From Planctomycetota bacterium (GTDB taxonomy: Bacteria > Planctomycetota > UBA1135 > GCA-002686595): 48,416 bases of DNA. The stretch lies in assembly GCA_028278425.1 (NCBI GenBank), contig JANQEJ010000092.1, forward strand, positions 1-48,416, in the 5' to 3' direction. The position numbers and the translations under genes are program-made. The notes below the pieces were generated by a model. The model had not been told where the DNA came from and did not search any database. It saw nothing but the letters and a program-made list of their open reading frames with translations. Below are positions 1 to 48,416 of this stretch, piece by piece. The first letter of the stretch is position 1; the number at the start of each line of letters is the position of its first letter.

Positions 1-14
1 GCCCCGTGCCCGCC

Positions 15-3000
15 ATGCCTAGCTCCTCTTCCAGCCGAATCGGCTTTGCGTTCCTCGCGCTCGCGCTGACCTCTTGCACGCGCATCGAGGACCCCGACGC
101 CACCGTCGAGCCGGCCGCACCGCCGCCTCCCGGCTTCTCGCCGACGCAGGACGTCGTCGTCCCGCCCAACGACTTCCTGATCCTCTCGTGCAGTCTCGGC
201 TGCTCGTCCGGCGCCGCGGGTCAAGTCGGCTGCGCCGTTCAAGACGTCTTCGCCAACGGCGACGTCCGCGTCACCTTCACGAAGCCGGTCGACCCGAGCT
301 CGCTCTCCACCTTCAGCTTCCAGGTCGTCGAGGTCGGCACGGGCAAGACTCCGGCGGCGTCGCGGTTCGTCGATCCCGCGCAACCGCGGACCGTCGTGTT
401 CCGGCCCCTGGTCACCTTCGACTCGGAGGGGAATCCCGTCTTCGGGCTGGAGCAGGGCTCGACGTACACGATCACGCTCCCCGGCGTCGTCGACGATCCC
501 GCGGGGCCCTTCGTGACCGCCCTGGACGGGACTCCGAACAAGCGCCGGATGCAATGCGACGTCAACGCGTCGCTCGGAATCCTCGACCCCGTGCCCGGCC
601 CGCCCGCGGTCTCGGTGACCGTCGACAAGGTGACGGCGTACGACCCGGTGACGGGTCTGCCGAGCGCGTTCGACTTCGGCGTTCCGGCCGACGGCGCGGT
701 GGACGTGTTCCGTTTCACCGACATTTGCTTCGCGTTCGGCGAACTCATGAACCCCGCCACGCTCGTCAACCCGGTCACCGGCCTCTCGAGCACGATCGAG
801 GTGCGGATCGATCCGGACGGCGTCACCGCGGACCCGAGCGACCAGCAGGCGATCGCGGGCACGTTCTCGATCACGCTCGACCAGGACGACTTCCGGACGC
901 TGGTGACCTTCGACCCGCTGCTCCCCCTGCCCTCCGCGGGCTCGGATCCGGTGAACAAGCGCAAGATCGTCGTCTCGCTGTCGCCGGCGATCACCGACCT
1001 CGCGGGGAACGCCCTGACCAACCCGGGCGAGATCAGCTTCACGCCCGAGGTCGTTGCCTTTGACGAGATCCTGGCCGTGGAGAGCTTCCAGGGCGCCGCG
1101 AACCAGGACGTCGAGGCGTCGAGCGCGGCGTGGGGCGGCGGCCTGCTCGTGCCGGGTCCGGGCGGCGGCTCCGGACGGCTGGGCTCCCTGGTCGTCCCCG
1201 CCGGCGAGGTCGTCACGCTGAACACCGACTTCGAGGACTTCTCCGGTATCGCCGACCCGGCGATCTTCCAACCGGCGAGCGTCATCGACGCGGTCTTCGA
1301 CGGCTTGAGCTTCACCGTTCCGCCGGTGACCGACGGGATCTTCCCGTTCGCGACCGTCCGTGTCGAAGCGGGCGGACGGCTACGGCTCGAGGGTTCGCAG
1401 CCCGCGCGCCTCTTCGCCCGCGGCCAGCTTACGGTCGACGGCGTGCTCGACGCGTCCGGCGGCGACGCCGGGGTCCATCCGGACGCCGAGATCTTCGGCG
1501 CCGTGGCTCCGGCGCCGGGTCCTTCCGGCGGGCGGGGCGGCGATGGAGGCCGGCTGCCGACGTGGATCAACTTCGAGGGAACTCCGGGAACCGTCGTGCC
1601 CCCTCCGCCCCAGCCGCCGGCGCCGACCCTGCCCGAGCTCAACGGCCAGGCCGGCACGGGCGTGCCGGACAACTTGCTCGCTCCGACCGGCGCGTTCGGC
1701 GCGGGCGAGGGCGGCCTCGCCTGGCCGCAGTCGGTGCCGGACGACCCGTCGACTCCGGCGTTCGACGAGTCGACCGGCCACCTGCCCGTCGACCCCACCG
1801 ACATCAGCGGCGTCTTCTTCGACCTCATCCTGATCTGCCAGACGAAGATGAAGGGCGGCGTGGGCGCCGGCGGCGCGTTCGGGCTCGACGGCGGGGACGG
1901 GACGAACCTGCCGGTCGTGCCCGCCGGGCTGCCCGCGCCGGAGCCGCCGGGCGTGCAGGGCGGATCGGCCTCCGACTTCGCGCTCGGCATCGGGAGCGAC
2001 CCGACGAGCCCGCCGCGGCTGCTCGATCCCGAAGCCGGTTTCCTTCACGGCGCGCCCGGCGGCGGTGGCGGCGGGAGCCACGTCCAGGGAACGATGACCA
2101 ACGGTCAGGTGTTCTTCGATTGCCAGATCGTCTTCGGCGGGGGGCCCGCGAGCATCGTCTCGTACACGCAGCACTCGAGCGCCGCCGGCGGCTCCGGCGG
2201 CGGCGGTCTTCAGGCGCAGGCCGGGCGGGGCATCCTGCTCGACGGCGTCGTCGACGTGGGCGGCGGCACGGGTGGAAGCGAGGAGCCGGGCGGGTTTTCC
2301 GAGGTGACCGCCGGCGGCGGCGGAGCCGGCGGCGGCGCGCTCCTCCAGGCGCCCCAGGTCGCGATCGCCAACGTCCCGGGACGCGTCGACGTCTCCGGCG
2401 GCGACGGCGGGGTCGGGAGCGGCGGTTCCCTGGGCGGCGCGGGCGGCGCGGGCCTCCTGCGTTTGGAGACCTTCCCGCCCCTGCTCGACGTCGTCCAGGA
2501 AGCGGACAAGGTCCTCCCCGATCCGTCCGAGCTCGCCACCGTCGGCGCCACGCCGGACGACGTGATCAGCATCGGCCAGTGGACGCCGATCCAGGTCGGT
2601 CCGGCGGCGCTCAACGGCGCCCAGTCCTGCTGGTTGCAGCCGCCGGGGAACTTCTTCCTGCTCGAGTTCCTCGACGACGATCCCGTCGAGCTCGGCTGGG
2701 ACATGAAGCTCCTCCTCAACCCGCCAAGCCTCGGCGAGGTCTCTTTCCGCGGCGACAACGGGTTCTTTGGCTCGCCGCTCGAGGTGATCCTGGGCAACGA
2801 CCTCGGCGCTTCTCCGGTCGTCATTCGCTTCCAGGGAGCGCGTTCCGTCCAGCCGATCGCCGACTACTGCGACGTGCAGCTCGCGGGGGCCGGAGCGGAG
2901 ATCGCGCCCGGATCCCTGACCGGCTGGGTCGAGCATCCGGCGGAGCTGAACGCCTACTTCGCGAACCCCGGGTTGCGCCCGAACATGGTCCGGTTCCAGA

Positions 3001-3080
3001 TCGTGTTCGACACGACGCAGTCGACCTTGAGCGCGATCACGGGGGTCTCGGAGCTCAGCTTGAGGCTGCTGCCCGACTGA
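15..3080 (+). CDS. Large glycine-rich lipoprotein with Ig-like (Big_5) region
   Basis: The product is about 1021 residues and probably a cell-surface or periplasmic lipoprotein. The N-terminus has a short hydrophobic segment ending in the lipobox LTSC, with Cys21 as the lipidation site when the ATG at 15 is used. A GTG at 6 would add three residues. Roughly residues 70-340 contain two segments resembling the bacterial Ig-like Big_5 fold, with the phrase VRVTFTKPVDPSSLS and a second matching segment. From about 430 on come beta-strand-rich stretches broken by Gly runs such as GGGGGG and GGGGAGGG around LDASGGD-type motifs, a pattern common in secreted Planctomycetota and myxobacterial proteins. 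No catalytic motif was seen. The stop lies 3 bp from the stop of the convergent kinase gene. Function is unknown; an adhesive or structural surface role is a guess. Confidence 0.85.
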   Translation: MPSSSSSRIGFAFLALALTSCTRIEDPDATVEPAAPPPPGFSPTQDVVVPPNDFLILSCSLGCSSGAAGQVGCAVQDVFANGDVRVTFTKPVDPSSLSTFSFQVVEVGTGKTPAASRFVDPAQPRTVVFRPLVTFDSEGNPVFGLEQGSTYTITLPGVVDDPAGPFVTALDGTPNKRRMQCDVNASLGILDPVPGPPAVSVTVDKVTAYDPVTGLPSAFDFGVPADGAVDVFRFTDICFAFGELMNPATLVNPVTGLSSTIEVRIDPDGVTADPSDQQAIAGTFSITLDQDDFRTLVTFDPLLPLPSAGSDPVNKRKIVVSLSPAITDLAGNALTNPGEISFTPEVVAFDEILAVESFQGAANQDVEASSAAWGGGLLVPGPGGGSGRLGSLVVPAGEVVTLNTDFEDFSGIADPAIFQPASVIDAVFDGLSFTVPPVTDGIFPFATVRVEAGGRLRLEGSQPARLFARGQLTVDGVLDASGGDAGVHPDAEIFGAVAPAPGPSGGRGGDGGRLPTWINFEGTPGTVVPPPPQPPAPTLPELNGQAGTGVPDNLLAPTGAFGAGEGGLAWPQSVPDDPSTPAFDESTGHLPVDPTDISGVFFDLILICQTKMKGGVGAGGAFGLDGGDGTNLPVVPAGLPAPEPPGVQGGSASDFALGIGSDPTSPPRLLDPEAGFLHGAPGGGGGGSHVQGTMTNGQVFFDCQIVFGGGPASIVSYTQHSSAAGGSGGGGLQAQAGRGILLDGVVDVGGGTGGSEEPGGFSEVTAGGGGAGGGALLQAPQVAIANVPGRVDVSGGDGGVGSGGSLGGAGGAGLLRLETFPPLLDVVQEADKVLPDPSELATVGATPDDVISIGQWTPIQVGPAALNGAQSCWLQPPGNFFLLEFLDDDPVELGWDMKLLLNPPSLGEVSFRGDNGFFGSPLEVILGNDLGASPVVIRFQGARSVQPIADYCDVQLAGAGAEIAPGSLTGWVEHPAELNAYFANPGLRPNMVRFQIVFDTTQSTLSAITGVSELSLRLLPD

Positions 3081-3083
3081 CGC

Positions 3084-5957
3084 TCAGCGGTGAGCCCGCG
3101 CCTCTTCGAGGCCGGTGCGCAGCAGTTGGAACGCGTCTTCGACGTCGTCGGCGATCGGCTGCTCGAGTCCGGCGGCGAGCTCCTCCGCGCGCGCGAGCGC
3201 CGCCTTGGCTTCGGCCGGTTCCTCGGCGCGGACGTGGATGAGTCCGCGCTGCAAAGCCATCGCCGTCGCCAGCTCGAGGTGGACGGCGGACGTCTTGGCG
3301 AGCTCCGCGAGTGGCTCTTCGAAGGGCCCCAGGATCGCGAGGGCCTCGGGGTAGAGACCGGACCGTCCGAACGAGTCGGAAGCGTCCAGCGCGCCGATCA
3401 CGGAGTACGGCGACGCCATGCCCTCCGCCTCGACGCGATCCGCGACCGCCGCTTCGATCAGCTCGACGCCGCGATCGGTCTCGCCCAGGATCAGGTGCGC
3501 CTTGCCGAGACAATTGCGCACGCGGAAGAACGTGCTCCGTTGCGCCGGATCCCTGGGATCCAACTCCGCCATCAAGGGCTCGAGCAGCGCCTTCGCCTCG
3601 GCCCCCTTGGCCTGGTAGATCGCGACCTCGGCGGTTCGCAGGCGAAGCGTCGTGATCCTGAGGTCTCCGCTCGGGTAGTGCAGCTCCGCCAGCTTGATGG
3701 CTTCCCGGTAGCTGGCCTCGCTCTCCTCGAAGCGATCGTAGATCAAGTGGCACGAGCCCAGGGAGGAGAGCGAGCCGATCACCATCGGGTGGCTCGCGTC
3801 GAGGTTCGCGCGCGCCCACTCGAGCACGGCGCTGGAGAGCTCCTGGACCTCTCCGAACCGGCCGAGCGTCATCAGCGTTCCGGCGAGGTCCATCCGCGCG
3901 TCCCACGTGTGGTACTGATCGGGACCGAAGGCCGCCTCGCAGATCTCCACCTGCTCGCGGCGCAGCGCGAGCGCGCGCTCGAGCTCGCCGGTGGCGGTCA
4001 GCGCCTCGGACAGGTGACCGATCGCCGTCTTCATCCGGTGCGGCTCGTCGGCGTGCGCCGCGCGCAGGAGCGGCCACGCGTCGGAGAGCTCCGCGATCAC
4101 GGCGTCGAAGCGACCCTGGCTGAGCCGCAGGCCGGCGAAGGCCACCTTGGCCTGCAAGGTGCGCGGGTCGGCTCCGCCGAAGACGCGCGCGTGCTTCGCG
4201 AGCGCGTCCTCGAAGACGTTCTCGGCCGCCGCGAGGTCGGGGACGTTGACGAGCGCGGTGCCTAGGTCGAGCAGCAGGCCGAGAACGCGCTCGTCTTCCG
4301 CGCCGTAGCGCGGCTCGCCCTCGGCGAGAAGCTCCTTCACCGCGTCGCGTGACTCCGCCGCGCGTCCCATCTGCCCGAGGAGCGAAGCCCGCAGGCGTCG
4401 CGCGTCGTAGCCGATTGGCTCGCGGAGCATGCCCGCCTTCTCCATGTCGGCGAGGCTCGCCTCGACGCGCTCGAGCGCACGCGTGGGCTCGCCCAACGTG
4501 GAGAGCGACTGCGCGACGAAGAACCCGAGCTGCCCGCGGCCGCGCGGGTGGTCGGGCAGGTGCTCCCGGATGTCGTCGCCGAGCTCGAGCACGACGTCGC
4601 GCAGGAGCACGTCGCGCCCCTGCGCCGACGCCTGCGGCGCGCGGATGACGCCGGCGAGGACCGCCGCGACGCGATCGGACTCCTCGCGCGCGGCTTCGGC
4701 CGCGGCGAGGCGCTCCTCGGCAAGCCGCCCCTGCGCGCGCGCCTCGCGCCACCCGAGCGAAACGCCGACCGCGGTGGCGACGAGGGCGAGCGCGCCGACG
4801 CCCGCGGCGGCCGCGACCGCCGGGTGGCGGCGCACGTACTTCCGCGCGAGATAGATCGAGCTCGGCGGCCGGGCGGTGATCGGCTCGTTGGCGAGGAAGC
4901 GCTCGACGTCGCCGGCGAGCTCCTGAACGGTCGCGTACCGCCGCGCGCGGTCTTTCTCGAGCGCCTTCCGGACGATCGTCTCGAGGTCGCCGGCGAGCGT
5001 CCGGTCGACCTGCCCGAGCGGCGCGGGCTCCTCTTCCGCGATCCGGCGCAGGCATTCGGGGAGCGGACGCCCCTCGAACTCGATCGGCCGGCGGCCGGTG
5101 AGCAGCTCCTGCAGGAGCACGCCGAGCGCGTAAACGTCGGCGCGCGTGTCGATCTCGTCGGAGCGGCCGGCGGCCTGCTCCGGGCTCATGTACTCGAGGG
5201 TGCCGACGATCTGGCCCATCGACGTCAGGAGGCTCGCGGCGCGCAGGTCCTCCCCCGCGGCGCGCGCGACGCCGAAGTCGACGAGGTGAGGCTCCCCGCG
5301 CTCGTCGACGAGCACGTTGCTCGGCTTGAGGTCGCGGTGGACGACGCCCTTCTGGTGCGCGTGCGCGACGCCCGCGCAGACCGCGTTGAAGAGGCGCAGC
5401 CGTTCGCGTCGCGGCGGGCGCTCGGCCTCGACCCAGGCGTCGAGCGGGCGCCCGCGGACGAACTCGAGCACGAGGTACGGATGCGGCGCGGCGCCGAAGT
5501 CCGCGCGGCCCGCGTCGAGGATGCGCGCGATGCGCGGGTGATCGAGGCGCGACAGGAGCTCGACCTCGAGCTCGAAGCGGCGCAGCGCCTCGCCGCCGGC
5601 GAGCCAGGGCTTCAGCACCTTGACCGCCACGTCGCCCCGCGGGTGAGCGCGCTCGCCGAGGAAGACGGTGCTCATGCTCCCCGCGCCGAGCAGACCGCGG
5701 ATCGCGTAGGGACCCACCTTCTCCGGCGGCGGATCGGGCCAGGGGCCGAGCGACGCCTCGAGCGCGCTCCGCAGGCGGTCGGGCTCGACGGTCCAGGCGT
5801 CCAGCGGGTGCTCCTCGCGCTCGGCGCAGCGCAGGAGCTCCTCGCACTCGGCGCGCACGTCCTCGTCGGGCTCGGCGGCGAGAAGGCGCGCACGCTCCGC
5901 GGCCTCGGCGCCGAGCGCGCGCGCGAAGAGCGCCTGCACCGCGTCCGCGCGACTCAC
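3084..5957 (-). CDS. Transmembrane Ser/Thr protein kinase with C-terminal TPR-like region
   Basis: This 957-residue protein has a cytoplasmic Hanks-type kinase domain at about residues 80-350. The glycine loop is degenerate (GLLGAGSMSTVFLG). The other motifs are intact: VAVKVL lysine, HRDLKPSN catalytic loop, DFG and the APE-equivalent SPEQ. One membrane helix follows at about 378-402 (AAAAGVGALALVATAVGVS). About 550 residues of helical, TPR-like repeats come after it and would sit outside the cytoplasm. The GTG start at 5957 was chosen because it overlaps the sigma-factor stop (GTGA), which implies translational coupling. The open frame extends far upstream, but there it only shadows the sigma gene. 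ECF sigma plus kinase-TPR pairs are a recurring planctomycete arrangement, and the kinase probably controls the sigma factor. The substrate and signal are unknown. Confidence 0.93.
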   Translation of the reverse strand: MSRADAVQALFARALGAEAAERARLLAAEPDEDVRAECEELLRCAEREEHPLDAWTVEPDRLRSALEASLGPWPDPPPEKVGPYAIRGLLGAGSMSTVFLGERAHPRGDVAVKVLKPWLAGGEALRRFELEVELLSRLDHPRIARILDAGRADFGAAPHPYLVLEFVRGRPLDAWVEAERPPRRERLRLFNAVCAGVAHAHQKGVVHRDLKPSNVLVDERGEPHLVDFGVARAAGEDLRAASLLTSMGQIVGTLEYMSPEQAAGRSDEIDTRADVYALGVLLQELLTGRRPIEFEGRPLPECLRRIAEEEPAPLGQVDRTLAGDLETIVRKALEKDRARRYATVQELAGDVERFLANEPITARPPSSIYLARKYVRRHPAVAAAAGVGALALVATAVGVSLGWREARAQGRLAEERLAAAEAAREESDRVAAVLAGVIRAPQASAQGRDVLLRDVVLELGDDIREHLPDHPRGRGQLGFFVAQSLSTLGEPTRALERVEASLADMEKAGMLREPIGYDARRLRASLLGQMGRAAESRDAVKELLAEGEPRYGAEDERVLGLLLDLGTALVNVPDLAAAENVFEDALAKHARVFGGADPRTLQAKVAFAGLRLSQGRFDAVIAELSDAWPLLRAAHADEPHRMKTAIGHLSEALTATGELERALALRREQVEICEAAFGPDQYHTWDARMDLAGTLMTLGRFGEVQELSSAVLEWARANLDASHPMVIGSLSSLGSCHLIYDRFEESEASYREAIKLAELHYPSGDLRITTLRLRTAEVAIYQAKGAEAKALLEPLMAELDPRDPAQRSTFFRVRNCLGKAHLILGETDRGVELIEAAVADRVEAEGMASPYSVIGALDASDSFGRSGLYPEALAILGPFEEPLAELAKTSAVHLELATAMALQRGLIHVRAEEPAEAKAALARAEELAAGLEQPIADDVEDAFQLLRTGLEEARAHR

Positions 5958-6493
5958 GCCTCTCCGGCCTCCAGCGCGCGGATCAACCAGGCGCGCGCGA
6001 AGCGCCAGTCGCCGTCCACCGTCCGCGGCGAGATCTCGAGCAGCGGCGCGATCTCTTCGCCGGTGAGCCCGGCGAAGAAACGCAGCTCGACGACGCGCGC
6101 GGCGCGCGGGTAGGCGCGCGCGAGCCCGACCAGCGCCTCGTCGAGGGCGAGCACGTCGAGCTCGAGGCCTGGCTCCTCCGCGCTCGCGTCGGCGAGCTCG
6201 ACGCGCACCAGATCGCCGCCGCGCTTGCGCGCGTCGCGCCGGCGCGCGTGATCGATCAACACCTGCCGCATCGCCTTCGCACACGCCGCGAAGAAGAGCC
6301 CGTCGTCCGGCCACGTGTCGCGGTCGTCGCGCGCGAGCCGCAGCCACGCCTCGTGCACGAGCGCCGTCGGCTGGAGCGTGTGGCCGGCGCGCTCGCGTCC
6401 CATGGAGCGCGCGGCGAGGTCGCGCAGGACCTCGTAGAGCGCGGCCGTGACGTCGTCGGTGTCCCTCGGCCTCTCGGGCTTGGTTCGCGACAT
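5954..6493 (-). CDS. ECF-type RNA polymerase sigma factor (planctomycete sigma-70 ECF subfamily)
   Basis: The product is 179 residues, the usual size for the ECF subfamily modelled as TIGR02999. Region 2 is recognisable as LQPTALVHEAWLRLA followed by FFAACAKAMRQVLIDHARRR. Region 4 is a helix-turn-helix around ELRFFAGLTGEEIAPLLEIS followed by PRTVDGDWRFARAWL, which would read the -35 element. The ATG at 6493 begins 176 bp from the divergent beta-helix gene. The stop overlaps the kinase start by 4 bases, so the two are almost certainly one operon and one signalling module. No anti-sigma gene is adjacent, so regulation by the linked kinase is the likely alternative. The target promoters cannot be read from the sequence. 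Confidence 0.95.
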   Translation of the reverse strand: MSRTKPERPRDTDDVTAALYEVLRDLAARSMGRERAGHTLQPTALVHEAWLRLARDDRDTWPDDGLFFAACAKAMRQVLIDHARRRDARKRGGDLVRVELADASAEEPGLELDVLALDEALVGLARAYPRAARVVELRFFAGLTGEEIAPLLEISPRTVDGDWRFARAWLIRALEAGEA

Positions 6494-6620
6494 CGCGTTC
6501 CATTGTACGTGGGTCTACGCCTCGCGGGCGCGTTCCGGGGCTCGGCGGAACCGTCGCGGCGGGCCGAAAAGAAAACGGGAAACCGCTGCGCCGCTTCGCG
6601 CCGTTTTGCGCAGAGTCGTT

Positions 6621-6637
6621 GGAAGTCCGCGACTTCC
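6621..6637. promoter_or_regulatory. Palindromic element upstream of beta-helix gene
   Basis: The sequence GGAAGTCCGCGACTTCC is an inverted repeat with 7-bp arms and a 3-bp centre. It lies 33 bp before the ATG at 6670, in the intergenic region shared with the divergent ECF sigma gene. It could be an operator or a hairpin in the 5' untranslated region; no binding protein can be named. Confidence 0.4.
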
Positions 6638-6669
6638 CTCCGCACGGACCCTCGCCCCCACGCAGATCC

Positions 6670-8184
6670 ATGAAGCTCCTTCCCTTCGCGCTCGGACTCG
6701 CCCTCGCCCTTCCGGCCGCCGCCCAATCGACGATCAACGTTCCGCAGGATCAGCCGACGATCCAGGCCGCGATCGCGGTCGCCGTCAACGGCGACACGGT
6801 GCTCGTCGCTCCCGGCGTCTACAACGAGCAGATCGACTTCCTTGGCAAGGCGATCACGGTGCGCTCGTCCGGCGGTGCCGACGTGACGACGATCGACTCG
6901 CTCGGCGCGACGGCCTGGCTCGACTTCCCCGACGGCGCGGTCGTGCGGATGATCAACGGCGAGGGACCGGCGTCGGTGCTCGAGGGCTTCACCGTCACCG
7001 GCGCGAACGGTCCGGCCAGCCCGGGCGACTGCGGGATCTGGTGCGACGGGCTCTCGCCGACGATCAAGGACTGCATCGTGCGCGACAACAACGGCGGGCT
7101 CGGCGCCGGGATCGCGGGGAACGCGCTCATCGAGAATTGCGAGATCAAGGACAACAGCTCGATGCCCTACGGCGACGGCGGCGGGCTGCGCGGCCAGCCG
7201 ACCGTGATCGACTCGGTGATCTCCGGGAACCGCAGCGGCGGCCTCGGCGGCGGCATCTACGCGACCGGGCCCTGCCTGATCACCGGGACGCTGATCTTCG
7301 CGAACATCGCCGGCAACGGGGCCGACGGCTACTCGGGCGGCGGCGTTTTCGGTCCGGCGACGCTCGATCGTTGCGAGATCAGCCGCAACTCGGCCCACCA
7401 CTGGTTCTCCGGCGGCCCGCCGGACACGATCGGCACCGCGGTCGACGGCGCCGTCGCGATGACGCACTGCACGGTCTCCGAGAACTTCATCGAGGGCGGC
7501 GCGGTGCCCGGCGAGCCCTCCGGCGCGCTCAAGAACGTCGGTACCGCCAAGAACTGCATCTTCTGGAACAACGAGGCCGCCGAGGTGGCGGTGGGCTCCG
7601 CGACCGCGGTCTCCTACTCGATCGTCGCCGGCGGGTACCCCGGGATGGGCGTCCTCTCGAGCGATCCGCTCTTCACGGACCCCGCGATCAACGACTTCAC
7701 CCTGCAACCGCTCTCACCGGCGATCGACGCGGGGGATCCGACCTCGCCCCTCGACCCCGACGGGACGCGGGCCGACATGGGCGCCTACTTCTTCCCGAAG
7801 TTCCCCGCGACGTTCACCGTTCACAACGGCTCCGGCGCAAACCCCGTGAGCTACGCGACGGCCGTCAACCCGGTGATCGGGACGACGTGGACGGCAACGG
7901 TGGACATGACGCTGCACGCGCCGACCGCCAACTTCGCCGGGGCCGTGGGCGTGCTCCTGCCCGGCGCCGTCCTGCCGACGGCCTTCGGCGAGCTGCTGCT
8001 CAACCCGCTCGCCAACCCCGTCGTCCAGGTCTTCCTCGCCCCGGTCGGGAGCACGACGACGATCCAGGTGGCGATCCCGAGCGACCCGGCGCTCTTCGGA
8101 GTCACGGTCTACACCCAGGGGCTGGCCGGCGGGCCGGGGCTGGTCGAGCTGGCCAACGCGATCGATCTCTTCCTGGGGAGCTAG
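6670..8184 (+). CDS. Secreted right-handed beta-helix protein
   Basis: The product is 504 residues. Residues 1-18 (MKLLPFALGLALALPAAA) form a Sec signal peptide with an AQ-type cleavage site, which favours the ATG at 6670 over the in-frame start at 6619. Residues about 20-370 carry the parallel beta-helix pattern of the pectate-lyase/choice-of-anchor-Q type: it opens with INVPQDQPTIQAAIAVAVNG, then repeats short N-rich coils (DNNGG, DNSS, GNRSGG) and ends with the phrase LSPAIDAGDP. Residues about 379-504 form a separate module starting TFTVHNGSGANP and ending NAIDLFLG; from memory, similar tails recur on secreted proteins of some Planctomycetota. No lyase active site was identified, so binding or surface roles are as likely as polysaccharide cleavage. 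It is divergent from the sigma/kinase pair and may be its target. Confidence 0.9.
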   Translation: MKLLPFALGLALALPAAAQSTINVPQDQPTIQAAIAVAVNGDTVLVAPGVYNEQIDFLGKAITVRSSGGADVTTIDSLGATAWLDFPDGAVVRMINGEGPASVLEGFTVTGANGPASPGDCGIWCDGLSPTIKDCIVRDNNGGLGAGIAGNALIENCEIKDNSSMPYGDGGGLRGQPTVIDSVISGNRSGGLGGGIYATGPCLITGTLIFANIAGNGADGYSGGGVFGPATLDRCEISRNSAHHWFSGGPPDTIGTAVDGAVAMTHCTVSENFIEGGAVPGEPSGALKNVGTAKNCIFWNNEAAEVAVGSATAVSYSIVAGGYPGMGVLSSDPLFTDPAINDFTLQPLSPAIDAGDPTSPLDPDGTRADMGAYFFPKFPATFTVHNGSGANPVSYATAVNPVIGTTWTATVDMTLHAPTANFAGAVGVLLPGAVLPTAFGELLLNPLANPVVQVFLAPVGSTTTIQVAIPSDPALFGVTVYTQGLAGGPGLVELANAIDLFLGS

Positions 8185-8188
8185 TCGC

Positions 8189-8228
8189 TTCCACAGCCTG
8201 TTCACACGCTTTCCACAGGCTACGCACA
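8189..8228. promoter_or_regulatory. Phased array of four DnaA-box-like CACA motifs
   Basis: Four motifs, TTCCACA, TTCACA, TTTCCACA and TACGCACA, place their CACA cores at 8192, 8203, 8214 and 8225, exactly 11 bp apart on the same strand. The best match to the DnaA consensus TTATCCACA is 7 of 9, at 8209-8217. An 11-bp pitch equals 9-mers separated by 2 bp, as in the DnaA site arrays of the E. coli origin. The array sits in the 136-bp gap after the beta-helix gene. No AT-rich unwinding region and no dnaA gene lie next to it, so a DnaA-titration or regulatory site is as plausible as an origin. Confidence 0.45.
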
Positions 8229-8320
8229 AGAGCCCCCCTGTCGCCGCCCCTCGGGTGAGGCATACTCCCCGCGCTTCCCGTCGTGTCCCCTGTCGAACGC
8301 GTGTCCCCGAGCCGGCGAGC

Positions 8321-8545
8321 ATGACCACCGACAGCGATTTCCGTCGTCCTTCCCGCGAAGAACCTTCGTCCCGAACCAGCACCGTCGACCCGCCTGCGAC
8401 GCGAATCGAATCGGTCGACGCGGAGCGCTTTCTCGCTCTGCTCCTCTCCCGACGACGCCTTGAGCGCGTTCCGGTCGCCCATGGGCGGAAGGGACTGATC
8501 GATCCGGTACGACGGATCATCTTTCAACTAGAAGACGGCGCCTGA
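8321..8545 (+). CDS. Small hypothetical protein (74 aa)
   Basis: A 74-residue open frame starts at the ATG at 8321 and ends 12 bp before the stop of the convergent gene. It is Arg- and Ser-rich at the N-terminus and ends with an amphipathic stretch (ERFLALLLSRRRLERVPV). No domain was recognised and no convincing ribosome binding site is visible. Support comes from the candidate bidirectional terminator that overlaps its stop. The codon pattern is less GC3-biased than its neighbours, so it may be spurious or recently acquired. An in-frame ATG at 8255 would lengthen it to 96 residues. Confidence 0.4.
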   Translation: MTTDSDFRRPSREEPSSRTSTVDPPATRIESVDAERFLALLLSRRRLERVPVAHGRKGLIDPVRRIIFQLEDGA

Positions 8546-8561
8546 GGCAATCGTCTTCTAG
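8528..8561. terminator. Candidate bidirectional terminator hairpin
   Basis: CTAGAAGACG (8528-8537) and its exact complement CGTCTTCTAG (8552-8561) form a 10-bp stem with a 14-nt loop. The structure overlaps the stop codons of the two convergent small genes. There is no strong T-run on either side, so termination is inferred from position and symmetry. Confidence 0.5.
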
Positions 8562-8863
8562 CTGGCCAGCACGCCGTTGAGCGCCTTGAACCGCCGGCGC
8601 TCGAAGGTGTGCAGCCAGAGGTACTCCCGCAGGCTCGGCTTTCTCAGATCGCGATCGTCGCTACGGACTTGGTGCGTCTTCCCGGTCGCGGTGCGCAGGA
8701 GCACGACTTCATCGCGAACCGCTTCAACGATCCAGAACTTGTCGACGACGTAGGTGTAGGTGTCACCCCCCTTGGCGGGATGCACGCCGTACGCGCGCGG
8801 CCCCGGCCGAGTGCTGTGCTTCTGCATGCGGTAAACCGCGATGTCACCGGGAGAAAAACGCAT
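8558..8863 (-). CDS. Conserved hypothetical protein (101 aa), planctomycete type
   Basis: The 101-residue product begins MRFSPGDIAVYRMQKHSTRP and contains the motifs GPRAYGVHPAKGG and YVVDKFWIV. I recall similar short proteins as conserved hypotheticals in planctomycetes, with the order 'GD.VVYR..KHS..PGPRA..V.PA..G..Y.Y.VDK.W'. The predicted fold is a small beta-rich barrel. No enzyme motif, signal peptide or membrane helix is present, so it is probably cytoplasmic. It stands alone: a convergent small gene lies downstream and about 130 bp without a gene lies upstream. Function is unknown. Confidence 0.8.
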   Translation of the reverse strand: MRFSPGDIAVYRMQKHSTRPGPRAYGVHPAKGGDTYTYVVDKFWIVEAVRDEVVLLRTATGKTHQVRSDDRDLRKPSLREYLWLHTFERRRFKALNGVLAS

Positions 8864-8998
8864 CGCTCTGACGATTCATCCTAGGACGCTTCACGCGAGA
8901 ACGCACCGGGTTCCCCCGAGCTTTGCCGGCCAATCGCCCCAACGCTGCCAAGAAAGGGGGCTCTCTCCCAGAACGGCTGCCTTCGCGCGATCTTCACG

Positions 8999-9241
8999 GT
9001 GGGTTGGCAGACGGTTGACGCGCGTCGGCTATCCCGGCGCTCCTTGAACGGCCAAACGCGCAACACCGCCCGGGAGTTCGACCTCGCCGTCCTCGTGTGC
9101 GGGCTCCTCGTGATCGCTTACGCCACGCTGGCGGGGATCAGGCTCTTCTCGGCCGACGGCTCCGAAGTCCAGGCCGCGAGTCCCCTCCCGGGAGCAACCG
9201 AAGCGACTACGCCGAAGGCCAAGGCAGCGAGTACGTCTTGA
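8999..9241 (+). CDS. Possible small single-span membrane protein (80 aa)
   Basis: An 80-residue frame starts at a GTG at 8999. Its middle is a convincing hydrophobic segment (LAVLVCGLLVIAYATLAGI, about residues 29-48), preceded by positive charges and followed by a short Ala/Ser/Thr-rich tail. This would give an inner-membrane protein with one span. Its last 35 bp overlap the 3' end of the convergent aldehyde dehydrogenase gene. No family was recognised. The start and the reality of the gene are uncertain. Confidence 0.4.
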   Translation: MGWQTVDARRLSRRSLNGQTRNTAREFDLAVLVCGLLVIAYATLAGIRLFSADGSEVQAASPLPGATEATTPKAKAASTS

Positions 9242-10649
9242 CGAACGTCATCCCCTTGACCGCCTCGACGACGCCCTCCTTGACCCCGAGCCCCGAGTCC
9301 TTCACGCCGCCGAACGGCGCGGACTCGAGGCGCCAGCCGGGCACCTGGTTCACGTTGACCGACCCGGTGCGGACTTCGCGCACGACGCGCAGCGCGCGGT
9401 CGAGGCTCTTCGTGACGACGCCGGTCGCGAGGCCGTAGTCCGTCGCGTTCGCGAGCGCGATCGCGTCGTCGACGTCGCGCACCGCGAGGATCGGCGCCAG
9501 CGGCCCGAAGGCCTCCGTGCACACCATCTCCGTCGTGCGCGGGACGTCGGCGAGCACGGTGGGTTGCACCAGCGCGCCGTGGCGCTCGCCTCCGGCGAGG
9601 ACGCGCGTGCCGTCGGCGACGGCCTGCCGCACGACGCGCTCGAGGCGGATCGCCGCCTCCTCGTCGATCACGGTGCCCACGCGCGTCTCGGGCGCGGTCG
9701 GGTCGCCGCAGACGTAGTCGGCGGTGCGCGCGACCAGGCGCTCGGTGAAGTCGGCGAGGATGGGTTCGTGCACGAGCAGCCGCTTGACGGCGGTACAGGC
9801 CTGGCCGGAGCTCCGGAACGCACCCTCGGCAGCGAGCGTCACCGCCAGGTCGAGATCCGCGTCGTCGAAGACGATCAGCGGCGAGTTCCCGCCGAGCTCG
9901 AGCACGAGCTTCTTGAAGCCGGCGGTCGAGGCGATGCGCTTGCCGACGGCGACGCTGCCCGTGAACGCGACGAGCTCGACGCGCGGGTCGCGGATCAGCG
10001 GCTCGACGACGGTGTCGATCGGCCCGACGAGCGTGCTGAGCCGCGCCGGCGGGAGGCCGGCCTCGTAGAGCAGCTCGGTGAACCGCAGCGCGGTGAGCGG
10101 CGTCTTCTCCGACGGCTTCAGGATCACCGGCGCGCCGGCCGCGATCGCCGGCGCGACCTTGTGCGCCACCTGGTTCAGCGGCCGGTTGAACGGCGTGATC
10201 GCCGCGACCAGGCGTAGCGGTTCGCGCACGGTAAGGACCTTGCGCGCTTCGCCCTTGGCCGTGACGTCGGCGGAGAAGACCTGCCCGTCGTCGCGCAGCG
10301 CCTCCGCCGCCGCGAAGCGCAGGACGTCGCGCGTGCGCGCGACCTCGTTCGCCGTCTCGTACGCGGCGAGCCCGGTCTCGGAGAGGATCAGGTCGGCGAA
10401 GTCGCCGGCCCGTTCGGCGAGCAGGCTTGCGGCGCGCTCGAGGATCTCGAAGCGCTCGTGCCGCGTCGGCGGCTCGCCGGCGGAAAGCGCCGCGTCGATC
10501 GCACACTCGAGCTCGGCCGGACCGACGAGACCGACCGTTCCGGTGAGCGAACCGTCGTAGGGATGGAAGACGTCGAGCTTCGCGCCGCTGGAAGCGGGGA
10601 CGCCGGCGACGAAACTGGCGAGATCGAGACCCTGAACGGGAGCGGGCAT
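9207..10649 (-). CDS. NAD(P)-dependent aldehyde dehydrogenase (phosphonoacetaldehyde dehydrogenase-like)
   Basis: The 480-residue protein is a complete ALDH-superfamily enzyme that oxidises an aldehyde to its acid. The cofactor-binding segment VILKPSEKTP, the general base Glu251 in LELGGNSP and the nucleophile Cys285 in SSGQACTAVKR are all present, as is the late motif EAFGPLAPI. The stretch ITPFNRPLNQVAHKVAPAIA followed by LLYEAGLPP resembles the family modelled as phosphonoacetaldehyde dehydrogenase (TIGR03250, PhnY). No phosphonate-utilisation gene is nearby, so the substrate is uncertain and lactaldehyde or glyceraldehyde-3-phosphate relatives remain possible. It is the last gene of a minus-strand run with a glycosyltransferase and a deacetylase, 39 bp after the preceding gene. 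Confidence 0.92.
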   Translation of the reverse strand: MPAPVQGLDLASFVAGVPASSGAKLDVFHPYDGSLTGTVGLVGPAELECAIDAALSAGEPPTRHERFEILERAASLLAERAGDFADLILSETGLAAYETANEVARTRDVLRFAAAEALRDDGQVFSADVTAKGEARKVLTVREPLRLVAAITPFNRPLNQVAHKVAPAIAAGAPVILKPSEKTPLTALRFTELLYEAGLPPARLSTLVGPIDTVVEPLIRDPRVELVAFTGSVAVGKRIASTAGFKKLVLELGGNSPLIVFDDADLDLAVTLAAEGAFRSSGQACTAVKRLLVHEPILADFTERLVARTADYVCGDPTAPETRVGTVIDEEAAIRLERVVRQAVADGTRVLAGGERHGALVQPTVLADVPRTTEMVCTEAFGPLAPILAVRDVDDAIALANATDYGLATGVVTKSLDRALRVVREVRTGSVNVNQVPGWRLESAPFGGVKDSGLGVKEGVVEAVKGMTFVKTYSLPWPSA

Positions 10650-10688
10650 GCGGTGAGGTTACCGGCGCGACACGCCGCCCCGCACGAC

Positions 10689-12398
10689 CTACTCGAGAAC
10701 GACCTCCACCCTCGTCGTCCCGGCGGCTTCGATCACGACTTCGCCCGCGACGGGCGCGAAGCCGGCGCCCTCGAAGGCGTACGCGTACGTCCCGGGGCGC
10801 TGTGCGCGTGGCTCGAAGGACTCGACGGCGCCGGCCTCGGCGAAGAAGAGGGTGTTCCGAAACGTCGGATCCTCCCCGAGCGGCCCCATCTCGAAGCCGA
10901 TCCGGCCGACCGGCTGGCCGACGAGCGCGTCGGGGAAGCGCAGGTCGAACCGCACGCGGCCGCCGCGCTCGAGAACCAGGAGCGAGTGCGACTCGTCGCC
11001 GGGCGCGACGACGACCGCGTCGCCCGACGGGAGGTAGTCGCCGCCGTGCGGCCGCGCCTGGAGGCGGTAGGGCCCGGCGGGCAGCTCGAGCGCGAGGACC
11101 TCGCCGCCCGCGACCAGCGCGTCGTCGGAGAGCCAGCGCCCGCGGCCGATGCCGGTCTCCCGCGAGATCAGCCCGACGTAGAGCGGCGCCGCGGCGTCGA
11201 GACCCGCCGGCACCGACACGCGAAGCGTGCCCGGGTCGCGCGCGGCGGACGGGCGCAGCACGAGCCGCAGGTCGTAGTGGTACTCGTCCGCGCGGACGTC
11301 GATCACGCCGAAGGCGGGCTCGAAACCCGGGGCGCCGGCGTCGACGCGCACCGTCTCGCCCGGCGTCACCTCGTAGGTGCGCTCGCTCCCGATGTGGACG
11401 CCGCGCGTCCAGCCGCCGCTCTCGTCGTTCTCGTAGTAGTCGGCTTGGCGGATCGCGTCCCGTTGCGCCGCGCTCAGGTCGCCGTGCGTCAGGCCGAGCC
11501 GCGCGTCCTCGACGAGCTCGCCGCGCGGATCCTCGGCGCGCACGTTCAGCACGTGCCACGTGACCTCGATGCGGAGGTCCCGCGCGTCGGTGAAGTGCGG
11601 CCCGCGGTGCGACTCCTCCAGGACGGCGGAGGTCGTTCCCTCGAGCGCGAAGACGTACGGCCCGGGCTCGAGGCCGCCGATGCGGAAGCGGCCGCGCGCG
11701 TCGGTCGTCGCCACCCCGCCGGGGATTCCGCGCCTGCCGCGGATGAGCCCGTCGTCGGAAACGGGTCCGCCGAGCACCGCGTTCTTCACGCCGCGCTTCC
11801 AGTCCTCCGTCCCGTCCGCGCGGATCGCGTAGAGGCGGAGCTCGGCCGCCGGCTCGCCGTTCGGCAGAGCGACGACGCCGCTGAGCTCTCCCGCGCTTCG
11901 AAGCACCAGGTCGGGGAGGTCGAACGGCCCCGCCGCGGGTACGGCGATCGGACCGTCGTGCTTCGCCAGCCCGACCGCCGCGCGCCACGCGGAGAGCCGC
12001 CACCTCCCCCCGGCGAGCTCGTCGAGCTCGTAGGCCCCGTCCGCGTCCGTGTGCGTCGCGTGCGATTCGCCGTCGCCGTCCATCCGGCTCGCGACGACGC
12101 GCGCGCCTTCGACCGGCTCGCCGTCGGAGCCCAGCACGCGACCGCGCGCCGGCGCCGGAAGGTCGAGGCGGAGCTCCCCGTCCGGTCCTTCGGGCACGGT
12201 GAACCGGCCCGACCGCGGGCCGCTTCGCTCGGGCGGCGCGTGTACGTCCGCGCGCGCGGGCGACGCCGAGGCGGGCGGCGCGGGATCCGCGCGCGTCGCG
12301 GCTTCGAAGCTCGAGCCCGCGAGGAACCACCGGCCGGCGATCACGAGGACGACCACCAGGACCCCGGCCGTCAGAAGGGCGGTTCGCAGCGCGGTCAT
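10689..12398 (-). CDS. Membrane-anchored protein with carboxypeptidase-regulatory-like domains
   Basis: The 569-residue product has one N-terminal membrane helix (LLTAGVLVVVLVIAGRWFLA, about 8-27) and then an extracytoplasmic portion. At about residues 80-135 the text GRVLGSDGEPVEGARVVAS with DADGAYELDELAGGRWRLSA matches the carboxypeptidase-regulatory-like (prealbumin-type) beta-sandwich. A second copy at about 170-250 contains RGRFRIGGLEPGPYVFALEG, and further beta-rich repeats follow to the end, which reads FDLRFPDALVG then GTYAYAFEGAGFAPVAGEVV. These domains are non-catalytic and often mediate binding in cell-envelope proteins. It is 34 bp downstream of the glycosyltransferase in the same direction. 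Its specific role is unknown. Confidence 0.88.
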   Translation of the reverse strand: MTALRTALLTAGVLVVVLVIAGRWFLAGSSFEAATRADPAPPASASPARADVHAPPERSGPRSGRFTVPEGPDGELRLDLPAPARGRVLGSDGEPVEGARVVASRMDGDGESHATHTDADGAYELDELAGGRWRLSAWRAAVGLAKHDGPIAVPAAGPFDLPDLVLRSAGELSGVVALPNGEPAAELRLYAIRADGTEDWKRGVKNAVLGGPVSDDGLIRGRRGIPGGVATTDARGRFRIGGLEPGPYVFALEGTTSAVLEESHRGPHFTDARDLRIEVTWHVLNVRAEDPRGELVEDARLGLTHGDLSAAQRDAIRQADYYENDESGGWTRGVHIGSERTYEVTPGETVRVDAGAPGFEPAFGVIDVRADEYHYDLRLVLRPSAARDPGTLRVSVPAGLDAAAPLYVGLISRETGIGRGRWLSDDALVAGGEVLALELPAGPYRLQARPHGGDYLPSGDAVVVAPGDESHSLLVLERGGRVRFDLRFPDALVGQPVGRIGFEMGPLGEDPTFRNTLFFAEAGAVESFEPRAQRPGTYAYAFEGAGFAPVAGEVVIEAAGTTRVEVVLE

Positions 12399-12432
12399 GG
12401 CGTGAGCCTCTAGTCGCGCGGTCCGTCCGCGG

Positions 12433-13647
12433 CTACCGCCGCGCGCTCTCGAACGCCGCGAGCTGCCCCCCCACCGTGCCCTCGAGGTCGAACTCCGCCT
12501 CGACCTTCTCGCGCCCGCGGCACGCCATCGCGAAGGCGGCGTCCGGGTCGGCGTGGACGCGCTCGAGCGCGGCGGCGAGGGCGTCGACGTCGGCGTGCTC
12601 GACGAGCACGCCGGTCTCGCCGTCGACGACGAGCTCAGGGATGCCCGACACGCGCGTCGCGATCACCGGCCGGCGGTGCGCGAGCGCCTCGATCAGGACG
12701 GTGGGGATGCCCTCGGTGCGGCCGGTCGAGTCGTAGGTGCTCGGGACGACGAGCACGCTCGCGCGCTCCGTCGCGGCGGCGACCTCCTCGTAGGGCCGCG
12801 GCCCGTGGAAGCGCATCGAGCCGTCGAGGCCGAGCTCCTTCGCGAGCGCCTCGAGCTCCTCCCGCATCGGGCCGCCGCCGAGCAGGTCGCAGCTCCACTC
12901 GCCGAGCTTCGGCCCAGCCGCGGCGAGCGCGCGCAGGAGGACGTGAACGCCCTTGCGCTGCTCGAGCGAGCCGACGTAGAGCAGCCGGAACGGCTCCGTC
13001 GCGGGCGCGTCGAGCGGCGCGAGGCTCTCCGTGTCGACGCCGACGTGGTTGACGAGGAACCGCTGCTCGCGCAGCGCCGGCACCCTCTCCTTGAGGAAGC
13101 GCTCGTTGTACTCGCTGATCACGCGCACGAACGCCGCCTCGCCGAGCTTCTTGTCGAGCATCGCCTGCGTGCGGAAGATGTCGTGCGCGTGGCAGCTCAC
13201 GCTGTACGGCACGCCGGCGAGGCGCCGCACGATCCAGCCGCACGTCCCCGGGTGCGTCGCGAACTCGCCGTGCAAGTGGTCCGCGCCCCAGTCGGCGAGC
13301 TCGCGCGCGATCACCGTGCACTTCGGGAGCAGCACGAACGACTTCAGGAGCCACACCGGATGGCGCGCATAGCCGCGGATCAACGCCGCGACGACGCCCG
13401 CGATCACGAGCGGCCGCGTGACGAACGTCGCGAGGAAGCGCGCGAGCACGCCGGGGCTCGCGTACGGCACGTAGCGCGACAGGTCGATCGTCTTCCGCGC
13501 GAAGTCGTGCAGCACCTCGCCTTCGCGGAAGCGCGTCAGGTGATACAGCCGCACCTCGTGCCCGCGCCGCGCGAACTCGACGACGTCGCGGTACACGAAG
13601 GTCTCGGTGACCTTCGGGAACTCGGTGACGACGATCGCTAGGCGCAT
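12433..13647 (-). CDS. Glycosyltransferase family 4 (GT-B fold)
   Basis: The 404-residue protein transfers a sugar from a nucleotide-sugar donor to a growing glycan on the cytoplasmic side. The N-terminal acceptor domain starts MRLAIVVTEFPKVTETFVYR and includes VEFARRGHEVRLYH, typical of GT4. The C-terminal donor domain holds LLYVGSLEQRKGVHVLLRAL and the E-x7-E element EGIPTVLIEALAHRRPVIAT. The ATG at 13647 was chosen because it precisely begins the GT4 fold; the longer open frame upstream only shadows the deacetylase. It overlaps the end of the deacetylase gene by 10 bp, so the two are co-transcribed. The exact sugar cannot be deduced. Confidence 0.95.
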   Translation of the reverse strand: MRLAIVVTEFPKVTETFVYRDVVEFARRGHEVRLYHLTRFREGEVLHDFARKTIDLSRYVPYASPGVLARFLATFVTRPLVIAGVVAALIRGYARHPVWLLKSFVLLPKCTVIARELADWGADHLHGEFATHPGTCGWIVRRLAGVPYSVSCHAHDIFRTQAMLDKKLGEAAFVRVISEYNERFLKERVPALREQRFLVNHVGVDTESLAPLDAPATEPFRLLYVGSLEQRKGVHVLLRALAAAGPKLGEWSCDLLGGGPMREELEALAKELGLDGSMRFHGPRPYEEVAAATERASVLVVPSTYDSTGRTEGIPTVLIEALAHRRPVIATRVSGIPELVVDGETGVLVEHADVDALAAALERVHADPDAAFAMACRGREKVEAEFDLEGTVGGQLAAFESARR

Positions 13648-14840
13648 CCCATCGCCTTTCGCGCGTGCCGCACCGCCTGGCGCACGAGCGTCATCGGCCC
13701 GAGCACGAGCCACCAGTAGTAGTTGCCGGAGAAGAGCCCGAGCTTTGCGCGCAGCGCGAGCGTGTCCGCCGCCGCCCAGCGCCAACCGAACGGGCGGTCG
13801 CCGCTGTAGACGCGGCTGATGACGCGCGGGTCTTCCTCCGGCCGGTTCTCGCCGCGGCCGGCGGTCGTCTCGGCGAAGCCCGCCTCGAGCGCCAGCTCGC
13901 GGGCGCGGTCGTGGACCTCGTTCTCGGGCCAGCAGAAGACCTCCACCTCGCGGCCGAGCAGCTCCGAGAGCTCGGTCTTCGAGCGCGTCAGCGTCGCGAG
14001 GACGCGCGACTCGTACTCCGCCTCGGACTCCGAACCTTCCGGCCGCCACTCGCGCGCGACGAGCGCGCCGCCGCTCTCGCGGACCTCCGCCTCCGGCACG
14101 ACCGGCTCGCGGTACCAACCCGCCTTGTTCCCCGGCGTCGCGCGCCACTGCACCCAGGCGTGCTTGCGCCAGTTCTTGCCGTTCAGGCGATCGACCACGC
14201 GCGGGCCGGTGGGAACGCGCCCGTGGTCGGTGCCGTGGGCTTCGATCGCGACCAAACCGGATGCGTCCATCCGGCGCAGCTCGCCGCGGTTCAAGTAGCC
14301 GTCCCAGCGAAGCCCGTCCGGAGCCCCGTCGGCCAGCGTCGGCCGGGGCTCCTCCCCCTCTTCGATGAAGTCGAGCGAGACGAAGACCGTCGCCGGCGCG
14401 CCGTGGCGCTCGAGCAGGGGAAACGCCGCGACCCAGTTGTCGAGATACCCGTCGTCCAGCGTGATCGCCACCGACCGCCGCGGAAGCGCGCTCCGGTCGC
14501 GGAGCGCGCTGAGCTTCACGACCGTGTAACCGGCGCGGCGGATCGTCCGCAGGTGGCGCTCGAACGCGGCCGGCGTCACCGAGAGCCCCCACGCCCAGGG
14601 CAACCAGGAAGGGTCGTCGCTCACGCTGTGGTAGTTCAGGACCGGCGTCCCCCCCGGCACGAACATCCAGCGGTGAAAGGCGAGAACGACGCCGGCCGCG
14701 GGGACGAGCCCGAGCCAGCGTCCGCCGGGCAGGTCGTCGAGGAGCACCGCTCCGGCGCCTCCGGCCGCGAGAACCGCGACGAACCACAGTGCCACGCGCC
14801 TGTTGCGGCGTTTCGAGTGCCTCAAGACCGCGGCGGACAT
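13638..14840 (-). CDS. Polysaccharide deacetylase (NodB/CE4 family), membrane-anchored
   Basis: The 400-residue protein has two close N-terminal hydrophobic segments (about 16-36 and 45-60). The catalytic domain begins at PVLNYHSVSDD. The CE4 motif 1 is ITLDDGYLDNW, where the Asp pair would act in metal binding and as catalytic base. The metal-binding histidines appear as AHGTDHG. A late segment, EVFCWPENEVHDRARELA, fits motif 3/4. The family removes N- or O-acetyl groups from glycans. Compared with compact NodB proteins there is an insertion of roughly 80 residues around KNWRKHAWVQWRATPGNKAG. It leads the minus-strand run and is divergent from the export operon, so modification of the exported polysaccharide is the likely job. 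Confidence 0.93.
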   Translation of the reverse strand: MSAAVLRHSKRRNRRVALWFVAVLAAGGAGAVLLDDLPGGRWLGLVPAAGVVLAFHRWMFVPGGTPVLNYHSVSDDPSWLPWAWGLSVTPAAFERHLRTIRRAGYTVVKLSALRDRSALPRRSVAITLDDGYLDNWVAAFPLLERHGAPATVFVSLDFIEEGEEPRPTLADGAPDGLRWDGYLNRGELRRMDASGLVAIEAHGTDHGRVPTGPRVVDRLNGKNWRKHAWVQWRATPGNKAGWYREPVVPEAEVRESGGALVAREWRPEGSESEAEYESRVLATLTRSKTELSELLGREVEVFCWPENEVHDRARELALEAGFAETTAGRGENRPEEDPRVISRVYSGDRPFGWRWAAADTLALRAKLGLFSGNYYWWLVLGPMTLVRQAVRHARKAMGCA

Positions 14841-14866
14841 CGGCCGGAGCGTAGCCAAGGAAGATC

Positions 14867-14879
14867 CCCCTGCCAGGGG
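14867..14879. promoter_or_regulatory. Palindrome in divergent polysaccharide promoter region
   Basis: CCCCTGCCAGGGG is a perfect 13-bp palindrome in the 75-bp gap between the divergent deacetylase and export-lipoprotein genes, where one operator could control both directions. A TATATA tract at 14900-14905 is followed at once by the GGAAGG ribosome binding site of the export gene, so that tract is an uncertain -10 candidate. Confidence 0.35.
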
Positions 14880-14915
14880 ATTCCGGCGACCCCGATCTGT
14901 ATATAGGAAGGACCG

Positions 14916-16529
14916 ATGCAGCTTCGCCTCGTCGTTCTCCTCGCGGCCGCCGCCGGCGGCGCGGGGTGTCACTTCGCGCCGCGGCTCGACGCGGACGTCG
15001 AGGGGCTGGCCGCGTTCCTCGCGCAGTCGTCGGCCGGGAGCCCCGCCGCGCTGCCGCGCTTGCCGGGCGGGGAGGAGCGGCCGGAGTACCGGCTCGGCGC
15101 GCGCGACGCGCTGTCGGTCGTCGTGTGGGAGCGGCCGGACCTCGGCTCGCAACCCGGCGACGACGGCGCGGACCACGCGACGGTCATCGCGGCCGACGGC
15201 ACGGTGACCCTCCCCTTGATCGGGAGCGTGCCGGTCGCGGGCTCGACCGTCGCGGAAGCCGCCGCGGCGATCGGCGAGCGCTACGCCGAGACGATCGGGC
15301 TGGACCCGAAGGAGAAGGCGGCGTCGGCGCTCGGCGACGCCGGCCTCGCGGCGCTCGCCGCGGACGCGCCGCGGCCGGCGTACAGGATCGGCCCGCTCGA
15401 TGCGATTTCCATCGAGGTCTGGGGCCGCGAGGATCTCGGCTCGCAGCTTCCGCTCCCGACGCGTCCCGACCTTCCGATCACGCTCGTCGAGCCGGACGGA
15501 GCCATCCATCTTCCGTTCGTCGGCCACGTCGACGTCGCCGGTCTGACCGTGGCGGAGGCGCGCGACCTGCTCGACGAGCGCTACTCCGACGAGGTCACCG
15601 ACCCGCGCGTTCTCGTCCAGGTGGTCGAGGCGCGCTCGCGCCCGGTCCAGGTGGCCGGCGAGGTCGGCCGTCGGGGGACCGTGCTGCTCGACGACGCGGT
15701 GCTCACGCTGGGCGAGACCCTCGACGCCGCCGGCGGGACGACGGACCGCGCGGCGAAGACCGGCTTCCTCGCGCGCGGCGAGGCGCGCTTCGCGTTCGAC
15801 GTCGAGGCGGTCGCGAAGGGAGAGAGCGAGGCCGACGTCCTTCTCCAAGCGGGCGACTCGGTGTTCGTGCCGACGCTCGCGGCCAGCACCCCGCTCGTGA
15901 GCGTCGCGCTCGCCGCGGCGCGGTCGCAGTCGGTCGTTCTCTCGGGCGAGTTCAACAACCCCGGCGTGTTCCACCTCAACGAGGACGCGCGCACGCTGGG
16001 AGAAGTGTTCACGGCCGCCGGCGGTCTGACGGAGAAGGCGGACACACGCAACGGCGTCTTGACCCGAAACGGCGAGCGCTTCCCGCTCGACTACCGCGCG
16101 GCGCAGGAGGGACTGAGCGACGCCCACGACCTCGCGCTCGAGGCGGGCGACCGGATCTTCTTCGGCTCGAGCGAGGACCGTCTCGTGCACGTGATCGGGG
16201 AGGTGCGACTGCAGGGCGCCGTTCCGATCCCTCCCAAGGGGCTGACCCTGCTCGAGGCGATCCTCGCGACCGGCGGAACGAACCCGATCACCGCGGACAC
16301 CGAGGAGCTCTACCTCGTGCGGTCGTATCCCGACGCGGAGGCTGTCATCTGCGTGTTCTCGCTGGAGGAGCTGGTGACGCTCCAGGACTCGGCCGCGATG
16401 CCGGGCGACACGATCTACGTGTCGCAGTCGTGGCTGGCGGCCTGGGATCGCTTCTGGCGGCAGCTCCTGCCCTTCGTCACGGACTCCTCGTTCGCTTACC
16501 GGAACGTGGACCAGGCGACGGACGACTAG
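14916..16529 (+). CDS. Outer-membrane polysaccharide export lipoprotein (Wza/OPX-like) with duplicated export domain
   Basis: The 537-residue product has a lipobox-type signal (LLAAAAGGAGC, Cys18). It has a good ribosome binding site, GGAAGG, 4 bp before the ATG. Two copies of the polysaccharide-export (Poly_export) domain lie in tandem: residues about 58-130 (YRLGARDALSVVVWERPDLG) and about 150-245 (YRIGPLDAISIEVWGREDLG). SLBB-type beta-grasp domains follow at about 245-310 (VQVAGEVGRRGTVLL), 340-410 (VVLSGEFNNPGVFHL) and 425-490 (VHVIGEVRLQGAVPIP). OPX proteins form the outer-membrane exit channel for capsule or exopolysaccharide with a Wzz-like partner, encoded two genes downstream. The doubled first domain is unusual. 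There is no obvious C-terminal membrane helix like that of Wza. Confidence 0.93.
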   Translation: MQLRLVVLLAAAAGGAGCHFAPRLDADVEGLAAFLAQSSAGSPAALPRLPGGEERPEYRLGARDALSVVVWERPDLGSQPGDDGADHATVIAADGTVTLPLIGSVPVAGSTVAEAAAAIGERYAETIGLDPKEKAASALGDAGLAALAADAPRPAYRIGPLDAISIEVWGREDLGSQLPLPTRPDLPITLVEPDGAIHLPFVGHVDVAGLTVAEARDLLDERYSDEVTDPRVLVQVVEARSRPVQVAGEVGRRGTVLLDDAVLTLGETLDAAGGTTDRAAKTGFLARGEARFAFDVEAVAKGESEADVLLQAGDSVFVPTLAASTPLVSVALAAARSQSVVLSGEFNNPGVFHLNEDARTLGEVFTAAGGLTEKADTRNGVLTRNGERFPLDYRAAQEGLSDAHDLALEAGDRIFFGSSEDRLVHVIGEVRLQGAVPIPPKGLTLLEAILATGGTNPITADTEELYLVRSYPDAEAVICVFSLEELVTLQDSAAMPGDTIYVSQSWLAAWDRFWRQLLPFVTDSSFAYRNVDQATDD

Positions 16530-16545
16530 GGGGAGGCGCGGCACC

Positions 16546-18360
16546 ATGCCCCACCCCCTCCCGCGGAACGTCGGCATCGCGCTCGTCGTCGCCTTTCTGC
16601 TGACGCTCGTGCTCCAGTGGCGCTATCCGCTCTTCCACGGGTCGGTGATCGAGCTCGGGATCGCGCCGGCCGGCTTCACGCTCCTCGCCCTCCTGGTCAC
16701 GCTTCCCGTCGTCGCGTGGCGCATCCGGCGCGGGAAGGAGGCGGAGACGCGACCGCAGCGCAAGCTCGCGATCGCGGTGGTCGTCCTCGCGGTCCTGAAC
16801 GCCGCGCTCTACGCGGCGCACGCGGACGAGCGCGACTGGCGCGTCGAGCCGCGCGTCCTCGTGTTCGGCATCGACGGAGCGGGCTGGAACGTGATCGATC
16901 CGCTGCTCGCTCGGGGCGAGCTCCCCAACCTTCAGCGCCTGATCGACGAAGGGACTTCGGGAACGCTGCTGAGCATCGAGCCGACCTACTCCCCCATCAT
17001 CTGGAACAGCATCGGCACCGGCGTCACGCCGGAGCGGCACGGCATCCTGAGCTTCTACTCGACGCAGCAGCATCTCAAGGCGAAGCGCGTGTGGGAGGTC
17101 CTCGGCGAACGCGGGACGACCGTCGGCGTCTTCCGCTGGTGGATGACCTGGCCGCCGCGCAAGCTCGACGGCTTCATCGTGCCGGGCATCGACGCGCGCG
17201 ACGCGCGCGTGCGGCCGGAGCACTTCGCCTTCGTCAACCAGCTCCGCATCGACGAGAAGCGCCAGCACGAGCGCTCGCTGACCGACGCGGTCGGAGTGAT
17301 CGACGACTTCCTGCGCTGCGGGCTGGAGTTCGGGAAGGCGCTCGAGCTCGCGAGCGAGCTCGGCGGCTCCAAGCTCTCCCGCGACGCGAAGGAGAACCAC
17401 GTGGCGAAGCGCCACGCGGAAATCGAGCTGAACGCCGCCGCCTACGGGAGCCTCCTGCGCCTCCGGCGGCCCGAGTTCACCGCCTTCTACGACAACGGCG
17501 TCGACATCATCTCGCACTACTACTGGAAGTACCACGAGCCCGAGTCCTTCCCCGACGTGACCGGCGCCGAGGTCGAACGCTACGGCGGCTTCGTCGAGTG
17601 GTCCTACCGTTACACCGACGCGGTGCTCGGCGAGCTGCTCGAGCACGTCGACCTCGAGACGACGACCGTCGTCGTTCTGTCCGACCACGGGCTGCAGGCG
17701 GGCTCGCTCGGCGTCAGGCGCCTGGTGCCGAAGCCCGGCCCGCTGCTCGCCGACCTCGGGCTCGCCGACGACTACTACGGCATCACGCTGGGCCCGCGCA
17801 CGTTCCTCCAGTCGGTCAAGGGCGACTCCGCCGACGTCGGCAACGCCATCGTCTCGCTCGCGCAACGGCTCTCGGGCCTGACGATCGAGGAGACCGGCGC
17901 GCCGCTCTTCGACCTGACCGCGCACGAGGACGGACGACTCGAGCTCGGCGTCGCCGAGGGCGTCGAGCCCGAGACGCAAAGCGTCCGCGACGGCGACGAG
18001 ACCTTCGCGCTCAAGCGCTGGATGAGCGAGCAGCCGCGCCGCTCCGGCGACCACAGCCTGGAGGGGATCCTCGTCGTCGCCGGGCCCGGCATCCGCCGCG
18101 GGGCGAAGATCGAGGACGCGACCGTGCTCGACGTGGCGCCGACGCTGATGCACCTCATGGACGCCCCGGTCGCGGAGGATCTCGACGGCAGCGTTCTGTC
18201 CGCGCTCTTCGAAGGCGACCTCGCCGCGCGTCCGGTCGAGACGGTCGACTCCTACGGCGAAGTCGTTCCGGAGGCGATCGACGTCGAGGTGGACCCGGAA
18301 TTCATGGAAGAGCTCCGCAAGATGGGGTACGTAGATGGCGCCGATCCGGGCAGCGACTGA
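16546..18360 (+). CDS. Membrane-anchored type I phosphodiesterase/alkaline-phosphatase-superfamily protein
   Basis: The 604-residue protein has two N-terminal membrane helices (about 7-25 and 38-58) and possibly a third at about 75-90. A metal-dependent hydrolase domain of the alkaline phosphatase superfamily, closest to nucleotide-pyrophosphatase/phosphodiesterase proteins, follows. Candidate active-site residues are Asp110 in VFGIDGAGW, Thr147 in PTYSPIIWNSIGTG as nucleophile, DIISHYYWKYH for the second metal, and Asp380-His381 in VVLSDHGLQ. A strong GGGGGAGG ribosome binding site at 16529-16535 begins inside the stop of the export gene. The C-terminus ends in MEELRKMGYV, a tail shared by this family. 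Sitting inside the export operon, it may add or remove phosphate-linked groups on the glycan or its lipid carrier; the substrate is unknown. Confidence 0.9.
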   Translation: MPHPLPRNVGIALVVAFLLTLVLQWRYPLFHGSVIELGIAPAGFTLLALLVTLPVVAWRIRRGKEAETRPQRKLAIAVVVLAVLNAALYAAHADERDWRVEPRVLVFGIDGAGWNVIDPLLARGELPNLQRLIDEGTSGTLLSIEPTYSPIIWNSIGTGVTPERHGILSFYSTQQHLKAKRVWEVLGERGTTVGVFRWWMTWPPRKLDGFIVPGIDARDARVRPEHFAFVNQLRIDEKRQHERSLTDAVGVIDDFLRCGLEFGKALELASELGGSKLSRDAKENHVAKRHAEIELNAAAYGSLLRLRRPEFTAFYDNGVDIISHYYWKYHEPESFPDVTGAEVERYGGFVEWSYRYTDAVLGELLEHVDLETTTVVVLSDHGLQAGSLGVRRLVPKPGPLLADLGLADDYYGITLGPRTFLQSVKGDSADVGNAIVSLAQRLSGLTIEETGAPLFDLTAHEDGRLELGVAEGVEPETQSVRDGDETFALKRWMSEQPRRSGDHSLEGILVVAGPGIRRGAKIEDATVLDVAPTLMHLMDAPVAEDLDGSVLSALFEGDLAARPVETVDSYGEVVPEAIDVEVDPEFMEELRKMGYVDGADPGSD

Positions 18361-18363
18361 ACC

Positions 18364-20127
18364 ATGATCCTGCAACACTACCTGGAGCTCTTCCGCTACT
18401 ACCGCCGCACGGTGGTGTGGATCGTCGCGGCGACCACGCTCGCCACGTTGATCGCCAGCGTCGGCTGGCTCTTCGCCTTCCCGATGTACACGAGCGCGAC
18501 CAGCGTCGTGATGATGCCGTCGGACGCGCAGATCGCCTTCAGCCACGACATGACGGTGGGGCTCGGCTCCATCCAGAGCCTCTCCGAGACGCACATCGAG
18601 TACCTGAAGAGCACGCCGGTCGTCGAGGCGGTGTACGACAAGATCGCCGGCGCCGGCTTCACCGAGAGCTCCACCGAGGGACTGTCGGCCAAGATGCGCG
18701 ACGCCGCGCGCGGGACCCTGGCCTTCGTCTGGAAGACGTACCGCATCCTGAACTCGGGCAAGTACGTGGAGCCCGAGCCGCGCGAGGTGTGGATCAAGGC
18801 GTTGCGCGACGGCATCGTCGTGCAGGAGATCCCGGGCTCCTACATCCTCCAGATCGAGGCGACGCTCCCGCACCCGAAGGCGGCGCCGATGGCGGCGGAC
18901 ATGGTGGCCGAGGCCTACATGGAGCTCTGGTCGAAGCAGCTCAACGCGTCGGCCGACAAGTGGGAGGCGTTCTTCGACGATCGGATCGCCGAGCGCCAGG
19001 CCGAACTCGACGCGCTGATCCTCCAGGAGTTCGAGGTCAAGAAGTCGCTGGGCCTGCTCTCGCTCGAGGAGGAGCGCGACTACCTCCAGAAGGCGCGCGA
19101 GATCGAGCGCGAGAAGCACGCCGACGCCTCGATCCAGGCCAAGTCCCTCTCCGCGCAGCTCGAGGAGCTGCGCGCCGAGGAGGCGAGCGTCAAGAGCAGC
19201 GCCGCGCTGACGAAGATCGAGGAGAGCATCCTGAACGGCGAGGCGGAGCGGGCCGGCCTCGAACAGGAGCAGGCGATCCGCGAGGCGATGATGGCCGAGC
19301 TCGGCGAGGCGCTCGACGCGACGCACAAGGGCGACAAGGACCTCGCGCTCATCGAGGAATCGAAGCGCGCGGTGCAGGCCGACATGGCCGACCTCCGCAA
19401 CCGCAAGCTGATGGTCAACCTCACGCGCGCGTCGGCGACCGACCAGGTCCGCATCATCGATCCGGCCAAGGAGCCCAAGTACCCGAGCTCGCCCGAGGTC
19501 GTGCTCTATACCGGCGCGGGCTTCTTCATCAGCATCCTGCTCGCCGTCTTCGCGGTGATCGCGTTCGACACGCTCTCGCCGACGTTGAAGACGAGCAGCG
19601 ACCTCACACGCACCGTCGAGGACCGCGCGCTCGCGCGCGTCGACCGCGGGCTCCTGAGGCTCGCCGAGACCGGCGCGGACGGCTCGAAGCGCGAGCAGGC
19701 GCGCCGCCAGGCGCTCGGCGCGGAGCTCGAGCGCGCGATGGCCGTCCACGGCCTCCTCGACGCGCCGAAGGTCCTCGTGACGAGCTTCGCGAGTGGCGAC
19801 CGCCAGCGTTCCGGCGTGCTCGCCGTCGCCGGCGCGCTCGCCGCGCGCGGCCGCGACGTCCTCTGCCGCCTCGACGGTACGCCCGGCACGCCGCGCGCGG
19901 TCGCCGGCGGTCGCGTGCGCTTCGACGGTGAGGACGCGGACGTCGTCCTCGAAGCCCTGCCCGCCGTCTCCGACGGCTTCCGTTGGAGCGAAGCGGCCGA
20001 GCGCTCGACCGCCGTCCTGTGCCTCGTGCCCGGCGGCGGCGTGTCCGAAGACGACGTGCAGAGCTTCCGCCGCCGCGCGGGCGAGGTCGGGCTCTCCGAA
20101 GCGGCCTTCGTCCTGCTGGAGACGTAG
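18364..20127 (+). CDS. Wzz-like polysaccharide co-polymerase with degenerate BY-kinase domain
   Basis: The 587-residue protein has an N-terminal membrane helix (about 19-40) after the Wzz-type start LQHYLELFRYYRRTV. A long periplasmic coiled coil spans about residues 200-350. A second membrane helix lies at about 379-400 (VVLYTGAGFFISILLAVFAV), after the proline-rich motif IIDPAKEPKYPSSP that is typical of this family. Such proteins control chain length and couple polymerase to exporter. The C-terminal 150 residues resemble a MinD/BY-kinase fold (KVLVTSFASGDRQRSGVLAV, then GALAARGRDVLCRLDG), but the Walker A lysine and GK[ST] and the Walker A' aspartates are missing, and no Tyr-rich tail is present. 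It lies 3 bp after the preceding gene. Confidence 0.9.
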   Translation: MILQHYLELFRYYRRTVVWIVAATTLATLIASVGWLFAFPMYTSATSVVMMPSDAQIAFSHDMTVGLGSIQSLSETHIEYLKSTPVVEAVYDKIAGAGFTESSTEGLSAKMRDAARGTLAFVWKTYRILNSGKYVEPEPREVWIKALRDGIVVQEIPGSYILQIEATLPHPKAAPMAADMVAEAYMELWSKQLNASADKWEAFFDDRIAERQAELDALILQEFEVKKSLGLLSLEEERDYLQKAREIEREKHADASIQAKSLSAQLEELRAEEASVKSSAALTKIEESILNGEAERAGLEQEQAIREAMMAELGEALDATHKGDKDLALIEESKRAVQADMADLRNRKLMVNLTRASATDQVRIIDPAKEPKYPSSPEVVLYTGAGFFISILLAVFAVIAFDTLSPTLKTSSDLTRTVEDRALARVDRGLLRLAETGADGSKREQARRQALGAELERAMAVHGLLDAPKVLVTSFASGDRQRSGVLAVAGALAARGRDVLCRLDGTPGTPRAVAGGRVRFDGEDADVVLEALPAVSDGFRWSEAAERSTAVLCLVPGGGVSEDDVQSFRRRAGEVGLSEAAFVLLET

Positions 20128-20134
20128 GCGCGCG

Positions 20135-21592
20135 ATGCCGGCCGCCGTCGCGACGGTCCTCGACGCCCGCGAGCACCGCTTGATCGCGCTCGTCTTGGGC
20201 GGAGCGTTCGCGCTCGCAACCGTCGTGCTCGGCGCGATGGCCTCGCCGGTGTTCGCCGTCGCTCTGCCGGTCGGCATGGCGGTGGCCTGCGCGATCGTGC
20301 TGCGGCCGTTCCTCGGCGTTTTCTTCATCGTGCTGCTCGCGCAGCAAGGGGTCTTCACGCAGACGGTCATCCCCGGCGTCCCGCTGTCCGGAACGGACAC
20401 GCTCGCGTTGCTCACGGTGGCCGGGATCGGGTTGACCGCCTGCCGGGAACGGCGCGCCGACCGCTTCGCCGCGAACAGCCTGGGCGTCCGCTTCGCGGTC
20501 CTGTTCCTGCTCGTCTCGTGCGCGACGACGATCTACGGGGGCTTGCAGGCGACGAACGGGCTCACCAAGCACGCCGGCGCGGTCCTGATGCTCTACCTGG
20601 TCGTGTCACTGACGCGCACCGAGCGCCACGTGCGCCTGCTGGTCTGGGCGCTCGTGATCTCGACCGCGGCCTCGGCGGCGATCGGAGTCTCCGACTTCGC
20701 GCTCGGCACGAACCTCGGCCGCTTCGGCGCGGGCTTCGGCACGCCGGAGGGCGAGATCCGGATGGAGCAGCTCGCCGGCGACGAGGCGGCGCTCCAGCGC
20801 CGCGCCGGCAGCGCCAACCGCAGCGCGACCGCGTCGTCGCACATGATGGCGACGGGAACGCTCCTCGCCCTCTACCTGTTCCTGCGCGGGCGGCGCGGAA
20901 GGCTCGTGGCGCTCGGCTCGGGACTGCTCGGCGCGAGCGGCACCATCCTGACGTTCGCGCGCAGCGGCGCCCTCGCGCTCGCCGTGGGCGGAACGTGGAT
21001 CGGCGCCCGGTTCGTGCGGCAGCGCCGCTTCGTCGTGGCGCTCGTGCTCGCCGCCCTCGCCGGCGGCGCGCTGGTCACGCTAGCGCCGGACCTCCTGTGG
21101 GAGCGCTTCGGTCAGCTCGCGGAGGAGCCGGAGGAGGACACGACGCTTCAGACGCGGCTCGGGATGACCTTCATCGGCATGGAGCTCCTGGCGCAGAACC
21201 CGTTGATCGGCATCGGGCCGAATACGTTCGCCGGGCGCTCCGCGGAGTTCGAGCACCGCTTCGCACCGCGCGGCGCGAAGCGCAAGCAGCTCCACAACAT
21301 GTACGTGTCCGTCGCGGTCGAGCAGGGGCTCGTCGGCTTCGCCTGCTTCGCCGGAATGCTCGTCGTCGCGCTGCGCGGGCTGCACCGCGCGCGCAAGCGC
21401 ACCTCGGGCGCGACCGCCGTTCTGGTCGAGGCCGTGCAGATCGCGTTCGTGAGCTACCTCTTCGCCTGCGCGTTCCAGCCGTCGGACTTCTACAAGTTCA
21501 CCTGGGTCGTGATCGGGATCGCGCTCGCGACCGGGCGCCTGGGTATGCCTACAGCGGAACAACCCGCGCTTCCCGAGACGGCTCGCGCATGA
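20135..21592 (+). CDS. O-antigen ligase/polymerase family membrane protein (Wzy/WaaL-like)
   Basis: The 485-residue protein has about 11 predicted membrane helices and a periplasmic loop between about 335 and 400. The family signature appears as LTFARSGALALAVGG (about residues 270-285) and LIGIGPNTFAG followed by KQLHNMYVSVAVEQGLVGF (about 360-410), where the Arg and His are the catalytic candidates of O-antigen ligases and polymerases. It would polymerise lipid-linked repeat units or transfer the glycan. The ATG at 20135 was chosen because it starts just after the co-polymerase stop and begins the hydrophobic pattern; the open frame upstream is a shadow. Its stop overlaps the next ATG by 4 bases (ATGA), giving translational coupling. 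Confidence 0.92.
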   Translation: MPAAVATVLDAREHRLIALVLGGAFALATVVLGAMASPVFAVALPVGMAVACAIVLRPFLGVFFIVLLAQQGVFTQTVIPGVPLSGTDTLALLTVAGIGLTACRERRADRFAANSLGVRFAVLFLLVSCATTIYGGLQATNGLTKHAGAVLMLYLVVSLTRTERHVRLLVWALVISTAASAAIGVSDFALGTNLGRFGAGFGTPEGEIRMEQLAGDEAALQRRAGSANRSATASSHMMATGTLLALYLFLRGRRGRLVALGSGLLGASGTILTFARSGALALAVGGTWIGARFVRQRRFVVALVLAALAGGALVTLAPDLLWERFGQLAEEPEEDTTLQTRLGMTFIGMELLAQNPLIGIGPNTFAGRSAEFEHRFAPRGAKRKQLHNMYVSVAVEQGLVGFACFAGMLVVALRGLHRARKRTSGATAVLVEAVQIAFVSYLFACAFQPSDFYKFTWVVIGIALATGRLGMPTAEQPALPETARA

Positions 21593-23691
21593 AGGCCGCC
21601 TGCCTGGTCGGCGCGGTGGTGGGCGCCCTGTCCGGAGCCTGGCTCGTCGCGTTGCAGATCGCCTCGGCCTCGGTCGCGGGGATGCTGTGGACGGTCGACT
21701 CGCCGGCGGCGTCGGCGGTGCTCTACCCCGGCCTCGGCGCCGCGCTCGGCGCGGTCGGCGGGCCGCTGGCCGAGGTCGTTCGCCGTTTGGTGCTTCGCCG
21801 GGTCGACCCGTGGGCGTGGTCGGCGGCGTGTCTGGGGTTGGGCGGGTACGCGCTGCGCGCGCTGCTCACCGTGCGGCTGAAGAGCGCAGGCATCCCAGGC
21901 GGCTTCTGGGTCGCGGCGGGCGCGCAGCTCGTGCTCCTGATCGCTCTGGTGATCGCGGCGCTCGTCGTCCTGCGGCGCTCGCGCCCTCCCGGCCCCCTCG
22001 CGGCGACCGCGAGCGCCGTCGTGTTGATGCTCCCATCGCTCGCGGCGGTCTATCTGCTGCACGTGCTCTTCTTCGGGAACAAGTACGACCTCGGCGGACC
22101 GCTGGTTCTCGGCGCGACGGCGGTCTCGGGTGTTCTCGGGCTCGTCGTCCTCGGCCTCGAAGGACGCGGGAAGCCGCTTCCGCGCGCCGCCTCGGCTCTC
22201 ATCGTCGTCGCGCTCCTCGCCTTCGGCCTCGCGGCGCAGCGCCCGAAGCCGTTCCCGGAGCGCACCGACCCGCCGCCGGACGGACCGAACATGCTCCTGG
22301 TCGTGCTCGACACGCTGCGCGCCGACGCGGTCAGCGCCTACGGCGCGGTCGAGGGCACGACGCCGCGCCTCGACGCGTTTGCCGACGAAGGCGTTCTGTG
22401 GGAGGACGCGATCGTCCCGGGCAACTGGACGATCCCCGGACACGCGTCGCTCTTCACCGGCGCGATGGTGACGCGCCACGGCACGGGCATGCGGCGCAAG
22501 GAGCTGCGCCCGTATCCCGGCGGGCCGGGCACGCCGAGGCTCGACACGATGGCGGAGACGTTCTACCGGCTCGGCTGGCAGACCGCCGCGTTCGTGAACA
22601 ACGGCCAGCTCAACCCCGTGTACGGCTTCGACCGCGGCTTCGAGGAGTACCACGAGGTGTGGCGCGCGCGGAAGGGCGACTACGACAGCCTGGGCGCCGC
22701 GCTGCGCAAGCGTTTCGGCCTGGGCGTCCTCGACAAGGGCGGCGAGCGCACCGTGCGCGGCCTCGCGCGCTGGTTCGCCGACCGGGCGGACGACGAGCGG
22801 CCGTGGTTCTGCTTCGTGAACTTCATGGAGCCGCACGGCCCGTACGACGCGCCCTTGCCGTGGCTCGGCATGTTCACCGACGAGGAGCCCGTCGTCGCCG
22901 AGGCGCACCGCTTCTCGATCGAGGCGCACGAGCGCAAGTACGGCGAAGCGGACGCGGAGACCGGCGAGAAGCTCTGGCAGCTCTACCTCGGCTGCGTCGC
23001 CTACCAGGATTACATCCTCGGCCTGATGCTCGACGCGCTCGAAGACGCCGGCCTCGCCGACGACACGATCGTCGTCTTCACCAGCGACCACGGCGAGAAC
23101 TTCGGGTGGAGGGGTCAGCTCTTCCACGGGCTCGACCTGAACGAGGGCGTGTTGTGGGTGCCGCTCATCGCGCGCGGCCCGGGGATCCCCGCCGGCCACC
23201 GCGAGCCCGCACCGGCGAGCCTGGTCGACGTGCTGCCGACGCTGCTCGATCTTGCGGGACAGCCGCAGCTCGAGCCCGATCCCGGGCGAACCGGCGTCGT
23301 CCTGCCGCCGATCGGGACGGATCCGCTGACCGACCGCATCCGCGTTGCGGAGCGGTATGGCGGCTACCTGGTCGAGCTCGCGGAGTTCCTCGAGCACAGC
23401 CCGGGCTTGCACCCCTACTGGGGTCTGGAGCGCAGCGCGATCTATCGGGGCGATTTGAAGCTCCACTTCGTCGAGCGCGAGGAACCGGAGCTCTTGCGGC
23501 ACACCGGTCCGCCGTCACCGCCGATCGACGAAGGCTGGATCCGGCTCGACGACGAGGACGAGCTGTCGCGCATGATCGGCACACTGAGCGAACGACGCGC
23601 CATGTGGAAGAGAGCGTTCGATCCAGCGGTGAGCGAGCTCCCGGAGATCGACGAGGAGACGCGGAAGCAGTTGGACGCGCTCGGGTACTGA
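21589..23691 (+). CDS. Membrane sulfatase-fold enzyme with Thr in place of the formylglycine Cys/Ser
   Basis: The 700-residue protein has five or six membrane helices in residues 1-215 and a sulfatase-fold domain at about 230-620. Metal ligands are visible as Asp241 in LVVLDTLRADA and Asp500-His501 in TSDHGENFG, with EPHGPYD in between. The nucleophile site reads WTIPGHASLFTG, so Thr281 occupies the place where sulfatases have Cys or Ser in CxPxR. True sulfatases need that residue for formylglycine, whereas LtaS and EptA-type phosphoglycerol or phosphoethanolamine transferases use Thr. A phospho-group transferase or phosphodiesterase is therefore more likely than a sulfatase. The C-terminus ends RKQLDALGY. 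It is the last gene of the export operon and is coupled to the ligase by a 4-bp overlap. Confidence 0.88.
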   Translation: MKAACLVGAVVGALSGAWLVALQIASASVAGMLWTVDSPAASAVLYPGLGAALGAVGGPLAEVVRRLVLRRVDPWAWSAACLGLGGYALRALLTVRLKSAGIPGGFWVAAGAQLVLLIALVIAALVVLRRSRPPGPLAATASAVVLMLPSLAAVYLLHVLFFGNKYDLGGPLVLGATAVSGVLGLVVLGLEGRGKPLPRAASALIVVALLAFGLAAQRPKPFPERTDPPPDGPNMLLVVLDTLRADAVSAYGAVEGTTPRLDAFADEGVLWEDAIVPGNWTIPGHASLFTGAMVTRHGTGMRRKELRPYPGGPGTPRLDTMAETFYRLGWQTAAFVNNGQLNPVYGFDRGFEEYHEVWRARKGDYDSLGAALRKRFGLGVLDKGGERTVRGLARWFADRADDERPWFCFVNFMEPHGPYDAPLPWLGMFTDEEPVVAEAHRFSIEAHERKYGEADAETGEKLWQLYLGCVAYQDYILGLMLDALEDAGLADDTIVVFTSDHGENFGWRGQLFHGLDLNEGVLWVPLIARGPGIPAGHREPAPASLVDVLPTLLDLAGQPQLEPDPGRTGVVLPPIGTDPLTDRIRVAERYGGYLVELAEFLEHSPGLHPYWGLERSAIYRGDLKLHFVEREEPELLRHTGPPSPPIDEGWIRLDDEDELSRMIGTLSERRAMWKRAFDPAVSELPEIDEETRKQLDALGY

Positions 23692-23727
23692 GCGGTTCGG
23701 GGAGCTCTCGCGTTCCGGCGTGCGGGA

Positions 23728-24038
23728 CCGCGGTGGGGAACGGAGAGCGCGGAGCCCGGAGTTTAACACGGAGAAGGAACGGAGTTATCGGAGGACACGG
23801 AGATCGGAATTTGCGGAGTACGTCCCCGCGTCTTGAACGACCCTGACCGTTCCTAGATCACTGTGTCGTGCGACGGCGGAGATGGGCGCCGTATCAGAGC
23901 GGAGTTGCGTTGGAACGGTCAGCGTCGTGGACCTCGCAGGAACGTTGCTCCGTAGATTCCGATCTCCGTGTCCTCCGATAACTCCGTTCCTTCTCCGTGT
24001 TTAACTCCGGGCTCCGCGCTCTCCGTTCTTCTCCGCGG
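23728..24038. repeat. Long nested inverted repeat built of CGGAG units
   Basis: Arms 23728-23810 and 23956-24038 are complementary over 83 bp with four mismatches; the inner 73 bp (23738-23810 against 23956-24028) have one. CGGAG recurs about eight times in the left arm and its flank, at 23741, 23750, 23757, 23769, 23780, 23789, 23798 and 23814. The spacer is 145 bp. The element fills the 309-bp space between two convergent genes, and the right arm supplies the stop codon and the last residues of the flippase gene. No open frame or terminal target duplication was seen inside it. Confidence 0.9.
23837..23928. repeat. Inner inverted repeat within the spacer
   Basis: Positions 23837-23853 (ACGACCCTGACCGTTCC) pair with 23912-23928 over 17 bp with one mismatch. 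The element sits in the spacer of the larger inverted repeat, so a transcript would fold into one long two-level hairpin with a 58-nt apical loop. Confidence 0.8.
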
Positions 24039-25605
24039 TCTCACCTCGCGATCGAAGCAACGACCCCGCGTAACGCAACTCCTGCACGCGCAGTCCGAGC
24101 GCCGCGACGACGTACACGATCGCACCGCTCCCCCCAACCGCCACAAGCCTCACCAGACGCGTGAGAAGACGCGCGTCCGGGTCCGCGGGCCACGACCAAA
24201 GAACGGCGACCATCGCGGCGGCAGCGAGGCCGCACGCGACCAGCATCGCGCCCACCGCCTTCACGTCGGCGGCCGCGATCAGCGCTCCCCAGTGGCGGCG
24301 CACGAAGAAGAAGAGCACTCCCGCCAGCACGACGTTCGTCGCGCTGAAGGCCGCGGCGATGCCGAGCACGCCGAAGGTCGGCGCCAGCGTCACGTCGAGC
24401 AGCATCCGCACGCTGACGGCGATCGTCGCCGACCACGTCAGGATTCGCATGCGTGGCAGGTTGGCGTCGACGATGATCGCGGTGTTGAACATGGCGATCA
24501 GGAAGGAGAAGACGACGGCCAAACCCGACACCTTCATCACGTCGGCGGTGATCCGTGCCTTCTCGACGTCGAAGTTCCCGCGGCGCAGGAGCACGTCGAT
24601 CAGCGGATCGGAGCAGGCGATCAGGATCGTCACCACCGGCAGGATCAGGAAGAGCCCGCCGCGCTGGGCGCGGACCAGGCCGCTGCGGACGCCGGCGACT
24701 CCGCTGTCGAGGAGGCGGTGGGAGAGCTCGGTCAGCATCACGACGCCCATGCTCCCGGTGAGGACGCGCGGGATGACCTGGATCAGGCGGTTGCCGTACT
24801 CGAGGATCGAGACCGAGCCCTCGCCCAGGGTCGAGGCGAAGAGGAGGTCGATCTGCATCGAGAGCGGTCCGTAGCCGCAGATGATCAGGAACGGCAGCGC
24901 GCGGCTTCGAAGCTCGAGCGACGGCAGCCCGACCGGCACGGGTTCCCGATCGTCGACCCGAAAGATGCGGCTCGGTCCCGGCAGGAGCAGCAGCAGGCCG
25001 ACAACGGTGGCGCCGGACAGCACCAGTGCGAGGTCGACGACGTCGAACGGCGGCACCAGGAAAAAAAGCGCGCACACCAGCGCGGCCGGCGGGAGGAGCT
25101 CGCCGATGAGGGCCGGCACGCCGAAGCGGCGCGTGACGTTGAAGAGCGCCGTCACCAGCGCGATGAGCACGCCGACCGGGACCACGATGAGGAGCGCGCG
25201 CAGCACGCGGATCGAGAGTTCCCTGGCCTGGTCGTCGAAACCGGGCGCGAGCACGTCCACGACGGAGGGCGCCAGCCAGGCGACGACGAGCGCGACCGCC
25301 GCCATCAGGAGCAAGAGCCTCCGGGCGTGCGTCCAGAACAGCCGGCGTACGGTGGCCCCGCCGTGCTCGTTCATGACCTGGACGAGCGGCGGCACGTAGC
25401 TCGCCTTGATCACCTGACCCATCGCGTCGGTCGGGGCGCTCGTCAGCCGCCGGCCGAGGAAGTAGGCGTCGGTGATCGCCGACGCGCCGAAGCGGCTCGC
25501 GAGCAGGATCCAGATCCCGAAGGAGAGCGCGATGCCGACGCCGCGCGTCGCGACGAGCGCGAGCACCGAGCCCACCATGCGCAGGGCGGGGCGGCGTTTC
25601 GTCAT
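24001..25605 (-). CDS. MurJ/MviN-like polyprenyl-linked oligosaccharide flippase
   Basis: The 534-residue protein has about 13-14 membrane helices in the MOP exporter fold. The opening LASRFGASAITDAYFLGRRL, with charged residues in helix 1-2, is typical of MurJ. In this gene neighbourhood, with a polymerase, co-polymerase and exporter, a Wzx-like role in flipping exopolysaccharide repeat units is at least as likely as lipid II flipping. The ATG at 25605 overlaps the stop of the sulfotransferase gene by 4 bases. The last eight residues and the TAA lie in the right arm of the long inverted repeat, so the C-terminus has probably been rewritten by that element. A long open frame upstream of the ATG is a shadow. 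Confidence 0.9.
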   Translation of the reverse strand: MTKRRPALRMVGSVLALVATRGVGIALSFGIWILLASRFGASAITDAYFLGRRLTSAPTDAMGQVIKASYVPPLVQVMNEHGGATVRRLFWTHARRLLLLMAAVALVVAWLAPSVVDVLAPGFDDQARELSIRVLRALLIVVPVGVLIALVTALFNVTRRFGVPALIGELLPPAALVCALFFLVPPFDVVDLALVLSGATVVGLLLLLPGPSRIFRVDDREPVPVGLPSLELRSRALPFLIICGYGPLSMQIDLLFASTLGEGSVSILEYGNRLIQVIPRVLTGSMGVVMLTELSHRLLDSGVAGVRSGLVRAQRGGLFLILPVVTILIACSDPLIDVLLRRGNFDVEKARITADVMKVSGLAVVFSFLIAMFNTAIIVDANLPRMRILTWSATIAVSVRMLLDVTLAPTFGVLGIAAAFSATNVVLAGVLFFFVRRHWGALIAAADVKAVGAMLVACGLAAAAMVAVLWSWPADPDARLLTRLVRLVAVGGSGAIVYVVAALGLRVQELRYAGSLLRSRGETAEKNGERGARS

Positions 25606-26492
25606 GACGCCCGCGGCCTCCGGCGCCAACACCAGTCGGGCCACACGACGTTGCGCTGCGCGCGGCGGCGCTTGCGGATGGCGAGGAGCGCGCCGATCGG
25701 CAGCAGGCGCGCCGTGGCGTGCGCGAGCTTCACCAGCGCGCGATCGGCCGGCGAGAACGCCTTGGCCCGATCTGCGCTCGATCGGAAGCTCGTGTTGGCC
25801 TGGAAGCGCTCGACGGTCATGCGCGGGTCGAAGTCGAGGCCGAGGAACTCCGCCACGCGGCGCATCTCGCGTTCGCGGTCTTCCTTCATGTCCGCGAACC
25901 GGACCAGGCACGAGCGGTCGTTCCCCGCGTCGAAGCGGCGGAGGAAGCGCTCGTAGAGCGCGCTCGCCGCGCCGGCGGTCACGATGGGCAGCGCGCGCCC
26001 GGGATAGCGTCCGGGGTCGCGGCCCGGCGCGAAGACGCTCGAGCGCGCCTGGTCCACCGGGTCGCGTACGACACCGACGAAACACGCATCGGGGAACCAC
26101 TCGGCCAGCTCGTACGCGAGCAGCGTGTGGTGCGGCGACTTCTCGACCCACACGCGCGCGCCGCGCCGGCGCGCGACCTCGTCCATCAGGGACCGGAAGG
26201 CGTCGACGTAGTTGCGCGGGCCGTTCTTCGCCAGCCAGTCCTCCTCCAGACCGCTGAGAAGGTAGTAGTCGCTGTCGCCGAAGTCGCGCGCGAAGCGCTC
26301 GAAGCACGCGTCGTCCTCGAGGTCGCCGTACGCGCGCGCGAAGTGCGAGAAGAAGATGCTCTCGTGGATCCCGAAGTGGTCCTCCGACTCGATGCACGCG
26401 ACGTCGGGATGCCCGCCGAGCAGCGAGGCCAGCCACGTCGTGCCGGAGCGCTGGAGCCCGAGCACGAAGACGGGGGTCGGCGCGTCCGTCAC
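25602..26492 (-). CDS. Sulfotransferase family protein
   Basis: The 296-residue cytoplasmic enzyme would move sulfate from PAPS to a hydroxyl of a sugar or lipid. The 5'-phosphosulfate loop is VLGLQRSGTTWL (Arg15 to Thr19) and the 3'-phosphate-binding element is VVRDPVDQARSS. The segment WVEKSPHHTLLAYELAEWFP between them matches the PF13469/PF00685 pattern, including the EKSP motif. It is 1 bp after the phosphodiesterase-like gene and overlaps the flippase start, so it is tightly co-expressed with polysaccharide genes; sulfation of the glycan before flipping is the simplest reading. The acceptor is not identifiable. Confidence 0.93.
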   Translation of the reverse strand: MTDAPTPVFVLGLQRSGTTWLASLLGGHPDVACIESEDHFGIHESIFFSHFARAYGDLEDDACFERFARDFGDSDYYLLSGLEEDWLAKNGPRNYVDAFRSLMDEVARRRGARVWVEKSPHHTLLAYELAEWFPDACFVGVVRDPVDQARSSVFAPGRDPGRYPGRALPIVTAGAASALYERFLRRFDAGNDRSCLVRFADMKEDREREMRRVAEFLGLDFDPRMTVERFQANTSFRSSADRAKAFSPADRALVKLAHATARLLPIGALLAIRKRRRAQRNVVWPDWCWRRRPRAS

Positions 26493-26493
26493 G

Positions 26494-28452
26494 CTAGCGG
26501 ACGTAGCCCAGCGCCCGGAGGTTGTCCATCATCGCGTCGTCCTGCTCGGACGAGGACGGCGGCAGGGCCAGTCGGTGGTGCCCGCACTCGTACGTCGGGA
26601 TCGTGCGCGGCGGGTTGGCGGCGAGGAAGTCCGGCTCGAAGACGCCCTCGAGCAACTCGCCGCAGAGCTCCTCGGAGAGAGGCAACCCGATGAAGTGGAG
26701 CATCGTGCGCGCCACGTCGTCCACGTGCGCGCGCTCGAGCGTGGCGCCGCGGGGGACGTTCTTCCCGAGCGCGAAGAGGACGCCCGGCGGCGCGTTGTAG
26801 TGCCCGTAGCAGCCGTCGGGCCGGCTCGAGCAGGGCTCCTTCTGGAAGCCGTGGTCGGAGATCACGATCAGCGTCGTGTCGTCGTCCATTCGCGCCAGCC
26901 ACTCGCCGAGCCACGCGTCGGCGCGCTCGACGATGGCGCCCAGCGATCCGCCGAAGCGCGCCACGTCCTCCGGCGAGTGGCCCCGCTCGAGCGCGTCGGG
27001 CACCGTCATCCCGTAGATCGCGTGCGAGACGGTGTCGACGGCGTTCAGGTACGCGAGCATCACCTCCGGCTGGTGCTTGTCGAAGAGCGCGAGCGCCGCG
27101 TTGCCGTAGAACTCGTCCTTCAGGACGCCGAGCCCGATCGTGCGCACCGCCTGCTCCGCCTTCTCGCGCCGGCGCAGGTCGATCAGCTCGCCGAACCGCG
27201 CGCGGTCGTCGTCGGTCAGGTTGACGAAGGGAGAGAGGTCTTCAAGCCTCGCGTCCGCGAGCGACCGGTGAAACGGCACGACCTCCGCGATCACTTCCTC
27301 GGGATAGCAGAGCCAATGGCCCTGCGTCGTGCGCTCGTCGTCGCGCCAGCGCCACTCGCGCTCGGCGAGCGAGTCGTAGTACATGTGATCGCTGACCAGG
27401 AAGCCGTTCACCGGCTCCGCGGGCCAGCTCGCCCACCAGCCGACGACGCCGACGGTGATACCGGCCTCGCTGCACAAGTCCCAGATCGCCTTCACGCGGC
27501 GCTCGTGTCCGGACACCGGCTTGCGCCAGCCGTCGGCGATCAGGTGGAGGATCGGGCGCGTCAGGTTCATCGCGCGCGGCCGGTACACCCGCTCGATCCC
27601 GATGGACGGGAACTGGATGACGCCGAAGGCGGCGATGCCGTGGTCGGGCGGCGTGCGGCCGGTGGCGACCGTGTTCCAGATCCGCGGGCTGCCGGTCGGG
27701 ATCTGCGTGTCGAGCACGGCGGAGACGCCCTCGCGCTCGAGCCGCGCGAAGTTCGGCAGCCGTCCCTCGGCCAGGAGCGGGTCGAGCATCGTGCGGTCGA
27801 GCGCGTCGATCCCGAGCAGGATCACGCGCCCGCGGCCCGGCGCGCGCTCGAGCGGCGGCGACAGGGCGGGAAAGCCCGCCTTCTCCGACAAGCGCGCCAC
27901 GCGCGGCGTGTCGTCGCGGTCGCTCGCTGCGAGGCACGCGGTCAAGCTCCCCAGGAACAGGATCGCGCACGCGAGCACCACGGCCGCGCGCGCCGTGACC
28001 CGCCAGGCGGGGACGGCGAGCATGCGGCGCAAGACGAAAGTGCCCACCACCGCGACGACGACCGCGACGAAAGGGGCGGCGATTCGCGCGGCGAGCCGCG
28101 TGCCCTCGTCGGCGTCGGCCTGGTTCCCGAGACAAGCGACGAACCAGCCGCAGACGACGCCCGCGGCGAGCGCCGCGTGGACCGGGAGGACGTCGAAGGA
28201 CCGTTCGGAGCGGCGCTCGATCCACGCGCCGATCAGGAGTGCGACGATCCCGAGGATCAGCATCGGGATCAGAAGCGCCAGGCCGTTGACCACGCCGACG
28301 GAGACGAGCTCGTCGCGCGAGAGCCCGAACGGCTGGTTGCTGCGGATCAGGTCGGTGGCGACCACCAGGCCGACCAGCGCTCCCGCGGCCCCCCACGTTT
28401 CCACGAGGAGCCGCCACGCGCGGATCTTGGGGCCGGTGCCGTCGGATGCCAT
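26494..28452 (-). CDS. Second membrane phosphodiesterase-like alkaline-phosphatase-superfamily protein
   Basis: The product is 652 residues from the ATG at 28452; a GTG at 28464 would add four. About five membrane helices fill residues 10-190. The hydrolase domain begins RVILLGIDALDRTMLDPLL, and the nucleophile region is PTGSPRIWNTVATG, with Thr or Ser as candidate. Metal-site phrases are DTVSHAIYG and VISDHGFQ, and GHYNAPPGVLFALG supplies the last His. It is homologous to the protein at 16546-18360 and shares its tail, here MDNLRALGYVR. The pair suggests two related phosphodiesterase or transferase reactions in glycan assembly. It lies 1 bp from the sulfotransferase gene and 54 bp after DUF1501. 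Confidence 0.9.
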   Translation of the reverse strand: MASDGTGPKIRAWRLLVETWGAAGALVGLVVATDLIRSNQPFGLSRDELVSVGVVNGLALLIPMLILGIVALLIGAWIERRSERSFDVLPVHAALAAGVVCGWFVACLGNQADADEGTRLAARIAAPFVAVVVAVVGTFVLRRMLAVPAWRVTARAAVVLACAILFLGSLTACLAASDRDDTPRVARLSEKAGFPALSPPLERAPGRGRVILLGIDALDRTMLDPLLAEGRLPNFARLEREGVSAVLDTQIPTGSPRIWNTVATGRTPPDHGIAAFGVIQFPSIGIERVYRPRAMNLTRPILHLIADGWRKPVSGHERRVKAIWDLCSEAGITVGVVGWWASWPAEPVNGFLVSDHMYYDSLAEREWRWRDDERTTQGHWLCYPEEVIAEVVPFHRSLADARLEDLSPFVNLTDDDRARFGELIDLRRREKAEQAVRTIGLGVLKDEFYGNAALALFDKHQPEVMLAYLNAVDTVSHAIYGMTVPDALERGHSPEDVARFGGSLGAIVERADAWLGEWLARMDDDTTLIVISDHGFQKEPCSSRPDGCYGHYNAPPGVLFALGKNVPRGATLERAHVDDVARTMLHFIGLPLSEELCGELLEGVFEPDFLAANPPRTIPTYECGHHRLALPPSSSEQDDAMMDNLRALGYVR

Positions 28453-28506
28453 CTCCCCTACCACGGTAGCGTCTCGCGGTCCGCGACCCGAGCTTCGGAA
28501 CGCCCC

Positions 28507-29853
28507 CTAAACGAGGAAACCGAGCGGGTCGAAGGCCGGCCCGGTCAGCCCCGCCCAGCCGGGGATCGCCGCGGCCAGCGCCGCCGGCGTTGCGCCGAGG
28601 TGCTTGGTCAGCACTTCGCCGTAGACCGCGCGGAAGTCGGTCGCGTGGGCGACGTACTTCGCGTTCTCGGAGAAGAGCGTCGCGCCCGAGGGCCAGGTCG
28701 CCGCGTCGCAGTTGTAGACGCCGCCGATGACGGCCCCGCCGGCGGCGAAGACGGCGGTCGACTCGCCGTGGTCGGTGCCGCCGCTGTCGTTCTCCATCGA
28801 CGTGCGGCCGAACTCCGAGAGCGTGAGCATCAGGAGGTCGGACCAGAGGTCGGTCTGGGTGTCGAGGGCGACGCTGCGCATGCCGTGCGCCAGGACGTGC
28901 AGGTGGTCGGGGTGGTTGCCGGTGAGCGCGCCCTGGGCCTGGTGGTCGTCGAAGCCGTGCAGCTCGACGCCGGCGATGCGCGCGTCGGTCTCCTTGAGGA
29001 GCTGGACCGCCACCTGGAGCTTCTGGAAGAAGTCGATCGCCCAGGCCTTGTTCGGCAGACCCTCGGCCGCGAGATCGGCGGGGTCGACCGGGTAGAAGCT
29101 CGGCGGCGCCACGTAGGGCAGCAGCGCGCCGAGGAGGTCGAGCGTCTCGCCGGTGAGCAGCCCGGTGCGCCGCACCTTCTCGTCGTAGGCGGCGCCGCTC
29201 GCCGGCGTCGAGCAGACGCCGAGGAGGCCGGCGCCGTCCTCGCCCGGCTCGCCCATGACGGTCGAGAAGAGCGTGCCGGTGCCCCCGAACGAGCCCACCT
29301 GCGAGCCGGGGACGTGCGCGATGACCTGCTCGCCGAGGAACGCGCGCTGCATGTGCTTCGCCACGTTGACGGCGTAGAAGGGAGCGTCCGGCTCCGTCGC
29401 CTGGACGAAGCGCGCGACGAAGCCGTCGGTGCGGGTCAGGTTGCCGGGATCCGCGGTCTCCCAGAACTGCTGCGACGAAAAGTGGGAGTGCGACTGGCCC
29501 GCGTAGCCCACGCGCTGGATCGATGCGAGCTCGCCGGCGGTGTGGATCGTCTGCAGCTTGGCCAGGCTCGGGTGCAGGTGCGCGTAGCCGTTGCCGAGGT
29601 CGATGCTCTCCGAGGAATCGACGTGCAGCGTCGGCCGCAGCGCGGGGTGCGAGTAGTCCGCGTCGCCGTGAGGAATGATCGTGTTGAGCGCGTCGTTGCC
29701 GCCGCGCAGGAAGATCAGGAGCAACTTCTTGTCGCCCGGCGCCGCCCCGGCGGCGAGGGCGCGCCGAAACGCTCCGAACGGCAGCCCGGAGGCCAGCCCG
29801 CCGACGGCGAGCGCCGACGCGCTCCGGCGGAGGAAGTCACGGCGGTTCATCAT
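28507..29853 (-). CDS. DUF1501 protein with Tat signal
   Basis: The 448-residue product starts with a twin-arginine signal (MNRRDFLRRSASALAVGG), so it would be exported folded. The body begins KKLLLIFLRGGNDALNTIIP, the hallmark of DUF1501 proteins, which share a distant alkaline-phosphatase/sulfatase fold. Later motifs include SHFSSQQFWETADPG, DLLMLTLSEFGRTSMENDSG and TDHGESTAVFAAGGAV. No activity is established for the family. The ATG at 29853 overlaps the DUF1800 stop by 4 bases; a second ATG at 29850 is possible. The DUF1800-DUF1501 pair is very common in Planctomycetota, and the two are thought to act together. Confidence 0.93.
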   Translation of the reverse strand: MMNRRDFLRRSASALAVGGLASGLPFGAFRRALAAGAAPGDKKLLLIFLRGGNDALNTIIPHGDADYSHPALRPTLHVDSSESIDLGNGYAHLHPSLAKLQTIHTAGELASIQRVGYAGQSHSHFSSQQFWETADPGNLTRTDGFVARFVQATEPDAPFYAVNVAKHMQRAFLGEQVIAHVPGSQVGSFGGTGTLFSTVMGEPGEDGAGLLGVCSTPASGAAYDEKVRRTGLLTGETLDLLGALLPYVAPPSFYPVDPADLAAEGLPNKAWAIDFFQKLQVAVQLLKETDARIAGVELHGFDDHQAQGALTGNHPDHLHVLAHGMRSVALDTQTDLWSDLLMLTLSEFGRTSMENDSGGTDHGESTAVFAAGGAVIGGVYNCDAATWPSGATLFSENAKYVAHATDFRAVYGEVLTKHLGATPAALAAAIPGWAGLTGPAFDPLGFLV

Positions 29854-31448
29854 TGCTGGAGAGCCTGCGGGTAGGAGGCGACGAGGACGCCGAGCGCGTG
29901 GACGCGCAGCCCGTACTCGGGCGCGAGCGGGTCGAGCGGCACGACCTGCCCGCCGGGCAGCGTCAGCAGGAAGTCGACGGCGAGCGCGTGCTCCTCGTCG
30001 CTGAGCGGGCGCTGGAAGAGCAGGTCGAAGAGCCAGTCGACAATCGCGTCGGCGTCGGCCGGCGGCACGTTGTCCGCGGCCATGAGCGCCGGCAGGTCGT
30101 ACCGAAAACCGTCCGGGTCGAAGGCGGCGAGCGACAGGTTGTAGTCGACGCGGCTCAGGAACTTGGCGGAACCGAGCTGCGCGTCGCCGGTCTCCGGGAA
30201 ACCGTCGGGGTCGGGCCAGCGGAAGAGCCCCTGCTGCGCGATGCCGTCGAGCTCCGCGCGGATGCCGTCGATCGGCGTAAGACTGGCCGTCGATCCGCCG
30301 AAGGCGCGGACGGTCGCGATCATGCTCTCGAGCGGCGTGCGCACCTTGCCGCCGAACGTGGCCTCGTCGCGGAACCCGCTCGAGCCGAGGATCACGCCCA
30401 TCACCGCGCGCAGGTCGCCGCCGGTGGCGAGCCACTCCGCCACGCACGCGTTGACGAGCGCCGGCGGCGGCTGGTCGCTGACGAACTTCCGCACGAGCTT
30501 GGTCGAGACGAACTGCGCCGTCTGCGGCAGCGTCGCGAGGTGCGCGAGCAGGTCGAAACCGTCCTGGATGCCGAGGAGTCCGGGTCGCGCGGGCAACGCG
30601 AGCTCGTGCGGCCGGCCGGCGAAGATGACCTTCGGGCCCGGGTCGTGCTTCGCGGGATCGAAGTGGAAGGACCAGCGCGAACCCGGACCGGGCGCACAGG
30701 ACGCCAGCGGATTCTCGACGTCGCCGGGCGCCACCTGGCAGACCGTCCAGCCGGTGAAGCAGCGCGCGATCTCCTCGATGTCGTCCTCGTCGTAGCCGTT
30801 GTCCACGCCCATCGTGTGGAGCTCGACGAGCTCGCGCGCGTAGTTCTCGTTCGGCGCGCTCGCGAGGTTCGACACGTTGTCGAGGTAGATCAGCATCGTC
30901 GGGCTGGTCGCGCTCGCGAGGAGCAGGCCGTGGAAGTCGCCCAGCGCGCCCTGGCGCAGGAGCTCGTTCTCGCGCCACTCGAGGTACGTGGCCGTCTGTC
31001 CGTCGAAGCCGAAGTAGGAGTCGGTCTTGTCGAAGCCGGTGTGGAAGTGGTTCTCCCAGAAGTCGGTGAGCTGCTCGAGGAGCTGGCGCTCGCTGTAGAG
31101 CGCGCGCACGATCTGATGGCGCGCGAGGTCCTCGTAGGTCGCAAGGTCGTATTCGGACGCCGGGACCGGAATCTGCGCCAACAGCGTGTTCAGCGCGGCG
31201 TTTCCGCTCTCGTCGATCGTGTCGGGGGCGAGCTGCGCGGCGACGTAGCCCTCGACGCCCTCATCGGTGAGCTGCGCGAGCAACGCGGGCGTCGGGCCGT
31301 ACGCCATGCGGTTCAGGACGTGCCCGGCGAGCGCGGCGTCACCGGCTCCCGAGGCCAGGTCGCCGCCGCCGCCCCCACCGCCGCCGCAGGCGGTCAAGAG
31401 AAGCGCGGCGAGGGCGTGGAGAAGGTACGGACGGTGGATGCGCGGCAT
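29850..31448 (-). CDS. DUF1800 lipoprotein
   Basis: The 532-residue product has a lipoprotein signal (LHALAALLLTAC) followed directly by eight glycines, a flexible linker found on many planctomycete lipoproteins. The DUF1800 core begins AGHVLNRMAYGPTPALLAQL and contains QLTDFWENHFHTGFDK, NENYARELVELHTMGVDNGY and the motif ARCFTGWTV. The family has no proven function. The ATG at 31448 is preferred; a GTG at 31457 adds three residues, and neither has a clear ribosome binding site. It is translationally coupled to DUF1501. An upstream pair of hairpins separates it from the kinase gene, so it may have its own promoter in the 188-bp gap. Confidence 0.93.
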   Translation of the reverse strand: MPRIHRPYLLHALAALLLTACGGGGGGGGDLASGAGDAALAGHVLNRMAYGPTPALLAQLTDEGVEGYVAAQLAPDTIDESGNAALNTLLAQIPVPASEYDLATYEDLARHQIVRALYSERQLLEQLTDFWENHFHTGFDKTDSYFGFDGQTATYLEWRENELLRQGALGDFHGLLLASATSPTMLIYLDNVSNLASAPNENYARELVELHTMGVDNGYDEDDIEEIARCFTGWTVCQVAPGDVENPLASCAPGPGSRWSFHFDPAKHDPGPKVIFAGRPHELALPARPGLLGIQDGFDLLAHLATLPQTAQFVSTKLVRKFVSDQPPPALVNACVAEWLATGGDLRAVMGVILGSSGFRDEATFGGKVRTPLESMIATVRAFGGSTASLTPIDGIRAELDGIAQQGLFRWPDPDGFPETGDAQLGSAKFLSRVDYNLSLAAFDPDGFRYDLPALMAADNVPPADADAIVDWLFDLLFQRPLSDEEHALAVDFLLTLPGGQVVPLDPLAPEYGLRVHALGVLVASYPQALQQ

Positions 31449-31562
31449 GTTGGACACCGAGCACGCGCGCGCGTCGCGGGACGAGAGGAATCCAGCCCCC
31501 AGGGGGTGACACCGCGTCGTGTGGCACCAGCTCTTCGACGCCCTATCGGCCCGAAATGAAGG

Positions 31563-31610
31563 CGGGGGGTGGAATCGTCGCCACCCCCCGAGCGGACCCG
31601 CGCGGGTCCG
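31563..31610 (-). terminator. Tandem hairpins downstream of kinase gene
   Basis: Two GC-rich structures sit side by side 26 bp past the kinase stop. One is the palindrome CGGACCCGCGCGGGTCCG at 31593-31610. The other is a 10-bp stem (31563-31572 with 31581-31590) with an 8-nt loop. There is no T-run, so this would be a Rho-dependent or transcript-stabilising end rather than a classical intrinsic terminator. Confidence 0.45.
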
Positions 31611-31636
31611 GAAGATGTTTCACGGCTACCGCGCCG

Positions 31637-34009
31637 TCAATTCCGGCGCCGAACCTGGAGGCCGACGTCGAAGGTCCACTCGCCGGTCTCCCGCACCTTG
31701 TCGAGCTTGACTTCGGTCACCGTCGATCCGTCCCCGTCGGTCGCCTCCAGCCCCACCAGGAACTTCGTCACCACGCCGAGGCCGTAGGTCGCCTTGGGGT
31801 CCGTGGGGTCGACGGAGTAGAAGACGTCGTCGTACAGGTATCCGCCGGCGGTCGAACGCGACACGATGTCGAGCTCGCCGATACCGCCAACGTCGCGCGC
31901 GACCGAGCGGATGTACACGTCGGCGTTGGTCTCGGCACCCGGTTCGGGGATCGCGATCTCGACGTCGAGCGCCGGGAAGGCGACCTCGAGCGAATTGATC
32001 TCGATGCCGCTCATGTCGTCGAGCACCTCGCTGCTCCGCGCCTGGACCGCGGCGCCGGTGCGCTGGGCCAGCGCCTCGCAGAATTCCTGGAAGAACTCGG
32101 TGGCGCTCACCGTGTCGCCGGTGACGAACGTCATGTTCGCGCGCAGCTCGATGCCCCTCTCGCTCCCGCGCCTGCGCTGGCCGCCCTTCGCGTAGAGGTC
32201 GGTGAACTCGATGCGCCGCTCCGGCGAGTCGAGCTCGGCCACGGTCTCGAGGAAGTCGGACGTGGCGCTCACCGCCGACGGCGGCTGGTACGCGAAGAGC
32301 ATCCGCCAGAAGCGCTCGAGTTCGCGGGGCAGGTCGCCCGCGGTCGTCTCCTCGACGACCTCGCCGTCGAAGGCGATGGACCAGGAGTAGCCGCCGTCCA
32401 CCTTGTGGATGTCGACGACGGCCCCCTGGACGCCGAAGTCGAAGAGCTCCGCGTTCGCGAGGTCGCGCGCGCGGAGCACGCGGACCGCGTCCGGCGCGAG
32501 GAGCGCCTCGATCTGCGTCCAGAGTTCGGCCTCGATCCGCGCCAGCTCGCCGGGGAACGCCTCGATCGTGGCGCGCGCGTGCTGGTCGCCCGCCACCGCG
32601 AGCGTCGTGTTCGCCTCCTCGGCTTCGCCGTAGGCGCTCCGCGCCGCGCCCAGCGCGCTCTTGACGCGATCCGCCTGCGCCGCCTCGATCCCGAAGTAGG
32701 TCCGAAAGGTGTCGGTCAGGGTCGGGGTGCCGAAGTCGTGCGTCACCACCGAAAGGCGCGCGAAGTGCTCGAGCGCGGCCTCGCCGCTCTGCTCTTCCGC
32801 CACCGCCTGGGCCACCATCGCCGCATCGCGCTCCGCCTCCGCTACCGCCGCGGCCTCGCGGTAGGTCAGGCCGCCGATGAGCAGGAAGCCCGCGATCACC
32901 GCGGACGGCACGACCATCAGCAAGGCCATGACCACGAGCACCCAGACCCATGTGCGCCGGTTGCCGCCGCCGTGCCAGCGATTGTGACCCGCGCCGGCCG
33001 CCACCGCCGGGCCGTGGCCGCCGCCCCCATGCCCAGCGCCAACGGGCCCGCCACCCGCGCCCGCCGCCGGGTCCATGCCGTGGACGTCGGTCTTGACCGC
33101 GCCGGCGGTCTGGTAGCGGAGGCCCGGCTCCTTCTCCAGCGCCTTCAACACGACCTCGTCCAGCTTCACGTTGACCTCGACCTTGCCCGAGGGCGGCTTG
33201 AAACGTCCGAGCGGGAGCTCGCCGGTCAGCAGCTCGTAGAAGACCACACCGAGCGAGTAGATGTCCGCGCGGTGGTCGACCGCCGTCGGGTGCTCGACCT
33301 GCTCGGGCGCCATGTAGTGCGGCGTCCCCATCACGTGGTGCGACATCGTCAGACCGCTGTGGCCCTCGTTGTGCCCGAGGATCTTCGCCAGCCCGAAGTC
33401 GGTGATCTTCAGCCGCCCCTTGCGGTCGATCAGGATGTTCTCGGGCTTGATGTCGCGGTGGACGACGCCCTCGTCGTGCGCGTACTGGAGCGCGTCGCAG
33501 ATCTGCTCGACGATCTGGAGCGCCTGCTTCGGCGCGATCTGCCCCGACTGGAGCATCTGGCGCAGGTTCACCCCGTCGACGAACTCGAGCGACACGTAGT
33601 AGTGCTCCCCCGCCGAGCCGTAGTCGAAGACGTTGACAATGTTCGGGTGGTTCAGGCTCGCCAGCGCCTTGGCCTCGCGCGCGAAGCGCTCGGCGAAGGT
33701 GGGCTCGCGGCTCGCCGACGCCGGCAGGATCTTCAGCGCGACCTCGCGGTCGAGCCCCTTCTGGCGCGCCTTGTAGACCACCCCCATCCCGCCCTGCCCG
33801 AGCAGCTCGAGGATCTCGTGGTTCGGGAAGAGCGGCGCGAGCTCCTCGGGCGACGGCGGCGGCGCCGGCGCCTCGGCGGACCCCGTGATCACCACGTGGG
33901 AGTCCTCCTCCATCCCGAGCTCCATCAGGCACCGCGTACACATGCCCTGGACGCTCGCCCCGGGCTCCATCGTCGCGCCGCAGCGCTTGCAAGTCTTTGA
34001 TTCCGCCAT
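31637..34009 (-). CDS. Zinc-ribbon transmembrane Ser/Thr protein kinase
   Basis: The 790-residue protein starts with a CxxC-x13-CxxC zinc ribbon (Cys7, Cys10, Cys24, Cys27). The Hanks-type kinase domain at about 62-330 is complete: LLGQGGMGVVYKARQ, VALKIL, HRDIKPEN, DFGLAK and the GTPHYMAPEQ activation segment. A membrane helix at about 358-382 (VWVLVVMALLMVVPSAVIAG) is followed by a coiled-coil start (REAAAVAEAERDAAMVAQAV) and about 400 residues of extracytoplasmic beta-rich sequence of no recognised family. It likely transmits an envelope signal. A sulfotransferase and an ECF sigma gene lie just upstream in the same direction, so the sigma factor could be a partner. A hairpin overlaps its ribosome binding site. 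Confidence 0.94.
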   Translation of the reverse strand: MAESKTCKRCGATMEPGASVQGMCTRCLMELGMEEDSHVVITGSAEAPAPPPSPEELAPLFPNHEILELLGQGGMGVVYKARQKGLDREVALKILPASASREPTFAERFAREAKALASLNHPNIVNVFDYGSAGEHYYVSLEFVDGVNLRQMLQSGQIAPKQALQIVEQICDALQYAHDEGVVHRDIKPENILIDRKGRLKITDFGLAKILGHNEGHSGLTMSHHVMGTPHYMAPEQVEHPTAVDHRADIYSLGVVFYELLTGELPLGRFKPPSGKVEVNVKLDEVVLKALEKEPGLRYQTAGAVKTDVHGMDPAAGAGGGPVGAGHGGGGHGPAVAAGAGHNRWHGGGNRRTWVWVLVVMALLMVVPSAVIAGFLLIGGLTYREAAAVAEAERDAAMVAQAVAEEQSGEAALEHFARLSVVTHDFGTPTLTDTFRTYFGIEAAQADRVKSALGAARSAYGEAEEANTTLAVAGDQHARATIEAFPGELARIEAELWTQIEALLAPDAVRVLRARDLANAELFDFGVQGAVVDIHKVDGGYSWSIAFDGEVVEETTAGDLPRELERFWRMLFAYQPPSAVSATSDFLETVAELDSPERRIEFTDLYAKGGQRRRGSERGIELRANMTFVTGDTVSATEFFQEFCEALAQRTGAAVQARSSEVLDDMSGIEINSLEVAFPALDVEIAIPEPGAETNADVYIRSVARDVGGIGELDIVSRSTAGGYLYDDVFYSVDPTDPKATYGLGVVTKFLVGLEATDGDGSTVTEVKLDKVRETGEWTFDVGLQVRRRN

Positions 34010-34013
34010 GGTT

Positions 34014-34031
34014 GGGCCTCCGTCGAGGCCC
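34014..34031 (-). promoter_or_regulatory. Hairpin overlapping the kinase ribosome binding site
   Basis: GGGCCTC and GAGGCCC form a 7-bp stem with a 4-nt loop. The kinase GGAGG Shine-Dalgarno on the minus strand falls in the loop and 3' arm, only 4 bp before the ATG at 34009. If formed in the mRNA the stem would hide the ribosome site, so translation may depend on ribosomes coming from the upstream gene or on an RNA-level switch. Confidence 0.4.
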
Positions 34032-34054
34032 TGTGCAGGGAATCGTGGCGAGGG

Positions 34055-35041
34055 TTACGGGGTTTTTCCAGACGAACCGAGGACCCGCACGTCGGGTCCC
34101 TGGAGCTGGCTCGCGAGCGCTTCCGGCGCGTCCGGCAGGTCGCGGAAGAAGAAGTAGGGCAGCGTCTTCCACTTCTGCGGGACCAGCCGCGTCCCCCACC
34201 GGTACGCGAAGCCCAGGACCGCGCCGGGGATCAAGCCGAAGAGGGCGCTCCACGCCTTGAGCCACGCGCGGTCGAGCCCGGAGAGGACCGAACGGCGGGT
34301 CACTTCCTCGTCCTTGTCGAAGCTCGTGTTCGCCGGGCGGACGGTCTCGACCATGTCGGGCTCGAAGTCGAGCCTGAGGAACTCGCACATGCGCCGGCAA
34401 ACGGCCTCGGTGTCCGCCTTCACCGCTTCGAAGCGCAGCTCGAGCGTCCGGTCGGGATGCTCCCTCGCCAGAGCGCGCGCGACCTTGCGGTAGTGGTGCC
34501 AGAGCAGCACCCACATGACGATCCACGTCCAGCGCTTGAGCATCCCGTGCGGCTTGCCTTCGCGGAGGATCGCGGCTCGGTCGAAGAGCCCGAGGCGGGA
34601 GGCCAGCACGCCCTCGACGGTGCGCTCGATGACGATGAAGCGCGCGTCGGGATACTCCGCCGCGAGCGCCTCGCCGTGCAGCGTGTGCAGCGGCGTCTTC
34701 TCGACCCAACACTCCGCACCGTGCTCGTTCGCGAACCGGTGCATCGCGGCGCGAAAGACCTCCGCGTAGCTCGCCGGGAACAGCGAATAGAGGAACGCTA
34801 CGTCGGCGCCGGCGGCGCGGAAGAGGTAGCTCGCCGCCATGACGTTGGCGAACTCCGTGTAGTTGACGGGGTTCCCGATGTCGCCGTAGCGACGGTCGAC
34901 GACGCCGAAGTAGCCCGCCTCGTGAATCCCGCGGTCGTGTTGGATGCCGACGACCTTCGAGTGCTCCAGGAGGAGGTTGGAAACCCAGGTTGTCCCGGAA
35001 CGACCCCAACCGAGGACAAAGACTGGTTTCGGCGTCGGCAT
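34055..35041 (-). CDS. Second sulfotransferase family protein
   Basis: The 328-residue enzyme has the PAPS 5'-phosphosulfate loop VLGWGRSGTTWV (Arg14 to Thr18), the EKTPLHTL motif and a 3'-phosphate region, IVIERTVEGVLASRLG. The usual RDP is replaced by ERT, so this part of the PAPS site is atypical. A late hydrophobic stretch (TWIVMWVLLWHHYRKVARAL) suggests membrane association. It is related to, but clearly different from, the sulfotransferase at 25602-26492. It lies between an ECF sigma gene (33 bp) and a receptor-like kinase gene (45 bp), a context that suggests regulated envelope modification. The acceptor is unknown. Confidence 0.92.
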   Translation of the reverse strand: MPTPKPVFVLGWGRSGTTWVSNLLLEHSKVVGIQHDRGIHEAGYFGVVDRRYGDIGNPVNYTEFANVMAASYLFRAAGADVAFLYSLFPASYAEVFRAAMHRFANEHGAECWVEKTPLHTLHGEALAAEYPDARFIVIERTVEGVLASRLGLFDRAAILREGKPHGMLKRWTWIVMWVLLWHHYRKVARALAREHPDRTLELRFEAVKADTEAVCRRMCEFLRLDFEPDMVETVRPANTSFDKDEEVTRRSVLSGLDRAWLKAWSALFGLIPGAVLGFAYRWGTRLVPQKWKTLPYFFFRDLPDAPEALASQLQGPDVRVLGSSGKTP

Positions 35042-35074
35042 GGTGGCGGCGGCGGGATCATACCAGGAAGGAAA

Positions 35075-35794
35075 TCACCCCAAAGCCTCGAAGAGCTGCC
35101 GCATCTCGTCCTCGACCTCGGACGGATCCGACACGGTGTCGAGGATCTCGGCGCGCAGCGCTTTGCGGTAGCGGACGCGCAGCCGGTGCACCGCCACCTT
35201 GATCGCGCCTTCCGAGAGACCAAGCTCGTCGGCGACGGCCTTGTACGGCATCCCTTCGTCACCGGCGATCAGATAGTCCTTCAGGCGTTCGAAGAGCTCG
35301 GACTTGCCGCGGCCTTCGTATTCGGCGCGCAGGCGGTCCAGCGTGCGATCGAGCACCGAGCGGGCCCAGGCGCGCTCGAATTGCTTCTCGGGGGTGAGCT
35401 CGTCCGCCGGCTCCAGGGAATAGCGCGTGTCCGCGTCGCCGGCCTCGATGGACACCGGGGCGCGGCCGCCGCCGCGTTTGACGGCTCGGGCGCGTTCCGC
35501 CTCGTTGACGAGGAAGTGCTTCAGCGCGGTCAACAGGAAGGCGCGGAAGCGACCCCGCTCCGGCGCGGCGCCGGCGAGGTCGTCGCGCTCGAGCAACAAC
35601 GCGAAGAAGGCCTGCGTGAGGTCGCGCGCCTCCTCCTCGCCGTGGCCGCGGCGGCGGACGTAGGAGTAGAGCGGGTACCAGTAGCTCTCCGCGAGGTGCT
35701 CGAGCGCCGCGCGCGACTCGCGGGTCGTGCTCTTCCCCGCGGCGAGGACGACGCTCCAGCGCGTCGTCCGGAAGCCTTGGGGGCGGTGCTCCAC
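35075..35794 (-). CDS. ECF-type sigma factor
   Basis: The 239-residue product has the sigma region 2 pattern FRTTRWSVVLAA, then YWYPLYSYVRRRG, then EEARDLTQAFFALLLERDDL. Region 4 is YKAVADELGLSEGAIKVAVH, then RLRVRYRKALRAEI. It is longer than the first sigma factor in the window and belongs to a different planctomycete subtype with the WxxVL start. A GTG at 35794 is the only reasonable start; it lies 5 bp after the stop of the MORN-repeat gene, so initiation may rely on coupling. No anti-sigma gene is visible. The zinc-ribbon kinase two genes downstream is the obvious candidate regulator. Confidence 0.93.
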   Translation of the reverse strand: MEHRPQGFRTTRWSVVLAAGKSTTRESRAALEHLAESYWYPLYSYVRRRGHGEEEARDLTQAFFALLLERDDLAGAAPERGRFRAFLLTALKHFLVNEAERARAVKRGGGRAPVSIEAGDADTRYSLEPADELTPEKQFERAWARSVLDRTLDRLRAEYEGRGKSELFERLKDYLIAGDEGMPYKAVADELGLSEGAIKVAVHRLRVRYRKALRAEILDTVSDPSEVEDEMRQLFEALG

Positions 35795-35799
35795 GCGGG

Positions 35800-38136
35800 C
35801 TACTTCAGGTACTGCGGGTAGCGGTAGTAGACCTGCAGCGTGAGCACCATCAACGCGGTTGCGTACACGCGCCCGCCGGCGTGTCCCCACGGGCCCATCG
35901 GATCCCACGAGCCTTCGCAGGCGCCGTCGCGGCGCTGGGAGTCGACCACGGCCGTCTTCATCGCGGCGTTCCACTTTTCCCACGCGTCGCCGCCCCACTG
36001 GAACATGGCGTAGGTGCCGTAGTACCAGTAGTACATGTCGTTCGCGTTCCGCTCGGGCTCCCAGACGGGGAGCTTGTCGAGCACGAGCGCGGCGTGCCGC
36101 TTCATCACCGGCTGCTCCGCGGGCGTCTGCCCCATCAGCACGCGGCAGAAGAGCGCGGCGGCGGTCATCGGCTCGCCGAGGTCGTTCGGGTACATGTCGT
36201 TCTTGTTCGCTACCCGCGCGCTGAGCGAGCCGGCGGCGTCGTAGCCGACGCGGCCGGTCGTCGTCTCGGTCGCCTGGTCGAACCAGCGAATCGCGCCCTC
36301 GAAGGCGGCGGGTCCCACGCGGTAGCCGTTCTCGACCGCCATCGCGAGCGCGGTGACCATCCACGAGGTGACCGAAGTGTCGTTGTCCTGCCCCGGCGGC
36401 GGCATCCCGTAGCGCCAGCCGAGCCCGGGGTTCTGGCCGAGGAGGATGTAGTCGACCGCCTTCTGGACGCGGTTCTCGAGCAGCGGCGACGGCGACAGGC
36501 GCTCGGCCTCGATCAGCGCCATCGTGGCGATCGCGTGGCTGTACACGTAGTCGTGCCCGCGCGTCGAGCCGATGACGCCCGAGCTCTGGTCCTGCTGCCC
36601 CATCAGGAACTGGATCGCCTTCTCGACGATCTCGCTGTGCTCGCCCACGGTCGACGTGTTGCCGGCGCCGAGGAAACCCAGGAGCGCGAGCCCCGTGACG
36701 CCGACGTCGTACAAGGGATTCCCGGCGCCGTGGCAGACGTCGAGGTCGATGTCCTCGAAGCGCGTGTGCCAGTTGTCCGCGTCCCAGTAGCCGAGCGGCG
36801 TCTGCGCGGTGGCGAGCCAGTCGAGGCCCTTCGCGACCGCCTCCTCGGTCCCGCGACCGCCGTAGTCGCGGATCATGCTCCCGCGCTGGCGCCGCAGGAG
36901 GTCCTCCGACGGCGTGGTGAGGCCGCCCCGCCCGGTCTCAACGGCCTCGTCGGTCTCGTCGGGATCGCCGGGTCCGGCGCTGGCGACGACGGCGGCGACG
37001 GAGGTGAGCGGAGGCTGGTAGAGCAGGTCCGGCTCGTCCTCCGCGTCGGTCTCGGCGATCCGATCCCAGAACTCGTCGTCGCTCGCGGTGAGCTGCCAGA
37101 GCGTCAGCCAGCGCAGGATCGTCCGGCGGTTGTGCGCCACGTCGGCCGGCGCGGTGCCGCTCTTCCACTCGAACGAGTGGCCGTTGAGCATCTCGTGCAA
37201 AACCACGTGATGGAGCCGGTAGCCGACGAGCTCCTGCTTCTGCTTGGTGAGGTCGAGCCCCTTCAGGTGCTTCAGCACGAGCGGGAGGGCGACGTAGCCC
37301 CACTCGGCGAGCTCGATCTGGGCCGCCTCCTTTACCGCCTCGCCGCCCATCAGGACGCGCTCGAACAGATCGTCCAGGTGCGCGCGGTCGCCGTCGGTCA
37401 GCGGGTAGGGCGCGGGATCCGGCAGCGCGTCCAGGTCGAACCACGGCGCGTCCGGATCGAGCTCTTCCTCGGGGAGCGGCCCCTTGCGCTTGCCCTTCTT
37501 GTAGACGCCGGAGAGGAACGCCGGGTCGGGGTAGCCGTTCGGGTGGAAGAAGGTCCAGCTCCCGTCCTTTTCGCCGCGCTTGTATTCGCCCTCGAAGAGC
37601 GTCTTGCCGTCCGGCCAGTAGCTCACCCACCCGCCGGAGCGCTTGCCGTTCTTGAACTTCCCCTTCTCGCGCACGCTGCCGTCGGGATGGAAGAAGATCC
37701 AATCGCCGTGCTTGTACTTCAGGCGGTACTCGCCCTGGGACTCCGGCGTGCCGTCGGGATAGGTGTTGAACTCGGCCCGGTAGTCGCCGCTCTCGCCGCT
37801 GTTCGCGCCGTTCTCGTCCTTGTAGACCCACTTGAGATGGCGCAGCCCGCGCCTGTACACGCCCTTGGAGGCGAGCTGGCCGTTCGCGTGCCACGAGCGC
37901 CAGGTGTCGACCTTGAGCCCGTTCTTGCAGCGCCCCTCCTCGGCGAGCTGTCCGTTCTCGTGCCAGCTCTTGTAATCGCCGTGGTTGATCGCGGCGCCGG
38001 TCTCGTCGCGGATCACCTCGCGCTCGACCTTGGGCGAGCCGTCGGGCCAAGCCTCCCTGATCGTCTCGGTGTCCTGACCGTGCGCGAGCGATGCGACGAC
38101 GGCCAGGACGAGGGCTCCCGGGATGGGGTGAAGCAT
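35800..38136 (-). CDS. Secreted MORN-repeat protein fused to prenyltransferase/squalene-cyclase-like domain
   Basis: The 778-residue protein has a signal peptide (about 1-20, ending AHGQ). Six or so MORN_2-type repeats span residues 50-210, each with a W/Y-x3-G pattern such as YKSWHENGQLAEEG and WVSYWPDGKTLFEGEYKRG. A linker of about 200 residues follows. From about 430 to the end is an alpha-alpha barrel of the prenyltransferase/squalene-oxidase repeat type, with GLDWLATAQTPLGYWDADNW, NDTSVTSWMVTALAMA and AFQ/QRRDGA-type turns. No DXDD or DDxxD catalytic motif was seen, so this is probably a non-enzymatic barrel, as in many planctomycete proteins. It lies 9 bp after the beta-helix gene and 5 bp before the sigma gene. 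Confidence 0.92.
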   Translation of the reverse strand: MLHPIPGALVLAVVASLAHGQDTETIREAWPDGSPKVEREVIRDETGAAINHGDYKSWHENGQLAEEGRCKNGLKVDTWRSWHANGQLASKGVYRRGLRHLKWVYKDENGANSGESGDYRAEFNTYPDGTPESQGEYRLKYKHGDWIFFHPDGSVREKGKFKNGKRSGGWVSYWPDGKTLFEGEYKRGEKDGSWTFFHPNGYPDPAFLSGVYKKGKRKGPLPEEELDPDAPWFDLDALPDPAPYPLTDGDRAHLDDLFERVLMGGEAVKEAAQIELAEWGYVALPLVLKHLKGLDLTKQKQELVGYRLHHVVLHEMLNGHSFEWKSGTAPADVAHNRRTILRWLTLWQLTASDDEFWDRIAETDAEDEPDLLYQPPLTSVAAVVASAGPGDPDETDEAVETGRGGLTTPSEDLLRRQRGSMIRDYGGRGTEEAVAKGLDWLATAQTPLGYWDADNWHTRFEDIDLDVCHGAGNPLYDVGVTGLALLGFLGAGNTSTVGEHSEIVEKAIQFLMGQQDQSSGVIGSTRGHDYVYSHAIATMALIEAERLSPSPLLENRVQKAVDYILLGQNPGLGWRYGMPPPGQDNDTSVTSWMVTALAMAVENGYRVGPAAFEGAIRWFDQATETTTGRVGYDAAGSLSARVANKNDMYPNDLGEPMTAAALFCRVLMGQTPAEQPVMKRHAALVLDKLPVWEPERNANDMYYWYYGTYAMFQWGGDAWEKWNAAMKTAVVDSQRRDGACEGSWDPMGPWGHAGGRVYATALMVLTLQVYYRYPQYLK

Positions 38137-38145
38137 GCGCGTATC

Positions 38146-39417
38146 CTAATCGTCGCGCGGCCGGGGACGCAGCTTCTCGAGCGCCTCCGCCTTCACCGGC
38201 TTGCCGCACACCGTCACGCCGCCCTCGATCTCGGTCGTCTCGGCGATCACCACGCGGCCGTTCGGCGCGCTGATCAGGCGGTCGTCGCCCGGTCCGAACG
38301 TCGGGTCGAGCGCGAGCGCCGGCTGCTGGCCACCCGACACGAAACGGTTGCGCCCGACGATCCGCAGCGACTTGCAGGCGCCGATGGCGACCAGCGGCCG
38401 GTCGCCGCAACCCTCGGCGAGCTCGAACACGTTGTCGCGCAGGACCAGGTTGGCGGTGAGGTGCCTCTCGCCGCCGTCCCAGGCGACGAACGCGCCGGTG
38501 CCGTAGGGAGCGCCGCGCGTGAGCTTCTTCAGCGACGCGTCGAAGCCCGCCCGGTACGTGTTGCCCTCGAAGAGGACCGTGCCGTTGTGCCGGCCGGCCA
38601 GCGTGAAGGCCGCGCCGCCCTTGAAGTTGTCGCCACGCGCGATGGCCACGTCCTCGACCTCGCAGTTGCGGACGAGGATGTGGCCGACGCCCGGGGGACC
38701 GTCCTGGCTGCGCGCCGTGAACTGGCAGAAGGTGCGCCCGAGTCGCCTTGCGGCCACGTTCTCGATCGTGACGTTGCCGCGCGGGTTCTGAAGGTAGAAG
38801 GCGTGCTCGTCCTTCAGGTCCTCGATGACCGCGGGCCGGCCGACGCCCCGGTAGGCGAAGTCGCGCAGGCTGTGGCCCCACACGCCCCACTTCGACTTCT
38901 GCCCGGTGTCCATGGCGTGGTCCCACTCGCCCTTGATGTCAACGTTCTCGAAGACGAAGCCCGCGTGGACGCCCTTGCCGCCGAGCTTGTTGAAGATGAC
39001 GGCGCTCCGGTAGCCCGGCTGGAGCTCCAGGTTGCGAAACGTGATGTAGCCGTTGCGGAGGGACTGGTCGACCGAGATCGTGTCGCCCAAGCCGCGGTTC
39101 AGGATGCGCACGTAGCCCATGCCCTCGACGACGATCGGCCAACCCGGCTTGCCGCCGCGCGTGCGCGCGTTGTCCTTGTTCGTGCTCTTGGCGCCGATGG
39201 AGAACCCCGGGTAGTCCCCGAACTGGAGCAGGATCTGGGTCCCGTCGCGGGCGTGCTGGAGCGCCAGCGCGATCGGGTTCTCGCTCTGGACTTCCTTGCC
39301 GTTCGGGAGCCGCACCGACGTCGGCGTGCAGGTGATCGAGCTCGTGTTGGGCGGGACCTCGGCGCCGGGCAGGGCGAGGCTCAAGACCGCGGCGGCGAGG
39401 CTGGCGACGCGCTTCAC
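38146..39417 (-). CDS. Secreted parallel beta-helix protein
   Basis: The 423-residue product starts at a GTG (39417) and has a short signal peptide (KRVASLAAAVLSLALPGAE). The body has the alternating strand pattern of a right-handed beta helix: ALQHARDGTQILLQFGDYPG near the start, then ITFRNLELQPG, VTIENVAARRLG, ILVRNCEVEDVAIARG and LRIVGRNRFVSGG. Charged side chains are common, unlike the glycine-rich helix protein at 6670. It is probably a carbohydrate-binding or carbohydrate-processing envelope protein, but no catalytic set was identified. It heads the long minus-strand run and is divergent from the HEAT-repeat gene. Confidence 0.88.
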   Translation of the reverse strand: MKRVASLAAAVLSLALPGAEVPPNTSSITCTPTSVRLPNGKEVQSENPIALALQHARDGTQILLQFGDYPGFSIGAKSTNKDNARTRGGKPGWPIVVEGMGYVRILNRGLGDTISVDQSLRNGYITFRNLELQPGYRSAVIFNKLGGKGVHAGFVFENVDIKGEWDHAMDTGQKSKWGVWGHSLRDFAYRGVGRPAVIEDLKDEHAFYLQNPRGNVTIENVAARRLGRTFCQFTARSQDGPPGVGHILVRNCEVEDVAIARGDNFKGGAAFTLAGRHNGTVLFEGNTYRAGFDASLKKLTRGAPYGTGAFVAWDGGERHLTANLVLRDNVFELAEGCGDRPLVAIGACKSLRIVGRNRFVSGGQQPALALDPTFGPGDDRLISAPNGRVVIAETTEIEGGVTVCGKPVKAEALEKLRPRPRDD

Positions 39418-39436
39418 GGCTCTACGGTAACGGCTC

Positions 39437-39452
39437 GTTCCGGCGCCGGAAC
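39437..39452. promoter_or_regulatory. Perfect 16-bp palindrome in divergent promoter region
   Basis: GTTCCGGCGCCGGAAC reads the same on both strands and lies 19 bp before the beta-helix start, in the 143-bp gap shared with the HEAT-repeat gene. Each half contains GGAAC, which is also a common ECF -35 sequence, so it may be an operator or two overlapping promoter elements. No regulator can be assigned. Confidence 0.4.
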
Positions 39453-39560
39453 ACGATCGCGGGGGTAACGCGGCACCCGGAGCGCTTCGGGGCGGCGGCG
39501 GGGAGTGGCATGACCATTGCCCTTACAAAGCACGTCCCAGACCCCGGAAAGACCCCATCC

Positions 39561-41645
39561 ATGAGCTCTCTCGGCATCCTCCTCCTGCTCCTCGCCCTCC
39601 CCCAGGAATCGGCCGGCGGCGATCGCGAGCGCGATCGCGCCCACTACGCCCGCGTCGAGGAGGAGCTCCTCGAGCGCGACGTCTCCGACCTCGACGCGAG
39701 CCGGCGGGCGGAGAGGGGCCGGATCGTCGCCGAGCTGCGCCGCTACCGCGAAGCGGGCGTCTTCACGGTGAACACCGACTTCCCCGGTCGTCGGGTGCCG
39801 TACTTCGTCGACGACGCGGGACGGCACTGCGCCGTCGCGAACCTGTTGCGCTTCACGGGTGATGGGGAGCTTGTCGCCGCCGTCGCCGGCACGAACAACC
39901 ACGCCTGGGTCGCCGATCTGCGCGGCGTGCCGGAGTTCCACGCTTGGCTCGACCGCGTCGGCCTGACCTTCGAGGAAGCCGCGCGGATCCAGGTCCCGGG
40001 CTTCAACCCGAGCGACCTCGACGACGGGCCCGCCCCGCAGGAGGAGGGCGGCGACGAGCCGCCGGCCACGGGCGGCGGGGCGCCGGCCCCGCCCACGGGA
40101 CGCTCCGCCCCCGGCGCCGGCCCGCTCTCTCCCGGCTCCAGCGCGCCGCCCTCGGCCGCCGCGCCCGCGGGCTCCGGCCCGCGCTACGGCGGCGAGGACT
40201 GGCGCGTCTGGTGGGAGTACAACAAGCTCACCTGGCTCCGCCCGAACGTCCTGCGCGGCGCCGCGTCCGGGGACGGCTTCACCGTGAGCGAGGACAAGCT
40301 GGCCGAGGCGCGGCGCGAGGCCCGCGCGCTCCTGGAAGGCCAGCTCGAGCACGCGAGCGCCGAGGTGCGAGCCGCCGCCGTGGTGGCCTACGCCCGCCTC
40401 ACCGGCCCGGCGGCGGTCCCGCGGGTCCGCGCGCTCTTCACCGACGCCGCGCGTGAGGTGCGCCTCGCCGCGATCCTCGCCCTCGGCGCCACCGCCTCGG
40501 AGGAGGGCGTCCACGCGCTCCTGGAGCTCCTCCTTCAAGAGCAAGAGCTCGCGCCCAACGCGCGGCCGGTGGCCGTCGTCGCGCTGGGGCTCGCGCGCGA
40601 GCGGGGCGTCGGCGCGGGCGTCGACCGCATGCTCCCCGATCTGCTCCGCGCGGAGGCGGACGAGGAGCTCGCGCTGCTCCTGCACCACACCCTGGCGCCC
40701 TCGGCGCACTTCCTCGATCACGAGCGCGAGGACCGCGACGCCGAAGCGCGCGCGCTGGAGGCGCTGCGCTTCGCGGCGGACGACGAGACGCTGTCGCACC
40801 TCCTCGACGAGCTCGGCGGCGACGACCTCCAACACCGGCGCTCGGCCGCGGTCGCCCTCGGCGGCGTCGACGGCGGGTTGCAGCCGCTCAAGACCGCCTT
40901 CGAGCTCGAACGCGAGCCGCTCACCCGCGGGCTCACCCTGCTCTCGATCGGCGAGCACGGCGGCAAGAACGCGCGCCGCTTCCTGCGCAACGTCCTCGCC
41001 GACGGGCCGTCGGGCGCGCGGCCGTGGTGCGCCCTGGCGCTGGGCATCCTCGCGCGGCAGGACGAAGACACGGCCGCGCGGCGCGCGGTGCGCAAGGGCT
41101 TGGAGACCGAGGCAAACCGCGACCACCGCGGGGCCTACCTGCTCGCCGCCGGCATCGGGCGCGACCCCGACGCCTACGAGATGCTCGCCGGCGCGCTCAC
41201 CGGCAAGGATCCGGCCCTGCGCGCCTACGCCGCCCTCGGCCTCGGCCTGACCGGCGACCCGCGCGGGCGCCGCGCGCTCCACGCCGCGCTCACCGAGGAG
41301 TCGTCGCCGACCGCCCGCGCCGCGATGGCCCAGGCGCTCGCGCTCCACGGCGACGACCGCGACGCGGGCGTCCTGCTCGAGGAGCTCCGCGGCGCGAAGA
41401 ACCCGGTCGTGCAGGGGCAGATCGCGGTCGCGCTCGGCTTCCACGGCACGCACGCGGCGGCGAAAGGGCTCGCGGAGGAGCTCGAGGGCTCGAAGCTTTC
41501 CGACGGGTCGCGCGCGGCGGCGACCGAAGCGCTCGGCATCCTGCTCTCGCGGCGCGATCACCTCGCGCTGGGCGAGATTTCGAGCCGAGCGAACTTCACC
41601 CTCTTCCCCTTCTGGATGGTCGAACTGCTACAGCACCCGCTGTAA
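39561..41645 (+). CDS. Secreted HEAT-repeat protein
   Basis: The 694-residue product starts at the ATG at 39561, with GGAAAG 10 bp upstream and a hydrophobic signal (SSLGILLLLLALPQ). Residues about 70-155 form a conserved module, RVPYFVDDAGRHCAVANLL followed by NNHAWVADL and GLTFEEAARIQVPGF, which I recall from exported proteins of several Gram-negative phyla. A Pro/Gly-rich linker follows (about 160-210). HEAT-like helical repeats fill the rest, for example AEVRAAAVVAYARLTGPAAV and REVRLAAILALGATASEEG. It would act as a protein-binding scaffold; the partner is unknown. Its last 50 bp overlap the end of the convergent histidine kinase gene. An in-frame ATG at 39510 is less likely. Confidence 0.9.
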   Translation: MSSLGILLLLLALPQESAGGDRERDRAHYARVEEELLERDVSDLDASRRAERGRIVAELRRYREAGVFTVNTDFPGRRVPYFVDDAGRHCAVANLLRFTGDGELVAAVAGTNNHAWVADLRGVPEFHAWLDRVGLTFEEAARIQVPGFNPSDLDDGPAPQEEGGDEPPATGGGAPAPPTGRSAPGAGPLSPGSSAPPSAAAPAGSGPRYGGEDWRVWWEYNKLTWLRPNVLRGAASGDGFTVSEDKLAEARREARALLEGQLEHASAEVRAAAVVAYARLTGPAAVPRVRALFTDAAREVRLAAILALGATASEEGVHALLELLLQEQELAPNARPVAVVALGLARERGVGAGVDRMLPDLLRAEADEELALLLHHTLAPSAHFLDHEREDRDAEARALEALRFAADDETLSHLLDELGGDDLQHRRSAAVALGGVDGGLQPLKTAFELEREPLTRGLTLLSIGEHGGKNARRFLRNVLADGPSGARPWCALALGILARQDEDTAARRAVRKGLETEANRDHRGAYLLAAGIGRDPDAYEMLAGALTGKDPALRAYAALGLGLTGDPRGRRALHAALTEESSPTARAAMAQALALHGDDRDAGVLLEELRGAKNPVVQGQIAVALGFHGTHAAAKGLAEELEGSKLSDGSRAAATEALGILLSRRDHLALGEISSRANFTLFPFWMVELLQHPL

Positions 41646-42657
41646 GCACCGGATCGCCGGGAACCTCGAACCACACGATCGCGCCGCCGCCCGGCGCGTT
41701 GTGGCCGCCGACCCGGCCGCCGTGTGCCCGGATGACGCGGCGGACGACGAGCAGGCCCAGCCCGGCGGAGTCGGCGCGGCTCCGGCGGAGCTTCAGGGCC
41801 TCGAAGTCGACCTCGCCGCCGTCGCCGGGAAAGCCGGGACCGTCGTCGCGTACCTCGACGCGCACGTTTTCGCCCGCGGCGGTCGCCGCGACGACGACGC
41901 GGTCCTTCGCGTGGTGAAGCGCGTTGCGCAGGAGATTCTCGAGCGCGCGCATCAGCCGGTCGCCGTCGGCGCTCAGGAACGGAAGCTCGCGGCCCACCTC
42001 GCACTCGAGCTGGACGCCGCGGGACGCCGCGAAGGGCTCCAGCGAGCGCGCGGCCTGCCGCACGAGCTCCCCCGGCGGGACCGGCTCGAGCTCGAGGTCG
42101 TCGGCGCTGTCGAGCCGCGCGATGACGAACAGGTCGTCGGCCAGCGCGAGCACGCGATCGGCGTCCATGCGCGCGACGGTGACGAGCTTGCGCAGCTCGC
42201 GGTTCTCGGCGGGCTCCCGCTCGAGCGTCATCTCCGCGCGGTCCAGGCAGGCGATCAACGCGGTCAGCGGCGTGCGCAGGTCGTGCGAAACCTGCGCGAC
42301 CCAGTCGGTGCGCGTTCGATCGCGCTCCGCGAGCCCCTTGACGAGCTCGTCCACACGCTCGCGCATCAGGTTCATCGACTGCGCGAGCACGGCCACCTCG
42401 GTGGATCCGGTGGCGTCGAAGGGCCCCGGCAGGTTCCCGTCCTCGTCGACGGGCTCGGACGCCGCGGCCGCCAACCGCGTGAGCGGCGCGGTAACGAGGC
42501 GCGCCGCGAGGACGGCGATCAGGAGCGCGAGGCCCAGGGCGGGCCAGAACCCGATCACCTCGCTCGCGAGGTAGGAGCCCACCAGGAGCACGGCCAGGAG
42601 AAGCGCCAGCCGGACGCCGAGGCGCCGGTGCCAGCGAAGCCGTGCACGGGCCTCCAT
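41596..42657 (-). CDS. Sensor histidine kinase
   Basis: The 353-residue protein has two membrane helices with almost no periplasmic loop (about 14-29 and 37-53), a HAMP-like linker, and the phosphoacceptor His125 in VAQVSHDLRTPLTALI. The ATPase domain shows the N box ALENLLRNALHHA, the G1 box VEVRDDGPGFP and the G2 box SAGLGLLVVRRVIRAHGG. With no sensor domain it may sense within the membrane or take input from a partner. The ATG at 42657 overlaps the response-regulator stop by 4 bases. The 3' end overlaps the convergent HEAT-repeat gene by 50 bp, and the last 15 or so residues (Arg/Gly-rich) look like an added tail. Confidence 0.94.
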   Translation of the reverse strand: MEARARLRWHRRLGVRLALLLAVLLVGSYLASEVIGFWPALGLALLIAVLAARLVTAPLTRLAAAASEPVDEDGNLPGPFDATGSTEVAVLAQSMNLMRERVDELVKGLAERDRTRTDWVAQVSHDLRTPLTALIACLDRAEMTLEREPAENRELRKLVTVARMDADRVLALADDLFVIARLDSADDLELEPVPPGELVRQAARSLEPFAASRGVQLECEVGRELPFLSADGDRLMRALENLLRNALHHAKDRVVVAATAAGENVRVEVRDDGPGFPGDGGEVDFEALKLRRSRADSAGLGLLVVRRVIRAHGGRVGGHNAPGGGAIVWFEVPGDPVLTAGAVAVRPSRRGRG

Positions 42658-43349
42658 CAGGGGTTTTCGCTCAGGCGATACCCGACGCCCCACACCGTCT
42701 CGATGTAGCGCGGGTCGCTCGCGTCGTCCTCGACCATGGCGCGCAGGCGGCGGACGTGGGAGTCGACCGTGCGGCGCTCGCCGTCGTACGTCGAGCCCCA
42801 GACCCGGTCGAGCAACTGGTCGCGCGTCCACGCGCGGCCCGGGTGGCGGAGGAAGAAGAGCAGGAGGTCGAGCTCGCGCGGCGTCATCTCGAACGTCTCG
42901 TCCCCCTTGCCCGCGGTGCGCGACTCCGGGTCGGCCCACAGCTCCCCGATCCGGACCGGGCCCGGTCCGGCGGAGCGGCCGGCGCGCCGCAGCAGGGTGC
43001 GGACGCGTGCGAGGAGCTCCGGCATGTGGAACGGCTTGACGACGTAGTCGTCGGCGCCGACGTCGAGCCCGCGCACGCGCTGGTCGGGCGCATCGCGCGC
43101 GGTCAGGATCAGGATCGGCAGCCCGCGGCCCTGGGCGCGCAGCGCCCTGCAGAGGTCGAGGCCGTCGCCGTCGGGCAGGCCGAGGTCGAGCAGCATCAGG
43201 TCGTGCTCGCGCTGGAGCGCGAAGCGCGCGCTCTCCAGCGAAACGCTGACCTCGACGCCGTAACCGGAGGCGCGCAGGGCGTCGAGGAGCTCCTTGCGGA
43301 TGCGCGAGTCGTCCTCGACGACCAGGATCTGTGGCTCGGTCTTGGGCAT
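42657..43349 (-). CDS. OmpR/PhoB-family response regulator
   Basis: The 230-residue protein has a receiver domain with acidic residues Asp13 and Asp14, phosphoacceptor Asp55 (LMLLDLGLPDGDG), Thr83 and Lys105 (VVKPF). A winged-helix DNA-binding domain follows, with MTPRELDLLLFFLRHPG, TVDSHVRRLRAMVEDD and YIETVWGVGYRL. It is translationally coupled to the histidine kinase, forming a complete two-component system. The divergent neighbour at 43706 is a metal permease, so that gene is a plausible target. The direct repeat GGCAGAGATTC at 43471 and 43515 is a candidate site, but this is only positional. Confidence 0.96.
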   Translation of the reverse strand: MPKTEPQILVVEDDSRIRKELLDALRASGYGVEVSVSLESARFALQREHDLMLLDLGLPDGDGLDLCRALRAQGRGLPILILTARDAPDQRVRGLDVGADDYVVKPFHMPELLARVRTLLRRAGRSAGPGPVRIGELWADPESRTAGKGDETFEMTPRELDLLLFFLRHPGRAWTRDQLLDRVWGSTYDGERRTVDSHVRRLRAMVEDDASDPRYIETVWGVGYRLSENP

Positions 43350-43470
43350 GGGGCCGCCACGCGGATTCTAGCCCGGCCCGGAAGGGCCCCGCCGGAGCCG
43401 CGGGCGCGGAATTGCGACCCGCAACATCTCCGACACAGGACGACAACATCCGTCGCCGAGGATCTCCGCG

Positions 43471-43525
43471 GGCAGAGATTCCTCCTCTCTCCCTCAGGGC
43501 GGCTCGATTCACAAGGCAGAGATTC
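43471..43525. repeat. Pair of 11-bp direct repeats in the permease leader
   Basis: GGCAGAGATTC occurs at 43471-43481 and again at 43515-43525, a 44-bp spacing that is four helical turns at 11 bp. It lies between the divergent response-regulator and permease genes and could be a paired binding site for that regulator. Confidence 0.4.
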
Positions 43526-43646
43526 GGGCCGCCCGCTTTCCAGCTCAATCCCCCCCTCGTCGGCAGGGCGGCCGGTTCGACGGGCATCGATGCCGGCCGC
43601 GGAGCCCGCGTCCTTCACCCCTTATGGATGCGGGCTCCCTTTTTTT
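43497..43646 (+). ncRNA. Candidate structured leader RNA upstream of metal permease
   Basis: The 356-bp space between the response regulator and the permease holds three consecutive plus-strand stems. Stem 1 pairs 43497-43506 with 43525-43534 (10 bp, one G-U). Stem 2 pairs 43568-43575 with 43593-43600 (8 bp). Stem 3 is the intrinsic terminator at 43601-43646. No plus-strand gene lies upstream, so the terminator must end a short leader or a free small RNA. The terminator ends 59 bp before the permease ATG. The structure does not match a riboswitch class that I can recognise. An alternative pairing of loop ACCCC (43617-43621) with GGGGT (43647-43651) is possible. Confidence 0.5.
43601..43646 (+). 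terminator. Intrinsic terminator in permease leader
   Basis: GGAGCCCGCGTCC (43601-43613) pairs with GGATGCGGGCTCC (43626-43638) in a 13-bp stem with one G-U pair and a 12-nt loop. Seven T residues follow at 43640-43646. The T-run is on the plus strand only, which sets the direction toward the permease gene. Confidence 0.85.
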
Positions 43647-43705
43647 GGGGTTTGAAGGGCGACCGCTCCCAGGGTGGGTCGAACGGATCTAGGATCCTCC
43701 GCCCC

Positions 43706-45508
43706 ATGAGCCTCCCGCTGCTCTTCAGCATCCTGGCGCTCTTCGTCGGCCCACTGGTTTACCGCGGGGCGCGCGCGCGGCGCGCCGCCGCCGCGGTCGA
43801 CGCCTTCGCGCTCGTCGGCGTCGGGGGGCTCGTCCTGGTGCACGTTCTGCCGCAGAGCTTCTCGCTCGCCGGCTGGGCGGTCATTCCGGTGACGTTGATC
43901 GGTCTCTTCGGGCCGGGGTTGCTGTGCGGGACGCGGCTCTTCTCCGGCCGGGAGTCGCGGTTGATCGCCATGCCGCTCGCGCTGCTCGCGATCGCGCTGC
44001 ACGCGATCCTCGACGGGGTGGCGCTCGCGCCCGAGACGGAATCGGCGGAGCACGGAGCGCGCGAGCTCGCGCTCGCGGTCGTGCTTCACCGCCTGCCGGT
44101 CGGCCTTGGCGTCTGGTGGCTCGTCCGGCCGCTGTACGGGCTGCGCGCGGCGGCGTCGCTCCTGGGCGGCATCGCCGTCTTCAGCGTCGTCGGGTTCCAC
44201 TTCGGCGAGGCGCTCGTCGCCGGCACGCCGGAGGAGTGGATCGCGGTCGTGCAGGCGTTGCTAGCGGGCTCGCTGCTCCACGTGATCCTCCGCCACCCGC
44301 CGACCGCGACCGGCGAGGAGCCGGCGAAGCGCTGGCACGTCGCGTCCGCGCTCGGCGGCGCGGCCGCGCTGCTCGTCGTCGTCGGGATGGGAAGCCTGCA
44401 CCTGCACGAGGGAGAAGCGGCGAGCGGAGATGGGACCGGCTCGACGTTCCTCGCGCTCGCGCTCGAGAGCGCGCCGGCGCTGCTCTTCGCCTACGTGGCG
44501 GTGGGGTTCGCGCACGCGCTCCTGCTCGACCTGTACAAGCTCCTGAAGAGCGGTTCATCGCTGTCGCAAGCGCTGCGCGGCACGCTGGTCGGGCTGCCGG
44601 TGCCGGTGTGCTCGTGCGGCGTGATCCCGCTCTACCGCAGCCTGGTCGTCGGCAGCGTGCCGGCGGCGGCGGCGATGGCGTTCCTCGTCGCGACGCCCGA
44701 GCTCGAGATCGCGGCGGTCGTGCTCTCGCTCGAGCTGCTCGGCGTGAAGGTCACGGTCGCGCGCCTCGCCGCGGCGCTCGTCCTCGCGCTCCTCGTCGGG
44801 TGGCTCGTCGGAAGCCGCGCCCCGCTGCGCACGGAGACCGTCGCCGCGCCGCCCCACGGCGAGCGACCGCCGCTCGCGCGGCGCCTCGCCGACGGCATGC
44901 GCTTCGGCTTCGGCGACATGGTCGACAACACGGGCCCGTGGATCCTGGTCGGCCTCGCAATGGCGGCCGTGGCGGGACCGCTGCTCTCCGCCGACCAGTT
45001 CGCGCGGCTGCCCGCGGCCGCGGACGTGCCGCTCTTCGCGCTGATCGGGATGCCGATCTACGTCTGCGCGTCCGGCTCGACGCCGTTCGTCGCGGTGCTC
45101 CTCGCCAAGGGCGTCTCGCCCGGCGCGGCCATCGCGTTCCTGCTCACCGGCCCCGCGACGAACATCACCACCTTCGGGATGCTCTCGCGCATGCACGGGC
45201 GGCGAACGGCCCTGCTCTTCGCGGGGTTGACGGTGTTCTTCGCGATCGGCCTCGGCTACGCGGTCAATCTGGCGCTTCCCGCGGTGACCGCCGCCGAGCT
45301 GCCGGCGTTGCACGAGCACGAAGCGACGCTATTCCAGCAGGTGTGCCTCGGCCTGCTCGCCGCGCTCTACCTGGCGTCGATGTTCCGACTGGGTGTCCGC
45401 GGGTTCGTGGGTCAGGTGATCGCGCCGCACTCCCACGAGGGCGAAGAGGGACACTGCGACCACGACGCCGAGCCGGGGCACTGCGACCACGCCCACGAGC
45501 TGGCGTGA
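43706..45508 (+). CDS. Fused ZIP-like/DUF318 metal permease with His-rich tail
   Basis: The 600-residue membrane protein joins two transporter-like halves. Residues 1-190 have about six helices with ZIP-family hints: His99 in HAILDG and His128 in VVLHRLPVG, where ZIP proteins have HxxxDG and HEIP. Residues about 255-565 are a DUF318/ArsP-type permease (PF03773) with the signature PVPVCSCGVIPLYRS (Cys302, Cys304), a second half starting MRFGFGDMVDNTGPWILVG, and CASGSTPFVAVLLAKG then GPATNITTFGML. DUF318 proteins include arsenical and Cu/Zn efflux permeases. The tail has HSHEGEEGHCDH and a second GHCDH, a likely metal-binding patch. The ATG at 43706 was chosen because it starts the first helix. 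Its stop is 1 bp from the next convergent stop. Confidence 0.9.
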   Translation: MSLPLLFSILALFVGPLVYRGARARRAAAAVDAFALVGVGGLVLVHVLPQSFSLAGWAVIPVTLIGLFGPGLLCGTRLFSGRESRLIAMPLALLAIALHAILDGVALAPETESAEHGARELALAVVLHRLPVGLGVWWLVRPLYGLRAAASLLGGIAVFSVVGFHFGEALVAGTPEEWIAVVQALLAGSLLHVILRHPPTATGEEPAKRWHVASALGGAAALLVVVGMGSLHLHEGEAASGDGTGSTFLALALESAPALLFAYVAVGFAHALLLDLYKLLKSGSSLSQALRGTLVGLPVPVCSCGVIPLYRSLVVGSVPAAAAMAFLVATPELEIAAVVLSLELLGVKVTVARLAAALVLALLVGWLVGSRAPLRTETVAAPPHGERPPLARRLADGMRFGFGDMVDNTGPWILVGLAMAAVAGPLLSADQFARLPAAADVPLFALIGMPIYVCASGSTPFVAVLLAKGVSPGAAIAFLLTGPATNITTFGMLSRMHGRRTALLFAGLTVFFAIGLGYAVNLALPAVTAAELPALHEHEATLFQQVCLGLLAALYLASMFRLGVRGFVGQVIAPHSHEGEEGHCDHDAEPGHCDHAHELA

Positions 45509-45509
45509 G

Positions 45510-47144
45510 CTAGAAGGTGGTGTCCTGCTCGGACTCCGCGTAGGCGCGCCAGCGGTCGTCGAGGACCTGGTAGACGTCCTCGCCGGCGACGCCGAAGAGC
45601 TCCTCGCTGAACTTGCGCAGGTCGGCGATGAAGGTGTTGCGCTTGCGCGCGAACTCGCTCGAGGCGCGCAGCCAGCGCTGCCCGGTCTTGTCGTGGCTGC
45701 GGGCCATGTAATCGAAGAAGCTCCAGGACTTGGCCACGTCGGGGTTCTCGAAGTCGGCCAGGTACTTGATCATCAGCCGGTCGATGCGCGGTCCACCATC
45801 CAGCGCGGCGGCGTTGAGCTTGTCGCGGTAGCCCATCTCCGCCTTGGCGCGGCGGCCCTTCTGGTTCTCCTCCTCGGTGTAGAGTCCATCGCGGAACTCG
45901 AAGCACGAGACGCTGTTGCGGCCGAGGAACTCGAACGCGAGGTAGTAGCCGAGCCCCTCCTCGAGCCACGCCTGCTCGAAGCCGGAGGGCGAGCCGTTGT
46001 AGTGGTAGTGCGCCAGGCTGTGGCCGAGGGTGTGGGTGATGTCACCGTCGAGGTCCGAGTCGACGACGGTCCTGCGCGCGAGGAGCGCCTTCGGGTCCGT
46101 CCCCCGGAAGAACCAGTTGCCCCCGGCCTCGAGGCGGCGCTTCTTGTTCTTCTCGTCGCCCCACGAGACGCCGAAGTACTCGGGCACGAACTTCTCGTAG
46201 AACGAGACGTCGTCCGGTCCCCAGTAGATCTCGTGGAAGAGCCCGTCCGGGATCTGGTCCTTGAAGTCCTCGCCGACGTACGGGTCGACGTACTGCACGC
46301 GGAAGGCCTCGATCACCTGCTCGCCCAGCACGAGCGCCTCCTTGATCCGCGAGTCGCTGTAGCCGGGGTGTTCGCCCCAGCCGGTGTGGTAGACGATGCG
46401 GATGTGCTGGCTCTCCGCCATCTTGTGGAGGCCGGGCTCGCCGCCGACGTTGAGGCTCGCCGCCAGGAGGTCCTGCGGCGTGTCCACGATCCGGACGGAC
46501 TCCTGTGCGCGCTTCGCCCGCTCGGCGATCGCTTCCTTGGCGATCGCCTTCGCCTCCTTCTTGAACTCCTTCTCGAGCCCCTTGGCCGCCTCGACGAACG
46601 AGCTCTTCTTGAGCCAGCTCACCAGCCGTTCGTAGTCGTTGAGCATGCGCTGGTGCGCCGCGAACCACTCCGGGCTGCCCTTGGGATGCTCGTCGCGACT
46701 GGCGCGGGACTCCTCGACCCGGCCCTTCCGCAGGCGGTACTCGCGCGCGATCGTCTCGATGGTCTCGCCGCGGTTGAAGACCTGCAGCCGGTCGATGTAC
46801 TTGCCGTGCACCGTGACGATGGACTTCTTGCTCTTCGCGACCGGCTCGCCGTCCTTGATCCGGTAGGGCACGTTCTCGGGGTTCTTCGTGTCGAAGATGA
46901 AGAAGTCGTTGTCGCTTCCGCTCTTGTACGAGATGTTCTCGATCTCGCCGCGCTTGTGCTCGATGCGGATGCCTCCGCCCGGAACGGCCTCGCCGAGGAG
47001 GACCTTGTTGCCGTTCCAGTCCATCGTGTACTTCTTGAACTTCTTCTCCGCCTTGGCGTCCTTGAAGTGCACGGCCAGGATCTGCCCCTCGGCGATCGAG
47101 GTCGTGGCGAAGAGCAGGGCGAGAAGAAGCACGATCGATCGCAT
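45510..47144 (-). CDS. Secreted gluzincin-like protein with degenerate HExxH motif
   Basis: The 544-residue protein has a signal peptide (about 1-19, ending IAEG). An N-terminal domain of about 150 residues includes VHFKDAKAEKKFKKYTMDW, and a basic coiled coil lies at about 165-205 (FVEAAKGLEKEFKKEAKAIA). The C-terminal half resembles zinc peptidases of the DUF1570 type, with WLEEGLGYYLAFEF supplying the third ligand (Glu396). The expected HExxH reads HSLAH (His375 to His379), so the catalytic Glu is Ser376, and HTLGH lies just before it. The protein is therefore probably an inactive binding protein, unless another residue serves as base. The ATG at 47144 is favoured by the signal peptide. 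Confidence 0.88.
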   Translation of the reverse strand: MRSIVLLLALLFATTSIAEGQILAVHFKDAKAEKKFKKYTMDWNGNKVLLGEAVPGGGIRIEHKRGEIENISYKSGSDNDFFIFDTKNPENVPYRIKDGEPVAKSKKSIVTVHGKYIDRLQVFNRGETIETIAREYRLRKGRVEESRASRDEHPKGSPEWFAAHQRMLNDYERLVSWLKKSSFVEAAKGLEKEFKKEAKAIAKEAIAERAKRAQESVRIVDTPQDLLAASLNVGGEPGLHKMAESQHIRIVYHTGWGEHPGYSDSRIKEALVLGEQVIEAFRVQYVDPYVGEDFKDQIPDGLFHEIYWGPDDVSFYEKFVPEYFGVSWGDEKNKKRRLEAGGNWFFRGTDPKALLARRTVVDSDLDGDITHTLGHSLAHYHYNGSPSGFEQAWLEEGLGYYLAFEFLGRNSVSCFEFRDGLYTEEENQKGRRAKAEMGYRDKLNAAALDGGPRIDRLMIKYLADFENPDVAKSWSFFDYMARSHDKTGQRWLRASSEFARKRNTFIADLRKFSEELFGVAGEDVYQVLDDRWRAYAESEQDTTF

Positions 47145-47232
47145 GTGAGACGTCCTCGAAGGTTCCGGGGCCAACCGGGCGGAGGAAGTCTGTAGCACGG
47201 ATGCCCGGGCTGTACCAGGGGCTATGGCGCCA

Positions 47233-48018
47233 CTAAGAAGTGAGCACGTACTGCTTGCGCGAAACCGTCCAGCATCCGATCGCCAGGGCAGCCACGAGCA
47301 CGACGAGGAGGGTCCGGAACGACTCGTCGGCCGGCACGAGGATCTGATCCTGGGTCAGATTCCGCATCCGGGCGAGGACCTCCTCGCCGCTCCCCGCAAG
47401 GTAGCTCTTCAGATGGAACTGGACCGTGAAGTTCTGGTTCTGCCCGGGGAAGTTGGCCACGAAGAACTCGACGACGAAGGCGTAGCCGATCCCCACGATC
47501 ATCGGGTGCTTGACCAGCGCGCTGATCGCGGCGAAGAGCGCGGAGTAGACCGCGCCGCCGATCAGGCACGTGTTGCGCATCGACGCGGCCATCCCTTGCG
47601 GAAGCGCCATCTCGGCGTCCGCGCCGGCGGCGACCTCGAGGACCCCGAAGGTGACCACCGCACTGGCGCCCAGGAGGAGCTCGATCAGGAGGAGCGACGC
47701 GACCCAGCGCCCGAGCAGCACCGACAGGCGCGGTATCGGCCGCGAGAAGAGATAGGTGATCGTCCGGTCCTCGATCTCCTCGGCGACGACCGCGGAGCCG
47801 ATGATGAGCGAGATCAGGGGCACCGTGCCCTGCACCATCAGCATCCACCCGATCTCGAACGCGGGCATCGCACCCTTCTGCTCGGAGAACAGAAGCGCCA
47901 GGACCGCGGCGGCGACCGGCCCGAGGCAGAAAAGGACGCAGACGAGCGCGCGCTTCGAGAAGAAGATCTGCCGCTGGTGGGCGGCGAAGACGATCCAGGT
48001 GCTGCGGAGGGCTTCCAT
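47233..48018 (-). CDS. ABC-2 type transporter permease
   Basis: The 261-residue integral membrane protein has six predicted helices, including LVCVLFCLGPVAAAVLALLF near the N-terminus. The family phrase VVAEEIEDRTITYLFSRPIP between helices 2 and 3 is characteristic of ABC-2 permeases. It forms an export complex with the ATPase encoded immediately upstream: that stop (TAG) abuts this ATG with no gap. The substrate is unknown; such exporters move lipids, polysaccharides or peptides. It ends 88 bp upstream of the pseudo-peptidase gene on the same strand. Confidence 0.92.
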   Translation of the reverse strand: MEALRSTWIVFAAHQRQIFFSKRALVCVLFCLGPVAAAVLALLFSEQKGAMPAFEIGWMLMVQGTVPLISLIIGSAVVAEEIEDRTITYLFSRPIPRLSVLLGRWVASLLLIELLLGASAVVTFGVLEVAAGADAEMALPQGMAASMRNTCLIGGAVYSALFAAISALVKHPMIVGIGYAFVVEFFVANFPGQNQNFTVQFHLKSYLAGSGEEVLARMRNLTQDQILVPADESFRTLLVVLVAALAIGCWTVSRKQYVLTS

Positions 48019-48416
48019 CTACTCCACCAGGTAGTCGAAGACCGCCTCGAGGCCCGCGTCGACGCTCTCGAGGCCGCGGATGCCGTAGCCGTCGCGCGCG
48101 GCGAGCTCGGTCAGGTTGCGGTGGAACCCGTCGACGTCCGCGGTTTCCACCGTGACGAGCCCGCGATCCTCGGCGATGGCGAGCGAGCGCACGTCCGGCC
48201 AGGGGACGAGGTCGCCGGCGAGGCGCCGCGCGTCGCGCGCGTGGATCTCGATCTTGCGCGGGAAGCGCGTCAAAAGCTCGCGCACCTCGGACACCGTTCC
48301 CTGTGCGAGGAGGCGGCCGCGGTGCAAGAGCACGATCTCCTCCGTGAGACCCTGGACCTCGTGCAGCACGTGCGACGAGACGATCACGTTCATGCCGCCC
48401 GCCGCGAGATCGCGCA
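48019..48416 (-). CDS. ABC transporter ATPase, C-terminal part (truncated by window edge)
   Basis: The visible 132 residues are the end of an ABC ATPase, starting in the sequence RDLAAGG before NVIVSSHVLHEVQGLTEEIV. SSH is the H-loop with the switch histidine, and the D-loop side is off the window. The following segment, LLHRGRLLAQGTVSEVRELL, is the usual end of the nucleotide-binding domain, and about 80 further residues form a C-terminal accessory domain. Walker A, Walker B and signature motifs lie beyond position 48416 and cannot be checked. It is directly followed by the ABC-2 permease gene. An ATG at 48393 is internal, not the start. Confidence 0.9.
   Translation of the reverse strand, partial: RDLAAGGMNVIVSSHVLHEVQGLTEEIVLLHRGRLLAQGTVSEVRELLTRFPRKIEIHARDARRLAGDLVPWPDVRSLAIAEDRGLVTVETADVDGFHRNLTELAARDGYGIRGLESVDAGLEAVFDYLVE

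Follow-up and report, generated by a model that had tools for sequence, protein, structure and literature searches.

An intrinsic terminator that stands directly in front of a gene and on the same strand raises the question of which transcript it ends. In the 48,416-nucleotide stretch of DNA analyzed here (the window), such a terminator with further hairpins ahead of it precedes a predicted metal permease. An earlier note offered two explanations, a metal- or ligand-sensing attenuator or riboswitch in the permease leader, or a free small RNA. Our analysis does not support the attenuator or riboswitch and keeps the free small RNA, as a predicted RNA, as the best reading.

Structure and setting of the array

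The terminator occupies positions 43601-43646 of the plus strand. Its arms (43601-43613 and 43626-43638) form 13 pairs, one of them G-U, with a stem energy of -27.5 kcal/mol, and enclose a 12-nt loop, TTCACCCCTTAT, at 43614-43625; C43639 follows the stem and seven T follow at 43640-43646. The textbook terminator described earlier is thus confirmed in its stem, T-run and direction. It was the only perfect stem of at least 8 pairs with at least five T behind it when both strands of the window were scanned, and a hairpin scan with a loop limit of 8 passes over it. Upstream there are two further stems, as the earlier note had reported: hairpin 1 at 43497-43534 and hairpin 2 at 43568-43600, the latter adjoining the terminator stem. 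A run of seven C between these hairpins (43549-43555) is unpaired in the centroid fold of 43490-43649 and paired in some longer folds. A fourth, weaker stem lies 5' of hairpin 1 at 43469-43493. Pairing between ACCCC of the terminator loop and GGGGT had also been proposed. Both sequences are present, but GGGGT lies at 43647-43651, past the T-run, and so could not compete with the terminator while the polymerase sits there.

The permease gene (43706-45508, plus strand) starts 59 nt after the T-run, the distance given in the note. It encodes 600 amino acids with a profile match to ArsP_1 (PF03773) at residues 246-521. Scores against the NCBIfam models for SO_0444 Cu/Zn efflux (178.8) and SaoE (136.8) are below the cut-offs of 300 and 325. 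A ZIP domain was not reported in the permease at E 0.001, and some homologs carry ZIP in precomputed labels. The best named relative is a planctomycete protein with 68% identity; homologs at 71-73% exist. The permease frame is open 5' of the ATG across the whole gap and the terminator (43331-43705) with no Pfam match, which is likely an effect of GC content.

On the minus strand, domain matches identify a response regulator with Response_reg and Trans_reg_C domains (42657-43349) and a histidine kinase (41596-42657). The nearest plus-strand gene upstream encodes a HEAT-repeat protein (39510-41645; the start may be 39561), and it overlaps the kinase gene tail to tail by 50 bp (41596-41645). The claim that no plus-strand gene precedes the terminator therefore holds for 1955 nt, the distance back to the end of the HEAT-repeat gene at 41645, with the minus-strand kinase and regulator pair in between.

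Comparison with chance and with other terminators of the genome

Each stem was compared with 500 dinucleotide shuffles. No shuffle was as good as hairpin 1 or the terminator stem, three were as good as hairpin 2, and 44 were as good as the stem at 43469-43493. Hairpins 1 and 2 and the terminator fold independently of each other and are more stable than their shuffles, and the fold of 43490-43649 reaches z = -5.8 relative to shuffles of that stretch. Good folding is general in the intergenic DNA of this genome, however: among 1270 160-nt windows taken from 143 gaps, the best plus-strand window of this gap ranks 43rd and the best minus-strand one 37th. The region is not unusually structured for its genome. 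Since intergenic DNA folds well here overall, the rare feature is the T-run behind a perfect stem and not the stems.

We searched for terminators in 1,875,115 bases of the 7.83 Mb genome (121 pieces picked by contig number and convenience), with genes called by a simple custom codon-usage script. A fixed rule (T-run of at least 5, stem of at least 7, score of at least 14) found 10 in these 1.875 Mb, indicating that strong intrinsic terminators are scarce in this genome. The first 1.23 Mb held seven at this score, where five third-order Markov sequences as long as this stretch held 2, 2, 2, 2 and 0, and five at a score of at least 20, where the Markov sequences held none. The nearest upstream neighbor is a same-strand gene for nine of the ten, at 16-141 nt for seven of them and at 399 and 415 nt for two, the terminator of the window being the one exception. 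Such signals therefore mark real transcript ends in this genome. The two distant terminators (L109, 125-152, minus strand, and L246, 970-991, plus strand) may end unannotated RNAs; an Rfam search of the L109 terminator at the gathering cut-off shows nothing.

Predicted start of the permease transcript

A TAGGAT hexamer at 43690-43695, beginning at -16 from the ATG, is the predicted -10 box of the permease promoter. According to PMC3160421, leaderless genes of bacteria are marked by TANNNT about 12 bp upstream of the start, and the middle positions are uninformative in high-GC groups; two other papers report that a leaderless TANNNT box was tested in Deinococcus (PMC12340547) and that one planctomycete has a bias in nucleotides that may reflect leaderless mRNA (PMC5397173). 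The genome studied here shows a comparable pattern. Before 603 first-in-unit genes, TANNNT begins at -12 in 36 cases, at -13 in 25, at -14 and -15 in 20 each and at -16 in 11, over a background of 2.6 per position, and 11 further first-in-unit genes have it at -18. A small peak is also found before 398 inner genes, and no -35 element is visible in 74 TANNNT sites of the genome. This genome-wide peak without a visible -35 element suggests leaderless-type expression in a likely planctomycete family.

The permease box belongs to the tail of the peak, the permease itself being counted among the 11 genes at -16. With TANNNT ahead of its start, in excess over background, the permease looks like a leaderless-type gene. 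It resembles the leaderless genes of the cited papers (PMC3160421, PMC12340547), whose box precedes the start by about 12 nt in high-GC genomes, and differs from them in that its own box lies 16 nt before the ATG, so that a 5' UTR of a few nucleotides is likely. A possible -10 box of the response-regulator gene, TAGAAT at 43365-43370 on the minus strand, begins at -21 from its ATG, outside the main TANNNT peak.

Similar boxes recur in orthologs. Among those examined, the nearest two, at 57% and 58% identity, have TAGAAT at -14 and TAAGAT at -15, respectively, and TANNNT begins at -18 to -12 in 13 of 30 permease loci (L023-L052, window included), a count for which start codons were picked by hand from the in-frame starts and ten genome_contigs loci were omitted. 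Eight bins farther upstream hold 0-3, and 500 shuffles gave a mean of 0.9 and a maximum of 4. With TAGGAT behind the terminator and boxes recurrent in orthologs, the predicted permease promoter lies behind the terminator, and the permease mRNA would start at about 43700 and exclude it. The same order of terminator and leaderless-type start is found at two ortholog loci, L033 and L034, where a gene on the same strand is closed by a hairpin 12-19 nt ahead of the permease, with the -10 box placed after the hairpin or merged with it. At L034, an FG-GAP-like gene on the same strand just upstream of the permease ends in a perfect 18-bp hairpin (minus strand, about 3208-3260), whose TTCTTT tail merges into TAAAAT, the predicted -10 box of that permease.

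Searches for homologs and known RNA families

When the leader (43400-43720) was compared by blastn with the sequence upstream of the permease at 39 other loci, matches were at most 19 nt long. Weaker plus-strand terminators were found at three of the 39 (at -236, -287 and -621) by a scan that required four T and passed over the hairpins of L033 and L034, which a laxer search found. A blastn search of 101 genomes, in which at most about seven candidates were scored per genome, gave only short matches outside the genome of the window (best E 8e-5 over 39 nt) and two short matches within it (E 6e-4). A covariance model built from a single sequence (the same stretch entered twice) found itself and three matches at E 3.6-8.3 in its own genome. 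In relatives, where 73 candidates were scored per genome, 20 of 39 gave matches with E up to 1 (best 0.018) in a chance-like spread. Seven relatives were rescanned; none of the five alignments shown has a terminator stem with a T-run, and two have short pyrimidine tails. Plasmid and phage searches with the array gave no match, and a tRNA search found none. With no homolog in its own genome or in the relatives searched, the array offers no covariation. Near 19 other response-regulator orthologs, three of them (L068, L069 and L072) with short flanks, no strong divergent terminator was found; one lies 1290 nt away in L076.

No Rfam family reached its gathering cut-off with the array. The best match below it was 6C RNA (RF01066; 32.8 bits, E 0.011, gathering 47) and the second was Scr3920 (RF02828; 24.3 bits, E 0.011, gathering 88). 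Like the array, 6C RNA has two abutting hairpins of which the second is a terminator, with some C in the loop. We rejected this identity because the score falls short of the cut-off, the first loop (the GACGGGCATCGATG region) is without a C-run and the second has only four C. 6C RNA is known from Actinobacteria (PMC4046766, PMC9569102). In a search for 6C RNA across 151 genomes of the lineage, none exceeded the cut-off and 15 had matches with E up to 1, including the genome of the window at another place; few candidates were passed on in this search, the window's own site was unlisted, and the control search gave a match in only 1 of 14 genomes, likewise under the cut-off. The Scr3920 match covers hairpin 1 and its 5' flank, and differs in several broken pairs in the 5' half in addition to its low score.

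A separate small RNA as the favored reading

We tentatively favor the reading that the terminator and hairpins form the 3' end of a separate plus-strand RNA specific to this lineage, likely a free small RNA with a length of about 150-300 nt, and are not part of the permease leader; we rate this prediction a little short of an even chance. It is preferred because two hairpins abut the terminator and the T-run is intact. The predicted RNA would have its 5' end in the interval that separates the response-regulator gene from hairpin 1, would be driven by a promoter that we do not recognize, and would end at 43640-43646. Plus-strand TANNNT is absent between 39424 and 43689, the nearest upstream occurrence being at 39423, before the HEAT-repeat gene. 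This counts little against the RNA, since 351 of the 603 first-in-unit genes are also without TANNNT in -60 to -5 (252 have one). Trans-encoded bacterial small RNAs are likewise intergenic and structured, lack an evident reading frame and end in a stem with a T-run, and the array has the intrinsic terminator at its 3' end that is typical of them. It differs from them in having no recognized promoter and no homolog found.

The terminator may also shield the permease promoter from transcription of this RNA or from read-through that originates farther upstream. More speculatively, the ACCCC loop and the seven-C run might bind targets by pairing with G-rich sequence in their ribosome-binding or start regions, as the C-rich loops of 6C RNA reportedly do.

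The junction between the kinase and regulator pair and the permease looks private to this genome among the relatives compared. The response regulator has a divergent neighbor in G007 and G008, a gene for a protease-like secreted protein that is presumably a metalloprotease, judging from its HEVGHY motif. The permease of G007 is divergent from a homolog (52%) of the window gene at 38146-39417, and that of G024 is followed by an ABC-transporter pair, as in the window. Three protease homologs (52-62%) are found elsewhere in the genome of the window. Close relatives of the kinase and regulator pair at L066 and L067 are divergent from a secreted metalloprotease-like gene, which is a possible target. 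A more detailed version of the favored reading, possible but on the unlikely side, is that a lineage-specific small RNA with C-rich single-stranded patches was born at a fresh rearrangement junction between the kinase and regulator pair and the permease, its terminator doubling as an insulator of the leaderless permease promoter.

Alternative readings

One unlikely alternative is that the terminator ends long read-through from the HEAT-repeat gene, which would run antisense through the kinase and regulator genes and be stopped before the permease promoter in an excludon-like or insulating arrangement. The tail-to-tail overlap of the HEAT-repeat and kinase genes, where no intrinsic terminator was found, is consistent with this, as is the position of the nearest TANNNT upstream of 43690 before the HEAT-repeat gene. 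There is also precedent in overlapping 3' UTRs of convergent genes with no terminator between them, as described in PMC7154746. However, the transcript would need to evade Rho over about 2 kb without translation, this reading gives no explanation for the two abutting hairpins, and the HEAT-repeat gene stands apart from the kinase and regulator pair in the relatives examined.

Another possibility, which we regard as improbable, is that the array is a permease leader transcribed from an upstream promoter, in which a metal or another ligand decides between termination and read-through. The terminator is only 59 nt from a predicted metal permease and has hairpins ahead of it, and a second, upstream permease promoter may exist. 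In addition, as long as the 3' arm has yet to be transcribed, the 5' arm of the terminator is predicted to pair with 43458-43473 (probability 0.90-0.96), forming a long-range helix of 43458-43473 with 43604-43616, as an antiterminator would. This helix is ordinary compared with shuffles, of which 343 of 500 matched its duplex energy and 396 of 500 its folding gain. Once the 3' arm is present, the pair probability of the terminator is 0.99999. The terminated fold is more stable than the alternative helix by about 23 kcal/mol. NiCo and other metal riboswitches resemble the array in having an efflux or transport gene downstream and a terminator before it; the array differs from them in having no Rfam match, in being unconserved and in having a terminator predicted to lie outside the permease mRNA. 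The leaderless-type box behind the terminator, recurrent in orthologs, also argues against an attenuator, as do the absence of a similar leader at any of the 39 other permease loci and the scores of all Rfam families below cut-off. The earlier note had named two observations that would speak against its reading: the stems are indeed unconserved at the orthologous permeases compared, and the transcript start falls downstream of the terminator by prediction.

It is also rather doubtful that the terminator is a functionless scar of a plus-strand gene lost from in front of the permease on arrival of the kinase and regulator pair: this would agree with the private junction, with the other divergent partners of the G007 and G008 response regulators and the G007 permease, and with the same-strand gene and terminator-like hairpin right before the permease in L033 and L034, but neither the stem nor the T-run shows decay, Pfam finds no coding remnant in two plus-strand frames of the gap, and the protease genes of G007, G008 and G020 are without a strong terminator behind them within the stretches examined.

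Implications

A terminator directly before a gene need not be an attenuator, as a leaderless promoter can sit between the terminator and the start codon. Searches for riboswitches in such genomes should therefore begin by locating the -10 box. The small RNA predicted here, if real, would join a small number of candidates in a little-studied lineage that is likely planctomycete.
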